From the NCBI RefSeq assembly GCF_009766105.1, contig NZ_LMUH01000005.1, positions 124,001 to 188,000 of the forward strand: 64,000 bases of DNA, read 5' to 3'. Positions within the stretch are counted from its first letter, which is position 1. Every line of letters starts with the position of its first letter. The DNA comes from Granulicella sp. S156 (lineage in GTDB: Bacteria > Acidobacteriota > Terriglobia > Terriglobales > Acidobacteriaceae). This document shows positions 1 to 64,000 of this stretch, piece by piece. The translations under genes and the position numbers were made by a program. The notes under the pieces were generated by a model. That model was given only the letters and a program-made list of their open reading frames with translations. It was not told the DNA's origin and did not search any database.

Positions 1-1
1 T

Positions 2-2161
2 ATCAGCGACAAACACAAGATCTTCGGTCGCTACAAGATGGACCGTGGTACGCAACCGACGTATACCAGCTTTGTGAGCCCGCTGTTTAGTACGACCAGC
101 AGCCAGCCTTCGTATGAAGGACAACTCAATGACACGTATGTCTTCACCCCGCACGTCGTCAACCAATTTATCTTTGCTGCAAACTGGTACACGGCCTACT
201 TCGGACCTTCCAATACGGCGGCTACACTGGCGGCTTTCCCCACCTACTTTGCTTCGATGAACGATGGTGGTTCCAACGGAGCAGAAGCGTATCTGGGAAA
301 TCAAAATCTTGGTTTGTCGAATGAGTATATTGACGGCCGCAATGTGTCGCAGTATCAGTTTGTCGACGATCTTTCGGTCATCAAGGGCAACCACACGCTT
401 CGCTTCGGATATGACTTCCGGCGCAACGATATCACCGACGACGATGCTCAGCAAAACTTTGCAGGCACGTATGCCCTCTTCATGGGTGACTTCGCAAATG
501 GAAACCTGAACTCGGTGATCAATCCTAAAACCAGCAATTCATTTGGATCCCAGTTCACACAGCAACTCACGAACAACAAATCCTCGTATCTTGCTCTCTA
601 CAATATTGGGGTCTATACGCAGGATGAGTGGCAAGCCACCCAGCGACTGAAGTTGACCTTTGGCGTCCGTTTCGATCGGACAGGTAACCCTCTGTGCAAC
701 AACGACTGCTTTTCCCTCTACAACGGTGCGTTTCCTCGCAGCGGTGTGACTACCTCGACGCCTTACAGCACCCTGGTGAATGCTGACCAATCGCACCCCT
801 TTGCCAGTGTGCCGAAGATCAATCCGCAGGCCCGATTCGGTTTCAACTATGATGTCGCCGGAGATGGCCGCACGGTCATTCGCGGAGGCTTCGGCATGTT
901 CACCGACCTCTACCCCGCTGGGTTCCTGGATGGCTTTATTGCCAATCTGCCAAACGTCTACAACTCTACGATTACGTCAGGCAGTGTTGGTTCGTCGCAG
1001 ATCGCAGGAAGCGCGAATGCCAACTCTCTGGCATCCTTCAATGGTGTTGAAACCGGCTTCAAGAATCAGGCAAGCTCGAGTTCTTTGACGGCTTCCATTC
1101 CTGGCTTCGCGCCTCCTGGTCTGGCGTTGGCCCCATCGGAGTTCAAAAACCCAACCTATCTTGAGTTCAGTCTGCAACTGCAACATCAGTTCACGAAATA
1201 TGATGCAGTGATCCTCGCCTACGCCGGAAACACCGGCTATGACGAAATCCTCTGGAATGGCACCATCAACGCTGCTTCGTCAACCGGGGTTGCCGGCCTG
1301 CCCACAACGCAGCCCGATCCAAACTTCGGCGCGTCGACCTACTATAGCAATGCAGCGCATTCCAACTACAACGGCGGCTCCATTACCTACAAGCATATCG
1401 ATAAGGGCCTGTCTCTCAATGTGAACTACACCTATAGCAAGGCTCTGGACGACTCTTCCAACGGAGGCACTACCAATGAGCCGTATAACTACAACTCCTA
1501 TTACGCCAAATCGAATTGGCAGATTGACCCGAATAGCGTAAGGCACTTGAACTACTCCGTCGCGGACTACGATATCCGTAACAGTCTTTCCCTCGACTTT
1601 GTCTATGACATGCCCTTCCACTTCCAGAACGCGATTGAAAACCAGGTTCTGGGCGGATGGATTGTCGCAGGCAAGAGTTTCTATCGCAGCGGTCAACCCT
1701 TTACGGTCTACGATAGTTCCGGGGCGAGCACCTACACGGGCGGCACGGATAACAGTGGTGTTCTCGTAGATATCCTTAACTTTCACATGAACCGGAACTG
1801 CGGTGCTTCTGCTGCAAGGACGGCGTGCTTTACGACGGCGGATTTTGCGGCATCCGGCACTCAAACGGATTTCGGCAATTCTCCGCGCAATCAGTTCACC
1901 GGTCCGCACTATGCAGACACGGATCTCACCCTGGCCAAGAAGGTATATCGTCGCGAGGCTCTGAATCTTGAGATTGGCGCGAATGGCTTCAACCTGTTCA
2001 ACCACCCGAACTTTGCGCTTCCAGGAGGCGATATCTCGTCGCCGGGTGGTCTTGGAGTCATCAGCTCCATCGCCGCTCCTCCAACCAGCCCTTACGGCTC
2101 CTTCCAGGGAGCTGGTATCGGTGGGCGCGTGATCCAGGTGTTCGGCAAGTTCAGCTTCTAA
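2..2161 (+). CDS. TonB-dependent receptor, Oar-like (5' truncated by window edge)
   Basis: Outer-membrane beta-barrel of the large Oar-like TonB-dependent receptor family, presumably taking up a large substrate with energy from TonB. The reading frame is already open at base 2 (ISDKHKIFGRYK precedes the first Met), so the signal peptide, carboxypeptidase-like domain and plug lie outside the window. About 720 C-terminal residues remain. They contain barrel-strand signatures such as HTLRFGYDFRRN, DEWQATQRLKLTFGVRFD and QPFTVYDSSG, and end in VIQVFGKFSF, a typical C-terminal outer-membrane strand closing with Phe. It is followed by a strong hairpin terminator and then another receptor of the same family. 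The ligand cannot be read from the sequence. Confidence 0.9.
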   Translation: MSDKHKIFGRYKMDRGTQPTYTSFVSPLFSTTSSQPSYEGQLNDTYVFTPHVVNQFIFAANWYTAYFGPSNTAATLAAFPTYFASMNDGGSNGAEAYLGNQNLGLSNEYIDGRNVSQYQFVDDLSVIKGNHTLRFGYDFRRNDITDDDAQQNFAGTYALFMGDFANGNLNSVINPKTSNSFGSQFTQQLTNNKSSYLALYNIGVYTQDEWQATQRLKLTFGVRFDRTGNPLCNNDCFSLYNGAFPRSGVTTSTPYSTLVNADQSHPFASVPKINPQARFGFNYDVAGDGRTVIRGGFGMFTDLYPAGFLDGFIANLPNVYNSTITSGSVGSSQIAGSANANSLASFNGVETGFKNQASSSSLTASIPGFAPPGLALAPSEFKNPTYLEFSLQLQHQFTKYDAVILAYAGNTGYDEILWNGTINAASSTGVAGLPTTQPDPNFGASTYYSNAAHSNYNGGSITYKHIDKGLSLNVNYTYSKALDDSSNGGTTNEPYNYNSYYAKSNWQIDPNSVRHLNYSVADYDIRNSLSLDFVYDMPFHFQNAIENQVLGGWIVAGKSFYRSGQPFTVYDSSGASTYTGGTDNSGVLVDILNFHMNRNCGASAARTACFTTADFAASGTQTDFGNSPRNQFTGPHYADTDLTLAKKVYRREALNLEIGANGFNLFNHPNFALPGGDISSPGGLGVISSIAAPPTSPYGSFQGAGIGGRVIQVFGKFSF

Positions 2162-2182
2162 CCCGAACCCAGGCAAAAATGA

Positions 2183-2220
2183 AAGGCGGAGAGCTTAGGC
2201 TCTCCGCCTTTTGTCTTTTT
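2183..2220 (+). terminator. Rho-independent terminator after first TonB receptor
   Basis: A perfect 12-bp stem (AAGGCGGAGAGC paired with GCTCTCCGCCTT), a TTAG loop and a T-rich tail lie 20 bp after the stop codon. The GGCGGAGAG core recurs in the hairpin at 10516, and a GGGAGAGC version occurs at 6225, so the three receptor genes end in related terminators. Confidence 0.85.
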
Positions 2221-2571
2221 TACTCGCGCAGCCTTTAAGCGGCTGGAGCCCTGGAGGGAAGGTTTCGTCCAACCTGGAGTCCGGCTCAGAGGAAAGGGAG
2301 TGAGTTGATCGACTAGTGGCGAGGAGGATTTCGTATAGGGGCCCGCGACACACTACAAAACGACATATATTTACTTCATTAAAAAGTTCCACTGGCGAAG
2401 ACTCTTCCCCGTAAGAAACTGAACGACAAATTAAAAGGCATTCTCCACAGGTAGGCCATGTTGTGGGAAATAGGGCCGAAAGATGCGTTTTAGGGTAAGG
2501 CGCAGCCCCAAAAATGTGCCGGGTTGAGTAACACAGAATGTTCCAGAACTCCAAAGAGTGCGGCATTGGCA
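2221..2571. other. Intergenic region upstream of second TonB receptor
   Basis: About 350 bp without a convincing gene. The part from about 2350 to 2440 is clearly AT-richer than the flanks (for example acatatatttacttcatta), which fits a promoter region for the downstream receptor. No -10/-35 pair or operator can be assigned with confidence. Confidence 0.3.
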
Positions 2572-5500
2572 ATGAAATTGCTATGTGTTTTCATTATGAG
2601 AAACCTTTACACCTTCGCGATCCGACACAAGTCTTGGCGCCTTCAAGTTGTACTGGTAATTTTGGGTCTGTTCGCCCTGTCAACAATGCCAGTATTCGCC
2701 CAGGTAACGAATGCTACCGGCACGATTCAGGGAACGATTACAGATCCCGTCGGCGCGACGATCCCTAACGTTAAAGTGACTCTCTCTGAACCCTCTACGG
2801 GTTCCACCAAGGTGATTACGACGACCGGAACCGGCTACTATTCGGCGGGCTCTCTGGTTCCGGGAGTCTATAAGGTTACGGCAGAGGCTGCCGGGTTCTC
2901 CACGCTCACGAAGACCTTTGTCGTTCAGGTAGGTGTGGCCTCTAACGGAGATCTCAAGCTCAATATCGGTTCGACCTCGACCATGGTGGAGGTACAGGCC
3001 AACGCCGTTGCGGTCGATGCGCAGCAGACCCAGATTGCCGGCATCCTGACCCAGGAGCAGATCACCAATCTGCCGGTCAATGGACGTAACTTCCTCGATC
3101 TGGCTCAGCTGCAGCCAGGCGTGCAGATTCAAGATGGCACAAACTTCGATCCGACCAAGAACGGTTTTGAATCGATCTCCTTTGGTGGCCGCTTCGGCCG
3201 CTCGGCCCGTCTTGAGCTCGATGGTCTCGATATCTCCGACGAGAACGTCGGAACCACGACGCAGAACATCTCGCAGACTGCCATTCAGGAGTTTCAGGTT
3301 GCACAGTCCAACCTGGACATCACGACCTCCATCACCTCTTCTGGTTCGGTCAACATTGTCAGCCGCAGCGGCACCAACCTCATTCATGGTGAAGGCGATT
3401 ACTTCTTCCGCGACAAGCGGGCGGGAGGTGCAGACTTCCCCGGTGGCGCGAACAATTACCTTCAGCGGAACGACGTCTCCGGTGGTATGGGCGGTCCGAT
3501 CGTGCCCGACAAGGCCTTCTTCTTTATATCGGCGGAGAATTACACGCAACACCTTCAGGCTCCTGTAAGCCTTGCGGGTACTCCACTGGCCGACCTAAGC
3601 GGTTCCTATAGCGCGCCCTATTCCGAGATGCACCTTCTGGGCCGTACGGATTTCAATCTGCCTCATGGCGCCAAGGCCTTTATTCGTGGTGTCTACTTCA
3701 ATAACAAGGATGTGGGCGGCTTCGGCGGCGGAAACAACTACTCCCCGTACCTCAACGAAAACAACGTCCCCAACGTGGGCGGCGGGATCGACTTCCTGAC
3801 GGGAAACTTCAGCCACAGCTTCCGCGTAGGCTACTTCAAGTTCTATAACGAGATCACCGACGCGACCTCGGTTACGCAGAATCCCACCTTCAACCTCACG
3901 CCAGGGATCAATTTGCAGATCGGCGCCTTCTCGAGCGGTTCCAACCTTCTGGCTCCGCAGCAGACGGTGCAGACCAACAAGCAATTCAAATATGACGGCA
4001 GCTGGACGAAGCGCAACCACACCCTGCGTTACGGTGCGGGTTTCAATCGCCTGCTGGGCGGCGGCTTCGCCTCCTTCTTTGGATTGCAGCCGCAGGTGGC
4101 CTTAACGTATTCCTCGTACGCAGGGGGAACGACCTTTCCGAGCTTGGATGGAAATCCTGCAGATTATTCCTCGAATCCTGCAAACTATATTGTCGGTCTC
4201 AACCCGAGCGGCTCAGCTGGTATCACTGTCGGCAATGGCCAGGGTTACGACACAGAGATTCCCCAGTTCGGCTATCCAGGGGGCGGTCAGCAAGATTGGC
4301 GCGTGACGGCCTACATCGGCGACCAATGGAAAGCCACTTCCCGGTTGAATGTTAACTTCGGGCTACGCTACATCCGGGATACAGGCCGCACGGATTCGGA
4401 TCTTCCAGCCATTCCTCAGTTGGATGCCGTAGGTGCGGGCCTGGGTGACAAAGTGCGTGAGCCGAATGCCAACTTCGGACCACAGGCTGGTATCGCTTGG
4501 GATTTGACCGGTAAAGGCACAACGGTGATTCGTCTCGGAGGCGGTCTCTACTACGAGAACAATGTCTGGAATAACATTCTCTTCGATCGTCCAGTGCGCC
4601 TGTCTCAAGGGCTGTTCTTTGGAGACGCGACGGTCTGCCCGGCAACCAGCATTCCTCTTTCTAACGGAACGACCTTGACCACGATTGATGGAACAGCTAC
4701 GGGTACGACCATTGCCAGCCTCTGCAGTCAGCCAGCCGGAAGCGTCTACAAACAAATCGCTGAATTGCAAAGCACGTATCAAGCCGCGGTTAAGTCCATC
4801 GGTGCATCCTCCAACGGCAACTACATTCTCAATGCGATGGCCGTGGGCGCTAACGTGAACGGCGACGATCTCTTTCTGCCTCAGTACAAGACGCCGCAGT
4901 CCTACCAGATGAACGTCGGCATCCAGCATCTGTTTGGCAAAAACACGGTAGTGACGGTCGATTATCTGCGCAATCTCGGCGAGCACTTCCTCATAGGAAT
5001 TGACGAGAACCATGTCGGAGCGGCGCGTAACTACAACGCGACAGCAGCAAAGGCTGCGGTAGCGGCTACGGTGCTACAGTGCGGTGTGGCTTCTGTGGAT
5101 CTTGCTATCAAATCCTGCCCGGGAATCAATCCTATTAGTCTCGCCGGCGCGACCATCGGCAATTTTGCAGCGAATGGCCTCGACTCAGAGAATAGTGGCG
5201 GTGGTGTTCCTAACTCGACCTATGCTTTTGGCGGCAACAATCCGAACTTCGGCCAGATGCAGTTCCTCACTCCAGGCGGTAAGTCGGCCTATAACGCACT
5301 GGAGGTCACTGTGACCCAGCGCGTCAAGCATCCGCTGCGGGGTATTACTGCTCTCGATCTGACCGGCGCATACACCTACAGTCACTTCAGCGGCACAGGT
5401 ACGGTTGCTGATATCGGCCGCACCTCCGGCGGTGATCAGGACTTCGCCGAAGGGGCACTGAGCAATGACAATCCGTCAAAATTCTACGGATCGAATTCTC

Positions 5501-6201
5501 TGGATCGTCATCAGCAGTTCTCCGGCAGCCTGGGGTTGGAGCTGCTCAAAGGTTTCCGCATCGACTCGATTGCGCACCTTTACTCGTCGTTGTCGACGAC
5601 AGCCGGTTTGGCCACTCAGGGTGGAGGCGACATCTTCATCAGCGATCTGGATGGGGATGGCACAGTCGGCGATGTTGTGGCGGGCAGCAATGTAGGTTCC
5701 TATATGCGCCAGTTCAACCAGCACAGTATCAATAAACTGATCAACAGTTACAACGCAACCAACGCGGGCCAGCTGACCCCGGCAGGCAAGGCTGTAGTCA
5801 ACTCCGGCGTTCTGACCCAGGAGCAACTCTCTGAGCTGGGTGGCGTGCAGCAGACACTGCTCAACGCTCCTACAAACCAGGTGGGCAACGATATCCTGCG
5901 CATCTGGGATATCGGCGCCTCCTATAACTACAAACTCGGGGAAGCCCTTACGATCCAACCTAGCGTGCATGCCTTCAACGTGCTGAACTTTGCGAACTTC
6001 GATGCTCCGGGAACTCTCGGTGCGGTGCGCGAGTCCGGAACGCTGGCGAGTAACATCAGTGCCACCACCGGTACGATCAACAACACAACCTACAATGGCA
6101 CGACCAATGGCCAGGATGCCTATCGCGTTGGCCTGGGAACAGGCGTCTATGCAGAGGGTGCTCCGCGTCAGCTCGAGTTCGCGCTCAAGTTCCTGTTCTA
6201 A
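2572..6201 (+). CDS. TonB-dependent receptor with carboxypeptidase regulatory-like domain
   Basis: Large Oar-like outer-membrane receptor of about 1,200 residues. After a basic n-region, the hydrophobic stretch LQVVLVILGLFALSTMPVFA is a signal peptide cut before Q. It is followed by a carboxypeptidase-regulatory/Cna-B-like beta-sandwich (GTIQGTITDPVGATIPNVKV), a plug region (LPVNGRNFLDLAQLQPGV) and a long barrel ending in LEFALKFLF. The frame stays open back to a TTG at 2524. ATG 2572 or ATG 2596 are likelier starts, and neither has a clear Shine-Dalgarno. It is the second of three tandem receptors, each with its own terminator, so they are probably expressed separately. Substrate unknown. 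Confidence 0.92.
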   Translation: MKLLCVFIMRNLYTFAIRHKSWRLQVVLVILGLFALSTMPVFAQVTNATGTIQGTITDPVGATIPNVKVTLSEPSTGSTKVITTTGTGYYSAGSLVPGVYKVTAEAAGFSTLTKTFVVQVGVASNGDLKLNIGSTSTMVEVQANAVAVDAQQTQIAGILTQEQITNLPVNGRNFLDLAQLQPGVQIQDGTNFDPTKNGFESISFGGRFGRSARLELDGLDISDENVGTTTQNISQTAIQEFQVAQSNLDITTSITSSGSVNIVSRSGTNLIHGEGDYFFRDKRAGGADFPGGANNYLQRNDVSGGMGGPIVPDKAFFFISAENYTQHLQAPVSLAGTPLADLSGSYSAPYSEMHLLGRTDFNLPHGAKAFIRGVYFNNKDVGGFGGGNNYSPYLNENNVPNVGGGIDFLTGNFSHSFRVGYFKFYNEITDATSVTQNPTFNLTPGINLQIGAFSSGSNLLAPQQTVQTNKQFKYDGSWTKRNHTLRYGAGFNRLLGGGFASFFGLQPQVALTYSSYAGGTTFPSLDGNPADYSSNPANYIVGLNPSGSAGITVGNGQGYDTEIPQFGYPGGGQQDWRVTAYIGDQWKATSRLNVNFGLRYIRDTGRTDSDLPAIPQLDAVGAGLGDKVREPNANFGPQAGIAWDLTGKGTTVIRLGGGLYYENNVWNNILFDRPVRLSQGLFFGDATVCPATSIPLSNGTTLTTIDGTATGTTIASLCSQPAGSVYKQIAELQSTYQAAVKSIGASSNGNYILNAMAVGANVNGDDLFLPQYKTPQSYQMNVGIQHLFGKNTVVTVDYLRNLGEHFLIGIDENHVGAARNYNATAAKAAVAATVLQCGVASVDLAIKSCPGINPISLAGATIGNFAANGLDSENSGGGVPNSTYAFGGNNPNFGQMQFLTPGGKSAYNALEVTVTQRVKHPLRGITALDLTGAYTYSHFSGTGTVADIGRTSGGDQDFAEGALSNDNPSKFYGSNSLDRHQQFSGSLGLELLKGFRIDSIAHLYSSLSTTAGLATQGGGDIFISDLDGDGTVGDVVAGSNVGSYMRQFNQHSINKLINSYNATNAGQLTPAGKAVVNSGVLTQEQLSELGGVQQTLLNAPTNQVGNDILRIWDIGASYNYKLGEALTIQPSVHAFNVLNFANFDAPGTLGAVRESGTLASNISATTGTINNTTYNGTTNGQDAYRVGLGTGVYAEGAPRQLEFALKFLF

Positions 6202-6224
6202 GCAGGAAGATCTATTCATCCTTT

Positions 6225-6255
6225 GCGGGAGAGCTTCGGCTCTCCCGCTTTTCTT
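6225..6255 (+). terminator. Rho-independent terminator after second TonB receptor
   Basis: A perfect 10-bp stem GCGGGAGAGC/GCTCTCCCGC closed by a stable TTCG tetraloop and followed by TTTTCTT, 23 bp after the stop codon. Confidence 0.88.
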
Positions 6256-6311
6256 GGGGTGTGTCTCTCGTCTGAATTCGTAAGAGGATATCTGACACTT
6301 TTGGGTAGCCT

Positions 6312-6451
6312 CCTAGGGCGTGTCATCCAACTTCGTTCCAGGCTTTAGGCAAGTTTTGCTGAAGCCCCGCCCCTTTTGAGGCAAAAACTTAGCCCTTGAC
6401 CCCAGACCTCATCAACGGATTTAACCAGGGAGTTGGATAACACGCCTTAGG
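6312..6451. mobile_element. MITE-like element with 21-bp terminal inverted repeats
   Basis: A 140-bp non-coding segment bounded by inverted repeats that match at 19 of 21 positions: left arm 6312-6332 (CCTAGGGCGTGTCATCCAAC...), right arm 6431-6451 (AGTTGGATAACACGCC...). No ORF lies inside. Size and ends fit a miniature inverted-repeat element mobilised by a transposase elsewhere in the genome. No obvious target-site duplication is visible. The right arm contains the stop codon of the decayed minus-strand reading frame at 6447-6714, suggesting insertion at that gene's 3' end. Confidence 0.5.
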
Positions 6452-6714
6452 CAGAGGACTTTGTGGCTTTCTTCACGATGCTCTTAGTCGGGCGTTTCTT
6501 CGCCAACTTCGCGGGCACCGATTTTTTTTGCAGGAGCTTTTAGGGTCTTCGCTTCGCAGGAGCTGGCGTGCCCGCTGGACAGTGGCTTGCCCGCAGTTGG
6601 ACGCTGGGTTTGGAAGTCAGCGAGGGTCGCGGTCAGAGGGGTGTGAGTACGATTTCCGTCGCCGGGCTACAGGATTGCATAGATTGCCTCGACAACAGGA
6701 ACGAAATCCCACAT
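6447..6714 (-). pseudogene. Decayed gene with Lys/Ala-rich C-terminus
   Basis: The minus strand reads MWDFVPVVEAIYAIL, then TAG (6667-6669), then PGDGNRTHTPLTATLADFQT and on to KAPAKK. A run of eight A (6522-6529) then shifts the frame by one base; in the shifted frame it continues SVPAKLAKKRPTKSIVKKAT to a TAA inside the right arm of the neighbouring repeat element. The basic end resembles the histone-H1-like tail of RsfS at 10651. One nonsense codon plus one frameshift suggests a dead gene. The family is not recognised, and chance coding cannot be excluded. Confidence 0.3.
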
Positions 6715-6831
6715 TCCATGAAATCTGAATAATTTCTCGACCCTAAATTATCAGGGTTTTGCTGGCGGAACGAGTTGGCCCATGGATTGCAAGGCATGCA
6801 GCAATCATATTCCAGTCTGTTCGGAGGTTTC

Positions 6832-9800
6832 ATGCGCCTTTTTCGCACGCTGATTCTCGGGGTATCTCTTTTTCTAAGCGGCTCTCTGATTCTGCAACCC
6901 ACCAACTCCTGGTCACAAGTTGAAACTGGCCAGATTGCAGGCACGGTCACCGATCCCTCCGGCGCGCTCGTCACCAACGCGAATGTGACGGTCAAGAATC
7001 TGGGCACGAACGCCCAGCATGCCGTCCAAACGGACAAGTCCGGAAGCTATCGCTTCCCCGGTCTCGAGCCGGCCCACTATAAGGTCACCATTGCTTCCGG
7101 AGGCTTCATTCCGTACGAAGCCAGTATCGAAGTGACCGTAGGTGGCCATACGACCGTGGATGCGAAGCTGTCAGTCGGCGGCAGCAACTCCGCCGTTGAG
7201 GTCGTCAGCGAGGGTGCTGCTCAGGTGAACACGCAGACCCAGGAGCTCTCGCAGGTGGTCGACACGTTGCAGTTGGCGAACCTGCCCAGCCTCACCCGCA
7301 ACGCTTATGACTTCGTCGCTCTTTCCGGCAACGTCAGCAACGGCGACAACACCACCCCAAACAGTAACAGCGGACAGAACCTCTCCACGCGCGGCGTAGG
7401 CTACGCCATCAACGGACAGCGCGAATCAGGTACCGAGATTCTGATCGATGGCGTTGAGAATGTGGGTGTGTTCAGCGCCGACGTAGGTGAACAAATCCCG
7501 ATCGACGCCGTGCAGGAGTACAGCGTCGTCACCAACAACTTTGCCGCGCAGTACGGGCGTGCATCAGGCGGCGTGGTTAATCTCACCACCAAGAGCGGTG
7601 CCAACCAGTTCCACGGCAGCGCCTGGGAGTTCAACCGTCTCTCAGCCTATACCGCTAACACCTACAACAACGTGGTGAACGACCTGCCCAAGGGCAACTA
7701 TACTCGCAACCAGTTCGGTTTCGCGGTCGGCGGCCCGGTGATCCATGACAAGCTCTTCTTCTTCGAGAGCACGGAGTGGACACGCGTCCGCAGCCAGGCA
7801 GAAGAGACGGCGCTGATTGTTACGCCGCAATTCCTGGCCTATACCCCGTCCGACGTGCAGGCGTACTTTTCGGCCTTCGGTAGCACTCCCTACACCATCA
7901 CCAACACCCTCACGGCGGCGCAGATCGGCAGTAGCGGTGTAACGCTTACCGGTATTCCGGCCTCCACGCCAATTTTCGGCCAGGTCAACTTCAAGGCCAA
8001 TGCCGATGCCGGCGGTGACTTCCCGCAGAACACGGATCGTCTCGTGGCCCGCGTCGACTACAACCTCTCCCAAAGCACCCAGATGTTCTTCCGCTACGCT
8101 CGCGAGCGTCAGGACCTGTTCAGCGGTACAGGCTTCTACAGCGCCTACTCGCAATATGACGTGGGCAGCTCTGTCTCGAACGACGCCTACCTCTATTCGC
8201 TGAGCCACACCTTCACGCCTACCCTGTTCAGCAACAGCAAGCTCAGCTTCACGCGGCTGGCGAACCCGGATACGTACGACACTACGCAGCAGAGCGTTCC
8301 CATGCTCATGTACGGTGGCTCCTCCCTCAGCACGCCGATTAACTTCCCAGGCCTCTTTAACCTGAACGAGCCCGGTGCCGGCGGTTTGCCTTATGGCGGT
8401 CCGCAGAACACGGTCCAGTTGGAGGAAGATCTGTCGTGGACCAAGGGTAAGCACTCCTTGCAGTTCGGCGGACAGTTCAACTACATCCAACTGAACTTTT
8501 CTTACGGCGCCTATGCTCAGGCAGTCGAGTACCTGGGAACCGGCGATCAGACTGGCCTCGATGCTTTGCAGAGCGGCACCCTGCAGTATTACGAGGCCGC
8601 GGTCGATCCTCAAGGCAAGCTGCCCTGCACGCAGAACCCCGATGGCACCCTGAACCAGACCGCTGCTTGCAGTGTCACGACGCCGGTGGGCGCGCCTAGC
8701 TACGCACGCAGCGATCGTTACAAGGACTGGGCGGTTTACGGTCAGGACAGCTTCAAGATCACACCTCGCATGACGTTGAACTACGGTCTGCGCTATGAAC
8801 ACTACGGCGTGCAGCACAACAACAACCAGAGCCTCGATTCGAACTTCTACGAAGGTGCTGGCTCGACCCTCTTCCAGCAGATCGCTTCAGGGCAGGTCGA
8901 AATCGCTCCCCAGAGCTCGATTGGCCAGCTATGGGCCCCGCGCTGGGGAACGGCATCTCCGCGTCTTGGCTTTGCTTACGATGTCTTCGGAGACGGCAAG
9001 ACCAGCCTCCGTGGTGGCTTCGGCATCAGCTATGAGCGCAACTTTGGCAACGTCACGTTCAACACGATCCAGAACGTGCCGAACTACGCCACGCTGCAGA
9101 TTTATAACAGCGCAAATACGCCGACTCCTGTAACCAACAGCGCTGTTGGCCCGCTGGGCACGGCTGGCGTGCAACCCTTGCCGCCGACCGAGCTGCGCAA
9201 TGTCAACCCGCACATTAACGTGGCACAGACGCAGTTCTGGAGCCTAGCCTTACAGCGTCAGATCGGCCATACCTCGCTGGTGGAGCTCTCCTATAGCGGA
9301 GCACACGGCGTTCACCTGTACGACATCACGGCCGGCAACCCAATCGGCGGCGCACAGGCCTACCTCGGTGCTCCGCTGTCCGGTGGGGCCTATTCAGACT
9401 GTGCGTATACCGGCACCAACGGGGCCTGCCTCACCCGGCCGAACGACCAGTATGCTGCGATCAACGTCCGTGGCAGCGGCGGCTCCAGCGCCTACGATGC
9501 CCTCAACGTTAAGTTCCAGACGCAGAACTTTCACAACACTGGCCTCAGCCTCATTGCCAACTACACCTGGTCGCACTCGCTGGATGACCTGAGTTCGACG
9601 TTCTCTGACAGCTCGCAGGGTGGTTCCGGCTACATCGGCAACCTCGGCTATCTGGATCCGACCCACCCGATGCTCGACTGGGGTCCTTCCGACTATGATG
9701 TCCCGAATCGCATCACTCTGGCGCCCATCTGGGAGACTCCGTGGCTAAAGGGTCGTCGCAGCGTTCTCGGTGAGATCGTTGGCGGCTGGACTGTCTCGGG

Positions 9801-10332
9801 CATCTTCACTGCACGTAGCGGAACCCCGTTCTCCGTCTATGACTACAGCTACAACGAGAACGGCTACAGTGGCGTCCCCCGCATCGTGCCGTCAACTCCT
9901 GTCACGCAGCACAAAGCTAGTGGCGGCGTGAACGTGGGCCTCAACCAATTCCAAATCATGACCATCCCTGGTGCGAATGATCTGGCACCCTTCAGCTCGA
10001 CCCTGGGAATCTCGGACTACGGGCCATTCCCTTCCGCAATGACGGGTCGCAACACGTTCCGCGGACCGGGCGCGTGGAGTGCGGATGCTGCACTCAGTAA
10101 GAGTTTCAAGCTGACTCAGCGCGTCGGTCTGGAATTCCGAGCTGAGGGTTTCGACGTCTTCAACCACCACAACCTCTATACCGAGGAATATGCCCTGGAT
10201 GTCTCCAACCCGGGCACGATTGGATCTCCTCTGGCTGTGATCGCTCAGAAGGGTGGTCTCAACTCCTTTGCTCTTGGCGGCAACCACGACGAACGTCGCT
10301 TCGGTCAGTTTGCAGGCAAGATCACCTTCTAG
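6832..10332 (+). CDS. TonB-dependent receptor with carboxypeptidase regulatory-like domain
   Basis: Third Oar-like receptor in the row, about 1,166 residues. ATG 6832 is chosen because GGAGG lies four bases upstream and it starts a clean signal peptide (MRLFRTLILGVSLFLSGSLI, cleavage near SWSQ). Next come a carboxypeptidase-regulatory domain (GQIAGTVTDPSGALVTNANV), a plug with ASGGVVNLTTKSGANQFHGS, and a barrel ending RRFGQFAGKITF. GC at wobble positions is higher than in the second receptor, so the three are not very recent duplicates. The stop codon TAG is the first part of an inverted-repeat element (10330-10444). Ligand unknown. Confidence 0.93.
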   Translation: MRLFRTLILGVSLFLSGSLILQPTNSWSQVETGQIAGTVTDPSGALVTNANVTVKNLGTNAQHAVQTDKSGSYRFPGLEPAHYKVTIASGGFIPYEASIEVTVGGHTTVDAKLSVGGSNSAVEVVSEGAAQVNTQTQELSQVVDTLQLANLPSLTRNAYDFVALSGNVSNGDNTTPNSNSGQNLSTRGVGYAINGQRESGTEILIDGVENVGVFSADVGEQIPIDAVQEYSVVTNNFAAQYGRASGGVVNLTTKSGANQFHGSAWEFNRLSAYTANTYNNVVNDLPKGNYTRNQFGFAVGGPVIHDKLFFFESTEWTRVRSQAEETALIVTPQFLAYTPSDVQAYFSAFGSTPYTITNTLTAAQIGSSGVTLTGIPASTPIFGQVNFKANADAGGDFPQNTDRLVARVDYNLSQSTQMFFRYARERQDLFSGTGFYSAYSQYDVGSSVSNDAYLYSLSHTFTPTLFSNSKLSFTRLANPDTYDTTQQSVPMLMYGGSSLSTPINFPGLFNLNEPGAGGLPYGGPQNTVQLEEDLSWTKGKHSLQFGGQFNYIQLNFSYGAYAQAVEYLGTGDQTGLDALQSGTLQYYEAAVDPQGKLPCTQNPDGTLNQTAACSVTTPVGAPSYARSDRYKDWAVYGQDSFKITPRMTLNYGLRYEHYGVQHNNNQSLDSNFYEGAGSTLFQQIASGQVEIAPQSSIGQLWAPRWGTASPRLGFAYDVFGDGKTSLRGGFGISYERNFGNVTFNTIQNVPNYATLQIYNSANTPTPVTNSAVGPLGTAGVQPLPPTELRNVNPHINVAQTQFWSLALQRQIGHTSLVELSYSGAHGVHLYDITAGNPIGGAQAYLGAPLSGGAYSDCAYTGTNGACLTRPNDQYAAINVRGSGGSSAYDALNVKFQTQNFHNTGLSLIANYTWSHSLDDLSSTFSDSSQGGSGYIGNLGYLDPTHPMLDWGPSDYDVPNRITLAPIWETPWLKGRRSVLGEIVGGWTVSGIFTARSGTPFSVYDYSYNENGYSGVPRIVPSTPVTQHKASGGVNVGLNQFQIMTIPGANDLAPFSSTLGISDYGPFPSAMTGRNTFRGPGAWSADAALSKSFKLTQRVGLEFRAEGFDVFNHHNLYTEEYALDVSNPGTIGSPLAVIAQKGGLNSFALGGNHDERRFGQFAGKITF

Positions 10333-10444
10333 AGCAGTTCCCGTATTGATGTGAAGTGGACAACCCCTGCGAGTGCTGTTTTTCTTGGGGAAAAACAGCG
10401 TTTAGACCTGTGGCTCGCTCTACACCTATACGGGAACTGCTCTA
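10330..10444. repeat. Nested inverted-repeat element overlapping a stop codon
   Basis: Outer arms are 17 bp and perfect (TAGAGCAGTTCCCGTAT at 10330-10346; its reverse complement at 10428-10444), with further partial pairing inward. Inside is a second perfect 10-bp hairpin, GCTGTTTTTC (10375-10384) against GAAAAACAGC (10390-10399). The first three bases of the element form the receptor's TAG stop. The size resembles a REP/BIME or MITE-like sequence. It could fold as one long RNA hairpin at the 3' end of the receptor mRNA. Confidence 0.6.
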
Positions 10445-10462
10445 ACCGGCTCAAAACCAACG

Positions 10463-10500
10463 AACCGGGGATGGGCTTCGCGTCCGTCCCCGGTTTTTTC
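10463..10500 (+). terminator. Rho-independent terminator, plus strand
   Basis: Stem AACCGGGGA/TCCCCGGTT with a partly paired GC-rich interior containing TTCG, followed by TTTTTTC. It probably ends the third receptor transcript downstream of the nested inverted repeat. Confidence 0.7.
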
Positions 10501-10515
10501 TTAACCCATGCAATA

Positions 10516-10549
10516 CGAAAGGCGGAGAGTTTTGGCTCTCCGCCTTTCG
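10516..10549. terminator. Bidirectional hairpin terminator
   Basis: Perfect 14-bp stem CGAAAGGCGGAGAG/CTCTCCGCCTTTCG with a 6-base loop, between the plus-strand receptor and the convergent rsfS gene. It shares the GGCGGAGAG core of the terminator at 2183. From 10550 to 10650 nothing else is visible. Confidence 0.65.
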
Positions 10550-10650
10550 TTTATCGCCATCCATGCTGTACAGCCTCAAAACGAGTCGTGCGGAAGCGGA
10601 ATGCATGGGAGGGACCCCCATCTGTAGCTGGATCTGCATTCGCAGATTCT

Positions 10651-11241
10651 TTACGAGCGCTTGGCCTTGGTTGTCTTAACAGCCTTTTTCTTGGTCGTTT
10701 TTGTGGCGGTCTTTTTCGGTGCGCTGCTTGTGGCTTTTTTCGCAGGAGCCTTCTTCGCTGCTTTTGCGGGTGCGGCTTTCTTTGCGACGACGGACTTCTT
10801 CTTTGCGACGACGGTTTTCTTTACGGCGGGCGCAGGTGTCTTCTTGCGCGAGGCGGCGATCTGGGACCTGAGCTCCGCATTCAGGTCTTCGATGCTTAGT
10901 CTCGTGGCAGTCTTGCGCAGGCGCTCCAGACCATAGAACGCGCGCTTCTCCGCAGAGAAGACGTGGACGATGAAATCGACGTAATCCATCAGAACCCACT
11001 CGCCCTGGCGGCGGCCTTCGACCGAGTTGGGATAGGTGCCAAACTCGCGTTTCAGGCGGATTTCAATCTCGTCGCTGATGGCAACGTTCTGGCGATCGTT
11101 GGTGCCGTTGCAGATCAGGAAGTAGTCGGTCAGGCCGCTCTCTGACGGATCGAGCGCAAGAATGCGAATGTCCTCTGCCTTCTTGTCTTCGCAGGCAGCC
11201 GCTGCGGCGGCGAGCATCTGGTTCACTTCGGTGCTGGGCAT
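10651..11241 (-). CDS. rsfS: Ribosome silencing factor RsfS with histone-like tail
   Basis: RsfS binds L14 on the 50S subunit and blocks subunit joining during starvation. Residues 1-125 form the complete family domain (KKAEDIRILALDPSESGLTD, LICNGTNDRQNVAISDEIE, EGRRQGEWVLMDYVDFIVHV). An AAAGGAG Shine-Dalgarno precedes the ATG. The odd part is a tail of about 65 residues (132-196) made almost only of Lys, Ala, Thr and Pro (KKAAPAKAAKKAPAKKA), like histone H1 and absent from classical RsfS proteins of about 105-130 residues. It may add RNA or ribosome affinity. rsfS is often next to nadD; here a DUF4142 gene and a repeat lie between them. Confidence 0.93.
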   Translation of the reverse strand: MPSTEVNQMLAAAAAACEDKKAEDIRILALDPSESGLTDYFLICNGTNDRQNVAISDEIEIRLKREFGTYPNSVEGRRQGEWVLMDYVDFIVHVFSAEKRAFYGLERLRKTATRLSIEDLNAELRSQIAASRKKTPAPAVKKTVVAKKKSVVAKKAAPAKAAKKAPAKKATSSAPKKTATKTTKKKAVKTTKAKRS

Positions 11242-11299
11242 GAAACTCCTTTAGACATTCCATCCTAGTACAGGTGGGTTGTTCGTTGTTTGTTTTTCA

Positions 11300-11445
11300 T
11301 CGTCATCCTAAGCCAGCGGCGAAGGATCACCGCATTTGTGCCACCACCGACGCAAAGCGAAACCCCATCAATGTTTGTGATGCGCTTTGCGTCTGTGCCA
11401 CCACAGATTCGGTGATCCTTCGGCTATGCCTCAGAATGACGACGA
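11300..11445. repeat. Inverted-repeat intergenic element, GTCATCCT type
   Basis: The ends pair imperfectly (TCGTCATCCTAAG... with ...TCAGAATGACGACGA). Inner copies of GGATCACCG/CGGTGATCC and GACGCAAAGCG/CGCTTTGCGTC also pair, so the whole 146 bp can fold into one long hairpin. The inner GACGCAAAGCG and GATGCGCTTTGCGTC words recur in the elements at 41822, 51436 and 53709, marking one dispersed family. Confidence 0.55.
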
Positions 11446-11521
11446 AAAACTACGTGCCAGAGAGAGGTTGTGCCCTCGGGCAGAGCAAGTACCGGAGTGG
11501 GTCCGGGCTTGAGAGAACGGG

Positions 11522-12025
11522 CTAATCCAATCCGTGCAGCGCGCCAATATGCCGCTTGACGATCAGATCCGTCTGATGTGCGAAGGTTTTGAAGGCGTCT
11601 GAGCCTTCCGTGGCCTCAGCGGCGAAGAGCTTCTCATCCTTGTCGTGAATCGCCTGCATGTCGGCGATGTAGGCGGCTTCGAACTCCGGTCCCGAGACGC
11701 TCTTCAGCTTCTCCAGGCGTTGCTGGAACTCCGCATTCAGCGTCGCAGCGACAGGAATTCCCTTCAGGGTGGCGATTCTCTTCAGTTCACGATTGACCAG
11801 GCTATGATCGTGCACCTCGGTGATGCTTAGATCCTTTACGTCCGGTGAGGACGCCCTCTCCTCAGCGACCTTGCTGGCCTCAACCTCGTACATCCCTCCC
11901 TGAGATACCTTGCCGACGAAGGTCTTGTCGGCGTCCGAGGCAGGCTCAAGGGCATACAACACCGATGCCAGGGAAAGAGCCAGAACGGCGGCTGACGATC
12001 CAACCAGAGTAAATCGCATATTCAT
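11522..12025 (-). CDS. DUF4142 domain exported protein
   Basis: Small exported all-helical protein of the DUF4142 family (ferritin-like four-helix fold), of unknown biochemical role. A signal peptide (FTLVGSSAAVLALSLASVLY) is followed by the family pattern ADKTFVGKVSQGGMYEVEAS, VHDHSLVNRELKRIATLKG and FAHQTDLIVKRHIGALHGLD. ATG 12025 is preferred. A TTG directly before it (12028) is also possible, since AGGAGAG lies 7 bases from that TTG. It separates rsfS from nadD, and an inverted repeat lies just downstream, which suggests later insertion into a conserved pair. Confidence 0.8.
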   Translation of the reverse strand: MNMRFTLVGSSAAVLALSLASVLYALEPASDADKTFVGKVSQGGMYEVEASKVAEERASSPDVKDLSITEVHDHSLVNRELKRIATLKGIPVAATLNAEFQQRLEKLKSVSGPEFEAAYIADMQAIHDKDEKLFAAEATEGSDAFKTFAHQTDLIVKRHIGALHGLD

Positions 12026-12161
12026 CAAGGGTGCTCTCCTAAGGTTTCAGAAATCTCCGCTGCTTATGGAACGTTCCTGAACTTGAATTGGATGCAATTC
12101 CGCGCGGCTAACGCTGTTTGTTGAGCAAGAATATTCACGGCAGTGAGCAGCCATCCAAAGG

Positions 12162-12767
12162 CTATGTGCCATACAAGTGATACTCCCGGATGTACTCCAG
12201 CACAGGAGCAGGAACGATCTCGCTGCAGTCGTGGCCTTCGCTCAGGCGAAAGCGAATCTCGGTGGCGCTCACAGGCTCGGCCACGCCCGGCAGCAGGTGG
12301 ACACGCGCAAGCTGCTCGGGTGACAGCTTCAAGGCATCAAGGTCTGTGAACGAGAAGCCGGGACGGCTGACGACGATCCACTCCGCGACCTCCAGCAGGC
12401 CGTCGGGCGAGCGCCAGCGGCGCAGGTCGAGGAAGGCGTCTGCACCGACGATGACGAAGACGGTGGTATCCCCTGAAAGCTCGGCGCGCAGGTGGATGAG
12501 TGTGTCGATGGTGTAGTTCGGCGCTCCGTGGGTCAGTGGGGCGTCGAGCGCGGAGGCTTGGAACCGGGCCTCTCCCTGGCAAAGGAGTTCAACCATGGCG
12601 AGCCGATCTTTGAACGGTGCGACAGCCCCGCCGGGCTTGAGCGGCTGTTGTGCCGTGGGCGCCAGCAGAACATGGTCGAGTCTGAAGGCTTCTGCGGCTG
12701 CGAGGGCCACGGCAAGGTGTCCGCGATGGGGCGGGTCGAAGCTGCCGCCGAAGAAGCCGATGCGCAT
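12162..12767 (-). CDS. nadD: Nicotinate-nucleotide adenylyltransferase
   Basis: NadD transfers AMP from ATP to nicotinate mononucleotide, the penultimate step of NAD synthesis in the cytoplasm. The 201-residue product begins MRIGFFGGSFDPPHRGHLAV, with the nucleotidyltransferase HxGH motif (HRGH). Family motifs VFVIVGADAFLDLRRWRSPD and the C-terminal ISATEIR equivalent (VSATEIRFRL) follow. The open frame extends 50 codons upstream, but that part is low-quality sequence overlapping the CHAD gene, so ATG 12767 is the start. The CHAD gene ends 11 bp upstream, so the two are likely cotranscribed. Confidence 0.95.
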   Translation of the reverse strand: MRIGFFGGSFDPPHRGHLAVALAAAEAFRLDHVLLAPTAQQPLKPGGAVAPFKDRLAMVELLCQGEARFQASALDAPLTHGAPNYTIDTLIHLRAELSGDTTVFVIVGADAFLDLRRWRSPDGLLEVAEWIVVSRPGFSFTDLDALKLSPEQLARVHLLPGVAEPVSATEIRFRLSEGHDCSEIVPAPVLEYIREYHLYGT

Positions 12768-12778
12768 AGGGTTGGCTC

Positions 12779-13639
12779 TCAGGGGCGAACACGTTCGAGC
12801 AGCGCTCGATAGGCAGCGAGGTGTTGGTCGCGCTGTTGGCCAAAGGAGACAGCAGCGGCATGGTTGTCGCCCAGCTCGGTTGCGGCGTCGGCGGCGAGGG
12901 AGAGGGTATCGTGCCACTGGCCTCCGGCAACTTGGAGCGCCTCGTAGCGCTGCGCCGCTCGGATGGCTGCCGCGGAGTCCGGTGCGATCTCGGCCTGGTA
13001 GCGTGCGACGCGCGCGGCTTTGCGGATGGAGTGCAGGTGCTCGCTCGAAGGATGCCGGATGATGAGCGCGTGGGTGCCGCGAAAGCGCTGGTCGATCAGC
13101 TGCAGGAGTTCGGCTGCGGGCAACTGGAGGTCCTGCACGGGTTCGAGCGCGGTCAGCAGCGCATCAAACGCGGCTGCCAGCTTCTTCTGGCGTTTGTCGA
13201 GCAGTTTCAGGAGCTTGCGTGCAGCGCGTTTACGGCGGCGCTTGCGGATCTGACGAAGCTCCGTCAGGTCGGCTGATTCGCTGAGTTCACTGGCAGAGTG
13301 AGGCGTCTGCTGCTCTGCGTCTTCTGTAGCGGGGTCTTCGGGATTGTTTGCAACCGGGGGTTTTAATAGCTTCCGTTGAACGTCGAGGTCGCGGACGCGG
13401 CCGGCAGCGCGCCGAATCTTTTTGAGCAGGCGCAGAACCCGTGCGGTCTCAGAGCGGTGGGAAGGAAGTTTTTTGAGCAGGTTAAGAAGCTCGAGTTGAG
13501 CTTCGATCCTCCCGGCTTCTGTGCGTACCTTGTGGACGGCCCTGGGCCGCGGCTTGCTCAGGCACACAGTCATTGCCTCTTGGAGTGCAAGAGTGTGCTC
13601 GCGCAAGGTGCGGACCGGAGATGTTGTAGGGTTTGCCAT
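12779..13639 (-). CDS. CHAD domain protein
   Basis: CHAD domains are alpha-helical bundles with conserved His and basic residues that bind polyphosphate. The domain covers most of the 286 residues: AVHKVRTEAGRIEAQLELL, RRAAGRVRDLDVQRKLL and a second half with LHSIRKAARVARYQAEI. The two H-x-x-R motifs (HKVR, HSIRK) and R-D-L/D motif are the family hallmarks. There is no N-terminal CYTH triphosphatase domain, so it is a stand-alone CHAD protein. It lies directly upstream of nadD on the same strand. Role inferred: polyphosphate or phosphate binding. Confidence 0.82.
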   Translation of the reverse strand: MANPTTSPVRTLREHTLALQEAMTVCLSKPRPRAVHKVRTEAGRIEAQLELLNLLKKLPSHRSETARVLRLLKKIRRAAGRVRDLDVQRKLLKPPVANNPEDPATEDAEQQTPHSASELSESADLTELRQIRKRRRKRAARKLLKLLDKRQKKLAAAFDALLTALEPVQDLQLPAAELLQLIDQRFRGTHALIIRHPSSEHLHSIRKAARVARYQAEIAPDSAAAIRAAQRYEALQVAGGQWHDTLSLAADAATELGDNHAAAVSFGQQRDQHLAAYRALLERVRP

Positions 13640-13713
13640 AGTTTGCCGGGGTCATACCGGCGATTGGAGAATAAGTCTACACGCAGCCATGAACCGGTTC
13701 GGAGAGGCGGGTA

Positions 13714-14346
13714 CTAGGTGTTCAACGCCAGCTTGCGCCGCTCGGTTTCGAGATACGTGTAGCGGATGCGATGGATGACGGTAATCGTCGAGAGCACGGC
13801 AAGCACCCAGAGTGCGGGGGCCATCGCGCCCCACTTATTGAACAGCGCGCCCAGGATCACCAGCACGATGCGCTCGGGGCGCTCCATGAAGCCGACCTTG
13901 CAGGAACCGATCAGGGCTTCGGCACGCGCGCGGGTGTAGCTGACCATCAGGCTCGCCGTCATGACAAAGGCCGCGAGAAAGACGTAGAAGAAGCGGTTGC
14001 CGCGCGCGTAGTAGACCAGCAGGCCGAAGAATAGAGCGACGTCGGAGTAGCGGTCGAGCACGGAGTCGAAGAAGGCTCCGAAGACCGAGACCTGATTGGT
14101 CTGGCGTGCGACGCGGCCGTCGACCATGTCGAACAAGCCCGCGCCGATGATGACCAGGCCTGCATAAAGGAACATGCGAACATAATTTTCCGCCCGCGCG
14201 TACCCGAAAAAGAAGGCTGCGACCACGTTGATGATCAGGCCGATGAAGGTAAGCGTGTTCGGCGAGATGCGCGAGAGCGCAAGACCGTTGACGATCTTCT
14301 GCAGCAGCCAGCCGCTGCCTTTACCGAATGCGCGTGTCCAGGTCAT
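13714..14346 (-). CDS. CDP-alcohol phosphatidyltransferase family protein
   Basis: Integral membrane enzyme that exchanges the CMP of a CDP-linked lipid for an alcohol. The signature D-G-x2-A-R-x8-G-x3-D-x3-D is complete in DGRVARQTNQVSVFGAFFD plus SVLDR (about residues 75-100). Several hydrophobic segments (TFIGLIINVVAAFFFGYA, MFLYAGLVIIGAGLF, FYVFLAAFVMTASLMVSY) cross the inner membrane. At 210 residues it has the size of PgsA or phosphatidylinositol-phosphate synthase. The alcohol substrate cannot be decided from the sequence, so no symbol is given. It stands between the CHAD gene and greA on the same strand, with gaps of 74 and 117 bp. Confidence 0.88.
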   Translation of the reverse strand: MTWTRAFGKGSGWLLQKIVNGLALSRISPNTLTFIGLIINVVAAFFFGYARAENYVRMFLYAGLVIIGAGLFDMVDGRVARQTNQVSVFGAFFDSVLDRYSDVALFFGLLVYYARGNRFFYVFLAAFVMTASLMVSYTRARAEALIGSCKVGFMERPERIVLVILGALFNKWGAMAPALWVLAVLSTITVIHRIRYTYLETERRKLALNT

Positions 14347-14368
14347 TTCGTTGCAGGTACCAGTTTAT

Positions 14369-14433
14369 CGTCATCTCGACCGGGCTTGGCTAGGAGGTCC
14401 GTAAGACTCCGGCCGAGGTGACAGTGCTAATGG
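14369..14433. repeat. Short inverted repeat, GTCATCTCGACC type
   Basis: CGTCATCTCGACCGG near 14369 pairs imperfectly with CCGGCCGAGGTGACAG ending near 14433, giving a compact hairpin between the phosphatidyltransferase and greA genes. It shares its first bases with the longer elements at 51436 and 53709. Confidence 0.4.
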
Positions 14434-14463
14434 CAGATCAGGGTTTTCTAAGGGCGAATACCG

Positions 14464-14934
14464 CTATACAGCTACGCCGTGGATGGTCGTGAGCTTCAGT
14501 ACCTCAAGCTCACGCTTGCCGTTCGGCGTGACAACGGTAGCTGTATCGCCGATCTCTTTGCCCAGCAGCGCGCGGCCGATCGGCGAGGTCGTCGAGATGA
14601 GGCCCTTGGTCACGTCAGCCTCTTCGCTGGTCACGAGCTTGTAGGTGAGCTCTTCGTCCTTGGTGGTATCGAAGACGACAATCGTAGACCCGAAGCCGAC
14701 TCTGTCCTTGGGGATGTTGTCGAGGTTCACCATGGCGAGTTCGCCCATGCGCTTCTTGAGCTGGCCGAGGCGTGCGTTCACGAATTCCTGGCGTTGCTTG
14801 GCCGAGTGGTACTCCGCGTTTTCGCTGAGGTCTCCGAGTGCGACGGCCTTTTTGATCTCTGCGGGGAGTTCGGTGGTCAACTCGTACTCGAGCGCCTTGA
14901 TCTGCTCTTCAAGAGCCCTTTTGATGTCTTCCAT
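14464..14934 (-). CDS. greA: Transcription elongation factor GreA
   Basis: GreA enters the secondary channel of RNA polymerase and stimulates cleavage of backtracked RNA. The 156-residue protein has the N-terminal coiled coil with the acidic tip (KKAVALGDLSENAEYHSAK; D and E of the DLSENAEY motif hold the catalytic metal). The C-terminal FKBP-like domain contains TSPIGRALLGKEIGDTATV. Length and motifs are normal. It stands between the phosphatidyltransferase and ruvX genes, all on the minus strand. Confidence 0.96.
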   Translation of the reverse strand: MEDIKRALEEQIKALEYELTTELPAEIKKAVALGDLSENAEYHSAKQRQEFVNARLGQLKKRMGELAMVNLDNIPKDRVGFGSTIVVFDTTKDEELTYKLVTSEEADVTKGLISTTSPIGRALLGKEIGDTATVVTPNGKRELEVLKLTTIHGVAV

Positions 14935-15084
14935 GAGTGGGTCTGCTTTGCTGAGCCTTGCGGCAGGTGCCGGCAGGGCTGGGATTGGAGTCTTTCTCCA
15001 TTAGATGCAACGCGAACTGCCTATGAAGGGCCGGTTCGCTTTGCAGGAGCAGGAGAACGACTCTAAAAACTTCATTATACGGTG

Positions 15085-15567
15085 CTAGGCATCCGGGTCG
15101 GGCAGCAGGGTGGGCTTGCCGTCGGAGAGAAAGCTTTCCAGCAGGAGTGTAGCGGCGATCTGGTCGATAAGGTCTTTGCGGTCGATGGTCTTTCCATGGC
15201 TCCGGCCTGCGGTGCGGGAGCTATGCCCGGCGGCGTCGAGCAGGGCGTGGGCTTCGAGGGTGGTCAGCCGTTCGTCGAGCAGATGGTGTGCCAGCGTGGG
15301 TTGCTGTTCTCGCAGCGCTTCCGCAAAAGCCTGGGCTTTGGCGGCTTGTGGGCTCGGGGAGCCATCCGCGTGCAATGGATTGCCGACGACCACGACCGTG
15401 ACCTTGTGCTGGCGGATGAAGCGGGCGATGGCCTTCAGGTCGGCGCGAAGGGTCGTACGATGCAGCGTAAAGAGCGGCTGCGCGGTCAGGCCGAGCTCGT
15501 CGGTAATAGCAAGCCCGATGCGGCGGTCGCCGACGTCGAGCGCGAGAATGCGGGGCGAAGTCTCCAC
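15085..15567 (-). CDS. ruvX: Putative pre-16S rRNA nuclease / Holliday junction resolvase-like RuvX (YqgF)
   Basis: RNase H-fold protein of the YqgF family, involved in 16S rRNA 5'-end maturation. It begins with the acidic strand ILALDVGDRRIGLAITDE, followed by VTVVVVGNPLHADGSPS and the late motif LLDERLTTLEAHALLDAAG with DLIDQIAATLLLESFL. The frame is open upstream to 15660, but the protein domain starts at a GTG at 15567 (VETSPRILAL), giving 160 residues, normal for the family. ruvX is often adjacent to mltG; here they are divergent with an alginate-lyase-like gene between. Confidence 0.92.
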   Translation of the reverse strand: METSPRILALDVGDRRIGLAITDELGLTAQPLFTLHRTTLRADLKAIARFIRQHKVTVVVVGNPLHADGSPSPQAAKAQAFAEALREQQPTLAHHLLDERLTTLEAHALLDAAGHSSRTAGRSHGKTIDRKDLIDQIAATLLLESFLSDGKPTLLPDPDA

Positions 15568-15727
15568 GAGAACAAGTGTACGGAAACGAACGCAGCCTGG
15601 AGCTGGGGTAGTACGTCTATGATTCAGCGGCGAGGTAGGTTCAGTCTGAATGTGGCCCACTCAAGCGCGTGAATGCTACACTTTCCTGCATTTTTGAAGC
15701 ACGACTCTTTCGTTCTGGAGAAAGCGT

Positions 15728-16909
15728 ATGTCTTTGCTGCATCGTGTTGGCGCGGTTGTTCTGGCGGCTTCGTTCTTGGGGGGAGTCTGCAGGGCTCAGG
15801 CGTTTCAACACCCCGGTGTTCTGGTGAGCGGGCCGCAGCTGGACTTCGTGAAGGTACAGGTGAAAGCCAAGGCCGAGCCGTTCTACAGCGAGTATCAGAA
15901 GGCCGTGGCGAGCGAATACGGAGCGCTGGACTACCAGCTGAAGGGACCACCCCCGACGGGGATCGTCGATTGCGGCCCGGTGTCAAACCCTGATCATGGC
16001 TGTCATGCGGAGGACGCAGACGCAAGCGCGGCGTATCTGCAGGCGGTGCTCTGGACCATCAGCGGCGACCACCGGTATGCGGAGAATGCCATCCGCATTG
16101 TGAATACCTATGGGCACAACCTGCGCGACTACACCAACTCCAACGCGCCGCTGCAGGCGGCCTGGAGCGGCGAGACCTGGCCGCGGTCGGCAGAGATTCT
16201 GCGCTACAGCAATGCAGGCTGGAAGCAGGAGGACATCGCGGCTTTTTCGACAATGTTGACGAAGGTGATTCTGCCGCACATCTATGCGGGCTCCGGTTCG
16301 AACGGGAACTGGGAGCTCAGCATGATCGACGCGATGACAGGCATCGCAGTGTTTACCGATGACCACGCGCTCCTGAAGTATGCGGAGGCGATGTGGCTGC
16401 AGCGTGTTCCCGCGTACTTCTATAACTCCGCGCTGGACGGACCTCACCCCCGGCCGCTGCCGCGTGGAGGCTCCAAGACAAGCTGGTACGGCACGACGAA
16501 CCTGAACGCGAGCGTGGACGGCATGGCGCAGGAGACCTGCCGCGATCTTGGGCATACGAGCTATGGCATCTCGTCGACGATGGCGGCTGCCGAGACGTCG
16601 CATATCCAGGGCGGCAAGCTGTATGAGGCCGAAGAGAAACGGCTGGTCCCGGCGCTGGAGTTCCATGCCCATCTGCTGCTGCGCAAAGATCCTGTGCCGA
16701 CGCTGGTCTGCGGAGGCACTGTGCACTATGCCCAGGGAGCCACGTTCGTCGTGGGCTACAACGAATACCACAACCGGCTCGGCGTGCCGCTGCCTCAGAC
16801 GAAAGAGTGGATCGAGCAGCACGTGGAGCAGTATCCGGTGCCGGTGGATATGCACATGATGGTGTTTGAGCCCCTGACGCATGGAGCAGATGTGTCTTCA
16901 GCGAGGTAG
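15728..16909 (+). CDS. Alginate lyase family protein (exported)
   Basis: Exported polysaccharide lyase of the alginate lyase (alpha/alpha-toroid) superfamily, presumably cleaving uronic acid polymers by beta-elimination. A signal peptide (VGAVVLAASFLGGVCRAQA) leads into FQHPGVLVSGPQLDFVK, the usual start of the family. Active-site regions are visible: SNGNWELSMIDAMTGIAVF (Asn/Trp/Glu cluster, about residue 195) and MAQETCRDLGHTSYGI with the conserved Arg, Asp and His (about residue 270). Length (393) is normal. True substrate may be another uronate polymer. It lies between ruvX and mltG and is not part of an obvious utilisation locus. Confidence 0.82.
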   Translation: MSLLHRVGAVVLAASFLGGVCRAQAFQHPGVLVSGPQLDFVKVQVKAKAEPFYSEYQKAVASEYGALDYQLKGPPPTGIVDCGPVSNPDHGCHAEDADASAAYLQAVLWTISGDHRYAENAIRIVNTYGHNLRDYTNSNAPLQAAWSGETWPRSAEILRYSNAGWKQEDIAAFSTMLTKVILPHIYAGSGSNGNWELSMIDAMTGIAVFTDDHALLKYAEAMWLQRVPAYFYNSALDGPHPRPLPRGGSKTSWYGTTNLNASVDGMAQETCRDLGHTSYGISSTMAAAETSHIQGGKLYEAEEKRLVPALEFHAHLLLRKDPVPTLVCGGTVHYAQGATFVVGYNEYHNRLGVPLPQTKEWIEQHVEQYPVPVDMHMMVFEPLTHGADVSSAR

Positions 16910-16965
16910 GCAAGATGAAGAAGGTGTCGCGCAGTCATTAGAATGTGACGTATGGGGTGGGCTGC

Positions 16966-17937
16966 GTGCGACTGCTGAAGTTTCTTCTGGTGCTGGTGAT
17001 TCTGGCTGCGGCGGCGGTCGGGTTCTACGTGTTTCTGCCCTACGGCCCATTGTCCGAGACCTTCGTCGATATTGTGCCGGGCATCGGGACGGCGGGTGCT
17101 GCCGAACAGTTGCAGCGGGCGGGCATTATTCGCAGCAAGTTCGCGTTTGAGGCACTCAAGACCTATAAAAACGGTTCCCTCAAAGCCGGTGAGTACCGCT
17201 TCGACCACCGAGCTTCGCTTCTCGAGATCTATGCCCGCCTGCACAGGGGCGATGTCTATACTCTGACGCTGGTCATTCCGGAAGGCTACAGCATCTTCGA
17301 CATCGCCCAGGCCGTCGCCACAGCGGGCCTGGGTTCTCAACAGGGTTTCCTTAGCGCCGAACAGCAAGATACGGAGCTGATTACGCGGTGGAACCCGAAG
17401 GCAACCTCGCTCGAAGGCTACCTCTTCCCCGACACCTACAGGTTCAGCCGCCACGCCACGCCCTTGCAGATGCTGACCACGATGACCAAACGCTTCGGGC
17501 AGCAGGCTGCTCGGCTGGGGCTGGCCGACAGCGACGCGGAGCGAGTGGTCACGATGGCCTCGCTGGTCGAAAAAGAGGTCCACATCGACGCCGAACGGCC
17601 GGTAGTAGCGGGTGTCTTTGAGAACCGGTTGGGGGCGTCGATGCCGCTGCAGACCGATCCGGCGGTGATCTATGCGTCGCTACTGCGCGGAACATGGACG
17701 GGAGTCATCCACCAGAGCGAACTGCACTCGGACTCGGCCTACAACACGTACGCCCACCCCGGGCTGCCTCCGGGGCCGATCTGCAATCCCGGTGTGGCAG
17801 CGATAAAGGCTGCACTGCATCCGGCGCAGACGGATTTTCTCTACTTCGTGGCGGATGCGAAGGGGGAGACGCGGTTTGCGCGGACTCTGCAAGAGCATGA
17901 CGCGAATGTGGCGGCGTATCGGGCTGCGGCTAAATAA
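16966..17937 (+). CDS. mltG: Endolytic murein transglycosylase MltG
   Basis: MltG is an inner-membrane lytic transglycosylase that cuts nascent peptidoglycan strands. A short cytoplasmic end and one membrane helix (LLKFLLVLVILAAAAVGFYV) precede the YceG/LysM-like region. The catalytic segment carries Glu (TMASLVEKEVHIDAERPVVA) followed by VFENRL, MPLQTDPAVIYA, YNTYAHPGLPPGPICNPG and DFLYFVADAKGETRFA, all family hallmarks. Starts at GTG 16945, 16957 or 16966 are possible. 16966 follows GGGGTGGG and gives the most normal N-terminus. It is followed by a DUF4292 lipoprotein gene 115 bp downstream. Confidence 0.93.
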   Translation: MRLLKFLLVLVILAAAAVGFYVFLPYGPLSETFVDIVPGIGTAGAAEQLQRAGIIRSKFAFEALKTYKNGSLKAGEYRFDHRASLLEIYARLHRGDVYTLTLVIPEGYSIFDIAQAVATAGLGSQQGFLSAEQQDTELITRWNPKATSLEGYLFPDTYRFSRHATPLQMLTTMTKRFGQQAARLGLADSDAERVVTMASLVEKEVHIDAERPVVAGVFENRLGASMPLQTDPAVIYASLLRGTWTGVIHQSELHSDSAYNTYAHPGLPPGPICNPGVAAIKAALHPAQTDFLYFVADAKGETRFARTLQEHDANVAAYRAAAK

Positions 17938-18052
17938 GAGTCTACTTTTCGTAGCCTTTTCCGTTCCTCCGGTATCAAACTGACAACGCTTCCTCAAATA
18001 TCTGAATCCACACGGGGTCTGCGCTAGTCGATATACTGAAGATTGCAATCGA

Positions 18053-18949
18053 ATGAAGAGACCCCCGGCGTTTTCGTTGTTGTTTGTGCTGTTGTCTACC
18101 GGTTTGACCGGTTGCTTCAAGACGACGCGTCTTGTGCAAAAGACACAACCCCCCGAGATCTACATCTCTACCAGTGTAGAGGCCCTGCAGAAGCGAGTCT
18201 CCGAGCGTGACGCTGCCATCAAGACCCTCAAGGCCACTGTGTTGATTACGGCGACAACAGGTGGCGGCAAAGAGGGAAAAGAGACCCAATACACCTCGTT
18301 TCACGGTTACATCTTTGTCCGCAAGCCACGCGACCTGGGCGTGATCATGCAGGTTCCAGTTCTTAGCTCCGTGGCAGTAAACATGGTCAGTAGCGGCGCG
18401 AACGACGACTTTACGCTGTGGATCCCGCCGCTAAAAAAGGCCTACGTCGGCACAAAGAAGGTGACAAAGCCTTCGAAGAACGGCTTGGAAAATCTGCGCC
18501 CCGCAGTGTTCTTCGACTCGCTCCTGGTCCCAGGAGTGGGCGAGGATGAGTTTGTAACGCTGACCGAATCTACCCGCGTGCTGCAGCCCGAGAGCAAGCA
18601 CAATGACGCCATCGAAGAGCCCGATTACGAGCTTACGGTAATGAAAAAGAAGGATGGCAACCCCAATATCCTGCAGCGAACGCGCACGATCCACATCAGC
18701 CGTGTGACCATGCTGCCCTTCCAGCAGGACACGTATGACGATAATGGGCAGGTCGTAACGCAAGCGACCTATGACCATTACCAGCCCTACGGCGACCAGC
18801 AGTTCCCCGCACTGATTACGATCAAGCGCCCACTCGACGAGTACTCGCTGAAGTTGGAGATCACCAAGCTGACGCTTAACGAGCCGTTGGAAGATGATCA
18901 ATTCAAACTGGAGATTCCCCCGGGAGTGCCTGTACAGAAGATGGAATAA
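18053..18949 (+). CDS. DUF4292-like outer-membrane lipoprotein
   Basis: Lipoprotein of 298 residues. The signal sequence ends in a clear lipobox (STGLTGC, Cys at residue 22), so the mature protein is lipid-anchored. The rest resembles DUF4292/LolA-LolB-like half-barrel proteins, with SFHGYIFVRKPRDLGVIMQV, DFTLWIPPLKKAYVGTKKV and repeated beta strands to the C-terminus (DQFKLEIPPGVPVQ). Such folds bind lipids or lipoproteins, so a role in envelope lipid trafficking is a reasonable inference but not shown. It follows mltG on the same strand, and a short repeat begins directly after the stop codon. Confidence 0.72.
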   Translation: MKRPPAFSLLFVLLSTGLTGCFKTTRLVQKTQPPEIYISTSVEALQKRVSERDAAIKTLKATVLITATTGGGKEGKETQYTSFHGYIFVRKPRDLGVIMQVPVLSSVAVNMVSSGANDDFTLWIPPLKKAYVGTKKVTKPSKNGLENLRPAVFFDSLLVPGVGEDEFVTLTESTRVLQPESKHNDAIEEPDYELTVMKKKDGNPNILQRTRTIHISRVTMLPFQQDTYDDNGQVVTQATYDHYQPYGDQQFPALITIKRPLDEYSLKLEITKLTLNEPLEDDQFKLEIPPGVPVQKME

Positions 18950-18950
18950 G

Positions 18951-18983
18951 AGCAGGAAATAGGAAACAGGAAGTAGGAAACAG
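18951..18983. repeat. AGGAAACAGGAAGTAGGAAACAG-type repeat, copy 1
   Basis: Low-complexity run built of AGGAAACAG and AGGAAGTAG units, immediately after the lipoprotein gene. A 23-bp part (18961-18983) is perfectly repeated in inverted orientation at 22330-22360, directly after the stop codon of the convergent E2 gene. Confidence 0.6.
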
Positions 18984-19013
18984 AATCGATAGTTACCGAC
19001 TGTTTGCTGTTTC

Positions 19014-20063
19014 CTAAGCTAGTCCTGCTCGCTGAGCGTGTTCTTTAATCTCCCGGTTGATCTCCAACGCTAAGGACAGTGCCGCTCGTCCGGCTTCGCC
19101 GGTTACGCGTGGCGCGGTGCGGGTGCGTACGGCGCGGAGAAAGTCTTCCAGCTCCAGCCGCAACGGTTCAGCTCGCTGCAGATCGAACTTCTGCAGGTTG
19201 AGCCCGGCGGAAGGGTGTTGCAGGGCAGCTCCTGAGCCGCCTGCCGGTACGGCAGAGGGGGTGCTGGGACGCGACAGGAACGCCGCGGCCGCAGCCGGAT
19301 CCACATCGATCGACAGCAGCTCCTGCCGCGCGAAGTCCAGCGAGAGGTACTGATACGGCTGAAACAGCCGTAACTTGCGCACCTGCTCCGTGCTGACGCG
19401 GCTGGCGGTAAAGTTCGCGACGCAACCCGAGTCGAACTCCACCCGCACGTTGGCGATATCCACCTTGCGCGAAAGAACGGCCAGGCCCACCGCGCGCACC
19501 TCGCGCACCGGCGAGTTCGTCAGGGAGAGAACTACATCGAGGTCGTGGATCATCAGGTCGAGCACGACGTCTACATCCAGCGAGCGCGGCGTGAAGATGC
19601 TGAGCCGATGCGCCTCGAAGAACATGGGGTTGTTGAGGCGCTCGGCGACGGCGGTGACGGCTGGGTTGAAGCGCTCCAGATGTCCGATCTGGACGATGCG
19701 TCCCAGCGAGCCAGCCAGTGCGAGCACATGGTCGGCTTCGGCCAGCGACGCGGCGAAGGGCTTCTCAATGAGAACGTCGAGTCCGGCATTCAGGAGCTGT
19801 TCGGCGACGGAGGCGTGGTGGACCGTAGGCACGCAGACCGAAGCCGCGTCCAGCTTCAGCCCGGCGGTGAATAACTCGGCGACAGAGCCAAAGGCCGGGA
19901 TGCTGTAGCGCGCGGCAGCCTCGTCGCGGGTTGTGGCACTTTCGTCGACAAGCCCGGCGAGCTGGACGAGCTCCGGGTGGGCCGTCTCCAGCTCGCGATA
20001 CACGCGCAGGTGATTGCGCCCGAAGGCTCCGGCTCCAACGACGGCGATACGAATAGGACCCAC
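19014..20063 (-). CDS. Gfo/Idh/MocA family oxidoreductase
   Basis: NAD(P)-dependent sugar or inositol dehydrogenase-like enzyme, cytoplasmic. The Rossmann fold begins IRIAVVGAGAFGRNHLRVY (G-x-G-x-x-G). The conserved E-K-P motif is present as VLIEKPFAASLAEADHVL, followed by IVQIGHLERFNPAV. The C-terminal alpha/beta domain has VVLDLMIHDLDVVLSL with the usual catalytic-region His and Asp. An insert near residues 255-300 (rich in Pro, Ser, Ala) lengthens the C-terminal part. Similar proteins in Acidobacteria and Chlorobi occur near lpxB or UDP-sugar genes, but no such neighbour is here. A small gene starts 2 bp upstream on the same strand. Confidence 0.88.
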   Translation of the reverse strand: MGPIRIAVVGAGAFGRNHLRVYRELETAHPELVQLAGLVDESATTRDEAAARYSIPAFGSVAELFTAGLKLDAASVCVPTVHHASVAEQLLNAGLDVLIEKPFAASLAEADHVLALAGSLGRIVQIGHLERFNPAVTAVAERLNNPMFFEAHRLSIFTPRSLDVDVVLDLMIHDLDVVLSLTNSPVREVRAVGLAVLSRKVDIANVRVEFDSGCVANFTASRVSTEQVRKLRLFQPYQYLSLDFARQELLSIDVDPAAAAAFLSRPSTPSAVPAGGSGAALQHPSAGLNLQKFDLQRAEPLRLELEDFLRAVRTRTAPRVTGEAGRAALSLALEINREIKEHAQRAGLA

Positions 20064-20065
20064 GG

Positions 20066-20296
20066 CTACTTCTTCGCGGGGGCGGCCGTCGGGGTTTCCA
20101 CGGCCTCGCGGCAGCGGCTGTAGAGCTCCAGCAGTCCGCTGACCTGGTCTTCGGGCTTGGCGGAGGAGGGCAGTCCGAATCCGGGTGTGGACGAAGCTGC
20201 GGTGCGGCCCAGGTTAGCGTGTCCGGCAACGAACTTCAGGAGGTCGAGCGCGATGTCTTCGGTACGGCGTGCGGCGGAGTTGGGACTTTGTTCCAT
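20066..20296 (-). CDS. Small conserved-type hypothetical protein
   Basis: 76-residue soluble protein beginning MEQSPNSAARRTEDIALDLL, with KFVAGHANLGR in the middle and an Ala/Pro/Lys end. No known domain is recognised. The stop codon lies 2 bp before the start of the Gfo/Idh/MocA oxidoreductase, so the two are almost certainly cotranscribed. The open frame upstream of ATG 20296 crosses a low-complexity repeat and is not included. Confidence 0.65.
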   Translation of the reverse strand: MEQSPNSAARRTEDIALDLLKFVAGHANLGRTAASSTPGFGLPSSAKPEDQVSGLLELYSRCREAVETPTAAPAKK

Positions 20297-20444
20297 CTCG
20301 CGATGGTAGCGGGTCTGTGTATGTGGGGGCAACCGATGCAGAGTGAAAAGTGATAAGTGACAAGTGGTAAGTGAGTTTGTAACGGCCTCCGACTGTCCGC
20401 TCTTCACTTGTCACTTACCACTATCATGTCTGAGGAGACACCCC

Positions 20445-21293
20445 TTGGCCGTTGTTGCAACTCAGGCGATCCATCGATTGCGCGGCGGCGCACAGAGCCA
20501 GTTGATGCTCGGTGCCGACGGCAACCTCTGGGTGGTCAAGTTCCAGAACAACCCGCAGCACCTGCGCGTGCTCGCCAATGAGCTGATCGCGACGCGACTT
20601 GCCGAAGCTGTAGGGCTGACTGTGCCGAAGACGGACGTGATCGAAGTGAGCGAGTGGCTCATCGCCAATAGTCCGGAGATGGTCGTCGAGCACAAACGCA
20701 ATGTGTCCGAGCGCTGTGCCTCTGGATTGCAGTTCGGCAGCCAGTTCGTGGGTGGATTGGTTCCGGGACAGGTGGTCGACTATCTGCCTGAGCCGCAGAT
20801 GGAGGAACTGCGCAATCTCGCCGAGTTTGCGGGAATGCTTTGCGTGGACAAGTGGACGGGCAACTGCAATGGACGGCAGGCGGTCTTTGAGCGCCGCCCG
20901 CGTGAACGGCGGTACAGGGCGATCTTCATCGACCAGGGATTCTGCTTCAACGCGGGCGAGTGGACGTTCCCCGATCCTGTGCTGCGTGGTGTCTTTCCGC
21001 GCAATCAGGTGTACGCGCCCGTGACCGGCTGGAAGAGCTTCGAGCCCTGGCTGAGCCGTATCGAGGAGTTTGCGGATACCAAACTCTGGCAGATTGCTGA
21101 AGCCGTTCCGCCCGAGTGGTATGGCGGCGATACGGCAACGATCGAACAACTGATGCAGACGCTGTTGCAGCGCCGCTCGCGCGTGCGAGAGGGTATCACC
21201 GCGTTCCGCGAGTCGGATCGAAAACCATTCCCGAACTGGAAGACGTCGAAGAGCGTTGCAGTGCCCGCGGATGTGCAACAGTTTGTGATGTAG
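20445..21293 (+). CDS. HipA-like kinase domain protein
   Basis: Protein of 282 residues resembling the HipA_2 kinase-like family. Candidate kinase features are visible: ATP-site Lys in LWVVKFQNNP (about residue 32), a catalytic-loop-like CVDKWTGNCNGRQ (D135, N140) and a metal-site-like FIDQGF (D163). There is no HipB-type HTH antitoxin beside it. TTG 20445 is chosen because GAGGAG sits 7 bases upstream; the longer GTG-started frame runs through a repeat. A DUF3037 gene follows 36 bp downstream, a pairing I have the impression recurs in other genomes. Target and function unknown; HipA proteins proper phosphorylate a tRNA synthetase. Confidence 0.8.
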   Translation: MAVVATQAIHRLRGGAQSQLMLGADGNLWVVKFQNNPQHLRVLANELIATRLAEAVGLTVPKTDVIEVSEWLIANSPEMVVEHKRNVSERCASGLQFGSQFVGGLVPGQVVDYLPEPQMEELRNLAEFAGMLCVDKWTGNCNGRQAVFERRPRERRYRAIFIDQGFCFNAGEWTFPDPVLRGVFPRNQVYAPVTGWKSFEPWLSRIEEFADTKLWQIAEAVPPEWYGGDTATIEQLMQTLLQRRSRVREGITAFRESDRKPFPNWKTSKSVAVPADVQQFVM

Positions 21294-21329
21294 CAGAGGT
21301 GATTGATTCATCAGGAACAGGAGGCCAAT

Positions 21330-22139
21330 ATGCCCGAACGCATGCAGTGCGAGTTCTCACTCATCCGCTATGTGCCGGATGTGGTGAAGGGAGAGTTCGC
21401 GAACATCGGCGTGGTGCTGCGCGAAGCTGGTCGCGAGGATGCGGTCGTCCGGTTCACGCGCGACTGGAGCCGCGTTCGATGTATGGCCGCCGACGCCGAT
21501 GTCGCCCTGCTGGAGTCCCTGGAAACGGAGTTGAGCGCGAGGCTGCAAAGAACGCTGCCGAACGCCAAGCCTGTACTCGAAGTATTGGAAGACTCGCTCT
21601 CCAACAGCGTGCAGCTCACGGCGATGCGTGCAACGCTTGCCGAAAACCTGCCGGCCGAGATGGAACAGTTGATGCGGATGTACGTTGAGCCGCTGAAAGC
21701 TCCGGCAACCCAACGCAAACGAAGCGGCCGCGCAGCCATCGTGGGCGCGATGCGCGACGAGTTCGAGCGTGCCGGTGTCTGGCAATTGATGCGCAAACGC
21801 ATCGCGGCTTCGCAGTACACGCAGGTGGGTGATCCGTTGAAGCTCGACTGCGGGTATCCCAACGGCAAAGTGCGGATGTTTCATGCGGTTTCCCTGGAGA
21901 GCGATGTTGAAGGAGCCAAGGGACTGGCTTACTCGGCTGCTGCTCTGCGCGCGGGGGTGCAGAGGATCGATGGATTGGAGTTAGAGCTGAGTGCTATCGT
22001 GGAGCCGCTCGCAGGTATAAGTGATCCCGAGCAATATGGCTTTGGCAAAAGCGCCATGGAACGCGAGGCGATTCACGTGCTGACGACTGCGGATCTGGGG
22101 CGTGTAGCGGAGATGGCGAAGCGAGAGTTGCGGGTGTAG
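21330..22139 (+). CDS. DUF3037 domain protein
   Basis: 269-residue soluble protein with the DUF3037 signature at its start (MQCEFSLIRYVPDVVKGEFA, NIGVVLREAG, FTRDWSRVRCM). ATG 21330 has a good AGGAGG upstream; an in-frame ATG at 21303 lacks one. The family has no established biochemical role. Its position directly after a HipA-like kinase gene suggests a two-gene functional unit, in which DUF3037 could be partner, substrate or antidote of the kinase. That is inference from context only. An inverted-repeat element and a terminator follow. Confidence 0.8.
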   Translation: MPERMQCEFSLIRYVPDVVKGEFANIGVVLREAGREDAVVRFTRDWSRVRCMAADADVALLESLETELSARLQRTLPNAKPVLEVLEDSLSNSVQLTAMRATLAENLPAEMEQLMRMYVEPLKAPATQRKRSGRAAIVGAMRDEFERAGVWQLMRKRIAASQYTQVGDPLKLDCGYPNGKVRMFHAVSLESDVEGAKGLAYSAAALRAGVQRIDGLELELSAIVEPLAGISDPEQYGFGKSAMEREAIHVLTTADLGRVAEMAKRELRV

Positions 22140-22157
22140 AGCCTGGTAAGACTGCAC

Positions 22158-22296
22158 TTGCCTTTCTTGTTGTCATTCCCGTAGGGAACCTGCTTCTGGG
22201 TCCTCCACAAATTTGGCATCGGGGGAGACGGTGCGTAATGCTGTGGGAACGCGAGCGCAAGCAGATTCCCTGCGGGAATGACAACAAGAAAGGCAA
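22158..22296. repeat. Intergenic element with 38-bp inverted repeats, GTCATTCCCG type
   Basis: Arms 22158-22195 and 22259-22296 match at 36 of 38 positions (TTGCCTTTCTTGTTGTCATT... and reverse complement), with a 63-bp centre. The GTCATTCCCG(C/T)AGGGAA words are typical of mobile-looking intergenic repeats in these genomes. It sits between convergent genes. Confidence 0.65.
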
Positions 22297-22328
22297 AAGC
22301 GGCAAGACTGTTGAGAGTCTGCCGCTTT
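22296..22328. terminator. Bidirectional hairpin between DUF3037 and E2 genes
   Basis: AAAGCGGCAAGACT pairs with AGTCTGCCGCTTT (one bulged base) around a 6-base loop, with T or A runs on either side. It lies between two convergent genes and would act in both directions. Confidence 0.5.
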
Positions 22329-22329
22329 G

Positions 22330-22360
22330 CTGTTTCCTGTTTCCTACTTCCTGTTTCCTG
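22330..22360. repeat. AGGAAACAGGAAGTAGGAAACAG-type repeat, inverted copy 2
   Basis: Inverted copy of the repeat at 18951-18983 (23 bp identical), ending two bases before the stop codon of the E2 gene. The two copies bracket the oxidoreductase and HipA-like/DUF3037 genes. Confidence 0.6.
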
Positions 22361-22362
22361 CC

Positions 22363-23991
22363 CTACCCGATATCTTCGTTCCAGTTCTCGAGATAGGCCT
22401 TGAAGTCGGACATGAACTTGCCGGCATCGGAACCGTCAATCGTCCGGTGGTCGAAGCCCAGCGTGAAGCGCTGGATGGAACGGATGGCGATGGTGTCCTG
22501 GCCGTCCTTGTCGGTGAGTACGACAGCTTCCTTGTTCAGGCCGCCGATGCCGAGGATCGCCGACTGCGGCTGCGCGATGATCGGTGTGCCGAACTGCTCG
22601 CCGAAGATGCCCGAGTTGGTGAGGGTGAACGTGCCACCGGCTACATCATCTGGAGCGAGTTTTTTCGAGCGGGCGCGGTCGGCCAGATCAACGATGGAAC
22701 GGGCAACACCGAGGAAGCTCTTCTCCTCCGCCTGCTTGATGACCGGCACGATCAGGCCCCACTCCAGCGCGACTGCGATGCCGATGTTGATGTTCTTGTT
22801 GTAGAGAATCGCGTCACCCTGCGTCGTGGAGTTGACGATGGGGTGCTTGCGCAGCGCCTGCACGGCCGCGCGGGTGATGAAGGGCATGTAGGTCAGCTTT
22901 ACGCCGTTGCGCTGCTCGTACTTGTTTTTTTCCTTCTCGCGCAGCTTCACGATACGCGTCATGTCCACCTTGAAGACCGTGTGGACGTGGGCGCTGGTGG
23001 CCTTGGACTCGACCATGCGCTTGGCGATGATGGAGCGCATCTTCGTCATGGGGACGAGTTCGCCGGGCTGTGGCTGCGGTGCTGCGGGAGCGGCTGGTTT
23101 GGCAGGGGCAGCGGCGGCTGCTGGGGCTGCAGGTTTCGCGGCGGCGGGTGCGCCGCCTTCGAGGTGGCCCAGGATGTCCTGCTTGGTGATGCGGCCCGAA
23201 GCTCCGGTAGCGGGAACCTGCGAGAGATCGACGTTGTTCTCCGACGCGATCTTGCGTACCAGCGGCGAGGAGCGCAGGCCTTCGCCGGCGGAGGCAGAGG
23301 CTGCAACCGGAGCGGGTGCGGCGGCGGGGGTTGGGGTTGCGGCGGGTGTAGGAGCCGCAGCAGCGGGTGCGGCAGCTGCTGGCGCTGCACCGCCTCCGAT
23401 GACGGCAACCACGGTGTTGATGGTGACGGTTGCCCCCTCCTGCACCTTGATTGCGGTGAGGGTACCGGCGACGGGGGAGGGGATCTCGGCATCGACCTTG
23501 TCGGTAGAGATCTCAAAGATGGGCTCGTCGCGCTGGACGGTATCGCCGATCTTCTTGAGCCACTTGGTGATGGTGCCCTCGGTGATGGACTCGCCCATCT
23601 GCGGCATCAGGACTTCTGTGCCCGGGCCTGCTGCTGCGGGAGCCGTAGCCGCAGTAGTGGCAGCGGCATCCTTGGCTGCGGTCGCAACGGCTGCGGGAGT
23701 AACGGTATCTTCCTTCTTTGCAGCGGGTGCGGCGCTGGGAGCGGCGGCTGTGCCCCCTTCTTCAACGCTGCAGACGACCGTATTGATGCTGACGGTTGCG
23801 CCTTCCTGGACCTTGATCTCGCCGAGGGTGCCGGCGACGGGCGAGGGAATCTCGGCATCGACCTTGTCGGTCGAGATTTCAAAGAGCGGTTCGTCGCGTG
23901 CGACGGTGTCGCCTGGCTTTTTAAGCCATTTGGTGAGGGTGCCTTCGGTGATGGATTCGCCCATCTGGGGCATGACTACGTCGGTCGGCAT
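22363..23991 (-). CDS. 2-oxo acid dehydrogenase E2 (dihydrolipoamide acyltransferase), two lipoyl domains
   Basis: E2 core of a 2-oxo acid dehydrogenase complex; it transfers the acyl group from lipoyl-Lys to CoA. Domain order: lipoyl domain 1 (1-77, Lys43 in EISTDKVDAEI), Ala/Pro linker, lipoyl domain 2 (126-200, Lys165 in the same motif), linker, peripheral-subunit-binding domain (SSPLVRKIASENNVDLSQVP), linker, and catalytic domain with DHRTIDGSDAG near the C-terminus. The two lipoyl domains are nearly identical, showing internal duplication. It may be the 2-oxoglutarate or branched-chain type; sequence motifs alone do not decide, and no E1 gene is nearby. lipB and lpdA lie just upstream on the same strand. 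Confidence 0.93.
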   Translation of the reverse strand: MPTDVVMPQMGESITEGTLTKWLKKPGDTVARDEPLFEISTDKVDAEIPSPVAGTLGEIKVQEGATVSINTVVCSVEEGGTAAAPSAAPAAKKEDTVTPAAVATAAKDAAATTAATAPAAAGPGTEVLMPQMGESITEGTITKWLKKIGDTVQRDEPIFEISTDKVDAEIPSPVAGTLTAIKVQEGATVTINTVVAVIGGGAAPAAAAPAAAAPTPAATPTPAAAPAPVAASASAGEGLRSSPLVRKIASENNVDLSQVPATGASGRITKQDILGHLEGGAPAAAKPAAPAAAAAPAKPAAPAAPQPQPGELVPMTKMRSIIAKRMVESKATSAHVHTVFKVDMTRIVKLREKEKNKYEQRNGVKLTYMPFITRAAVQALRKHPIVNSTTQGDAILYNKNINIGIAVALEWGLIVPVIKQAEEKSFLGVARSIVDLADRARSKKLAPDDVAGGTFTLTNSGIFGEQFGTPIIAQPQSAILGIGGLNKEAVVLTDKDGQDTIAIRSIQRFTLGFDHRTIDGSDAGKFMSDFKAYLENWNEDIG

Positions 23992-24094
23992 CGCGATCGG
24001 TTCTCCGGGTTCGTTAGGGTACTGCGCAACATTGGATTATACGAGGATCGTGCGAACCCCCGCTCAGGACGTGCGTTTAGCGAACTGGTGCCTC

Positions 24095-24826
24095 TCAGAT
24101 CGCGGGAACCAGCAGTTCCTCGAGCGAATCGACGGCCAGCACCTGCCGCTGGAAGACTCGGCCGAAGTTGGCGGCAGCGCTGTTGGCCGCCTGTTGAAGG
24201 GTTGGTGGCGGTTGTTGGGGCGACTCCAGTTCGAGCGAGGTCACGGTGCGGTCGGTGATGCCGCAGGGGACGATCCACTCGAAGTCGCGAAGGTCGGTGG
24301 TGACATTGAGTGCGAAACCGTGCGAGGTGACTGCCTGCGAGACATGCACGCCGATGGCTGCGATCTTCTTCTCGGCAATGGAGCCACCGGCAAGCGTCCA
24401 GACGCCCGTCAGCTTGCAGATCCGCTGTGCGGGGATGCCGAAGTCCTTGCAGGTAAGGATGAGGGCCTCTTCGATGAGACGGACGAAGTCGACCGGGCCG
24501 AGGTGAGGGCCATGCTTTCCTGGAAGGTCGCCGCGCAGATCGAAGATGGGGTAGCCGACGAGCTGACCGGGGCCGTGATAGGTCACGTCGCCGCCACGGT
24601 TGATCTCATGGATCTCGACGCCTTTGCGGGCGAGGAGCTCATCGCTCGCAAGAATATTAGCGCGAGTGCTGTTGCGGCCTAGTGTAAGGACGGGTGGGTG
24701 TTCCAGCAGCAGAAGCGTATCGCCGATGGCGCCAGCCTTACGGGCGACGACGACTTCGGCCTGCAGGCGGAGACCTTCGGCGTAGGAGATGCGGCCGGGC
24801 TGGAGGAGATGGAGGACGTTAGACAT
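24095..24826 (-). CDS. lipB: Octanoyltransferase LipB
   Basis: LipB moves octanoate from acyl carrier protein to lipoyl domains such as those of the adjacent E2. The motif RGGDVTYHGPGQLVGYPI (78-95) is complete. The catalytic Lys lies in KKIAAIGVH (about 154) and the nucleophile Cys in WIVPCGI (Cys188). Length of 243 residues is slightly above average because of a Gln/Pro-rich C-terminal end. It sits between lpdA (72 bp upstream) and the E2 gene (103 bp downstream), a sensible pathway cluster. Confidence 0.95.
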   Translation of the reverse strand: MSNVLHLLQPGRISYAEGLRLQAEVVVARKAGAIGDTLLLLEHPPVLTLGRNSTRANILASDELLARKGVEIHEINRGGDVTYHGPGQLVGYPIFDLRGDLPGKHGPHLGPVDFVRLIEEALILTCKDFGIPAQRICKLTGVWTLAGGSIAEKKIAAIGVHVSQAVTSHGFALNVTTDLRDFEWIVPCGITDRTVTSLELESPQQPPPTLQQAANSAAANFGRVFQRQVLAVDSLEELLVPAI

Positions 24827-24846
24827 CGGTTTTGATACAAAATCTT

Positions 24847-24892
24847 CGCGGCTGAACCCCTTCGTCGATCCGCACGAAAGGGTTCAGCCGCG
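24847..24892 (-). terminator. Long hairpin between lpdA and lipB
   Basis: 19-bp arms CGCGGCTGAACCCCTTCGT (24847-24865) and its reverse complement at 24874-24892, with one mismatch, around an 8-base loop. It lies just after the lpdA stop codon, and on the minus strand it is followed by AAGATTTTG, so lpdA and lipB may be only partly cotranscribed. Confidence 0.6.
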
Positions 24893-24898
24893 AGGGGG

Positions 24899-26335
24899 TT
24901 ACACGTTGATGGCCATGCCTTCGACGCTGGAGTAGCCGTCCAGCAGACTCTCTGCGAGCGTGGGGTGGGCGTGGATGGTAAACATCAGCTCTTCGATGGT
25001 GGCTTCGAGTTCCAGTGCGACGACGCACTCGGCGATCAGCTCGGTGGCGTTGGGGCCGATGATGTGAACGCCCAGCACCTCGCCGTACTTGGCATCGGAG
25101 ACGACCTTGACGAAGCCGTCGTGCGAATCGAGGATGGTGGCCTTGGAGTTGCCGACAAACGGGAACTTGCCGACCTTTACCTGATAGCCCTTCTCCTTCG
25201 CCTGGGCTTCGGTCAGGCCGACGCTGCCGATCTGTGGGTCGCAGTAGGTGCAGCCCGGGATACGGTCTTTGCGCACCGGCCGCGCGTACTTGCCCGCGAG
25301 CTTGCTGGCGACGACGACACCGGCCATCGCGCCGACATGTGCCAGTTGCGGCAGCCCGGCCACGATATCGCCGATGGCGTAGACACCCGGCTCAGCGGTC
25401 TCCATCCACTCGTTGACGGGTACAAACCCGCGGTCAAGCTGGATTTTGGTCTTGTCGAGACCGGCATCGGCCGTACGCGGGCCACGGCCCACGGCGACGA
25501 GGACCTTTTCGGCCTCTTTGACCTGAGGCTTGCCAGCGGCGTCGGTGAAGCTAACCTTGGCTCCGCCTTTGGTTTTCTCGATCTTCTCGACTTTGCAGCC
25601 GACATTCACGTCGATGCCGCGCTTCTTGTAGGCGCGCGTCAGTTCTTTAGAGACCTCTTCGTCTTCGACCGGAACAATGCGCGGTAGGGCTTCGAGGATC
25701 GTGACCTCTGCGCCGAAGCTTTTGAAGACCGAGGCAAACTCAACGCCTACGGCACCGGACCCGATGACAACGAGCGACTTCGGGAATACGGGCAGCGAGA
25801 GGATCTCGATATTGGTGAGGATCGTGTCGTCGGCCTGGTAGCCGGGAAGCATGCGGGCGTCGGAGCCGGTGGCGAGAACGACCTTCTTGGTCAGCACCGG
25901 AGCGACCTTGCCGTCGGCGGCTGTAACGTCGATGGTGAAGACGCCATCCTTAGCTCCGCCGGTGAGACGGCCATATCCGCGCACCACTGTGACCTTGTTC
26001 TTCTTCATCAGGAAGTCGAGACCCTTGGTGTGCTTCACGATGATGTCGTTCTTGCGCTTGAGCACGTTCTGCCAGTTGAGCTTAGGCGCGCTGACGCCCT
26101 CGATGCCGTAGCTTTCGGCGTGCTTCAGGTGGTCCCAGACCTCGGCGGAGAAGAGCATGGCCTTGGTGGGGATGCAGCCTACATGCAGGCAGGTGCCGCC
26201 GAGCTTGTCGGTCTTTTCAATGAGTGCAACCTTCAATCCGAGTTGTCCGGCGCGGATCGCGCAGGTGTAGCCGGCGGGGCCGCCGCCGATCACTGCCAGG
26301 TCGTAAGTGGTGTCTGCCAAGGGAATGCGCTCCAA
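24899..26335 (-). CDS. lpdA: Dihydrolipoyl dehydrogenase (E3)
   Basis: FAD-dependent E3 subunit that reoxidises dihydrolipoyl groups of E2 and reduces NAD. The FAD-binding strand is LAVIGGGPAGYTCAIRAGQL. The redox disulfide is GGTCLHVGCIPTK (Cys49 and Cys54). The NAD site is LVVIGSGAVGVEFASVF, and the active-site His-Glu pair lies near the end in FTIHAHPTLAESLLDGY. Length of 478 is normal. lipB follows downstream on the same strand, then E2, which is the expected substrate partner. Confidence 0.96.
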   Translation of the reverse strand: MERIPLADTTYDLAVIGGGPAGYTCAIRAGQLGLKVALIEKTDKLGGTCLHVGCIPTKAMLFSAEVWDHLKHAESYGIEGVSAPKLNWQNVLKRKNDIIVKHTKGLDFLMKKNKVTVVRGYGRLTGGAKDGVFTIDVTAADGKVAPVLTKKVVLATGSDARMLPGYQADDTILTNIEILSLPVFPKSLVVIGSGAVGVEFASVFKSFGAEVTILEALPRIVPVEDEEVSKELTRAYKKRGIDVNVGCKVEKIEKTKGGAKVSFTDAAGKPQVKEAEKVLVAVGRGPRTADAGLDKTKIQLDRGFVPVNEWMETAEPGVYAIGDIVAGLPQLAHVGAMAGVVVASKLAGKYARPVRKDRIPGCTYCDPQIGSVGLTEAQAKEKGYQVKVGKFPFVGNSKATILDSHDGFVKVVSDAKYGEVLGVHIIGPNATELIAECVVALELEATIEELMFTIHAHPTLAESLLDGYSSVEGMAINV

Positions 26336-26500
26336 TCGTGTTGTGCTGATACTTACTGGGTCCGTACTGAGCTATGGACAGCTTAGTTTACGCCGCCCGT
26401 GTCAGACCACGGTATTCGATGTGCGAGTATCGGATTTGGATGCGAGTGCGCCCTGCTACGAGGTTGACCGAGAGTTAGATGCTTGTCGGATGTGCTGCAC

Positions 26501-27487
26501 CTACAGGACCTTGGCGGCATCCTTCGCAAAGTAAGTCACGATGAAGTCCGCCCCCGCGCGACGGATACTCAACAGGCTCTCGATCATGGTGCGTTCGGGT
26601 TCGAGCCAACCGCGCTGGAAGGCGGCGTGCAGCATGGAGTACTCGCCCGAGACCTGATACGCACCCATCGGCAGATCGAAGCTGTTGCGAGCTTCGCGGA
26701 TCACGTCGAGATACGGCATGGCAGGCTTCATCAGGAGCATGTCCGCGCCCTCGGCGATATCCTGCTCGATCTCACGCATAGCCTCGCGCAGGTTGGCTCC
26801 GTCCATCTGATAGGTGCGGCGGTCTCCAAACTGCGGAGCGCTGTCTGCAGCCTCACGAAACGGCCCATAGAAGGCGGAAGCGAACTTGGACGCATAGCTG
26901 AGGATTGGCGTGTTGTGCTTTCCGGCCTCATCCAGGGCTTCGCGCATGGCGGCGATGCGGCCATCCATCATGTCGCTGGGTGCGACGATATCGGCTCCGG
27001 CTTCGGCCAGCGAGGCCGCGGCTTTGGCCAGCAGCGCGACGCTGGAGTCGTTTTCAATCTCAAAATGATCGCCGTCTCGGGCCACCACCCCACAGTGACC
27101 GTGCGAGGTGTACTCGCACAGGCAGACGTCGGCGATGGTGACGAGCGACTCAGAAGCCTTGGTCGCCTTGATAGCGCGAAGACCGCGCTGCACGATGCCG
27201 TCCGCAGCCCATGCGCCGCTTCCCTGCTCGTCTTTTTCGTTGGGAATGCCGAAGAGCAGCAATCCGCCAACGCCCAGCGCGGCGCATTGCTCGACTTCCT
27301 TCAAAGCCTCGTCGATCGAGAGATTGAACACGCCGGGCATGGAGCTGATCTCGCGGCGAACACCTTCGCCCTCGCACAGAAATAGCGGGTAGATGAAGGC
27401 ACCGGGGTGAAGGTGTGTCTCGCGTACCAGGGAGCGCATGGCGGGAGTGGAGCGTAGACGGCGTAGGCGTGTGGCGGGAAAGTGCAT
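26501..27487 (-). CDS. hemB: Porphobilinogen synthase (delta-aminolevulinate dehydratase)
   Basis: HemB condenses two 5-aminolevulinates to porphobilinogen in heme synthesis. The start [20 protein letters not shown] is typical; the frame is open further upstream but without family sequence. Metal-site cysteines are present in [14 protein letters not shown], indicating a zinc-type enzyme. The two active-site lysines lie in [14 protein letters not shown] and [11 protein letters not shown]. Length of 328 is normal. It is divergent from the STM3941-like gene with only 32 bp between start codons, so promoters must overlap or lie inside the genes. Confidence 0.96.
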
Positions 27488-27519
27488 ACATTTATAGTCT
27501 ACGGCGGGGGATAGTCTGG

Positions 27520-28023
27520 ATGCTGGAGTTCGACAAGTTACCCGTACTTCTTCGCGCGAGCCGCAAGAAACATCTGCTGTTTCTCCTTGTCTCCATAGCC
27601 TTTGTCGCAGTTGGCGTGATGATGGTGCGTGACGGTGAGCCGATGGGCTACTTCGGTGGCGGGTTCTTTGCCTTGGGCGCAATTGTGTTTGTCATCAATA
27701 TGCTTCCCAACGCCTCCTACCTGCGGTTGGACGAAACAAGCTTCACTTTCTGCAGCTTGTTTCGAGCACACACCGTGCCTTGGGCGGCTATCCAGGAGTT
27801 CGGTGTATTCACCATCCGATTGAAGCGGATGGTGGCATGGAACTTTGTTCCCGGTTACACAGGCAGCGCGCGCTTGCAAGATTTGAGCCGTGCCATGAGC
27901 GGATTCGACGCTGCCTTGCCGGATACCTATGGGCTCAGTGCAAACGATCTGGTGGAGAAGATGGCCGCTATGCATGACCGTTACACAGCAGCAGCGGTTT
28001 CTGGCAGGAGATCGATCAGTTGA
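27520..28023 (+). CDS. STM3941-family membrane protein
   Basis: 167-residue protein with two N-terminal membrane segments ([19 protein letters not shown] and [19 protein letters not shown]), then a cytoplasmic PH-like domain ([40 protein letters not shown]). The end [19 protein letters not shown] is typical of the STM3941 group. No function is established. ATG 27520 matches the family start; the longer frame overlaps hemB. It is convergent with the zinc-ribbon gene, 16 bp apart. Confidence 0.78.
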
Positions 28024-28039
28024 TCTCCTCCAGGTAGCC

Positions 28040-28600
28040 TTACGTCCGCGCCGCCGATTGCGAGAGCGCGGCATACTCCACGCCGCTGGCTGTTGGGGCC
28101 AGTACCCACAGCGTGTAGATGCCGAGAGCGGTGCCCAGGAAAGGGTGAAACAGCGCCAGAATGCCGAAGATGATGCCGAAGACGCGGCCCCAGGACTGGC
28201 GCGTGATCAGGGCATAGCCCGTCAGCACACAAAGGGCAACGGAGACGACAAGCGACGTGAGCGCAATCGGCCAGAGCGCAGCCATCCAGTCGTTGCTGAA
28301 CGGACCGCTGCCAAAGATCCAGTGGTTCGCTTCGTGATGGCCCAAAAAGCCATGCAGAAAGAACAAGCCCGTGAGCTTGATGACGAACCGTACGGCGGCA
28401 TAGATGAGCCAGAGCATGCCGAGCGTCTGGATATGGCTGCTGACACGGTTACGGTTGTAGGAGCCGGTCAGGGGCACTCCATATACAGGGGCTGGCTGGG
28501 CGGGGAAGCCGGACTGCGATTGAAAGCCCATCTGGGCTCCGCAGCGAGGGCAAAAACGCGCATCATGAGCGATAACGTTTCCGCAGGTAGGGCAAAGCAT
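28040..28600 (-). CDS. Zinc-ribbon membrane protein
   Basis: 186 residues. An N-terminal double zinc-knuckle (MLCPTCGNVIAHDARFCPRC) is followed by a Gln/Pro-rich linker and about four membrane helices (IQTLGMLWLIYAAVRFVIKL, ALTSLVVSVALCVLTGYALI, VFGIIFGILALFHPFLG, ALGIYTLWVLAP). Such proteins are common in Acidobacteria and of unknown role. It is divergent from mutS2, with 118 bp between start codons. Confidence 0.75.
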   Translation of the reverse strand: MLCPTCGNVIAHDARFCPRCGAQMGFQSQSGFPAQPAPVYGVPLTGSYNRNRVSSHIQTLGMLWLIYAAVRFVIKLTGLFFLHGFLGHHEANHWIFGSGPFSNDWMAALWPIALTSLVVSVALCVLTGYALITRQSWGRVFGIIFGILALFHPFLGTALGIYTLWVLAPTASGVEYAALSQSAART

Positions 28601-28718
28601 GGATCGAACCTCCGCAAGCCATCACTTGCAGGCTCGCACTGCATGTATCTACGCAATCGGCTCGCGTTAAGTTCCTCGTCAGGCGCGACGTTGGGACTGG
28701 GAGCCGTATCCTAGAGAG

Positions 28719-31208
28719 GTGGAACTCTTGTCTCAAACCCCGGCTCCGTTGTCCGAGATCGGCGCGAAAGCGCTGCAATGGAATGACCTGCAGCAACAGC
28801 TTGCCGAACGCGCGCAGTCGCCGTTAGGGCGTGCGTGTGTGCTGGCACTTCAGCCCTCAGCCGAGTTGGCCTGGATTGAACAACAACAGCAACGCACCGC
28901 AGAGATGCGCCGCCTGATTACAGGCGGAGGCGGGTTTCAGTTTCGTGGCATCTTCGATCCGTCCGACGTGCTGGACAAGGCACGGATCGAAGGCTCGGCG
29001 CTGGAGCCTGCGGAGTTGCTGTCAGCGCTGGCATTGGCGGAGCGCGTCGAGGCTTGGCGGCAGGTGATTCTTGCCCCTCCGGGTGCGGTGCAGGGCAAGT
29101 GGCCCGCTATCGAAGAGCTGTCGGCGCCGTTGTTGATGCACGACCTGGGCGATTTGGTGCGCTTCTTGCGCGGGAAGATCGAGGCTGATGGCAGCTTGAG
29201 CGATGATGCTTCGCCGGAGCTGCGTCGCATCCGCCGGGCCATGGAGCGGCAGCATCGCGCGATCGAAGACAGCCTGCGCCGGGCCCTGGCAAAGCTATCC
29301 GAAGGCGGCAGCACGCAGGATGACCTCATCACAGTGCGCGGCGAGCGCTTCGTCATCCCTGTGAAGGCCGAGTTTAAACGCAAGGTTGGCGGCGTGGTGC
29401 ACGGTTCAAGCTCCAGCGGCCAGACTGTGTTTGTTGAGCCGATGGAGACGATCGAGCAGAACAATGAGCTGGTGCGGCTGCTCGACGAAGAGCAGGCTGA
29501 GGTGCATCGGATTCTAGTGGCGATGACGCGCGCGGTGTCGGCGCAGGCCCAGCCGTTGTTGTTGGGCGCTGCCATACTCGCGGAGGCCGATGCGCACCAG
29601 GCCGTAGCGCGCTTTGCGGAAGAGCTCGCGTGTGTGCGGCCGGTGTTTGTCTCCGCAGATGTTCGAGAGGATGAAGCCGCCGGCAATGAGCTTGAACTAC
29701 TGGCCGCGCGGCATCCCTTGTTGGAGCTGCGGCTACGCGAACAAGAGGCGAGCATTGTGCCCCTGACGATTGCGCTGCCTCTGGGGATGCGGCAGATGAT
29801 CGTGAGCGGGCCGAACACCGGCGGCAAGACCGTTGCGCTCAAGACCGCAGGTCTACTCGCATTGATGGCCCAGGCGGGAATTCCTGTCCCTGCGGAGCGT
29901 GCGCGGCTGCCGCTGTTTACAGCGATCTATGCGGATATCGGCGATGCGCAGTCGATTGAGCAGAACCTGTCCACCTTCTCGGCTCACGTCGTCAATGTCG
30001 ACCGCATTGCGCGCATCGCCGATGACACGTCACTGGTCCTGCTCGATGAGCTGGGCTCCGCGACCGATCCTGAAGAAGGTGCGGCACTGGCCGTCGCCGT
30101 GGCGGAGCACTTTCTCGTCCGCCGCGCGTGGTGCATCATCACGACGCATCTCACCTCGCTGAAGGTTTACGCGACCAAGCACGAGGGCGTGCTGAATGCG
30201 GCGGTCGGCTTCGACGAAGCGCGGCTTGCGCCGACCTACGAGCTGCGGCTTGGTGTGCCCGGAGCTTCAGCGGGATTGAACATCGCCGCGCGGCTGGGCC
30301 TCGATCCCGCGATCGTTGCGAATGCGCGCGCGCAGATGACCACGCAGCAGATCGATATCGGCCGGTTTCTCGATGAGCTCCATGCTCAGCTGGCAGCGGC
30401 GAAGGACGAACGCTCAGGGCTTGCGGAGCTGCAGAAAAAATTGGACGCGGAGCGCACGAAATTGGCGATCGAAGGCCGCGCCGAGCAGCAGGCACGCACG
30501 CGTGAGCTGGAGCGGCAACTCAAGTCGCTGATCGAGGACTTCGAGTCACAGCTTCGTGACACGGTGAAAGCCATCGACGACAAGACTGTCGCGCAGAAGA
30601 TTGCGCGCGATTCTGCGCTGCGCATCGCGCAGTTGCGGCGCGAGTTTTCGGAGCAGTTTCAGTCCACTGTGGTGGCACATGCTGAAAGCGATCAGGGGGG
30701 TAAGAAGAAGGCAGCGGACCGTCAGCGCGAGCCTGCTGTAGGCGATCTCGTGCGGCTGAAGTCGCTGGGGCGCGAAGGCCGCGTGGCGCGGGTGATCGAT
30801 GCGAAGACGCTGGAGGTTGCCGTCGGCGCGATGAAGATGCGCGTGCCGCGCAGCGATATCGCAGAGGTTGTGGCCGTAGCAAAGGAAACCCCAGTGCAAA
30901 GCGCGCGTCGGCGTGGCGGCGTTACGGTTTCAACTTCGAGCGGCTCAGACGATGCAGAGTATATGACCTCCGAGATCAACGTCATCGGCCGCACTGCGGA
31001 CGAGGCTGAGAGCGAGGTCGAACGCTTCGTGGAGCGCGCATTTCTGGCAGGGCTGCCGAGCATCCGCGTAGTGCACGGCGTCGGCATGGGCATACTGCGG
31101 CGGACGCTGCGAGAGTTCCTGCGGAACCATCCGCATGTAGCTTCTGTGACGGAGCCACCATATAACGAGGGCGGCCAGGGCGCGACAATGGTGGAGCTGC
31201 GGCAGTGA
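28719..31208 (+). CDS. mutS2: Endonuclease MutS2
   Basis: MutS2 is a MutS-like ATPase with a nuclease tail, linked to suppression of recombination and, in Bacillus, to rescue of collided ribosomes. It has the clamp/lever region, the ATPase with GPNTGGKT (about residue 364) and Walker B LLDELGSATDPEEG, a coiled-coil segment (about 545-620, many Glu, Lys and Arg), and a C-terminal Smr domain with VVHGVGMGILRRTLREFL. The MutS mismatch-binding domain is absent, as expected for MutS2. Start is GTG 28719. Length of 829 is normal. The left arm of the GIY-YIG repeat element begins directly after the stop. Confidence 0.95.
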   Translation: MELLSQTPAPLSEIGAKALQWNDLQQQLAERAQSPLGRACVLALQPSAELAWIEQQQQRTAEMRRLITGGGGFQFRGIFDPSDVLDKARIEGSALEPAELLSALALAERVEAWRQVILAPPGAVQGKWPAIEELSAPLLMHDLGDLVRFLRGKIEADGSLSDDASPELRRIRRAMERQHRAIEDSLRRALAKLSEGGSTQDDLITVRGERFVIPVKAEFKRKVGGVVHGSSSSGQTVFVEPMETIEQNNELVRLLDEEQAEVHRILVAMTRAVSAQAQPLLLGAAILAEADAHQAVARFAEELACVRPVFVSADVREDEAAGNELELLAARHPLLELRLREQEASIVPLTIALPLGMRQMIVSGPNTGGKTVALKTAGLLALMAQAGIPVPAERARLPLFTAIYADIGDAQSIEQNLSTFSAHVVNVDRIARIADDTSLVLLDELGSATDPEEGAALAVAVAEHFLVRRAWCIITTHLTSLKVYATKHEGVLNAAVGFDEARLAPTYELRLGVPGASAGLNIAARLGLDPAIVANARAQMTTQQIDIGRFLDELHAQLAAAKDERSGLAELQKKLDAERTKLAIEGRAEQQARTRELERQLKSLIEDFESQLRDTVKAIDDKTVAQKIARDSALRIAQLRREFSEQFQSTVVAHAESDQGGKKKAADRQREPAVGDLVRLKSLGREGRVARVIDAKTLEVAVGAMKMRVPRSDIAEVVAVAKETPVQSARRRGGVTVSTSSGSDDAEYMTSEINVIGRTADEAESEVERFVERAFLAGLPSIRVVHGVGMGILRRTLREFLRNHPHVASVTEPPYNEGGQGATMVELRQ

Positions 31209-31230
31209 TGATTCGATCGCCGCTGTTTTT

Positions 31231-31299
31231 GCTGCTGACGTTGCTTTTGTTTTTCTAGTTTGTCATTCCGAGCGCAGCGAGCGAACCTGCTTTCTCCCG
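31231..31299. repeat. Left arm of inverted repeat flanking the GIY-YIG pseudogene
   Basis: Bases 31245-31299 (55 bp) are a perfect inverted copy of 31656-31710, with core TTTGTCATTCCGAGCGCAGC. An outer block 31231-31243 also pairs with 31718-31730 (12 of 13), so each arm is about 70 bp including a short unpaired part. Confidence 0.85.
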
Positions 31300-31330
31300 T
31301 TCTTCGCTCGTGCCAGCACAAAGCCGGCTT

Positions 31331-31624
31331 TCACCACTCCGCCGCAAAATCCTCCCATGTTGGATTGACCTTTTCAATCAGTGTGATCTTCTTGTCGCGA
31401 GTCCAGTCCTTAAGCTCCTTCTCACGCGCAATAGCGTTGCGGACGTATTAAAACCGTTCGAAGTACACCAACCGTTGAATGTTGTATTGAGCCGTATATG
31501 CTCCCGGTTTCATCTCACGATGCTCTGCGATGCGGCGGATCAGGTCGTTCGTCATCCCGATGTAGAGATTTCGTGACCGGCTGCTCAGAATGTAAACGTA
31601 GAACTGGTATTCACGTTTTTGCAT
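31331..31624 (-). pseudogene. GIY-YIG nuclease family gene (UPF0213-like), nonsense-disrupted
   Basis: The minus strand encodes a complete small GIY-YIG nuclease of about 97 codons: start MQKREYQFYVYILSSRSRNL, then YIGMTNDLIRRIAEHREM (GIY-YIG pair as VYI...YIG, catalytic Arg and His), YNIQRLVYFERF, and end WTRDKKITLIEKVNPTWEDF. Codon 59 is TAA (31448-31450) exactly where the family usually continues without a break; a single C-to-T change of CAA would create it. Everything after the stop is intact, so inactivation looks recent. The gene fills the space between 55-bp perfect inverted repeats, with about 30 bp on each side. Such nucleases are often multi-copy in related genomes. Confidence 0.85.
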
Positions 31625-31655
31625 CGCAAGCAGTGTAACTAGTGTTAAGAAAAAG

Positions 31656-31730
31656 CGGGAGAAAGCAGGTTCGCTCGCTGCGCTCGGAATGACAAACTAG
31701 AAAAACAAAAATAAAAACAACGTCAACAGC
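31656..31730. repeat. Right arm of inverted repeat flanking the GIY-YIG pseudogene
   Basis: Perfect 55-bp inverted partner (31656-31710) of the left arm plus the outer partner 31718-31730. Together the arms could form a very stable cruciform or RNA hairpin with the nuclease gene in the loop. Confidence 0.85.
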
Positions 31731-31736
31731 AAGTTT

Positions 31737-32246
31737 CTACCGATGGGCTGTCGCCGTTGCCTTCTGAGCGATACCACGCGTGGCCTCAAAGTAAACCCCG
31801 CAGGCGCTGACAACAATACGTCCCGGCGCAACCAGCAGGATCGAGTCACCGGGCACCTCGGTGGAAGCTCCGGTAATGTCGGCATCCTCGTGCTGCAGAT
31901 CTACCTCCAACACCTTCGGCGAATGAATGCCGAGCTGTTCGAAGTCAGCACCAGCGCTCTCCTTGCGAAACTCCTTGTCCGTCACCTGGCGTGTGTCGAT
32001 GTCTTCAAGCGGCACCGGGCCGCCGCGCCAGCGCATCGTCTTATTGCCATAGGTCAGCGTCGAACCGACCAGCGGCTGCGCCTGCTCGGAACTCCAGCAG
32101 GCAGTATTTTTTGTGGGCAGCACACGCGTAATTCGCCACGTGCCAGCCAGTTGCGAAGGCAGCGGTTCGGCGGAAGTCGTGGCGGCCATCGTCGTTGCCA
32201 TCAGTGCGGCGCACGCAGCTGTTCTGACAGTCGTACCCCAACGCAT
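31737..32246 (-). CDS. Exported hypothetical protein
   Basis: 169-residue protein with a signal peptide (TAACAALMATTMAATTSAEP) and a compact beta-rich body beginning LAGTWRITRVLPTKNTACWS, similar in style to lipocalin-like or META-type small exported proteins. Conserved cysteines (about 50 and 151) could form a disulfide. Family not recognised. Its 3' end abuts the outer right arm of the GIY-YIG repeat element. Confidence 0.6.
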   Translation of the reverse strand: MRWGTTVRTAACAALMATTMAATTSAEPLPSQLAGTWRITRVLPTKNTACWSSEQAQPLVGSTLTYGNKTMRWRGGPVPLEDIDTRQVTDKEFRKESAGADFEQLGIHSPKVLEVDLQHEDADITGASTEVPGDSILLVAPGRIVVSACGVYFEATRGIAQKATATAHR

Positions 32247-32338
32247 GAAAGATGTCTCTCCTGAATCTGCGGCTGTTGCGCAGCAGTATCTATATAGATT
32301 AAGTACTCAGATGCGGGGAGACAAGGAGAGTGTTGGCT

Positions 32339-33376
32339 TCACTTCGCAGGTGAAGCAACAATGTCGTTGGCCCAATAGGATTCGCGGTGGCGTACCGCCG
32401 CCGAAGGGTACTCGGGAATCTTCACGCTGAGCCTGTGCAGGCCAGGCGCAGCGGCATGGCTGCCCAAAGCGTCTGCCGGAAACTTCGGCACAAAGCTTAA
32501 TAAGTAGTAGTTGTGGACGTGGTTGGACAGCGTGCTCAGGCTGCGATCGAAGCCGCGCTGCGTGGTGAAGTTGATGTATTCGCCACCGGAGAGGCCGGCG
32601 AACTCCTTCGGAGCATTCTTGCGCGTGGCCTCGACAGCCATCACCATCAGGGGAATCAAGTTCATGGTAGCTCCCGGTGGTGGGCCATGCTCTACTTCGT
32701 CGACCAATTGCGATTTGACTGGAGAAAATGACACGGTGTCCACCACGGTGTTCGAGCTGCCCAGCTCGCGGATTACGTCGGCGGCTTTCATGTCGCTGCC
32801 ATGGTCGCGTGTCTCGCTGATAAGCAGAATGGCGCGGCGCCCTGGGGTGTGGTGGCTATCGAGCAGCGTGTTCGCGTAGTCGACCGCATCGAAGATCGTG
32901 TCACCGTCGTCGTCCTTGCATGGAGCCAGCTTGTCCAAGGCTCTGTCTCGTGCCGCAGGATCGCGTGTGAAACCGGAGATCAGCTCCTCGCCTGTACCGA
33001 ACTGCACGACCGCAGTGTCGGTTGGGGCTTCCCCGACCAGCGCCGTGATCATAGTCACCAGACCGCGCAACTTCGGGAACTCGCGCTCCGCCGAGCGCGA
33101 ACACTGCACCACAACCACGAGCGAAAGAGGGCGTGCATCGTTTGTCGTATCTTCCAGGCGAGCATCTTGCCGCACGCCGTTATCTTCGGTGATGAACTGG
33201 GAGGCCTTGAGCCCATAGATCACTTCGCCCTTGCCGGTTTCGACGGTCGTGGGCACAAGGACAAGCTGCGACTGCACCTGTAAGGTCGGTGTCGACGGCT
33301 GATTCTGGCCTGCGGTTTGGGCATGCAGCCCCAGCGCTGTACCGAAGAGCAGGAGGCTGGCAAGACGACAGCGCAT
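32339..33376 (-). CDS. Exported VWA-domain protein, acidobacterial type
   Basis: 345 residues with signal peptide (MRCRLASLLLFGTALGLHAQ), then the start seen in acidobacterial VWFA-related proteins (LQVQSQLVLVPTTVETGKGE, LKASQFITEDNGVRQ) and a von Willebrand A fold (PLSLVVVVQCSRSAEREFP, PGRRAILLISETRDHGSDMK). In the MIDAS motif DxSxS the first Asp is replaced (VQCSRS), so normal metal binding is doubtful. The C-terminal YYLLSFVPKFPADALG and HRLSVKI strands match the family. Role unknown; these proteins are numerous in Acidobacteria. Confidence 0.8.
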   Translation of the reverse strand: MRCRLASLLLFGTALGLHAQTAGQNQPSTPTLQVQSQLVLVPTTVETGKGEVIYGLKASQFITEDNGVRQDARLEDTTNDARPLSLVVVVQCSRSAEREFPKLRGLVTMITALVGEAPTDTAVVQFGTGEELISGFTRDPAARDRALDKLAPCKDDDGDTIFDAVDYANTLLDSHHTPGRRAILLISETRDHGSDMKAADVIRELGSSNTVVDTVSFSPVKSQLVDEVEHGPPPGATMNLIPLMVMAVEATRKNAPKEFAGLSGGEYINFTTQRGFDRSLSTLSNHVHNYYLLSFVPKFPADALGSHAAAPGLHRLSVKIPEYPSAAVRHRESYWANDIVASPAK

Positions 33377-33679
33377 GGAACAAGTGTAAGGGGACTGGTT
33401 ACCTGGGGTTGGTATGGGGTCGTTTTTGGGTGTCCGCTGGGGGTAGCTCCATCCCCGTTCGCTGCAAAATATCGCCGTTCGCTGTTTTCTCGGGGACTTC
33501 CTGGGGCTGGGTGACTAGGCTGGACGATGCAGGGGAACCGTGCCTTGGATTCATGGCGAAGCGCAAGAGGCGAACCCCGCAAAGTACTTCTTGGGCTATG
33601 ACTTAGCAGTGTAGGCTTAGATACGACACGGTCGCCGCCAGTAAGGTCAGTGGCGAACCCTTCAGGAGATATTAAAGAT
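33377..33679. other. Intergenic region before the radical SAM gene
   Basis: About 300 bp with no convincing gene on either strand. It must contain the divergent promoters of the VWA gene and the radical SAM gene. GGTCGCCGCCAGTAAGG and neighbouring sequence show no clear operator or terminator. Confidence 0.3.
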
Positions 33680-35812
<2,133 letters not shown>

Positions 35813-35847
35813 GTACTGCGTATGCTGGACGCGCTTCGCGCAATAAG

Positions 35848-35890
35848 CAATGACAAAAAGGCCACCCGCAAGGGTGGCCTTTTGTCATTG
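35848..35890. terminator. Bidirectional terminator after radical SAM gene
   Basis: About 19-bp stem (CAATGACAAAAAGGCCACCC with GGGTGGCCTTTTGTCATTG, one bulged A) and a GCAA loop. It ends immediately before the stop codon of the convergent nucleotidyltransferase gene and carries T runs in both directions. Confidence 0.85.
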
Positions 35891-36442
35891 TTAGGGTATC
35901 CGGTCTTCTTCGATCATCTCGACCCATAGTTGTAGTGTTAGATCTTCTCGTTCGGGGACACCAAGCTGCCAGCGTAACTCGGTCGAGTAACGGCTTCTAA
36001 GTAGATCAAGGTTGAAGGGAACAGTCCGAGCGAGGAATCGAAGGTCGTCGCGATCCTTCTGACTATTCCTTTCGAGTTTGGAAAGAGCCAGATCATAAGG
36101 GTCAAGAGCCATCAGTCGAAGATACCTGTAGGTGCCTGAGAACATCTCGGTGAGCCGATCTTCATAGTTCTCAGGGACATGGGCTACTCCAACCCGATCG
36201 AGGTAGACACGGTACTTCTTGTGAAGCGATCCTCCGCGAACACCAAGATTCATTATGGTTTCGGCAGCATTGCGAGGAGCAAGTTCCACCACATCTACGT
36301 CGGCTGTAGGACGATCTAGTCCATACATCTGTGTAACCACGAAACCGCCAATGCAATCGAGGCGAACGGCTGTGTCGACCGCGGAATCCAACTTCTGGAG
36401 AAAGGAATTCCATGGTTCGGGCGGTCTGTTAGGCGATGGCAT
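35891..36442 (-). CDS. DUF6036-like nucleotidyltransferase, probable toxin
   Basis: 183 residues with a minimal nucleotidyltransferase core: IGGFVVTQMYGLDRPTADVD, where GG (32-33) and the Asp pair D48/D50 match the G-G/D-x-D active site. A following conserved block is DPYDLALSKLERNSQKDRDD, as in AbiEii/DUF6036 proteins. Such enzymes act as toxins that modify tRNA or other targets. The gene starts 14 bp inside the end of the upstream XRE regulator gene, so the two are translationally coupled. The assignment as toxin is inferred from the fold and the pairing. It is clearly not a normal-length kanamycin-type resistance enzyme. Confidence 0.75.
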   Translation of the reverse strand: MPSPNRPPEPWNSFLQKLDSAVDTAVRLDCIGGFVVTQMYGLDRPTADVDVVELAPRNAAETIMNLGVRGGSLHKKYRVYLDRVGVAHVPENYEDRLTEMFSGTYRYLRLMALDPYDLALSKLERNSQKDRDDLRFLARTVPFNLDLLRSRYSTELRWQLGVPEREDLTLQLWVEMIEEDRIP

Positions 36443-37115
36443 GGTCCAGTTGCTCCACTGTGAGATCGGACAGCAGATTCCAATGCTCTGCCGTCTTTGA
36501 TCGATGCGTTCGCAGCCACGTTCGCTCGACTTGTGTCATCGATTCCTTGCAGAGAGTGTCCTCTGCCGCTAGTCGCGACCGCTCCAATGTTTTGAGCGGC
36601 TGCACGAGCTGGGTTGCGACATCGGAACGATCCAGTCTCTGAGCGCATTGCGTCGCCAGATCGACAACAAAGCCGAGGCGGTTTTGGCGATCATAGACTT
36701 TGGCGTTGAGGGCCAGCCAAACCCAATCCATCTGAGGGAAGGCGAGCGGTAGCCAGGGTAGCGCTTCCACGACACGAGAGTCGAGGTCTTGCGTATCCAG
36801 TGCCTCCATCAACAACTCCGCAGGATTGGACTTCGTCGTCGCTCGCAGATAAGCAAATCCCGGATACCCGAGTGAGCCCAATTGCTTTTTGAACCAACCC
36901 GGATTGCGAGAGTGCTGCCGGTATTCAGCCAAGGGTAGAGCTGTCGGAGGCACATCAAAGACTCGCACCGCACGCGATGCCAGATCGGCGGAGACAATAC
37001 GAGTTCCCCGCTCCACCATCGACAGGTAGGCCTGCGTAACTCCAAGTCGCTCTGCGGCGTCATTCTGAGTCCAGGAGAAAGCCAGACGCACGCTTTTTAG
37101 TTCGTCGCCAGTCAT
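36429..37115 (-). CDS. XRE-family HTH regulator, probable antitoxin
   Basis: 228 residues: an N-terminal helix-turn-helix (MTGDELKSVRLAFSWTQNDA, AERLGVTQAYLSMVERGTR) and a larger C-terminal domain of unknown fold (GYPGFAYLRATTKSNPAELL, ALPWLPLAFPQMDWVWLALN). The start ATG 37115 lies within the left arm of a perfect 29-bp inverted repeat and has no Shine-Dalgarno, which suggests a leaderless transcript from the AT-rich centre. The frame is open further upstream (to 37352) but that part reads through the palindrome and looks non-coding. It overlaps the nucleotidyltransferase gene by 14 bp. Expected role: autorepressor and neutraliser of the downstream toxin. Confidence 0.78.
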   Translation of the reverse strand: MTGDELKSVRLAFSWTQNDAAERLGVTQAYLSMVERGTRIVSADLASRAVRVFDVPPTALPLAEYRQHSRNPGWFKKQLGSLGYPGFAYLRATTKSNPAELLMEALDTQDLDSRVVEALPWLPLAFPQMDWVWLALNAKVYDRQNRLGFVVDLATQCAQRLDRSDVATQLVQPLKTLERSRLAAEDTLCKESMTQVERTWLRTHRSKTAEHWNLLSDLTVEQLDHAIA

Positions 37116-37165
37116 TAGATTAAATATAACAAATAATGTTATATTTAATCTAATGACTGGCGACG
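37103..37165. promoter_or_regulatory. Perfect 29-bp palindrome over the start of the XRE gene
   Basis: Arms 37103-37131 and 37137-37165 are perfect inverted copies around a 5-base AATAA centre. The inner part (TTAGATTAAATATAACA) is very AT-rich in a GC-rich genome and contains TATA-like -10 sequences in both directions. The outer part of the left arm is the first four codons of the XRE gene, so the right arm carries an inverted copy of them and opens a 19-codon plus-strand ORF (MTGDVLKKGNPSKDIRPRC). Probably operator and promoter of the module. Confidence 0.7.
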
Positions 37166-37270
37166 TATTGAAGAAAGGGAACCCTTCGAAAGATATTCGG
37201 CCAAGATGCTGATTTATCCGTAGATGAACTTGAGTGCCAGACTTCCTTCTTTTCTCTGTACACTGCCGCC

Positions 37271-38038
37271 ATGCAGTTTCTGCTGAACCATCCCTTTCTC
37301 TTCTGCCCGGTCGTCGTCCTCTTCCTGTTTGCTGGAAGTCTGTTCGGCTCATGGATTCGTTCTCGGCGGACCAATGCGGTTGAGCATGATTCTGGCTCCT
37401 ACAAGACGCTCGAAGGCGCGGTGCTGGGACTATTGGCTCTGCTGCTTGGCTTTAGCTTTGCGATGGCCGTCAACCGCTACGATCTGCGCAAACAGTTGGA
37501 GGTCGAAGAGGCCAACGCCATCGGCACCACCTGGCTGCGCACCGACACCCTGGCCGAACCCGCACGCGGTGCCGAGCGGCAGTTGCTCAAGCAATACGTT
37601 CCTGCGCGCCTGGAGTTCGTAGCCGCCGGAAACGATGCCGATGCGGTGCAGCACAGCCTTGCGCAGAGCAGCGAGCTTCAAGCGCAGATATGGGCGATCG
37701 CCTCTGGAGATACCGCGGCCCATCGCGATCCCGTCACTGCGCTCTTCGTCTCATCGCTCAACGACACGATCGATGTCACGGAGAAGCGAACCGCCGCGCT
37801 GGAGAATCGTATCCCGGCGATGACGTGGGCGATGCTGCTGTTCATGGGATTCGTTTCGAGTGCGCTGGTCGGCATCAGCGTCACGTCGCGGTCGAAGCTG
37901 TTGCTCGCCATCCTGCCCCTGGTCGTGGGTGTCGTCCTTACGCTCATTCTTGATCTCGATAGCCCACGTTCCGGCTTCATTCGCGTGCACCAGAACAGCA
38001 TGATGCGAGTCGCGGAGATGGTTGCTGCTTCGAAATAA
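37271..38038 (+). CDS. DUF4239 / bestrophin-like membrane protein
   Basis: 255 residues with two N-terminal membrane segments (FLFCPVVVLFLFAGSLFGSW; AVLGLLALLLGFSFAMAV), a central soluble helical part, and two C-terminal segments (AMLLFMGFVSSALVGISVT; LLAILPLVVGVVLTLILDL). The pattern E.A.L(G).LALLLGFSFAMA with RYDLRKQLEVEEANAIGTTW is typical of DUF4239. Function unknown; some relatives are annotated bestrophin-like. It is transcribed away from the XRE module. Confidence 0.78.
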   Translation: MQFLLNHPFLFCPVVVLFLFAGSLFGSWIRSRRTNAVEHDSGSYKTLEGAVLGLLALLLGFSFAMAVNRYDLRKQLEVEEANAIGTTWLRTDTLAEPARGAERQLLKQYVPARLEFVAAGNDADAVQHSLAQSSELQAQIWAIASGDTAAHRDPVTALFVSSLNDTIDVTEKRTAALENRIPAMTWAMLLFMGFVSSALVGISVTSRSKLLLAILPLVVGVVLTLILDLDSPRSGFIRVHQNSMMRVAEMVAASK

Positions 38039-38158
38039 GGGCATACGCAAGACTTTGCCCCGTGAACAACCTGATACCCCTGTTGTTCTCTGAGTAGCTT
38101 TTCCAAGGCCCATTGCGTCAATCTGGCATTGGCATATACAGCCACGGGGGGTCTTGCC

Positions 38159-38692
38159 ATGAGCATCTTCACGACAAAACGGTACGTGGGGTTCTTTCTA
38201 TTGTTGGCTGCCCTGGTCTCAGCAACCGCAAAGGCGCAGGTCGGAATCTACGCTATGGGCAGTCTCGGCCATATCGGAGGCGTCGATACGGGTGGGGGCA
38301 GCAGTGGCAGCCTGACGGGCGGCGGCGGCACCTTCGGCGTCTATGACAACTTCGTACGTCTCGGTCCATTGAACTTTGGTGGTGACGCGCGCTATGAGAC
38401 GCAGTCGTCCAGCGACGGTCATATTAACCAAGGACTCGCTGGGCTGCGGTTGGCGCTGCGTGCACCCATCCTCCAGCCTTACGTGCAGGCCGAGGTCGGT
38501 GGCGGCGGCACGAACTATGGCACCAACACGGGCAGCTTCGTCAGCCAGTTTCAGTTTGGCGCGGACTACACTCTCATACCCCACATAGCCCTACGCGGTG
38601 AGTATGGCATCGGTCGCCTGAGCGCTGTCTTCGGCTCCGGCCACCAGACAGTGCAGCAGTTCGGCATCGGCGTGGTGGTGCGTTTGTTCTGA
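38159..38692 (+). CDS. Small outer-membrane beta-barrel protein
   Basis: 177 residues: signal peptide (YVGFFLLLAALVSATAKAQV) followed by alternating strands (GIYAMGSLGHIGGVDTGGGS, LNFGGDARYETQ, LRLALRAPILQPYVQAEVGG) and a final strand ending FGIGVVVRLF with C-terminal Phe, as in 8-stranded OmpA/OmpW-like barrels. ATG 38159 is preferred over an upstream in-frame TTG at 38129. A very long hairpin follows between this gene and the convergent GH3 gene. Role likely structural or adhesion-like; not determined. Confidence 0.78.
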   Translation: MSIFTTKRYVGFFLLLAALVSATAKAQVGIYAMGSLGHIGGVDTGGGSSGSLTGGGGTFGVYDNFVRLGPLNFGGDARYETQSSSDGHINQGLAGLRLALRAPILQPYVQAEVGGGGTNYGTNTGSFVSQFQFGADYTLIPHIALRGEYGIGRLSAVFGSGHQTVQQFGIGVVVRLF

Positions 38693-38702
38693 AGACGCCC
38701 TG

Positions 38703-38810
38703 CCCTTAAAGCCTTGACGCAACGTTCGCAAAGGAAAGACGCAAAGTTTCGCAACGAATACTGTGGCGAAACTTTGCTCCCTTTGCGAACGTTGCGTCAA
38801 GGCTTTAGGG
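38703..38810. repeat. Long hairpin between convergent genes
   Basis: Left arm 38703-38752 and right arm 38766-38810 pair almost fully (CCTTGACGCAACGTTCGCAA with TTGCGAACGTTGCGTCAAGG, continuing inward with GTTTCGC/GCGAAAC), around a loop of about 13 bases. It can serve as a bidirectional terminator, but its length and near identity suggest a dispersed repeat. Confidence 0.65.
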
Positions 38811-38829
38811 TGTTTGCCGTTCGCCACCT

Positions 38830-41490
38830 CTAGCGAGGCAGCTCCCGCAGGCCCTCGATCGTGAACTGCGCCGAGACATCTTTGCCGAGATCTGGCTGCC
38901 CACTACCAACAGTGATGGAATAAGCTCCCGCTCTTACTGCTCGTACGCCCTTCGCATCGACTTCAGACAACTGGCGCGGATCGAGCGTGAAGCTCACATG
39001 CCTGCTCTGTCCGGAAAGAAGATGGACATGCTCGAAGCCCTCCAGGGATCGCAGCGGAGAGACGCCATCCTGCGGCGGCGTCAGATACAGCTCCGCAACG
39101 TCATCGCCAGCGCGAGCACTCGTATTCTTCACGTCGGCTTCAACGTGCAGGGTGTCACCGGCATCGAGGTGTTCTTTGCTCAAATGCACATTGGAGTAGC
39201 TGAAGGTCGAGTAGCTCAGGCCATACCCAAACTCATACAGCGGCTTGCCCTTGAAGTAGCGATAGGTCCGGTTTGCCATGGAGTAATCGGTGAAGGGCGG
39301 CAGATCATTTGCGCTGCGATAAAAAGTAACCGGCAAGCGCCCGCTGGGATTGTTCTTTCCACTCAACGTCTCCGCAATCGCCTGTGCCCCAGCCTGTCCG
39401 GGGTACCATGCCTCAAGAATGGCGTCGGCATTCTCCTGGGCCCAATTCACCGCCACCGCCGAGCCACTGAGCAGCACGACCACCAGCGGCTTGCCACTTG
39501 CTTTGGCGGCTTCCAGCAATTGCTGCTGCGCGGGAGGCAGGCCAAGATCGGTGCGGTCGCCGCCCGAGAAGCCCGGGATGTCCACCCTCATCTCCTCGCC
39601 CTCCAGTTCAGGAGACAGCCCAACGAATGCCACAACGACATCTGCACGCTTCACTGCTTCCATCGCCTGGGCACGTAGTGGCTCGACAGGGGGAGTCCAC
39701 CTCAGCGAAAATTCGCCGCCGAATAGCTCCGCCTTATGCGAGTACGTGATCTCAATCGCGTGTGGCCGGGTGTCGTCAAAGTGCAGCTTGGCGGTGGAAG
39801 AGCCCATGTCCTTGCCGTCGAATTTAATCGTGAACTTCTCTGCGCCATTAACAGGCCACCACTGCGCGTTCCGTGGAGCGACGAGATAGTCGCCGGGCGC
39901 AGGCACTTGTAGGGTGCCGCTCCAGCGCACTGAGAAGGCCTTCATGTTGAGGGAGGGGACAGGCGATGCTGCATCCCAGTCGAAGTCGAGTTGCCGGTCT
40001 ACGCGCGAGAACGCCGGCGGGCCCTGCAAGCTGTCATTGTTGAAGTACTCGGCCTTCAGGCCCTGCTCCTGCGAGCCCTGTGCGGCACGGAACTGGGTCC
40101 TTGGAATCACCACTGCCGCGCCTTCAGCATAGGGCGAGCCCTGTTCATACAGCACCTTGGCACCGCTGAATTCACGCGCGATGCCGTCGACCGGCATGAT
40201 GGGGTCTTTAGGTATCGCGTTGTAGTTGCCTTCGATGGCGGAAAGTGAGGAGGCATTGGGCCCGATCACCGCGATGGTCTTCACATGCGTGTCCAGCGGC
40301 AGTGTGTGATGTTCGTTTTTCAGCAGCACTACCGCCTCGCGCGCGGCCTGCAGGGCCAGTTCGGTGTGGGCGGGCGACATGTTTTCCGTGATGGGCATGG
40401 ACGCGTACTTGACCTTAGCGGACGGGTCAAAGAGACCCAGCTTGAATCGCGCGAGGAACAGGCGGCGCAGAGAAACATCGAGCTCGCTCTCCTGAATCAT
40501 TCCCTTGCGGACGGCGCTGGCGAGGTTCTTGCTATAGGTTTCACCGCAGTTGGTGTCGGTGCCGGCGCGAATGCCGGCGACCGAGGCCTGTTCCGCATCC
40601 TTGGAGTACTTGTGCCCGTCCTTCTCGAAGAAGTTGTCGATCGCGCCGCAGTCGGAGGTAACAAACCCCTTAAATCCCCAATCGCCGCGCAGAACCTCGC
40701 CCAGCAGCAGATCGCTGGCGCATGCGGGTTTGCCATCGATCGCGTTGTAGGCGCACATAATGCTGTCAGCCTTGCCTTCGACGATCGTGGCTCGGAACGC
40801 GGGAAGGTAGGTGTCCCACAGATCGTGAGCGCTAGGATCGACGTCGAAACGATGGCGCTCGCTCTCCGGGCCGCTATGGACGGCGAAGTGCTTCGGTGTT
40901 GCAATGGCGCGATAGTAATTAGGATCGTCGCCTTGTATCCCTTTGACGAATGCGGTCCCGAGCCGGGCTGTCAGGAAGGGATCTTCGCCGTAGGTCTCTT
41001 GTCCACGTCCCCAGCGCGGGTCGCGAAAGATGTTGATGTTCGGTGACCAGATCGTCAGCCCGTAGAAGATGGAGCGCAGACCGTGAGCGACAGCGTCGTT
41101 GTACTTGGCGCGCGCCTCCGTAGAGATGACCCCGCCAATCTGGTGGAGCAGCGGCTCATCGAAGGTGGCCGCCATGCCCACGGCCTGCGGAAACAGCGTC
41201 GCATAGCCGGAACGCGCAATACCGTGGAGGCCTTCACTCCAGTAGTCGTACTCCGGAACGCCAAGCCGCGGGATCGCAGCCGCGCTGTTGACCAACTGCG
41301 CGGCCTTCTCGTCGAGCGTCATGCGTCCGACCAGATCGGAGACTCGCTGCTCTGCGGGCAGCGTCGTGTCCTGGTAGGGCAGCAGCGAAGTCTTTGCCTC
41401 AGGAAACGAGGGGCTTTGGGCCGACGCGTAGTAACCGCCCATCAGTAACGCTAGCGCAGCTATGCGCACGACATTTCGATTCACTGACAT
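38830..41490 (-). CDS. Glycoside hydrolase family 3 with PA14 domain (beta-glucosidase / xylosidase type)
   Basis: Exported GH3 enzyme of 886 residues removing terminal beta-linked sugars. Signal peptide MSVNRNVVRIAALALLMGGY. The N-terminal TIM barrel carries PKHFAVHSGPESERH and the catalytic nucleophile Asp280 in GFKGFVTSDCGAIDNF. A PA14 carbohydrate-binding domain (EQGLKAEYFNNDSLQGPP) is inserted in the second alpha/beta domain (about 450-590), followed by the fibronectin III-like C-terminus. Substrate may be cellooligosaccharide or xylooligosaccharide; the W-S-P-N-I-N-I-F-R-D-P-R-W-G-R-G-Q-E-T motif is shared by both. AAAGGA precedes ATG 41490. Confidence 0.93.
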   Translation of the reverse strand: MSVNRNVVRIAALALLMGGYYASAQSPSFPEAKTSLLPYQDTTLPAEQRVSDLVGRMTLDEKAAQLVNSAAAIPRLGVPEYDYWSEGLHGIARSGYATLFPQAVGMAATFDEPLLHQIGGVISTEARAKYNDAVAHGLRSIFYGLTIWSPNINIFRDPRWGRGQETYGEDPFLTARLGTAFVKGIQGDDPNYYRAIATPKHFAVHSGPESERHRFDVDPSAHDLWDTYLPAFRATIVEGKADSIMCAYNAIDGKPACASDLLLGEVLRGDWGFKGFVTSDCGAIDNFFEKDGHKYSKDAEQASVAGIRAGTDTNCGETYSKNLASAVRKGMIQESELDVSLRRLFLARFKLGLFDPSAKVKYASMPITENMSPAHTELALQAAREAVVLLKNEHHTLPLDTHVKTIAVIGPNASSLSAIEGNYNAIPKDPIMPVDGIAREFSGAKVLYEQGSPYAEGAAVVIPRTQFRAAQGSQEQGLKAEYFNNDSLQGPPAFSRVDRQLDFDWDAASPVPSLNMKAFSVRWSGTLQVPAPGDYLVAPRNAQWWPVNGAEKFTIKFDGKDMGSSTAKLHFDDTRPHAIEITYSHKAELFGGEFSLRWTPPVEPLRAQAMEAVKRADVVVAFVGLSPELEGEEMRVDIPGFSGGDRTDLGLPPAQQQLLEAAKASGKPLVVVLLSGSAVAVNWAQENADAILEAWYPGQAGAQAIAETLSGKNNPSGRLPVTFYRSANDLPPFTDYSMANRTYRYFKGKPLYEFGYGLSYSTFSYSNVHLSKEHLDAGDTLHVEADVKNTSARAGDDVAELYLTPPQDGVSPLRSLEGFEHVHLLSGQSRHVSFTLDPRQLSEVDAKGVRAVRAGAYSITVGSGQPDLGKDVSAQFTIEGLRELPR

Positions 41491-41660
41491 GTTTAATCCT
41501 TTTCTCTGTCGCAAGATGGATCGCGTGGCTGATTGCTTAGGACCCTCAGAGCTTTGTCACGCAAGTCCCCCAGTTTTACCTGGGTAACTATCCGAATCTT
41601 TCAAGCTGAAGATAATTTTTAGCACACAACTAAAATTACTGTCATGCCTGCCCAGCGTGA

Positions 41661-41678
41661 TGCCGTAAATTTACGGCA
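41661..41678. promoter_or_regulatory. 18-bp perfect palindrome upstream of GH3 gene, candidate operator
   Basis: TGCCGTAAATTTACGGCA is a perfect palindrome about 170 bp upstream of the GH3 start codon in an AT-rich stretch. It does not match the LacI consensus with central CG. Binding by a sugar-responsive regulator is possible but unproven. Confidence 0.4.
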
Positions 41679-41710
41679 AAATATCGATTATCTATGGGCG
41701 TAAATGCAGA

Positions 41711-41733
41711 AAGGAGGCTCGAGGAGCCTCCTT
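41711..41733. terminator. Hairpin AAGGAGGCTC/GAGCCTCCTT
   Basis: Perfect 10-bp stem with a 3-base loop. No strong T run follows on the plus strand; on the minus strand TTTC follows. No gene clearly ends here, so it may be a remnant or a 5' structure. Confidence 0.35.
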
Positions 41734-41821
41734 AATAGTTCGAATATGAGCTATATATTTCGTATCTTGAATATAAATCGCGTGGTACTGCAGTTGTTCT
41801 CATGAGTTCACCCCTAGAGAT

Positions 41822-41934
41822 GTCATTTCGACCGACCAACGGGAGTGGAGAAACCCCCTTGATGCAGAGCGTGATGCAAATGTCTGTGCGCGCTTTGCGT
41901 CTAGAAACCCTGTATTTCGTGGGTAGAAATGACA
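41822..41934. repeat. Dispersed repeat, GTCATTTCGACC type, reverse orientation
   Basis: Ends GTCATTTCGACC and GGTAGAAATGAC pair. The interior from about 41859 to 41917 is a reverse-complement copy of the roughly 60-bp segment found twice at 51501-51614 and once, shortened, at 53796-53845 (AAATACAGGG, AGACGCAAAGCGCGC, CATCACGCTCTGCATC). From 41935 to 42207 nothing else was recognised. Confidence 0.65.
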
Positions 41935-42207
41935 AGCTTGGGAGCCAGCTCATGACTACAACTGTGGTGCCTGGTGGGCCGGTGCAGGTTGGCGCTACGA
42001 GACTGTTACGAAACTCCCTGGTCGGTGGAAGATTGTAGCGCTGGCCCACCTGTGAGTTGGCAGCAAACCGGAAGTTAGATGACGAGAAGGAGCGTTTACC
42101 AGGACCCATCTCGCCACAAGTAGACTTTTCGTGGAACCTGCCTCCCAGAACTTGCGTATTGGTGGGAAAGCGCACTCATCACAGCAGGTTTGGAAGGTAT
42201 CCAAAGA

Positions 42208-43473
42208 ATGCCTCATGCTCTCCGGTTGCTCGTCTGCTCAGTTCTCCTTTGTATAGGCTCTGCTGAGACGCAGCACAACCCTGCGCCCACATCTATAAGC
42301 GTCCTTCTTTCCTATGAGGAGCCCGCACTGGGGACTGCGAGGTTGGCATTGGATTATGCTGCTCCCTTCGATCCTGCCAAACCGACAGTGCTCGTGATCG
42401 CCGATGGACAGCAGTTTTACGTCCGTACAGGGGCGATGAAGGCACTAAGAGAAAGCACCTTCGGAGACGCCGTGAACGTGGTCGGCATCATCACACGAGG
42501 TACAACCCCGGCCTTTATCGACGCCACGCTCAGCAGTGACGGCAAACCAGATTGGCCGAAAGCGTGGAAGGTGTTCAACAGCGGCGAGTGGGTCCGTGAC
42601 GTTGAATCTGTGCGCAGAGCCCTTGTTGGAGAACAAGGCCGAGTCTATCTCTATGGGCGCTCCGGGGGAGCCTACCTCGTTCACCAGTACCTCTCACAGT
42701 ATTCGGACCACGTAGAGCGCGTCTTCACGCAATCGGCTGTAAATCCATACCTGAACGCCGAGCTTGGTATCCCGCTGGACACCTTCTGGAGCGATCTCGG
42801 CAGGCAAGACACCACGCTTCAAGAGCAGTTGCAGTCCGCGCTAAAGGCCCACCCGGAAGAGCGCATCGGGATTCTCATGACGCTCCAGCGACAGCATTTT
42901 TTCGTATCGGCGGACAAGATCGCCGCTGCACGAGCCGACCTGATCCATGCTCTCGCGGCGGGAAATATGGGAGCGTACCGAACGGCTCGCAAGGATTATC
43001 AGGTCGATGATATGGCCGCGATGTACGCCTCCAAAGACATCATTCCGCAGGATGTCCGTGTCTTGGAATTGATCGCCCCTAGTGGCGCATTCGACCATCT
43101 TGGGGACGGAGAGCTCTATCCTTTGGCAGAGACACAAGCGTTCGAGATCAAGCCACTCCTCGACATGCTGCACGCTGGGAAGGTCACCGTGCCACCCTTC
43201 GACTTTGCTGCCCTACACCGTTGCCCGGCCGACGTGTTTGTGCTGGCGGGGCGCTATGACGAAGCTGTGGACTATCGCACAGAGATTGCGCTGGCCAGCG
43301 CATATCCCCACCACTTCCTGTTCATCGCTGATGACAACCATGTCTTTAGCGCCCTGACAGCCAATGGAGCTTCTATGAGCCTCATCAGCACCTTCTTTGC
43401 CCAGGGATCACAGTCACAGGCTTTCGCAAATGCTGTGCGTGACTCACAACGATACCGCTGGGTCGAAAAGTAG
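42208..43473 (+). CDS. Alpha/beta hydrolase fold protein (exported)
   Basis: 421 residues with a short signal-like N-terminus (MPHALRLLVCSVLLCIGSAE). The nucleophile elbow VYLYGRSGGAYLVHQY places the Ser at 152. An acidic residue lies in LAGRYDEAVDYRTE and the His in FLFIADDNHVFSAL, giving a full Ser-Asp-His triad as in proline-iminopeptidase-like hydrolases. A helical cap of about 130 residues lies between. Substrate unknown; a peptidase or esterase role is possible. ATG 42208 is preferred over an upstream TTG at 42190. Confidence 0.72.
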   Translation: MPHALRLLVCSVLLCIGSAETQHNPAPTSISVLLSYEEPALGTARLALDYAAPFDPAKPTVLVIADGQQFYVRTGAMKALRESTFGDAVNVVGIITRGTTPAFIDATLSSDGKPDWPKAWKVFNSGEWVRDVESVRRALVGEQGRVYLYGRSGGAYLVHQYLSQYSDHVERVFTQSAVNPYLNAELGIPLDTFWSDLGRQDTTLQEQLQSALKAHPEERIGILMTLQRQHFFVSADKIAAARADLIHALAAGNMGAYRTARKDYQVDDMAAMYASKDIIPQDVRVLELIAPSGAFDHLGDGELYPLAETQAFEIKPLLDMLHAGKVTVPPFDFAALHRCPADVFVLAGRYDEAVDYRTEIALASAYPHHFLFIADDNHVFSALTANGASMSLISTFFAQGSQSQAFANAVRDSQRYRWVEK

Positions 43474-43524
43474 CGAGGCGAGCGGATTAGTAGGGGATGA
43501 TCGACGAGTTTCGTAACAGGCTCA

Positions 43525-45690
43525 CTACTGGGCGTGCGTCACAACCTCGCGAGTATGCGTTGAAGTGCGTACTTCCGGGGTGCTGCCGTCATTCAGCACG
43601 ACCTCGGTTGGAGGAGCCTCCACTAGAACACGCGCCGTCGCATTGCCAAACCCCGCCACACGCATGCGCGATGTCGTACTGAAGGTGCCGGAGCGGATCG
43701 TAAGAGGCACTTCTACCGCGGCAGCGCCGTCGTTATGTGCGGTGACGGCCACCAGCCAGCCGGCGCTGTGGCCCTGGCCTGCCGGCAGTAGACGCGGTGT
43801 TACGTCGGTGATCGAAAGATCGGGGAGGCCGCGGTCGTGCAGCACCCAGTCGTCGAAGAACCAGTGCAGGTTAATAGGTTCTTTGCCGGTCTTCTCCAGC
43901 AACGCTTCGAAGGCGAGCACGTCCTGTTCCGGGGTTGTGGTGCCGGGAGTGCGGGTGCGCCAGGCGCGCAGCGCGAGTTGCAGCGGCTTGTCTCCGACGA
44001 TACCCCGCAGCATCCACCAGACCGCCGCTGCCTTGCGGCGGTAGTAAAGCTCCGAGGTGGCTGCGATGAGCGGTTCGCCCGCAGGCTCAGGCTTGCCCGA
44101 CTCGATGGCAGGCTCGGCGATGCCCACCGGCTGCATCAGCGCGGTGAGCTGCGCGACAGCAGCGTCGCGGCCCTGTTCGTGTTCGATCCACAACAGGCTG
44201 AAGAACTGTGCGAGACCCTCATCCATCCATGGCTGGCCGGTCTGTACCCAGGCATGGGTGAGGCTATGCACCAGGGCCGGCGATGAGTTCGATGCCGCCA
44301 GTGCGGCGATGGGAGCAACGAGCAGTGGGCCGTCTTCGAACGGCTGCCCGGAATGATCCAGGATCGTCAGGGCCGACAGCGGCTTTGGCCCGAGCCACTC
44401 CTCCAACAGGGGTGCGACACGCTCAGTGGAGTTGGTGAGCGGTGGCAGCGAACCATCGTCGGTGCTCTCGACAGCCAGCAGCGGATCGCCGTTCGCTGCG
44501 TCAGCACCTGGGTTCGGGGTCACCAGAGCGGGAGTCGAAGAGGAACTCGATGAGGAAGAGGACGACGAATTAGAAGAAGCCCCGGACGGAGTCACCGCAG
44601 GCGCTGCCGGCACGTCGGAAGGCGCAGCCAGGGGCGCCAGCATCGTCTCAGGCCGGTCCACCTGGAAGAGGCTCGGCATCCGGAAACCCAGAGGTTCGGC
44701 GGAGAACTCCGCTGTCGCAACGCCGGAACCCGCAGCGGTTGGGGTTTGGGCACTGTCGCTCAGCGCGACAAGAGGCTGGCGGCGTCCGCAGAAGTAAACC
44801 GCAACCGGCGGTTCGCCGGTGTACTCGATCCCCAGCCGCAGATGGATCGTCGCCGAGGACTCCCGCAGTTTCATGCGCCCGACAGCGTTGAAGAGCTGAT
44901 TACCGTCGCCGAGAAAGAGCTGCGGCGAGGCCACCGGGTACCACAGCACATCCCCAAAGCCGCGTAAAGCAGTTCCTTCTGGAGAGATCGCGTCCCAGTC
45001 GGAGGCGATTGCCTGCTCGTGCGAAGCGCCGATGCGCTCCAGCCGGCCGCCGTTGGCTGCGATCGTTCCGGAGTAAAACAGGCTCAAGGTCAGGGACCTG
45101 CCGGAGGCGAGAGGCGTGGGCAGCGTGATGATCGCCTCGTTCGCTTGGCCGCTGTGGTCGGCGTCGGTGTCGAGCATATGCTGCGTCAGGTCGAGAGGTT
45201 TGCTGCCGGCATTGGAGACGAGCGTTGCCGTCTCCCAATTAAGAGTGGACGAAATCTGCAGTGCGAGCCGCGTTAGCGGTTCCGTGCCGTCGTTGCGGAG
45301 AGTGAGGCGTACGCGCATGGCCAGCCGCGAGGTCGCTGGGACGAGGCGTGCATCGAGATCGTAGGCCGTAAAGGTAAGGGCAGAGCGCTCAAGGTCCGTG
45401 AGCTCCGGCCCGGTCGGTTTATCCGCGGGTTTGGCGAGGACCGTGCGCCCATTGGCTTCGGACTCGGGCGTCGCCGCAGGGGGCGTGCCGTGGCTCTGGA
45501 AGAGGACCTGGCCTTTGGGTGGGGGTGGCGGCTCCGGAGGGGTGGTGTCCTGTGTGGAGGCCGGTGCGGCGGGCTGTGCAGTAGTGGTTTGTGCGCGGGC
45601 AAGGCCGGCAAAACCCAGATCTAAACCCAGCCCGGCCAGCGCGAGCGTAGCCGCGACTGCGCAAGGCAGTCGTTTCAAACTCAAAGTCAA
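43525..45690 (-). CDS. M1-peptidase-like exported protein with altered zinc motif
   Basis: 721 residues from a TTG start (45690; AGGA six bases upstream). Signal peptide CAVAATLALAGLGLDLGFAG, Pro/Thr-rich linker, an N-terminal beta domain (LTLRNDGTEPLTRLALQISS), a poly-Ser linker near 375-385, and a gluzincin-like helical part. Where M1 peptidases have HExxH-x18-E, the text reads VHSLTHAW (H474, S475, H478) and, after a shorter gap, WMDEGLAQFF (E490). The catalytic Glu is replaced by Ser, so hydrolysis is doubtful. rlmB ends 7 bp upstream. Possibly a pseudoenzyme with a binding role. Confidence 0.7.
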   Translation of the reverse strand: MTLSLKRLPCAVAATLALAGLGLDLGFAGLARAQTTTAQPAAPASTQDTTPPEPPPPPKGQVLFQSHGTPPAATPESEANGRTVLAKPADKPTGPELTDLERSALTFTAYDLDARLVPATSRLAMRVRLTLRNDGTEPLTRLALQISSTLNWETATLVSNAGSKPLDLTQHMLDTDADHSGQANEAIITLPTPLASGRSLTLSLFYSGTIAANGGRLERIGASHEQAIASDWDAISPEGTALRGFGDVLWYPVASPQLFLGDGNQLFNAVGRMKLRESSATIHLRLGIEYTGEPPVAVYFCGRRQPLVALSDSAQTPTAAGSGVATAEFSAEPLGFRMPSLFQVDRPETMLAPLAAPSDVPAAPAVTPSGASSNSSSSSSSSSSSTPALVTPNPGADAANGDPLLAVESTDDGSLPPLTNSTERVAPLLEEWLGPKPLSALTILDHSGQPFEDGPLLVAPIAALAASNSSPALVHSLTHAWVQTGQPWMDEGLAQFFSLLWIEHEQGRDAAVAQLTALMQPVGIAEPAIESGKPEPAGEPLIAATSELYYRRKAAAVWWMLRGIVGDKPLQLALRAWRTRTPGTTTPEQDVLAFEALLEKTGKEPINLHWFFDDWVLHDRGLPDLSITDVTPRLLPAGQGHSAGWLVAVTAHNDGAAAVEVPLTIRSGTFSTTSRMRVAGFGNATARVLVEAPPTEVVLNDGSTPEVRTSTHTREVVTHAQ

Positions 45691-45697
45691 TGATTCC

Positions 45698-46501
45698 TCA
45701 CGATCCCAAACCTTTACGAGGCTTTTGTGGTTTGGACGCAGGCGGGGCCTGAACCGCACCTGAACGGCGTTGGCGCATCGCCTCGTACATCACAACTGCG
45801 CCAGCCACGGATACATTCAACGACGAGACGCTGCCCGCCATCGGGATGCGCAACAAGTGGTCGCAGGTGCGCTTTACTAGGTCATGCAGCCCCGCGCCCT
45901 CGCTGCCCAGCACCAGGCAGCAGTCCTGGCGAAAGTCGAAGTCGGTGTAGTCGGGGGTGCCGCGCTCGTCGAGGCCGACGATCCAGACATGGTGCTTCTT
46001 CATGGTCTCCAGCGCGCGGGTAATGTTGACCACCTGGGCGATGCGTACATGCTCCGAGGCCCCCGCCGAGCTCTTCGCCACCGTCGCGCTCAAGGGGGCC
46101 GAGCGACGCTCCGGCACGATCACGCCGTCGATCCCGGCTCCATCGGCCGAGCGCAGCAGTGCACCAAGGTTGTGCGGGTCTTCCACGCCGTCGAGGGCCA
46201 GAAAAAAGCGGAAACCGGAGGGCCCTACAGGCGCCTTCAGCAGGTCTTCCAGCGCGAGGAACTTGCGCTCGCGCAGGAACGCGACGATGCCCTGATGGGC
46301 GTCGGTCTTGGCATGGCGGGTAAGCTGGTCGCGCGGCTCAGTGCTCACGCGGATACCCGCGGCCCGGCAGAGCTCCAGAACCGCGTCCAGACGGGCATCA
46401 CGGCGGGCCTCCCGCTCGCGTGCGACGCTTACGTGATCCAGTTGCCGCGTGCCGGCGCGAATGGCCTCTTCTACCGGGTGCAGGCCGTACAAAACGTCCA
46501 T
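45698..46501 (-). CDS. rlmB: 23S rRNA (guanosine-2'-O)-methyltransferase RlmB-like
   Basis: SPOUT-class methyltransferase that 2'-O-methylates G2251 of 23S rRNA. The substrate-binding N-terminal domain starts MDVLYGLHPVEEAIRAGTRQ. Knotted-domain motifs are LALDGVEDPHNLGALLRSAD, CLVLGSEGAGLHDLVKR and IPMAGSVSSLNVSVAGAVVM. A basic tail (SKPQKPRKGLGS) is present. Close relatives include TrmH, but the N-terminal domain fits RlmB. It is divergent from the ECF sigma gene, with 134 bp between starts. Confidence 0.92.
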   Translation of the reverse strand: MDVLYGLHPVEEAIRAGTRQLDHVSVAREREARRDARLDAVLELCRAAGIRVSTEPRDQLTRHAKTDAHQGIVAFLRERKFLALEDLLKAPVGPSGFRFFLALDGVEDPHNLGALLRSADGAGIDGVIVPERRSAPLSATVAKSSAGASEHVRIAQVVNITRALETMKKHHVWIVGLDERGTPDYTDFDFRQDCCLVLGSEGAGLHDLVKRTCDHLLRIPMAGSVSSLNVSVAGAVVMYEAMRQRRSGAVQAPPASKPQKPRKGLGS

Positions 46502-46635
46502 CCAGCTAGTTTACCGGGTGGAGAGGGCTTAGCGGCCAAAGGTCCGAGGCGTTCCAGGCGAAAAGAGCGCATATTTTGTGATTCAGGAGAGACTTTTCCT
46601 TATAAACTCACGTCAATACAGAGGTGAGAACACCC

Positions 46636-47271
46636 ATGGTTCTGACTGCCGAAGCCGCGAAACAGGTTGAGCGTGAAAATGCTGCCATCGCGCGTGGTCT
46701 CAAGCGCCAGGACCCCGAGCTTCTCGACCAGCTCATCGAAACCTATCAGCATCGGCTGATGCGCTACCTGATGTTCCTTACGGGCAAGCGTGAGGTCGCC
46801 GAAGACCTGTTTCAGGAGGTCTGGATTCGTGTGTTGCGGCGTGGCGCACAGTACAACGGCAAGGCCCGCTTCGATACCTGGATCTTCACCATCGCGCGCA
46901 ACCTGGTCATCGACCTCTCGCGCAAGCGCACCATGGCCAGCCTGGATGAGATGCGTGACGGCGGCGAGGACGAGCGCCCGTTCGAGATCGTGCAGGAAGG
47001 CCCATCGCCGCTGGAGCAGTTCCAGTACCGCGAGAACGCCGCAGAGCTTGCGACAGTGATGCTGACGCTCGAACCCAGCTATCGCGAGGTCCTGACGCTC
47101 CGCTTCCACGAGGAGATGTCGCTCGAAGAGATCGCTACCGTGACGCGCGCGCCGCTTTCGACGGTCAAGTCGCGGCTGTACCGTGGTCTTGCCTCCCTCA
47201 AGCCGCAGCTGCTCAGCCTTCGCGCCGAGCGCCGCGCGGCTGAAGCCAAAGCTTGCGAGGTAAAGGCATGA
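46636..47271 (+). CDS. ECF-type RNA polymerase sigma factor
   Basis: 211 residues with region 2 (DQLIETYQHRLMRYLMFLTG, REVAEDLFQEVWIRVLR, FDTWIFTIARNLVIDLSRKR) and region 4 (YREVLTLRFHEEMSLEEIAT, APLSTVKSRLYRGLASLKPQ). ATG 46636 has GAGGTGAG eight bases upstream; an in-frame GTG lies at 46624. The stop codon overlaps the start of the next gene (ATGA), so translation is coupled. The two downstream membrane proteins have no recognisable zinc anti-sigma motif (HxxxCxxC near the N-terminus), so how this factor is held inactive is unclear. Confidence 0.93.
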   Translation: MVLTAEAAKQVERENAAIARGLKRQDPELLDQLIETYQHRLMRYLMFLTGKREVAEDLFQEVWIRVLRRGAQYNGKARFDTWIFTIARNLVIDLSRKRTMASLDEMRDGGEDERPFEIVQEGPSPLEQFQYRENAAELATVMLTLEPSYREVLTLRFHEEMSLEEIATVTRAPLSTVKSRLYRGLASLKPQLLSLRAERRAAEAKACEVKA

Positions 47272-47666
47272 GCTCTCCGCAAGGCTTCAGGCCTTCGTCG
47301 AATTCGGGGAACTCGGCGAATCCGACAGACCAGAAAGGGCCAATGAACTTTACCGCCCGCGCTTCGATCGTGAACCGCACGCACCGCGTAGTGCGGGAGC
47401 AGGCGCTGGTCATGCAGGAACAGAAGCAGCGTTCGCGCAGCCTGTGGGTGCCTCTGGGTATCTTCTCCGTGCTGTTGGTGGGCCTCTGCTATGCCGTATG
47501 GGCGGTACTTGAAGGTTACGATGATCTGGCCCCGAATGGCCTTCCCGATGCCAGCGATCAGATGTTCCTCCTGCTGTTGTGGTCATTGCCGGTGACGGCA
47601 GTATTGTTCGGCCTGGTTTGGTTCCAGCGCGGACGCAACCGGGCTAACAGCGAGGTGACGCGATGA
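47268..47666 (+). CDS. Membrane protein coupled to sigma factor gene
   Basis: 132 residues: a cytoplasmic N-terminal half (SSPQGFRPSSNSGNSANPTD, then a helical basic region HRVVREQALVMQEQKQRSR) and two membrane helices (LGIFSVLLVGLCYAVWAV; MFLLLLWSLPVTAVLFGLVW). It overlaps the sigma gene by 4 bp and the next gene by 4 bp (ATGA in both cases). This context makes it a candidate regulator of the sigma factor, possibly an atypical anti-sigma. No known domain was recognised. Confidence 0.75.
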   Translation: MSSPQGFRPSSNSGNSANPTDQKGPMNFTARASIVNRTHRVVREQALVMQEQKQRSRSLWVPLGIFSVLLVGLCYAVWAVLEGYDDLAPNGLPDASDQMFLLLLWSLPVTAVLFGLVWFQRGRNRANSEVTR

Positions 47667-48208
47667 GCCAATGGTGGACATCACGACAGAGCGATCCTTC
47701 CTCTAGCGGTGATCAGGAACTACTCATGATTCCGCGTTGGTCGATGGTTCTGGCCATTCTACTGTTCGCGGGAATGCAGTACATCTTCCACGGGGTCATG
47801 CCGCACCACAAGCATGAGCTGTTGCCCATGCGCCTGATGGCGGGCTATTGGTGGGGCGCATTTTTTGCCAGCTATGCCCTGCTGCTCGGCTATGTAAGCC
47901 GCGATGTGAAGCGGCGCGGCATGTCTGCGGGCCTCTGGATGCTGGTGTGCGTGGTTCTCCCCGGTGGCATCGGCTCCGTGGTGTACTTCATGCTGCGGCA
48001 GCCGATCCTGTCGCGCTGCCCCAACTGCTCCACGACGATGGAGAGCGGCTATCACTTCTGCCCGCAGTGCCAGTTCCAGATGGCTCCCGTGTGCGGCATA
48101 TGCCATCGCGGCACGAAGATCACGGACGTGTACTGCACACAGTGCGGCCATGACCTCGCCGAGGATTACGCTCCAGCGCGGCTGCGGGCGTATAGCGACA
48201 CGGAATAG
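47663..48208 (+). CDS. Membrane protein with C-terminal zinc ribbons
   Basis: 181 residues with three membrane helices (MVLAILLFAGMQYIFHGV, YWWGAFFASYALLLGY, LWMLVCVVLPGGIGSVVYF) and a C-terminal pair of rubredoxin-like zinc ribbons: CPNC...CPQC, then CGIC...CTQC (eight Cys, about 117-163). It is the third gene of the ATGA-coupled sigma-factor operon. The zinc ribbons could sense redox or metal, or bind the sigma factor; this is inference. Confidence 0.78.
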   Translation: MSQWWTSRQSDPSSSGDQELLMIPRWSMVLAILLFAGMQYIFHGVMPHHKHELLPMRLMAGYWWGAFFASYALLLGYVSRDVKRRGMSAGLWMLVCVVLPGGIGSVVYFMLRQPILSRCPNCSTTMESGYHFCPQCQFQMAPVCGICHRGTKITDVYCTQCGHDLAEDYAPARLRAYSDTE

Positions 48209-48286
48209 TCTTACTCTACGTCCCTGCCTGGCTGCGCGGAAGCCACTGCGAAGCTGGTGTCCCCGGATAACGACTAGAATGCCGTA

Positions 48287-49165
48287 ATGGCAACACCGCT
48301 CACATCCCTGATCATCGACGACGAACCGCTGGCTCGGCAGGAGTTGCAGTATCTGTTGGAGGCCGCAGGCGACGTGTCGGTGCTTGCACAGGGCACCAAC
48401 GGCATCGAAGCCGTGGACCTCATCCGCACCCACAAGCCCGATGTGATCTTTCTCGATGTCCGCATGCCGGGGCTGGATGGGTTTGCCGTCCTCAAAAAGG
48501 TGCTCGCGCTCGACCGCAAGTTCCATCTGCCGGAGGTCGTGTTTGCGACGGCGTTCGACCAGTACGCCGTGAAGGCCTTTGAGGTGAATGCCGTCGATTA
48601 CCTGTTGAAGCCCTTCGACGCCAAGCGGGTAGTGAAGACCCTGGAGAAGGTGCGCACACGCATTGCGGCCAGTGCAGCGGGAAACGGCGAGACAGCGTCA
48701 GGACACGCAGCGCCCGGCGACCTGGGAGCGGACGCCGCCGCCAAACTGGATGCCTTGTTGCGCATGGTAGAAGAGCAGGCCGCACAGGCCTCGGGTCCGT
48801 CTGCGGGTAGTGCGCACAATCTCTCGAAGTCGGGCAAGGTCGTGGTGCGCGCCCAGAGCCGCCTGCTGCTCGCCGACCAGAAGGATGTCTGCTTTGCCGC
48901 GATCGAAGACGGCAGGATCTCGGTGGTGACCAAAACGGTGGAGGGCGACTCGAACTGCCGCACGCTGGAGGAGTTGATGGATCAGCTCGACCCGGAGCAG
49001 TTCTGGCGCGCGCACCGGTCGTTCGTGGTGAACATCCAGCACATCCGCGAGGTTGTGCCGTGGTTCAAGTCGTCGTATCAACTGCGCATGGACGACCGCA
49101 AGCAGACCGAGATTCCGGTGAGCCGCTCGCAGACCAAGCGGCTGCGCGAGTTGTTCAACCTATAA
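48287..49165 (+). CDS. LytTR-family response regulator
   Basis: 292 residues: receiver domain (SLIIDDEPLARQELQYLL, phospho-acceptor Asp57 in VIFLDVRMPGLDG, Lys in VDYLLKPFDAKRV), an Ala/Gly linker (about 125-175), and a LytTR DNA-binding domain (EQFWRAHRSFVVNIQHIREV, IPVSRSQTKRLRELF). No histidine kinase gene is adjacent, so the partner lies elsewhere. It follows the sigma operon by 78 bp on the same strand and may belong to the same envelope-signalling group. Confidence 0.93.
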   Translation: MATPLTSLIIDDEPLARQELQYLLEAAGDVSVLAQGTNGIEAVDLIRTHKPDVIFLDVRMPGLDGFAVLKKVLALDRKFHLPEVVFATAFDQYAVKAFEVNAVDYLLKPFDAKRVVKTLEKVRTRIAASAAGNGETASGHAAPGDLGADAAAKLDALLRMVEEQAAQASGPSAGSAHNLSKSGKVVVRAQSRLLLADQKDVCFAAIEDGRISVVTKTVEGDSNCRTLEELMDQLDPEQFWRAHRSFVVNIQHIREVVPWFKSSYQLRMDDRKQTEIPVSRSQTKRLRELFNL

Positions 49166-49295
49166 GCCTTGCTGGCTGGCACACAAATCTCGAAGTGCGC
49201 TTTCAGAAATGAGACTTGATGCGAGGACGTATCGTCTTTCTCTACAGTTGAGGGCCCCCTGCTGTATTCCTGTCTGTGCACGTAGAGAGAGGTCC

Positions 49296-49865
49296 ATGAA
49301 AGTTCGTCTTGCCGTACCAGTTGTTTCAGGGTTTTTACTTTTTGCAATGGCAATTGTGCCGGCGTTCGGACAGGTAAATCCGGCCAGCGTTTCAGGGGCG
49401 GTCGCTGCCTGTGGAGCGCGGAACATTATCTTCAAGGTAAAGAAAGATAATGCGACGCCCGCACAGGCGCCCGCCGATAAAGCACTGGTCTTCCTCATCC
49501 AGGACACCGAACAGCCACTGCTGGAAGTAATGGATAAGGTGCGAATGAGGGCGGATGGCAAATGGATGGGTGCTACCCAGGACCAGACGTACATGAGCTT
49601 CGTCCTGGATCCGGGCACGCATCATCTTTGTACCAGCATCCAGGATGAGGGGGATCTTCGCCTCTCCCACCAGGGAGAATTTGGACTGCAAGACGGAATT
49701 ATTCTGCATCGGCTGAATGTAGAAGCCGGCAAGACCTACTACTTCCGTATGACCGTCGCTCTTACCCGATTGCAGCGCAGAATCCCGTTCCTGGAAGAGG
49801 TCGACGAAGACGAAGGCCGATTTCTTGTGCAGACAACGACGCACGCTACATCGCACCCGAAGTAA
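49296..49865 (+). CDS. Exported DUF2846-like protein
   Basis: 189 residues with signal peptide (MKVRLAVPVVSGFLLFAMAI, cleavage after AFG). The body matches the style of DUF2846 proteins: DKALVFLIQDTEQPL, VRMRADGKWMGATQ, FVLDPGTHHLCTSI and VEAGKTYYFRMTVAL. GAGAGAGG lies just upstream of ATG 49296; the frame upstream is open but lacks coding character. Function unknown, probably a small periplasmic or surface beta-sandwich. Confidence 0.7.
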   Translation: MKVRLAVPVVSGFLLFAMAIVPAFGQVNPASVSGAVAACGARNIIFKVKKDNATPAQAPADKALVFLIQDTEQPLLEVMDKVRMRADGKWMGATQDQTYMSFVLDPGTHHLCTSIQDEGDLRLSHQGEFGLQDGIILHRLNVEAGKTYYFRMTVALTRLQRRIPFLEEVDEDEGRFLVQTTTHATSHPK

Positions 49866-49914
49866 CCGTTTGTCAGGGTGTGAGCTATAAGATCGATTGG
49901 TTGCATAATGAGGC

Positions 49915-50202
49915 GTGGCCTTCGTGAAACGGATTCTGCTTAGAACGATCGTAGGTCTGCTGGCAGCCGTAATCGTGGCCTATCTGGTGGACTGGGTGGT
50001 GTGGAAGGTGCGGATGGCTCACGGCACCGGCATGGGCCAGGTACAGGTGGTCCATGTTCTGGCGGAGCAGATGAAGGGTAATAAAGAGGCGTACTACCTC
50101 AACGATGTCGAAATGATGGACTGCAGCCGCTCCCTGTTTCCGCGCGGAGGCAGCGCAGCCTGCTGGTGGGTGAATTGGCATCGCCAGGTGATAGACCACT
50201 AA
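49915..50202 (+). CDS. Small membrane-anchored hypothetical protein
   Basis: 95 residues with one N-terminal membrane helix (TIVGLLAAVIVAYLVDWVVW) and a short outer part (VQVVHVLAEQMKGNKEAYYL, CSRSLFPRGGSAACWW). Start is GTG 49915, or GTG 49924 within the same frame. Not assigned to a family. It follows the DUF2846-like gene by 50 bp on the same strand. Confidence 0.6.
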   Translation: MAFVKRILLRTIVGLLAAVIVAYLVDWVVWKVRMAHGTGMGQVQVVHVLAEQMKGNKEAYYLNDVEMMDCSRSLFPRGGSAACWWVNWHRQVIDH

Positions 50203-50283
50203 TCAAGCAAGTCAACTCGTGAGAGCAGTCGATCTCTTGCGGCTACGACAATCGGGAACTCTTACTGTTCAAAGGTAAACACT

Positions 50284-51402
50284 GTGAAACCGTCCTCGCT
50301 TATCCGCTGTACTCTCTTCGTCCTTGCAACAGCGCTCTTTATCCAATCAACCAGCGCACAAACGGCACCTGTGCGTGTTGCGATCGTGGGCCTGGTGCAT
50401 GGCCATGCGCAGGGCCTGTTTGGCCCGCTGTCCAAAGACAAAAACGTTCAGCTTGTAGGCATCGCCGAACCCAATACCGCCGTTGCCGCTCAGTATGAAA
50501 AGCGATTCCATCTGGATCACGGTCTCTTCTATACCGATACCGAGACCATGCTCAACGCGGTGCATCCGCAGGCGGTGCTGGTCTACACGACCATCCTCGA
50601 CCACCGCAAAGTGATTGAGCTGGCGGCGCGGCACGGCATCAATTCCATGGTGGAGAAGCCGCTCGCGACCACCCTGGCCGACGCGCTCGCGATCCGCAAA
50701 GCCGCGGCTGAGCACCACGTACAGGTACTGGTGAACTATGAGACGACCTGGTACGCGAGTAACCAGGAGGCCTACGAGCAAGTCGTCGCAGGCAAGCTCG
50801 GCGACGTGCGCAAGGTCGTCGTCCATGACGGGCACAATGGACCCAAAGAGATAGGCGTTGGTCCCGAGTGGCTACCCTGGCTCACCGACCCAGTGCTGAA
50901 CGGCGCGGGAGCGATGTTCGACTTTGGCTGCTACGGCGCGGATCTGATGACGCAGTTGATGCACGGTCAGGCACCGCTCAGCGTCACCGCTGTAGCCCAG
51001 ACCGACAAACCTGATATCTATCCCAAGGTCGATGACGACGCGACCATCATCCTGCACTATCCGCGCGCCCAAGCTGTGCTGATGCCCTCCTGGAACTGGC
51101 CGTTCGCTCGCAAGGACATGGAAGTCTACGGGGCGACGGGCTATGCCATCACCGTAGCTTCCGAGCAACTGCGCGTTCGCTACGCAGGCCAAAGGGAGGA
51201 ATCGGTGATTACCGCTCCCCCACTCGCACCGGAGCGGCAAAACTCACTCGACTATCTGGCCGGCGTGTTGCGTGGAGAGATCAAGCCGGATGGAGATCTC
51301 TCGTCGCTCGACACGAATATGGTCGTGGTGCAGATTCTCGATGCAGCACGAGAGTCGGCGAAGACGGGACGTACGGTTACGCTGAAGCCATTGCCGAACT
51401 AA
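50284..51402 (+). CDS. Exported Gfo/Idh/MocA family oxidoreductase
   Basis: 372 residues. A clear Sec-type signal peptide (MKPSSLIRCTLFVLATALFI, cut near TSAQ) without a twin-arginine motif is followed by the Rossmann strand VRVAIVGLVHGHAQGLFGPL. The usual E-K-P motif is NSMVEKPLATTLADALAI, and the C-terminal domain has LNGAGAMFDFGCYGADLMTQ. Nucleotide-dependent enzymes are normally exported folded by Tat, so Sec export is odd; it may carry a tightly bound cofactor or act as a glycosidase-like exported member. GTG is the start. A repeat element follows the gene. Confidence 0.85.
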   Translation: MKPSSLIRCTLFVLATALFIQSTSAQTAPVRVAIVGLVHGHAQGLFGPLSKDKNVQLVGIAEPNTAVAAQYEKRFHLDHGLFYTDTETMLNAVHPQAVLVYTTILDHRKVIELAARHGINSMVEKPLATTLADALAIRKAAAEHHVQVLVNYETTWYASNQEAYEQVVAGKLGDVRKVVVHDGHNGPKEIGVGPEWLPWLTDPVLNGAGAMFDFGCYGADLMTQLMHGQAPLSVTAVAQTDKPDIYPKVDDDATIILHYPRAQAVLMPSWNWPFARKDMEVYGATGYAITVASEQLRVRYAGQREESVITAPPLAPERQNSLDYLAGVLRGEIKPDGDLSSLDTNMVVVQILDAARESAKTGRTVTLKPLPN

Positions 51403-51435
51403 GCTTTTCTGTGTCCAATAGGCACACCCCAAAGT

Positions 51436-51670
51436 TGTCATCTCGACCGAAGTGGAGAGACCCCTGTATTTCGCTCGCGGTGGCATTGCTACTCCGGGCA
51501 AAATACAGGGGTCTCTAGACGCAAAGCGCGCCACAAACATTTGCATCACGCTCTGCATCGAGGGGTCTCTAGACGCAAAGCGCGCCACAAACATTTGCAT
51601 CACGCTCTGCATCGAGGGGTCTCTCCACTTCGCATGACGATAAAGCCATCATGCTCCGGTCGAGATGACA
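51436..51670. repeat. Dispersed GTCATCTCGACC element with internal 54-bp tandem duplication
   Basis: The ends pair: GTCATCTCGACCGAAGTGG near 51437 with CCACTTCG and CGGTCGAGATGAC ending near 51669. Inside, 51507-51560 is repeated exactly in tandem at 51561-51614, with a partial third start to 51624. As 54 is a multiple of three, the plus strand reads SLDAKRATNICITLCIEG twice, which creates a false ORF (51452-51637). Related copies are at 41822 (inverted) and 53709. Confidence 0.75.
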
Positions 51671-51685
51671 GAATTTAGATAGACT

Positions 51686-53590
51686 TCACTCCGCCTTCTT
51701 CTTATTCCTGGCCTTCACCTTGAACCAGATTGGCGAGCCGATGAACTTGAAGGTGTCGCGAATCTCATTGGCGAGGAATCGTTCGTAGCTGAAGTGCAGC
51801 TTCACATCGCGGTCAGTGAAGAGCACGAACGTTGGCGGTGCGACCGCAGCCTGCGTCATGTAATAGATCCTGACGCGCTTGGCCATCGGAACCGAAGCCC
51901 GCTGGAAGTCGATCTTGTCCAGGAAGCGGTTCATCGCTCCAGTCGAGACACGCTTGCGGCGCTCGCGCGCAACCAGTTCTACCTTCTTGAACACCTGCTC
52001 GATACCCTTAGCCTCCGAGGCTGTCACGAAGAGCAGCGGCGCATAGTCGAGATACTTCAGCGAATCGCGTACCTGTTGTTCGTAGATCTTCTGGTCTGCT
52101 GGAGGCTTGCCATCGAGAAGCCGCTTGCCATCAGGGCCAACCTCGGTCATCAGATCCCACTTGTTCACGATGATGATGACGCTGCGCCCGCTCTCATGCG
52201 CATAGCCGCCAATGTTCGCATCGGCCGCCGCTACACCTTCGGCCGCATCGATCACCAGCAGCGCTACATCGGCTGCTTCAAGATGCTTGCGGCTCATGAT
52301 GACGCTGAGCTTCTCAGCCATCAACTTCGTCTTGCCCTTGCGGCGAATGCCGGCGGTATCGATGAAGCGGAAGCTGTGGCCCTCGCGCTCGACCACTTCG
52401 TCCACGGCATCGCGCGTCGTGCCGGCAATCGGCGAGACGATCGCGCGGTCTGAGCCTGTGAGCGCATTCAGCAGCGTGCTCTTGCCGACGTTCGGCCGCC
52501 CGATGATGGCGATCTTTGTCTCGCGGGAGATGTGCTCTCCGTGCGAGCGCAGCCGGCGTCCTGGCTTGGACTCTTCGAGTGTGTCATCTTCAGGATCTTG
52601 CGGTCCGGGGCGTGGATCGCCGCCGCCATCCATATCCTCTTCAAACTCTTCCTCGAAGCCTTCCATAGCTTCTTCCGGCTCTTCGGCAACGAACTCCGGC
52701 GGCAGCGCCGCCCATACTTCGTCCAGCAGGTCGCCAATGCCTGCAGCGTGCTCGGCCGAGATCGGCAGCACATTTCTGAACCCGAGGCGGCGAAAGTTCT
52801 CCGCGGCCGCGAGCATCTCGGGGGTATCCATCTTGTTGACCGCAAGGAACACAGGCTTTCCGCCGCGCAGCAGCAGTCGTGCCAGCTCGATGTCCGGTGC
52901 AGCCAGCTCCGTGCGTCCGTCGACGACCATGATGATCGCGTCGGCCTCTTCCAGGCCCACTTTGGCTTGGCGGAAGATCTCGGCGGGAATGAGCGCTTCG
53001 TCATCGGGAACTACGCCGCCCGTGTCGACCAGCCGCACATCGCGCCCTGCCCACTCGACCTCACCGTAGATGCGGTCGCGCGTAATGCCCGGCTCATCGC
53101 CGACGATGGAGCGCCGCGTCTGGGTGAGGCGATTGAAGAGCGTCGACTTGCCAACGTTGGGTCTGCCGCAGATCGCGACCAGTGGCAGCCGTGTGGGCTC
53201 GTGATGGCCGGCTCCCTCGACGAGAGTAAGTTCCGTCGCCAGGGCCTCTGCCTCGCGCCACTCGCGCTTCTCTGCGGCCTCAGGATCGAGCGGTCTCTTC
53301 GTGGCACGAGGACGCAGAGGAATCTGCTTCTCACTCGCATGGCCCCGCTGCTCGCCGCTCACGTCGCGATTGCCCAGAACGATGTGCCGCTCTTTCTCCG
53401 GGCTGCGTGTCGGTGTCTTCGCGGCCTTTGTGGCTGCGGCCTTCTTTGCTGCAAGCTCTTTGCGCTTCTTCGGCGAAACCGCACCGGTCGTCGTCGTCGC
53501 GCGAGGCGCGGTCTTGCCCAGCTTCGGCCGCGTGCTCGCCTGCCGATGCTTCTTGCCTAATCGTTTTTTCTGTTCGCGTCTGGGTGCCAT
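51686..53590 (-). CDS. der: GTPase Der (EngA) with basic N-terminal extension
   Basis: Der is a double GTPase needed for 50S ribosome assembly. G-domain 1 starts PLVAICGRPNVGKST (about 137-151), G-domain 2 at KIAIIGRPNVGKST (about 359-372), and a C-terminal KH-like domain ends FKVKARNKKK. Two features are unusual. There is an N-terminal extension of about 135 residues, very Lys/Ala/Arg-rich (KKRKELAAKKAAATKAAK), and a strongly acidic linker between the G domains (GFEEEFEEDMDGGGD). ATG 53590 is chosen; the frame upstream crosses a repeat. Length of 634 is well above the usual 440-490. Confidence 0.95.
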   Translation of the reverse strand: MAPRREQKKRLGKKHRQASTRPKLGKTAPRATTTTGAVSPKKRKELAAKKAAATKAAKTPTRSPEKERHIVLGNRDVSGEQRGHASEKQIPLRPRATKRPLDPEAAEKREWREAEALATELTLVEGAGHHEPTRLPLVAICGRPNVGKSTLFNRLTQTRRSIVGDEPGITRDRIYGEVEWAGRDVRLVDTGGVVPDDEALIPAEIFRQAKVGLEEADAIIMVVDGRTELAAPDIELARLLLRGGKPVFLAVNKMDTPEMLAAAENFRRLGFRNVLPISAEHAAGIGDLLDEVWAALPPEFVAEEPEEAMEGFEEEFEEDMDGGGDPRPGPQDPEDDTLEESKPGRRLRSHGEHISRETKIAIIGRPNVGKSTLLNALTGSDRAIVSPIAGTTRDAVDEVVEREGHSFRFIDTAGIRRKGKTKLMAEKLSVIMSRKHLEAADVALLVIDAAEGVAAADANIGGYAHESGRSVIIIVNKWDLMTEVGPDGKRLLDGKPPADQKIYEQQVRDSLKYLDYAPLLFVTASEAKGIEQVFKKVELVARERRKRVSTGAMNRFLDKIDFQRASVPMAKRVRIYYMTQAAVAPPTFVLFTDRDVKLHFSYERFLANEIRDTFKFIGSPIWFKVKARNKKKAE

Positions 53591-53708
53591 GGTGCTTATT
53601 CCTCCGCGCCACAGCGCATCTTTCATTATATGAACGATGCGCATCTTCTGCGTCCCCGGAGTCTTTTCGGTGGGGATCAGGCTGCTCTCCCGACCTCCCC
53701 ACAAATTT

Positions 53709-53858
53709 GTCATCTCGACCGAAGGCGGCGTTCTTTGCCGCCGTAGCGGAGAGACCCCTGTATTCCGCCCGGAGCAGCACTACTGCCACAGGCAAAATAC
53801 AGGGGGCACCAGACGCAAAACGCATCACGCTCTGCATCAAGGGTCTCTCTACTCAGAA
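53709..53858. repeat. Dispersed GTCATCTCGACC element, copy 3
   Basis: Begins GTCATCTCGACCGAAGGCGG, with an internal hairpin (GGCGGCGTTC...GCCGCC) and the family words GAGAGACCCCTGTATT, AAATACAGGG, AGACGCAAAACGCATCACG and CTCTGCATCAAGGGTCTCTC. It overlaps the last bases of the adjacent TonB receptor gene. Confidence 0.6.
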
Positions 53859-56591
53859 GCTATACCGCACCCCACCCTCAACGCGCCGGCCATTATCGGC
53901 TGCATAGGCCTGCCCGAAGCTCGGGGAGCCCAGCACTCCGCCCACCTGCGTCACATTGGTATGGTTCAGCAGGTTGGACGAACGGATATTCACCTGCAGG
54001 GTCTGCTGATGTTCGGCCTTCGGGTTGCGTGTGAGGGTAAAAGTGCGCTGAATGTTCGAGTCGAGATAGAACGTCCACGGCATCACTCCCTTATTGCGCG
54101 GTAAGAAGCCCGTGCCGCCCGAGGTCACCAGCAGCCCGTAGGGCGTGGAGATGGCGCCCGGTGTTCCTGGCGCGGCATACTGCGGACGGTCGTTGAAGTC
54201 GCCGTCGCCGTTGTTGTCGAAGCCCGTGGTGATGTTGTAGGGCGCGTCGCCGGAAGCATTGAAGTTGCCGCTGAGTTGGATCTTCTCAGGCAGCGTAAAC
54301 GTAGCGTTGCCGAAGACCTGCCACAGGCCATTGCCGGTGGAGCGGGCGTACTCTCCAGCGTTGGAGCCAGTGGTCTGCGGGGTGTTAAATTCGCTGCTTC
54401 CGGTATTTCCGTTGCCGTCGCCGTCGTCGATGATTTGCACGCGGACTGCGCCCATGAAGAACTGCACATGCTTGAGCGAATGCTGCTCCAGCCCCATGAA
54501 CTCGACGTTGCCGTAGCCACGGCCAGTGCCCTGCATCTGCAGCACATTGAGATCGGAGGCGCCAGGGCGTGGCCCGATGGGTGAATCGTTCAGGGGTGAG
54601 TTGATGTTCTCCGTGCGCGTAAGGTGCCATATCTGCGCTATGTAGTAGTCGCCGGAGAAGTTCCAGCCATGGGGCAGCGTATGCGAGAGGCCGATGTTCT
54701 CGATGCTGTAGAAGGTATTGGGGAAGTTGGGAGCGACGGTGCGGATGGAATGAATCGGTGTACCGCCGTTGAAGGGATTGCAGGTCGCCGGGTCGAATAT
54801 GCCGGTGCAGGTCGGGTTGTAGATGGTGCTGGTAACGCGCTCTACGCCGTCCATGCGCAGGACCTCACCGTAGGTGTGGGCCCGGAAGCGGCCGGAAAAC
54901 AGGCCGGCATGGCCGTGGATGGTCCATGTGGACTTCTTGTCCGGAGACCACGTAACGCCGAGGCGTGGCGTGAAGTTGTTAGACACTGTGGGGTCAGTCT
55001 GTGTGAAGTAGCGCAAGCCATAGGCAATATGCAGGTTGGAGCGAACCTTCCAGTCGTCCTGGTAGAAGAGGGCAACACGGGTCTGGACAAGATCGACCTC
55101 AGGGTTGCCGGCGACGTTGGAGTAGTCGGTGGGCGAGCCGTTGGGCTGACCGTTCAGCGCCAGGACATATTGCTGGATGCCGGTGAGGGTTGTGGTCTGG
55201 CCCGGGACGGTGCCGCCGCCGAAGGTATAGACCCCATTGAAGTTCGTGGGGAGGCGCAGGTGCTCGTCGAGGACCTCCGCTTGGACGCCGAACTTCAACA
55301 GGTGCTTGGCGGTGCTGAGGATGGCATCATCATCCATCTCGATGTCGACCTCACGATCGCGCAGGGGACCGGCAGTCGAACCCCCTGCGGTAAAGGCTCC
55401 TGCCACCTGTACCTGCGGAGCGGTGGAGTTGGGAGTATCGTCCGAGCCATCCCATTCGATGCCTAGGCGTGCCTCATGCATGAGCTTGGGGGAGATGGTA
55501 GTGACGTCAGTAAGGTGTAGCGTGTAATCGTATTTTTCCTGATCATAGCCGGTTTCAGCGAGCGATTGGCCTCCAACGCCGACGTTTACGAAATGATTCA
55601 CATTGGCGTCGAAGCTGGCGATAAAGGTGTTCTTGGGGCCAAGCTGCCAGTCTGTTCGCACGGTGCCGATCCATAGACGCTGCGGTGTGGCAACGTTCTG
55701 AACGATGGGGGATTGATTGCCCGAGCTATCGACGGTGGTGGCATTCACAACGGCGAAGTTGTCGATGCTGCGATGTTCGAGCGTCATGGTGAAGTCGCTG
55801 CCCTTCTTGAAAATAGGGCCGGTCAACTCGAAACCATAGCGCTGTTTGCCGAGAGAAGCCTTACTGGTCGAGAACGGGTCGCGGGCATTCATCCAGGGGC
55901 TGCCGTTGGTGGCGAAGAGCGCTCCGTGGAAGGCACTCAGACCGGGCTTGGTATAGATCTCGATGCGGCCGCCACCAAACGGTGGGTTGCGATATTCGGC
56001 GGAGAAGAGGTCGGGATTCACCTTGATGTAGGCGATGGAGCTCTTGGGCGGAAGGGTAATATTGCCGTCACCTTCGCCCAGGAAGCCATCGAGGCTGAGC
56101 GTGGCATTGCCTGGGGCGCCCCCCGCGGCTGCGGCCATCTGTTGCAACTCGCGCAGCAGGTCGTCAGGGTCGTCGGCGAGGGACTGCAGGCGTTTGCCGG
56201 AGATGGTCTGTGATGGGCCGGCGGACGTGGTGCTGGTACTGGGCCCGCTGTCTGCGGTTACATCGACCTCGCTCTCCACTGCTTCGGGTTTCAACACGAA
56301 AGCCAATTGCCCCGAATGGGGTGTCGTGACGGAGAGATCACGCTTGGCAAAGCCCCCGACGCTTACGGACAGATGATGCGGCCCATCGCTGATGCACGTA
56401 AAGCGGAAGCTGCCGTCGGAGCCGCTCTCTTCATTCTGATTGTTATCGAGCGTAATCATAGCCCCCGGAATGAGCGCGAGCGTACTGTCGCGCACGATAC
56501 CGGTGATGGTCGTTCCCTTACAGGCCGTCTCGGCGAAGGCATGAGGGAGCGCGAACGCCGCAAGGCTCGCGGCGAAGAGAAGGTTCTTCAT
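53853..56591 (-). CDS. TonB-dependent receptor with carboxypeptidase regulatory-like domain
   Basis: 912 residues. Signal peptide MKNLLFAASLAAFALPHAFA, a carboxypeptidase-regulatory beta-sandwich (TTITGIVRDSTLALIPGAMI), a plug with LQSLADDPDDLLRELQQMAA and VNPDLFSAEYRNPPFGGGRI, and a barrel ending RRVEGGVRYSF. Shorter than the three at the window start and with a different plug, so a different subgroup; calcium-like repeats DDGDGNGNTG and NNGDGDFNDRP occur in the C-terminal barrel. It is divergent from the GH18 chitinase gene (177 bp between starts), suggesting shared control. Confidence 0.92.
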   Translation of the reverse strand: MKNLLFAASLAAFALPHAFAETACKGTTITGIVRDSTLALIPGAMITLDNNQNEESGSDGSFRFTCISDGPHHLSVSVGGFAKRDLSVTTPHSGQLAFVLKPEAVESEVDVTADSGPSTSTTSAGPSQTISGKRLQSLADDPDDLLRELQQMAAAAGGAPGNATLSLDGFLGEGDGNITLPPKSSIAYIKVNPDLFSAEYRNPPFGGGRIEIYTKPGLSAFHGALFATNGSPWMNARDPFSTSKASLGKQRYGFELTGPIFKKGSDFTMTLEHRSIDNFAVVNATTVDSSGNQSPIVQNVATPQRLWIGTVRTDWQLGPKNTFIASFDANVNHFVNVGVGGQSLAETGYDQEKYDYTLHLTDVTTISPKLMHEARLGIEWDGSDDTPNSTAPQVQVAGAFTAGGSTAGPLRDREVDIEMDDDAILSTAKHLLKFGVQAEVLDEHLRLPTNFNGVYTFGGGTVPGQTTTLTGIQQYVLALNGQPNGSPTDYSNVAGNPEVDLVQTRVALFYQDDWKVRSNLHIAYGLRYFTQTDPTVSNNFTPRLGVTWSPDKKSTWTIHGHAGLFSGRFRAHTYGEVLRMDGVERVTSTIYNPTCTGIFDPATCNPFNGGTPIHSIRTVAPNFPNTFYSIENIGLSHTLPHGWNFSGDYYIAQIWHLTRTENINSPLNDSPIGPRPGASDLNVLQMQGTGRGYGNVEFMGLEQHSLKHVQFFMGAVRVQIIDDGDGNGNTGSSEFNTPQTTGSNAGEYARSTGNGLWQVFGNATFTLPEKIQLSGNFNASGDAPYNITTGFDNNGDGDFNDRPQYAAPGTPGAISTPYGLLVTSGGTGFLPRNKGVMPWTFYLDSNIQRTFTLTRNPKAEHQQTLQVNIRSSNLLNHTNVTQVGGVLGSPSFGQAYAADNGRRVEGGVRYSF

Positions 56592-56768
56592 GTGACCTCA
56601 TAATTCTGCGGCAAAACGTGCAAGCTGCAGGAAAGCGCAGCCTTGCACGAAGACCTACAGTTGTCTAAAGCTCTCTACGCTGAGAGACGCGTCGAAGTTC
56701 CCTCGCTCGAATGGGGATACCCACAACGCAGTTCGATCGCAGGTTCCTTTGGATAGAATCAGTCATCC

Positions 56769-58001
56769 ATGCAGCGCGTTTCTGCACGCGATTTTCTATA
56801 CACTCAACACGTGCAACGACTTAATCCCTCCCTTGGAACACGACTGAGTGTGCAGTGTCTGCTTTTCGTTTCAGCTCTCAGCTGGAGCCATGCCTTGTCT
56901 GCACAACGCACTACGGCAGCTTCTCAACCAGTCATAGCTGCCTATGTTTTTCCGCAAAACAACCCGATTCAACCGGGCGAGATCGCTGCGCAAAAACTGA
57001 CGCGCATCAACTATGCGTTTGCCAATCTGCAGGGAGGCAAAATCGTCAACGGCTTCACCGCCGAGGACAAGAATCTTGCCGCGCTTGTCGCTCTCAAGCA
57101 GGTGAATCCTTCGCTTACGGTGCTCGTCTCGGTTGGCGGTTGGCTATGGTCGGGCAATTTTTCCGATATGGCTCTTACCAAAGAGAGCCGCAGCCTTTTC
57201 ATCGCGAGTGTGGTGGAGTTCGTCAACCGTTACCAGCTCGATGGGCTCGACATCGACTGGGAGTATCCCGGCCTGGTGGGTGCCGGAAACAAGTTCCGTC
57301 CTGAGGACAAGCAGAATTACACCCTGCTGCTCAAAGAACTTCGCGAACAGTTTCATCGCCAGGAAAAGAAGCTGCATCGGAAGCTCTTCATCACGATTGC
57401 AGCCGGTGCCTCCACCAGCTTTCTGGAACACACCGAAATGAGCAAGGTGCAGCAGTATGTCGACACGGTCAATCTGATGGCCTACGACTACTACGAACCC
57501 GGCTCCAGTTCCACCACCGGGAACCACGCGCCGTTGTTCACCGACCCAGCCGATCCTGAGAAGATCTCAGCCGACAGGTCGGTGCAGGAGTTCGAGCAGG
57601 CGGGCGTTCCGGCGGACAAGATCGTTCTGGGCGTGCCCTTCTACGGCCATGCCTGGGGAGATGTGCCGGATGTCTCACACGGTGCCTTCAATCCCGGGAA
57701 ACCCACGGCGACTCACGTGTATGCACGGTATGGGGACATCGCGTCCACCATGCTGAATCAGGGCTATGTCCGCTACTGGGATGCCGCCGCCTCCGTGCCC
57801 TACCTCTACAACCCGGACACGAAGATCTTCGTGTCCTACGAAGACCCCGAATCGCTGGCGAAGAAGTGCAGCTATGTCCTCGACCACAAGCTGGCAGGCG
57901 TCATGTTCTGGGACTACGCCGGCGACCCCACGGGCACACTGCTGAACGCGCTCGACACGGGACTGAAACAGGATCATGGTGCCGCGAGCACCTCGAACTG
58001 A
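56769..58001 (+). CDS. Glycoside hydrolase family 18 (chitinase-like), exported
   Basis: 410 residues. A hydrophobic signal segment (SVQCLLFVSALSWSHALSAQ) is followed by a GH18 TIM barrel: VIAAYVFPQNN, RINYAFANLQGGKIVNGF, LTVLVSVGGWLWSGNF, and the catalytic motif LDGLDIDWEYPG with acid Glu165. The later strands are VNLMAYDYYEPGS (Asp/Tyr of the substrate-assisted mechanism), ILGVPFYGHAWGDVP and GVMFWDYAGDPTG. Probably acts on chitin or peptidoglycan-like amino sugars. Possible alternative start sites lie within the first 28 residues. The 5' neighbour is the divergent TonB receptor. Confidence 0.93.
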   Translation: MQRVSARDFLYTQHVQRLNPSLGTRLSVQCLLFVSALSWSHALSAQRTTAASQPVIAAYVFPQNNPIQPGEIAAQKLTRINYAFANLQGGKIVNGFTAEDKNLAALVALKQVNPSLTVLVSVGGWLWSGNFSDMALTKESRSLFIASVVEFVNRYQLDGLDIDWEYPGLVGAGNKFRPEDKQNYTLLLKELREQFHRQEKKLHRKLFITIAAGASTSFLEHTEMSKVQQYVDTVNLMAYDYYEPGSSSTTGNHAPLFTDPADPEKISADRSVQEFEQAGVPADKIVLGVPFYGHAWGDVPDVSHGAFNPGKPTATHVYARYGDIASTMLNQGYVRYWDAAASVPYLYNPDTKIFVSYEDPESLAKKCSYVLDHKLAGVMFWDYAGDPTGTLLNALDTGLKQDHGAASTSN

Positions 58002-58072
58002 CGCGGCGGCAGGGCAGAAGGGTAATCCTCTTCAGCACGGCGAAGAAACGGCGATTATCATCAACCTAGCTG

Positions 58073-60154
58073 ATGTCGTCCACCACCCCACTTCCTGCGA
58101 TGCACGAAACTCCTCCTGAGCAGAAGTTTCCGTCGCTGCATGACTTCTTCCATCCCGGCGGCCTGCTGGCGAAGTCCTCGCTCGCCTTCGAGCATCGTCC
58201 CGGCCAGTACCTGATGGCGAAGACCATCGAGCAGTGCTTCGCCGATCGCCGCCACCTGATCGCCGAGGCCGGCACCGGCACTGGCAAGACGCTCGCCTAC
58301 CTGTTGCCCGCGCTCCGCCGAGCCCGCGAGCAGAAGCAGCGCATCATCATCTCGACCGGCACGAAAAACCTTCAGGAACAGCTCTACTTCAAAGACATCC
58401 CCTTCCTCGAATCGCTGCTCGGCCCGCTGCGTGTCTGCTACATGAAGGGCCGCGCCAACTACCTGTGCAAGCAGAAGCTCTACGCGCTGCGCGACAACCC
58501 CATCCTCAGCGGGCTGGAAGAGATCGATCAGTTCCATCACATTCTCAAGTGGGAACGCACCACAGAAACCGGTGATCGCGCTGAGATCGACGCGCTGCCT
58601 GAGCACTCGCCGCTATGGCACAAGCTGGACGCGCGCAGCGAGGTCTGCCTCGGCCAGACGTGCCCCAACTGGGAGCCATGCTTTGTCACCGGCATGCGGC
58701 GCAAGGCGCTGGAGTCGGACATCGTCATCGTCAACCACCACCTCTTCTTCGCCGACCTCAGCATCAAGCAGCAGGCCGGCGGCGCGCCCGACGCGGGGAT
58801 TCTTCCCGAAGCCGCCGCGGTCATCTTCGACGAGGCGCACGAGCTCGAAGATGTAGCCTCGCAGTACTTCGGCATCGCGCTGTCGAACGCTCGTTTCGAC
58901 GAACTCGCACGCGATACCGAGTCCATGCTCAAAGCGAAAGGCGTGAGCACCAGCGCCATCGAAAGCGCAACCCTGACCATTCGTGAGCGTTCGAGGCTGT
59001 TCTTCGGTTCTTTGCCAGCGGGGCCGTCGCATCTGGGCCGACTGGAGTTTATCGATCGCGCTGATTTTCTGGAGTCACGTGGCGACGCCTATCTAGGCGC
59101 CTCGAACGCCCTGCAACGCCTCGAAGGCGAGCTGGAGCGCCTGCGCGAGGTCGAAGAGGCCGCAGGTCTGCGCAAGCGCGCCGCAGACATTCGCCACCAC
59201 ATGAAGTTCCTGCTGGAATCCGAAGATCCCAACACCGTCTTCTGGATCGAACGTCGTGCCACCTCTGGCCTGCGCAACGCCGCCCGCAACGCGCGTCTCG
59301 TCGAGCCTGCACAAGCCACTGCACCGCAGGCCTTCAGCACGCACCTCCAGGCCACACCCATCGACGTCTCCACGCTGCTCGCCGACACCCTCTTCATGCA
59401 CTATCCGAGCGTCATTCTCACCTCGGCGACGCTCACCGTCGCCGGGCAGGACGGCGTGCCGAGCTTCGCGCATCTCAAAAAACGTCTAGGCATTCCCTTT
59501 CCCAAAGAGCTCGTCGTCCCCAGCCACTTCGACTACGCCAAACAGGCCCTGCTCTACCTTCCGCCCACCATGCCTGACCCGCGCCATCCGGACTTCATCG
59601 CGCAGGCCACCGAAAAAACCCGCCGGGTGCTGGAGATCACACGCGGCCGTGCCTTCTGCCTCTTCACCAGCTACGCGCAGATGCGCGAACTGCACGACCG
59701 CCTCCTCGCGCAACTGCCCTACCCGCTGCTGATGCAGGGCACCGCACCGCGCCACGTGCTCTTGCAGCAGTTCCGCGAGACGCCCAACGCCGTGCTCTTC
59801 GGGACGTCATCGTTCTGGCAGGGGGTGGATGTCCAGGGCGAGCAGTTGAGCTGCGTCATCATCGACAAGCTGCCCTTCGCCGTACCCACGGACCCCATCA
59901 TGAAGGCCCGGACGGACGCCATCACCGCCGCCGGGGGGAACGCCTTCAACGACTTGCAGATCCCGCAGGCCGTCATCGCGCTCAAGCAGGGGTTTGGCCG
60001 CCTGATCCGTTCATTGTCCGATCGCGGCGTGTTGATGCTGCTCGATCCCCGCATCCGCACCACACGCTATGGCGCAACGTTCCTTGATTCACTGCCGGCC
60101 TATCGGCGTACAGACGACATCGGAGAAGTCGAAAGGTTTTTCGAGACTTCGTAG
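58073..60154 (+). CDS. DinG/XPD-type ATP-dependent DNA helicase
   Basis: 693 residues, superfamily 2 helicase with iron-sulfur cluster, as in DinG and YoaA. Walker A is AEAGTGTGKTLAYLLPA (about 64-80). The four cluster cysteines are C132 (GRANYLCKQK), C192, C197 and C203 (VCLGQTCPNWEPC). The DEAH box is VIFDEAHELED. Motifs V and VI lie in LFGTSSFWQGVDVQGEQLSC and QGFGRLIRSLSDRGVL. Such helicases unwind 5'-3' and help clear replication blocks. Start is ATG 58073, 71 bp after the chitinase gene. Confidence 0.92.
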   Translation: MSSTTPLPAMHETPPEQKFPSLHDFFHPGGLLAKSSLAFEHRPGQYLMAKTIEQCFADRRHLIAEAGTGTGKTLAYLLPALRRAREQKQRIIISTGTKNLQEQLYFKDIPFLESLLGPLRVCYMKGRANYLCKQKLYALRDNPILSGLEEIDQFHHILKWERTTETGDRAEIDALPEHSPLWHKLDARSEVCLGQTCPNWEPCFVTGMRRKALESDIVIVNHHLFFADLSIKQQAGGAPDAGILPEAAAVIFDEAHELEDVASQYFGIALSNARFDELARDTESMLKAKGVSTSAIESATLTIRERSRLFFGSLPAGPSHLGRLEFIDRADFLESRGDAYLGASNALQRLEGELERLREVEEAAGLRKRAADIRHHMKFLLESEDPNTVFWIERRATSGLRNAARNARLVEPAQATAPQAFSTHLQATPIDVSTLLADTLFMHYPSVILTSATLTVAGQDGVPSFAHLKKRLGIPFPKELVVPSHFDYAKQALLYLPPTMPDPRHPDFIAQATEKTRRVLEITRGRAFCLFTSYAQMRELHDRLLAQLPYPLLMQGTAPRHVLLQQFRETPNAVLFGTSSFWQGVDVQGEQLSCVIIDKLPFAVPTDPIMKARTDAITAAGGNAFNDLQIPQAVIALKQGFGRLIRSLSDRGVLMLLDPRIRTTRYGATFLDSLPAYRRTDDIGEVERFFETS

Positions 60155-60223
60155 AAGACGTGCAAAGAATTTTCCATGGAGTGTGTCTTGTTTGTAGCGT
60201 GTGTTCATGGAGGGAGTTTCGTG

Positions 60224-60240
60224 AAGGGCACCGGTTTACC
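60224..60240. repeat. Left copy of inverted repeat flanking the patatin-like gene
   Basis: AAGGGCACCGGTTTACC is an inverted copy (16 of 17) of 61276-61292. The immediately following CGTGCC also makes a local hairpin with GGCAC. The copies lie about 1 kb apart around one gene. Confidence 0.45.
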
Positions 60241-60316
60241 CGTGCCGTAGAGGCCGTGAGGCACGATCTCGATATCTCGATGGACACGAGTGTCCACGGG
60301 CTGCAATAGTGGGCAG

Positions 60317-61228
60317 ATGGCTCACAAACTTGCTCTGGTTCTCGGTGCTGGTGGCGCTGCCGGAAATGCATGGCTGATCGGTATCATCGCAGGCCTGGCC
60401 GAAGCTGGTCTCGATATGACGGAGGCCGCCGATTTGGTGATCGGCACCTCGTCCGGCGCAACCGCGGCGGCGCATGTGCGCAGCGGTATGCCGCCGGCTG
60501 AACTGCTGGCTTCGATTCTGTCTGCGCCGGTTCAACCGGTCGGACAGAACCGGCCGCCCCCGCCGGGCCTTCCGATGGCCACGGTGTTTGAGCGGATGAG
60601 GGCCATCAGTGCCGCCGCCACCTCGGCAGCCGAATTACAACGTGCGATGGGTGCGTTCGGGCTGGAAAGTGATGCCGCACTCGGACCTGCGGCGTCGGAA
60701 CAGCGGCGCGCCATGGTTGCTGCCAGGTTGCCTCGTCATGAATGGCCGCAGAAGCCGATGATCGTGGCGGTCATCAACGCGCATACCGGCGAGCTGGCTG
60801 CGCTCGATCGCGATTCTGGCGTCGACCTCGTGGACGCCGTGACCGCAGGCACCGCGCTGCCTGGTCTGGTACCCACGCACGACATCAACGGCACGCGCTA
60901 TATCAACGGTGGCGTGCGCTCCGCCGAAAATGCCGACCTCGCCGCTGGCTATGCGAACGTCGTGGTGCTCTCGCCGTTCGGCGGATGGAGCCAGACACCA
61001 CTGCCGGCAGACCAGTTCGAAGGTCTGCGCAAATTCCCGGATGCGGACCTGGCAAGCCAGGCCGAGGCCCTGTGCAAGCAGGGCAGCCGCGTCGAGGTGG
61101 TCATACCGGACGCCGATTCCCGAGCCGCAATGGGCACGAACCAGATGGATCTGGCGACCCGCATCCCCGCCGCCCGTGCCGGTTTCGCCCAAGGCAAGCA
61201 GGAAGCGACCCGCCTGACGTTCCTCTGA
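60317..61228 (+). CDS. Patatin-like phospholipase family protein
   Basis: 303 residues. It starts with the oxyanion loop (LALVLGAGGAAGNAWLIGII) and the nucleophile elbow VIGTSSGATA (GxSxG, Ser45). In the second dyad motif (usually Asp-Gly-Gly/Ala) it reads RYINGGVRSAENADLAAGY with Asn at 197. The normal catalytic Asp is thus missing, so hydrolase activity is doubtful unless another acid substitutes. No membrane segment. An in-frame GTG at 60290 is a possible alternative start. Inverted copies of a 17-bp repeat flank the gene. Confidence 0.82.
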   Translation: MAHKLALVLGAGGAAGNAWLIGIIAGLAEAGLDMTEAADLVIGTSSGATAAAHVRSGMPPAELLASILSAPVQPVGQNRPPPPGLPMATVFERMRAISAAATSAAELQRAMGAFGLESDAALGPAASEQRRAMVAARLPRHEWPQKPMIVAVINAHTGELAALDRDSGVDLVDAVTAGTALPGLVPTHDINGTRYINGGVRSAENADLAAGYANVVVLSPFGGWSQTPLPADQFEGLRKFPDADLASQAEALCKQGSRVEVVIPDADSRAAMGTNQMDLATRIPAARAGFAQGKQEATRLTFL

Positions 61229-61275
61229 CGATTGCGTACCGACGCCCAGCGCTACACCGTCATCTGTGAAGAGCC

Positions 61276-61292
61276 GGTAAACCCGTGCCCTT
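61276..61292. repeat. Right copy of inverted repeat flanking the patatin-like gene
   Basis: GGTAAACCCGTGCCCTT, reverse complement of 60224-60240 at 16 of 17 positions. Confidence 0.45.
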
Positions 61293-61390
61293 AACGAGAC
61301 ACTCTCCATGTAAATCCGTGGTTTAGCGAAACCCCACTACGCCTATAACGTAGATCGGACTGCCTACGGCTAAACTGTATTCGGAGCACC

Positions 61391-61639
61391 ATGGGACGCA
61401 ATCTCTACATTCTCGCTGCCACGGTCGGCATTCTCGCACTGGTATGCGGCATTCTCTCGTTCACCAACATCGCGCAGCAGCCCGGCTCACCCGGCGACGT
61501 CCGCCTCTGGCGCACCATGGGGCTCGGATTGCTGGTCGTCGCGCTGGTGGTAGCCCTTGGAGGCATTCTGTCCTCGCTCCTCGAGCAGGCCGAGCGCCGC
61601 TCCGCAGAACAGCGCCAGCAGAAGCGCCGCCGCCCTTAG
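61391..61639 (+). CDS. Small membrane protein
   Basis: 82 residues with two predicted membrane helices (LYILAATVGILALVCGILSF and MGLGLLVVALVVALGGILSS) and a basic cytoplasmic tail (RRSAEQRQQKRRRP). Not assigned to a family. It lies upstream of queD on the same strand with 66 bp between; linkage to deazapurine synthesis is not evident. Confidence 0.65.
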   Translation: MGRNLYILAATVGILALVCGILSFTNIAQQPGSPGDVRLWRTMGLGLLVVALVVALGGILSSLLEQAERRSAEQRQQKRRRP

Positions 61640-61705
61640 ACGGGTAGAAGACCGGTAGAATGGTTATTGGCGCCAAAATGCGCCCCGATCGGAGTTCCAC
61701 CCTCA

Positions 61706-62083
61706 ATGTTTGAAGTCACGGTACAGGCCGGGTTTTCCTCGGGCCACTACCTCCGCAACTACCACGGCAAGTGCGAAAACCCGCACGGCCACAACTATCG
61801 CGTGCTCGTCACGCTCGTCGGCGCAGAGCTCGATGAGGCCGGCCTGTTGCTCGACTTCAAGCTCTTGAAGCAGGTTCTGCGCCCGACCGTCGAATATCTC
61901 GACCACCAGATGATCAACGATCTCGAACCCTTTAACGCGCTGAATCCGTCGGCCGAAAACCTGGCGCGCTACTTCTTCGAGAAGACCGCAAACCAGCTCC
62001 ACGAGATGACCCAGGGCCGCGTGCGTGTGAAGGATTGCACCCTCTACGAGACCGACACCAGCTTCGCGCGATACTACGAGTAG
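61706..62083 (+). CDS. queD: 6-carboxytetrahydropterin synthase QueD
   Basis: QueD converts dihydroneopterin triphosphate to 6-carboxytetrahydropterin, the first dedicated step towards queuosine-type 7-deazaguanines. The 125-residue product has the zinc ligands His14 (AGFSSGHYLRNYHGKC), His27 and His29 (NPHGHNY), the catalytic Cys23, and the conserved FKLLKQVLRPTVEYLDHQMI and LYETDTSFARYYE. ATG 61706 with GGAG upstream is the start. queE begins 4 bp downstream, so both are cotranscribed. Confidence 0.94.
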   Translation: MFEVTVQAGFSSGHYLRNYHGKCENPHGHNYRVLVTLVGAELDEAGLLLDFKLLKQVLRPTVEYLDHQMINDLEPFNALNPSAENLARYFFEKTANQLHEMTQGRVRVKDCTLYETDTSFARYYE

Positions 62084-62087
62084 TCCC

Positions 62088-62777
62088 ATGAAGCTGCACT
62101 TAATCGAACTCTACAAATCGGTTCAGGGTGAAAGCTCCTTCGCGGGCGTTCCCTGCATCTTCGTGCGGCTCGCCGGCTGCAATCTGCGCTGCGCGTGGTG
62201 CGACTCCGAGTACACCTTCACCGGCGGCAAGCCCTTCACCGCCGACGAGATCGTCGCCCAGATCGAAGCCCTCCAACCCTGCCCGCTGATCGAATTCACT
62301 GGCGGAGAACCCATGCTGCAGCATAAAGAGCTGTTGCCGCTGATGCAGCGCCTGCTCGAACAGGGCTACACCTTGATGATGGAGACCAGCGGCGAGCGCC
62401 CTCTGGCCGATGTGCCGAAGGCCGTGCACAAGATCGTCGACGTGAAGTGTCCCGGCGCCGGTTCGGCGGCCAATTCGTTCCACCAGCCCAACCTCGACGC
62501 GCTCACATCGCGCGACGAGGTAAAGTTCGTCCTGAGCGACCGCACGGACTATGAGTTTGCGCGCGACTTCATCCGCGCACACGCGCTGGAGAAAAAGTGC
62601 GGCGGCATCCTGCTCTCGCCGGCCTTCAACAAGGCTCCGAGCGATCTGCGCACCACCGACAACGCCACACTCGACCCCCGCCTCGTCGTCGATTGGATGC
62701 TGGAGGACGGCCTCCCCGCGCGACTGAGCCTGCAGATCCACAAGTACATCTGGGAGCCGCGCAAGAAGGGCGTTTAG
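62088..62777 (+). CDS. queE: 7-carboxy-7-deazaguanine synthase QueE
   Basis: Radical SAM enzyme that contracts the pterin ring of the QueD product to 7-carboxy-7-deazaguanine. The cluster motif is CNLRCAWC (Cys31, 35, 38), with SVQGESSFAGVPCIFVRLAG before it and FTGGEPMLQHKELLP after. Length of 229 is normal. It is directly downstream of queD. queC and queF are not in the window, so the final product (queuosine or a DNA modification) cannot be told. Confidence 0.95.
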   Translation: MKLHLIELYKSVQGESSFAGVPCIFVRLAGCNLRCAWCDSEYTFTGGKPFTADEIVAQIEALQPCPLIEFTGGEPMLQHKELLPLMQRLLEQGYTLMMETSGERPLADVPKAVHKIVDVKCPGAGSAANSFHQPNLDALTSRDEVKFVLSDRTDYEFARDFIRAHALEKKCGGILLSPAFNKAPSDLRTTDNATLDPRLVVDWMLEDGLPARLSLQIHKYIWEPRKKGV

Positions 62778-62783
62778 AGGTCG

Positions 62784-63128
62784 CTACGCCGCGACCTTAT
62801 CGTCTTCGACTTCCTCGTCCTCTTCGTCGTCTTCGGCAACAGCATCGTCTTCTTCATCCTCATCTTCGTCGTCGACGTCCTCATCTTCCTCTTCGTCTTC
62901 CTCGTCGTCGATGTCTTCCGCCACTTCGTACTCGTCTTCCTCTTCTTCATCCCCTTCGTCTTCCGCATCATCGTGCTCGTACTGCGCCTCGATATCGTCG
63001 CTGGAAGCGTAGGCAGTCGCGTTCGATCCGGCAAAGCGCGGATCGTCTTCGAAGGAAGCGGTTGCGTCGTTCCCGATCAGGGGGAGGAGGGTGGTAGCTG
63101 TGCCGGTAGCAAAATCGATGTGTGCCAT
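62784..63128 (-). CDS. Small protein with extreme acidic C-terminus
   Basis: 114 residues. The N-terminal part (MAHIDFATGTATTLLPLIGN) looks like a normal small protein; from about residue 50 on nearly all residues are Asp or Glu (EEEEDEYEVAEDIDDEEDEE), giving one of the most acidic proteins expected in a genome. AAAGGAG sits seven bases before ATG 63128. The tail is coded by GAT/GAC/GAA/GAG mixtures without simple triplet repetition, so it is selected at protein level. Convergent with queE, 6 bp apart. A role as a nucleic-acid mimic or cation buffer is speculative. Confidence 0.75.
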   Translation of the reverse strand: MAHIDFATGTATTLLPLIGNDATASFEDDPRFAGSNATAYASSDDIEAQYEHDDAEDEGDEEEEDEYEVAEDIDDEEDEEEDEDVDDEDEDEEDDAVAEDDEEDEEVEDDKVAA

Positions 63129-63307
63129 GCGTTTCTCCTTTGCGGCGGAACTCATCTTCTGTCGCCAGGGAACGCTCCGTCCCTGACAGGAGGGCGTGGT
63201 CTGACGGCAGGGAGGCTCCCACCTTTCGCCATTAGACATCGCGAATCACACAACGGTGAGCTTCGTCCGGTCACATTTGACGAGCTATTAACGCAGGGTT
63301 GAGCCGA

Positions 63308-64000
63308 TCACTCCGCAAAGGGCGCAAGCTGTTGTTCGCTCGGCGGTTCTGTCGCCAGACTCACAGCAAACAGGCAGATGAGCGAAACCAACAGGGCGGG
63401 CAAAATCGCGTCGCGCGCACCGATTGCCGGAGGCAGATGCGGCGTCAGCGAGTCCCACGCGACGGTAACCACCGTTCCCGCCGCAATGCTGGCCACCGCG
63501 CCCTTCGCCGTCGCCCGCTTCCAGAAGAATGCCGCCAGGATGACGGGAGTCAGCGCAGCCGAGTAGATCGTATAGGCATAGAGCGACTTCTTCAGGACGG
63601 AAGTCGTCCCCAGCGACTGATACAAGGCCCACAGGCCCAGCGCAACGACCATCAGCCGTGACACCAGCAGCACCTGTTTGTTCGAGGCATCGCGTCTGAT
63701 ATAGCGCACGAATACATCGTTCACGAGATTAGTCGCTGGCGAAAAGAGATAGTTGTTCGCTGTCGAAACCACCTTGGCGAAGATCGCGCCGACCAGCAGT
63801 GCTCCGAGTATCGCCAGAGCTTTCGAGCCGCCAAATCCATGCACGGCCGTATAGGCAAGAATCTCGCGTGGCCGGTCATGCACTTCGCCAGTGCGATAGA
63901 GCACGGAGCCCACCACCGCGATCGCGACGATAATCGTCTCCAGAATCACGGTGCCGACAATCCATCCGCCTACAGCTCGGGTCGCGTCCTTCTCGCTCTT
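63308..64000 (-). CDS. Sodium:solute symporter family protein (5' end outside window)
   Basis: C-terminal part of an SSS-family transporter (LeuT fold), inner membrane. The frame is open through the last base (KSEKDATRAVGGWIVGT precedes ILETIIVAIAVVGSVLY). Visible parts are the helix FAKVVSTANNYLFSPATNLV with the Na+-site Ser/Thr region typical of SSS transporters, then NDVFVRYIRRDASNK, and hydrophobic helices LMVVALGLWALY and LTPVILAAFFWKRATAKGAV. The substrate (sugar, amino acid or other) cannot be decided from this part. The 3' side (63129-63307) shows no gene. Confidence 0.88.
   Translation of the reverse strand, partial: KSEKDATRAVGGWIVGTVILETIIVAIAVVGSVLYRTGEVHDRPREILAYTAVHGFGGSKALAILGALLVGAIFAKVVSTANNYLFSPATNLVNDVFVRYIRRDASNKQVLLVSRLMVVALGLWALYQSLGTTSVLKKSLYAYTIYSAALTPVILAAFFWKRATAKGAVASIAAGTVVTVAWDSLTPHLPPAIGARDAILPALLVSLICLFAVSLATEPPSEQQLAPFAE

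Follow-up and report, generated by a model that had tools for sequence, protein, structure and literature searches.

The locus studied here raises the question of why a small gene for a GIY-YIG nuclease lies between two long inverted repeats in a genome of Granulicella, and whether gene and repeats make up one mobile unit. In a sequence-only reading of the window, i.e. the whole stretch of 64,000 nucleotides of Granulicella sp. S156 that was analysed, such a unit had been proposed by analogy with REP-associated tyrosine transposases. The perfect 55-bp inverted copies that it described at 31245-31299 and 31656-31710 are exact reverse complements when read from the sequence. A repeat search extended them to arms of 81 nt (31224-31304 and 31651-31731) that are 85% complementary with 346 nt between them, and this pair was the sole inverted repeat reported within 31000-32000. 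The GIY-YIG gene is separated from each 81-nt arm by a gap of 26 bp. The features of the region are as follows, in window positions.

28719..31208, plus strand: flanking gene, which we take from its sequence to be mutS2-like; it marks the orthologous site in relatives
31224..31304, plus strand: left arm, 81 nt, perfect over 31245-31299 (repeat search, sequence)
31262..31290, plus strand: left REP core, TGTC-tagged, GTCATTCCGAGCGCAGCGAGCGAACCTGC, with the tag outward (sequence; genome-wide count of the pattern, N standing for bases that vary)
31331..31624, minus strand: broken gene for a 97-residue GIY-YIG (UPF0213-like) nuclease (reading frames, profile match)
31448..31450, minus strand: in-frame TAA, the frame ending after 58 codons (frame list, genome search)
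31651..31731, minus strand: right arm, perfect over 31656-31710 (repeat search, sequence)
31665..31693, minus strand: right REP core, TGTC-tagged, with the tag outward, head-to-head with the left core (sequence)
31737..32246, minus strand: second flanking open frame, across the unit from the mutS2-like gene; also conserved in the relatives G002 and G022

The unit strand (508 nt) folds at -126.4 kcal/mol versus -67.2 +/- 5.3 in 100 dinucleotide shuffles (z -11.3), and no known RNA family was matched within 30900-32100 at E values up to 1. Outside the TGTC tag (31224-31259, and other copies at L045-L094), a conserved TTTTCTGGTT is followed outward by TTTTGC-like hexamers. The ends of the REP unit are blurred because these hexamers are degenerate and vary in number.

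The frame at 31331-31624 on the minus strand matches the GIY-YIG domain (Pfam PF01541, E 2.7e-14, 53.6 bits for a cut-off of 22.6, the stop being read as X). It had been described as complete, which has to be corrected since the TAA at complement 31448-31450, also present in the genome search, leaves 58 amino acids. A recent death of this copy, as then suggested, is no more than compatible with what is seen, since the genome is a draft and the nonsense codon a single one. GIY-YIG enzymes have catalytic Tyr, Tyr-x-Gly, Arg and Glu positions that are conserved; in 23 relatives 19 positions were found to be invariant, among them Y11, Y21, G23, R31 and E68. The dN/dS ratio was 0.03-0.11 in six of the 11 nuclease pairs compared, two of which gave no computable value. 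It reached 0.37 for the pair L310/L142, in which L142 has a stop, and 0.37 and 0.22 for the broken window copy and its sisters.

The predicted model of an intact relative (mean pLDDT 93) has UPF0213 BH0048 as its nearest solved fold (E 3e-4), and the nuclease resembles the UPF0213 proteins (1zg2, 1ywl) in both sequence and predicted fold. A weaker fold match was obtained with Slx1 in Slx1-Slx4 (E 0.016 to 0.18, TM 0.54-0.58), an enzyme that works with Slx4 as a partner and whose matches are all weak, at E 0.016 or more. On the basis of these models, an enzyme of branched DNA would suit hairpins and cruciforms. The genome of the window (G000) contains three small GIY-YIG genes, each of them between arms, with the stems TTCC, TCTC and TCCT respectively. 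A fourth PF01541 match lies in a 696-aa frame that, because of its length, is probably UvrC.

The repeat core had been suspected of being a dispersed repeat, and genome-wide counts bore this out. The pattern GTCATTCCGAGCGNAGCGAG gave 68 matches at no more than 3 mismatches in the 6.44-Mb genome versus 2 for the backwards pattern; the 13-base core is exact in the window at the two arms only. A unique element is thereby ruled out, as the arm belongs to a genome-wide family. A 60-mer of the arm gave 59 BLAST matches in the same genome, of which 32 form 16 head-to-head pairs when the table is read by hand and 27 are solo copies or fragments. Fifteen of the 16 pairs span 182-204 bp and one holds the GIY-YIG gene. 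Scripted pairing returned 14 pairs and 43 solo copies, having missed diverged partners that are visible in the BLAST table, and three of its pairs (L046 and two in L078) were taken as lax matches or as another REP family. Once aligned, the arm copies (59 sites) have about 16-25 nt in common before GTC and 45-60 nt after it. The gene-less short pairs have the same outer anatomy as the gene-bearing pair, and a 243-nt stretch around one of them folds with a z of -12.9. Among the solo copies, the REP at L062 (G000:C15:176950-178200) is apparently cut short and runs directly into the final part of a different arm (GTCATTCCGAGCGTAGCGAGCGAATCTCGGAATGAC); it is perhaps what a collapsed pair has left behind.

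Both arm ends of the window unit carry the terminal tag TTGTCATTCC, while GTCATCTC, GTCATCCT and others are found in other clades. In a 2013 survey (PMC3733652), CGTC-tagged REPs are described as palindromic families with an outward TGTC/CGTC tag and a stem beginning with A/T, mostly arranged in head-to-head pairs, and most of their tails, though not all, match CCA. The Neisseria repeat dRS3 and two RPE families of Rickettsia belong to them. The species named include A. lipoferum, S. meliloti, N. aromaticivorans and Neisseria, from all of which loci are tested below, and the five phyla given for CGTC repeats do not comprise Acidobacteria (PMC3733652). According to the same survey, the class is apparently devoid of a dedicated transposase, a question that it left open (PMC3733652).

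In the loci collected here, a palindromic stem follows the tag in 47 of 55 automatically typed arms (two of the 55 being mistyped) versus a shuffled mean of 16.9 and a maximum of 25. An exact 4-nt stem complement is missing from the REP variants of the window, L129 and L130. The window REPs are like the CGTC-tagged ones of the survey (PMC3733652) in their TGTC/CGTC tag, their head-to-head pairs and their many copies, and unlike them in a degenerate stem and in arms that end in CTGC, not in CCA, a tail that several proteobacterial loci do carry. Judged by sequence, the window arms thus fit the CGTC superfamily except for the CCA tail and the degenerate stem.

The answer that we favour, with a probability of roughly 0.6, is that the unit is a decayed, gene-bearing, head-to-head TGTC/CGTC REP pair, one of a widespread set of co-evolving GIY-YIG/REP modules in which the nuclease would cut its cognate REP and host repair would copy it.

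A first line of evidence comes from relatives of the same genus. In the stretches compared, G002 and G022 are 92-96% identical and G000 stands at 81-84% from both. At three REP sites the gene is present in one genome, with only a short pair or a solo REP in another. The site of the window is occupied by the gene-bearing pair in G000 and by a gene-less short pair in G022, and shows no REP and a different sequence in G002. At the TCTC site, the gene is present in G022 and a short pair in G002, within corresponding flanks. At the TTCCCGC site, G022 has one REP and G002 has that REP followed by REP-gene-REP, the REP tail being repeated at the far end; no such REP was seen in the corresponding stretches of G000 (pattern scan) or of G025, G001 and G007 (by eye). 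In addition, a sister of the window's element occupies a common site in G002 and G022 where G000 is REP-less (by eye). A third nuclease clade has two copies in G022 with about 640 bp in common (gene and arms) and unrelated flanks. One of them is common to G002; the left flank of the other matches G002 and its right side, near a contig end, does not.

Occupied and gene-less REP sites, whose comparison had been proposed in the sequence-only reading, therefore alternate between relatives. Gene and arms are not always inherited vertically together, as seen from the gene-less pair of G022 at the window's site and from the sister element. Alignments inspected by eye revealed no obvious target-site duplication; at one site the REP tail is repeated. 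In none of the comparisons was the gene seen cleanly inserted, both junctions included, at a position otherwise lacking a REP. From the aligned sequences, the variable sites may reflect gene gain or gene loss, in either direction.

Two further observations were made in these genomes. The position of the window's unit in G002 was considered as a clean empty site and rejected as such, because the intergenic sequence differs and the REP pair has given way to another inverted repeat, CTTTGAAGGGGCGGGGC...GCCCCGGCCCCTTCAAAG (L159, G002:C1, mutS2 site). Imperfect palindromes of about 400 bp with the core CTGAATTGCTTTC...GAAAGCAATTCAG are present at L266 (G022:C14:63350-63800) and L271 (G022:C14:174900-175340). 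They are clean in G022, the G002 alignment is ungapped there and the G002 copy lies at another place. These palindromes are a second, unrelated miniature element family.

The main rival to our reading is that of a homing passenger, in which a selfish GIY-YIG gene lands in existing REPs that are multiplied by something else. GIY-YIG is a classic homing endonuclease fold, and several of the findings above suit this rival: the TTCCCGC site, with a REP followed by REP-gene-REP in G002 and one REP in G022, the two other sites at which a gene-bearing pair faces a short pair, and the fact that nearly all REP copies of the genome are gene-less. It accounts less well for gene-less short pairs that have the outer anatomy of the gene-bearing pair. 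It also calls for another multiplier of the REPs, and the five Y1_Tnp matches of the genome, at four places, include none between these arms (Y1_Tnp being the one transposase type considered).

The number of REPs per genome bears on the same point. Across 28 genomes of the genus, the window's REP family has 43, 139 and 144 copies in the three genomes whose nuclease clade is nearest to that of the window, versus 0-10 copies in the other 25 (p 0.0003), a correlation that is confounded by descent because these three REP-rich genomes are the nearest relatives at the window's site. TCTC-type REPs number 36-168 in the 7 genomes with a TCTC-armed gene versus 0-107 in the 21 without (p 0.0005), and the difference is kept within the 16 genomes that have any small GIY-YIG gene (p 0.015). 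Counts of the TTCCGNAGCG type, set against the cognate gene, gave p 0.006 and 0.017. In all these tests a one-sided arm was counted as cognate and relatedness was ignored. Exceptions exist: TCTC-type REPs are abundant without a cognate gene in G002 (84) and G016 (107), G013 holds 92 REPs of the three counted types with no small GIY-YIG match, and G015 has 58 copies of the TTCCGNAGCG type with no such arm found. With relatedness ignored, the three counted REP families reach higher numbers in genomes that have the cognate nuclease, which goes against REPs multiplied independently of it. The homing passenger thus appears unlikely, though it is the rival that keeps the most weight.

A second line of evidence in favour of a GIY-YIG/REP module comes from three sets of loci. 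The genus set consists of 39 loci, 38 of them testable (one has short flanks), a partial gene match in G027 being left out. The survey set consists of the best 80 of at least 576 confirmed GIY-YIG matches in contigs taken at one genome per species, 76 being testable and four having short flanks. The plasmid-collection set comprises 12 of 38 matches, chosen mostly for different genera, and its Neisseria and Aeromonas records are chromosome-sized. The 126 testable loci thus amount to 38 from the genus, 76 from the survey (best 80 of at least 576) and 12 from the plasmid collection. L139 and L178 are the same locus, untestable under either name.

Inverted arms within 200 bp were scored without any motif, a score that was in use for the genus before the survey, and an excess was obtained at each of five thresholds. 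At a score of at least 26, arms were found at 46/76 survey loci (best 80 of at least 576 matches) versus 16/1657 shifted windows of the same loci, with 39 versus 4 at a score of 30 and 25 versus 1 at a score of 40. When the survey loci (again the best 80 of at least 576) were taken together with those of the plasmid collection, arms were present at 57/88 loci versus 16/297 other ORFs of the same loci, and at 33/88 versus 9/297 for a score of 40. In the genus, 19 of the 38 testable loci reached a score of at least 26.

When hairpins were first tested for, with a generic 5-nt stem, 20/126 genes were positive versus 9/287 ORFs and 31/2313 windows. It was replaced by a test for GTCA with a 4-nt stem, a motif thus chosen after the loci were seen, and with it hairpin-checked outward REPs were found on both sides of 62/126 genes versus 3/287 ORFs and 4/2313 shifted windows (Fisher p 4e-34). 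L147 and L180 are the same two-sided locus and enter both the 126 and the 62 twice, so that the distinct loci come to 61/125. By set, the two-sided cases are 12/38 in the genus, 42/76 in the survey (best 80 of at least 576) and 8/12 in the plasmid collection. At least one outward REP accompanies 102/126 genes versus 43/287 ORFs and 161/2313 windows, and tail-to-tail REPs are seen at 18/126 genes, 4/287 ORFs and 4/2313 windows. Head-to-head cases (62) are therefore in excess of tail-to-tail ones (18) at gene loci, the control ORFs having 3 and 4. REPs were not found on both sides at 64/126 gene loci, and 24/126 had no outward REP at all. In the single-contig genome G007, none of the 4 GIY-YIG genes lies between matched arms and three of them have one outward REP.

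The two-sided survey loci, among the best 80 of at least 576 matches, belong to Acidobacteriota, Chloroflexota, Bacteroidota, Planctomycetota, Pseudomonadota, Myxococcota, Ignavibacteriota, Bacillota, Verrucomicrobiota and others. In the plasmid collection, inverted arms with a score of at least 30 were present at 11/12 loci, several of them from species known for CGTC REPs, and the sole exception was Rhizobium sp. L51/94, in which no inverted arms of that score were found. The gene is flanked by arms that have a CGTC tag and a CCA tail in Azospirillum lipoferum (CGTCATCCCCGCGAAGGCGGGGATCCA), Rhizobium (strain CIAT894, CGTCATCCCAGGGCTTGACCCTGGGATCCA), Shinella (CGTCATCCTCGGGCTTGACCCGAGGATCCA) and Aeromonas (A. 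caviae, CGTCATTCCCGCGCAGGCGGGAATCCA), and similar CGTC arms were observed in Sphingobium, Neorhizobium and Novosphingobium. The Neisseria locus has matched REPs of the same kind that point inward, the GTCA motif is missing from the arms of S. meliloti and N. aromaticivorans, and Planktothrix and Spirosoma have a low arm score (33-34). As to genomic context, the gene and its REPs lie between sufB and sufC in Azospirillum lipoferum (L295:2998-3291), and on a Planktothrix plasmid (L301:2995-3279) its neighbours are an MmeI-type restriction gene on one side and drmA, a gene of DISARM, on the other.

GIY-YIG genes thus lie between inverted arms elsewhere, far above controls, as a count suggested earlier had been meant to show. 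Arms that occur without any association with such genes had been named as a finding that would speak against the unit. On this point the outcome is mixed: nearly all arm copies of the window's genome are gene-less, as expected of REPs, but the genes themselves are strongly tied to arms. No report linking CGTC REPs with GIY-YIG genes was found among the papers listed in searches of the open-access literature without preprints, and earlier print may exist elsewhere or lower in those lists.

The third line of evidence is the co-variation of REP stem and nuclease. The stem is identical on both sides in 42/62 two-sided loci, versus a mean of 10.2 and a maximum of 20 in 1000 shuffles. On the nuclease tree of the genus, a quick tree with 16/36 forks open, the REP stem (4 types, 31 rows) changes 5 times versus a mean of 15.1 and a minimum of 11 in 300 shuffles. 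Four of these 31 labels were set by hand (L128, L129, L130 and L145, all TTCC), the automatic arm typing having taken a wrong GTC in L129 and L130, and some labels come from one side only. The host genome used as label on the same tree changes 25 times, and hence the REP type in the genus matches the enzyme, not the host. For the three sets together (12 stem types, 87 rows, the survey being the best 80 of at least 576 matches), 32 changes were counted versus a mean of 53.7 and a minimum of 46 in 200 shuffles.

It could also be imagined that REPs and small mobile genes merely gather in intergenic regions, the REPs serving as terminators and the enzyme acting in repair or defence. The strong folding of the unit is in line with such a neutral neighbourhood, and so are library matches that label the protein by its domain alone or as hypothetical UPF0213. 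A head-to-head excess seen at gene loci and not at control ORFs argues against it, and it leaves unexplained both the stem identity on the two sides and the co-variation along the nuclease tree. Of two nucleases scanned against a defence library, one had no match and the other partial matches only, at E 0.01-0.03; a defence gene or phage protein was accordingly rejected for the two proteins scanned. We hold this neighbourhood to be improbable, more so than homing.

Finally, a mobilisation of the REPs in trans by RAYT-like or TIR-flanked tyrosine transposases, with a GIY-YIG gene trapped by chance, can be dismissed as very improbable: long-TIR-flanked tyrosine transposases are described for Acidobacteria in the 2013 survey (PMC3733652) and the genome has its five Y1_Tnp matches, but in the CGTC-positive species that it names the same survey found none of these transposases between CGTC units, and chance trapping cannot yield the two-sided excess of genes over ORFs nor the match between REP type and nuclease clade. 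As owner of the arms, a tyrosine transposase was rejected after the five Y1_Tnp loci (four places) were searched with six REP cores at no more than 2 mismatches, which gave three single matches to the shortest core and no pair.

Coming back to the GIY-YIG/REP module, the mobile unit first proposed by analogy is supported by the REP family, by the association with arms, by the way in which REP type follows nuclease clade and by the alternation at sites. In the mechanism that we suggest, a REP extruded as a hairpin or cruciform would be recognised by its cognate nuclease, if that is a working one, and nicked or cut there. Host repair would then take another copy as template via the common arms and restore from it a single REP, a short pair or the full REP-gene-REP unit. 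The gene would spread among REP sites like a homing gene and its enzyme would multiply the REPs, these being non-autonomous partners of the nuclease, a role proposed for REPINs in relation to RAYTs. Because GIY-YIG enzymes hydrolyse DNA without staying covalently attached to it, joining would be left to host repair. Such a cut-and-repair model would account for the alternation of gene, short pair and solo REP, for the matched arms, for the co-variation and for the absence of a strand-joining enzyme, though not for the arrival of gene-less REPs at sites that had none.

Known systems resemble this module in part. As in REP/RAYT (TnpA-REP) systems, with their REPINs and REPtrons, the gene of a DNA-processing enzyme is flanked by two inverted REPs, and the genome is scattered with many solo REPs and REPIN-like short inverted pairs. 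TnpA-REP enzymes co-vary with their REPs (PMC8266576), and the nuclease does so with its REP here. Unlike in a RAYT REPtron, the enzyme is a GIY-YIG and not a Y1 HUH protein, the Y1_Tnp genes of the same genome lying elsewhere without these arms, and the tag is TGTC/CGTC, not GTAG. By analogy, the unit would work like a RAYT REPtron yet fall outside that group as defined by its Y1 HUH enzyme and GTAG tag.

Free-standing GIY-YIG homing endonucleases are a known system as well. The present gene is like them in its fold and in being present or absent at sites with common flanks, and unlike them in its candidate target, a multicopy REP family of its own genome and not one allelic site. In the same way, gene-less short inverted-repeat units beside one longer gene-bearing unit recall the MITEs of insertion sequences; the gene here encodes a GIY-YIG nuclease and not a known transposase, and no target-site duplication was seen in the site alignments.

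REPs are common in bacterial genomes. The GTAG-tagged ones have a candidate enzyme, RAYT; none was found for the CGTC superfamily in the 2013 survey (PMC3733652). A small GIY-YIG nuclease found between CGTC/TGTC REPs in many phyla is a candidate for the missing spreading machine. The broader proposal, to which we give about even odds, is that small GIY-YIG nucleases are the dedicated spreaders of this superfamily throughout bacteria, independently of HUH enzymes, through Slx1-like cutting and host repair and with a co-evolving stem. As the nuclease clade tracks the REP stem, the question of spreading becomes a direct cleavage assay. If true, it would also assign a function to proteins whose sole annotation is 'GIY-YIG nuclease family protein' or UPF0213, and would suggest a repair-driven spread of miniature repeats without a strand-joining transposase.
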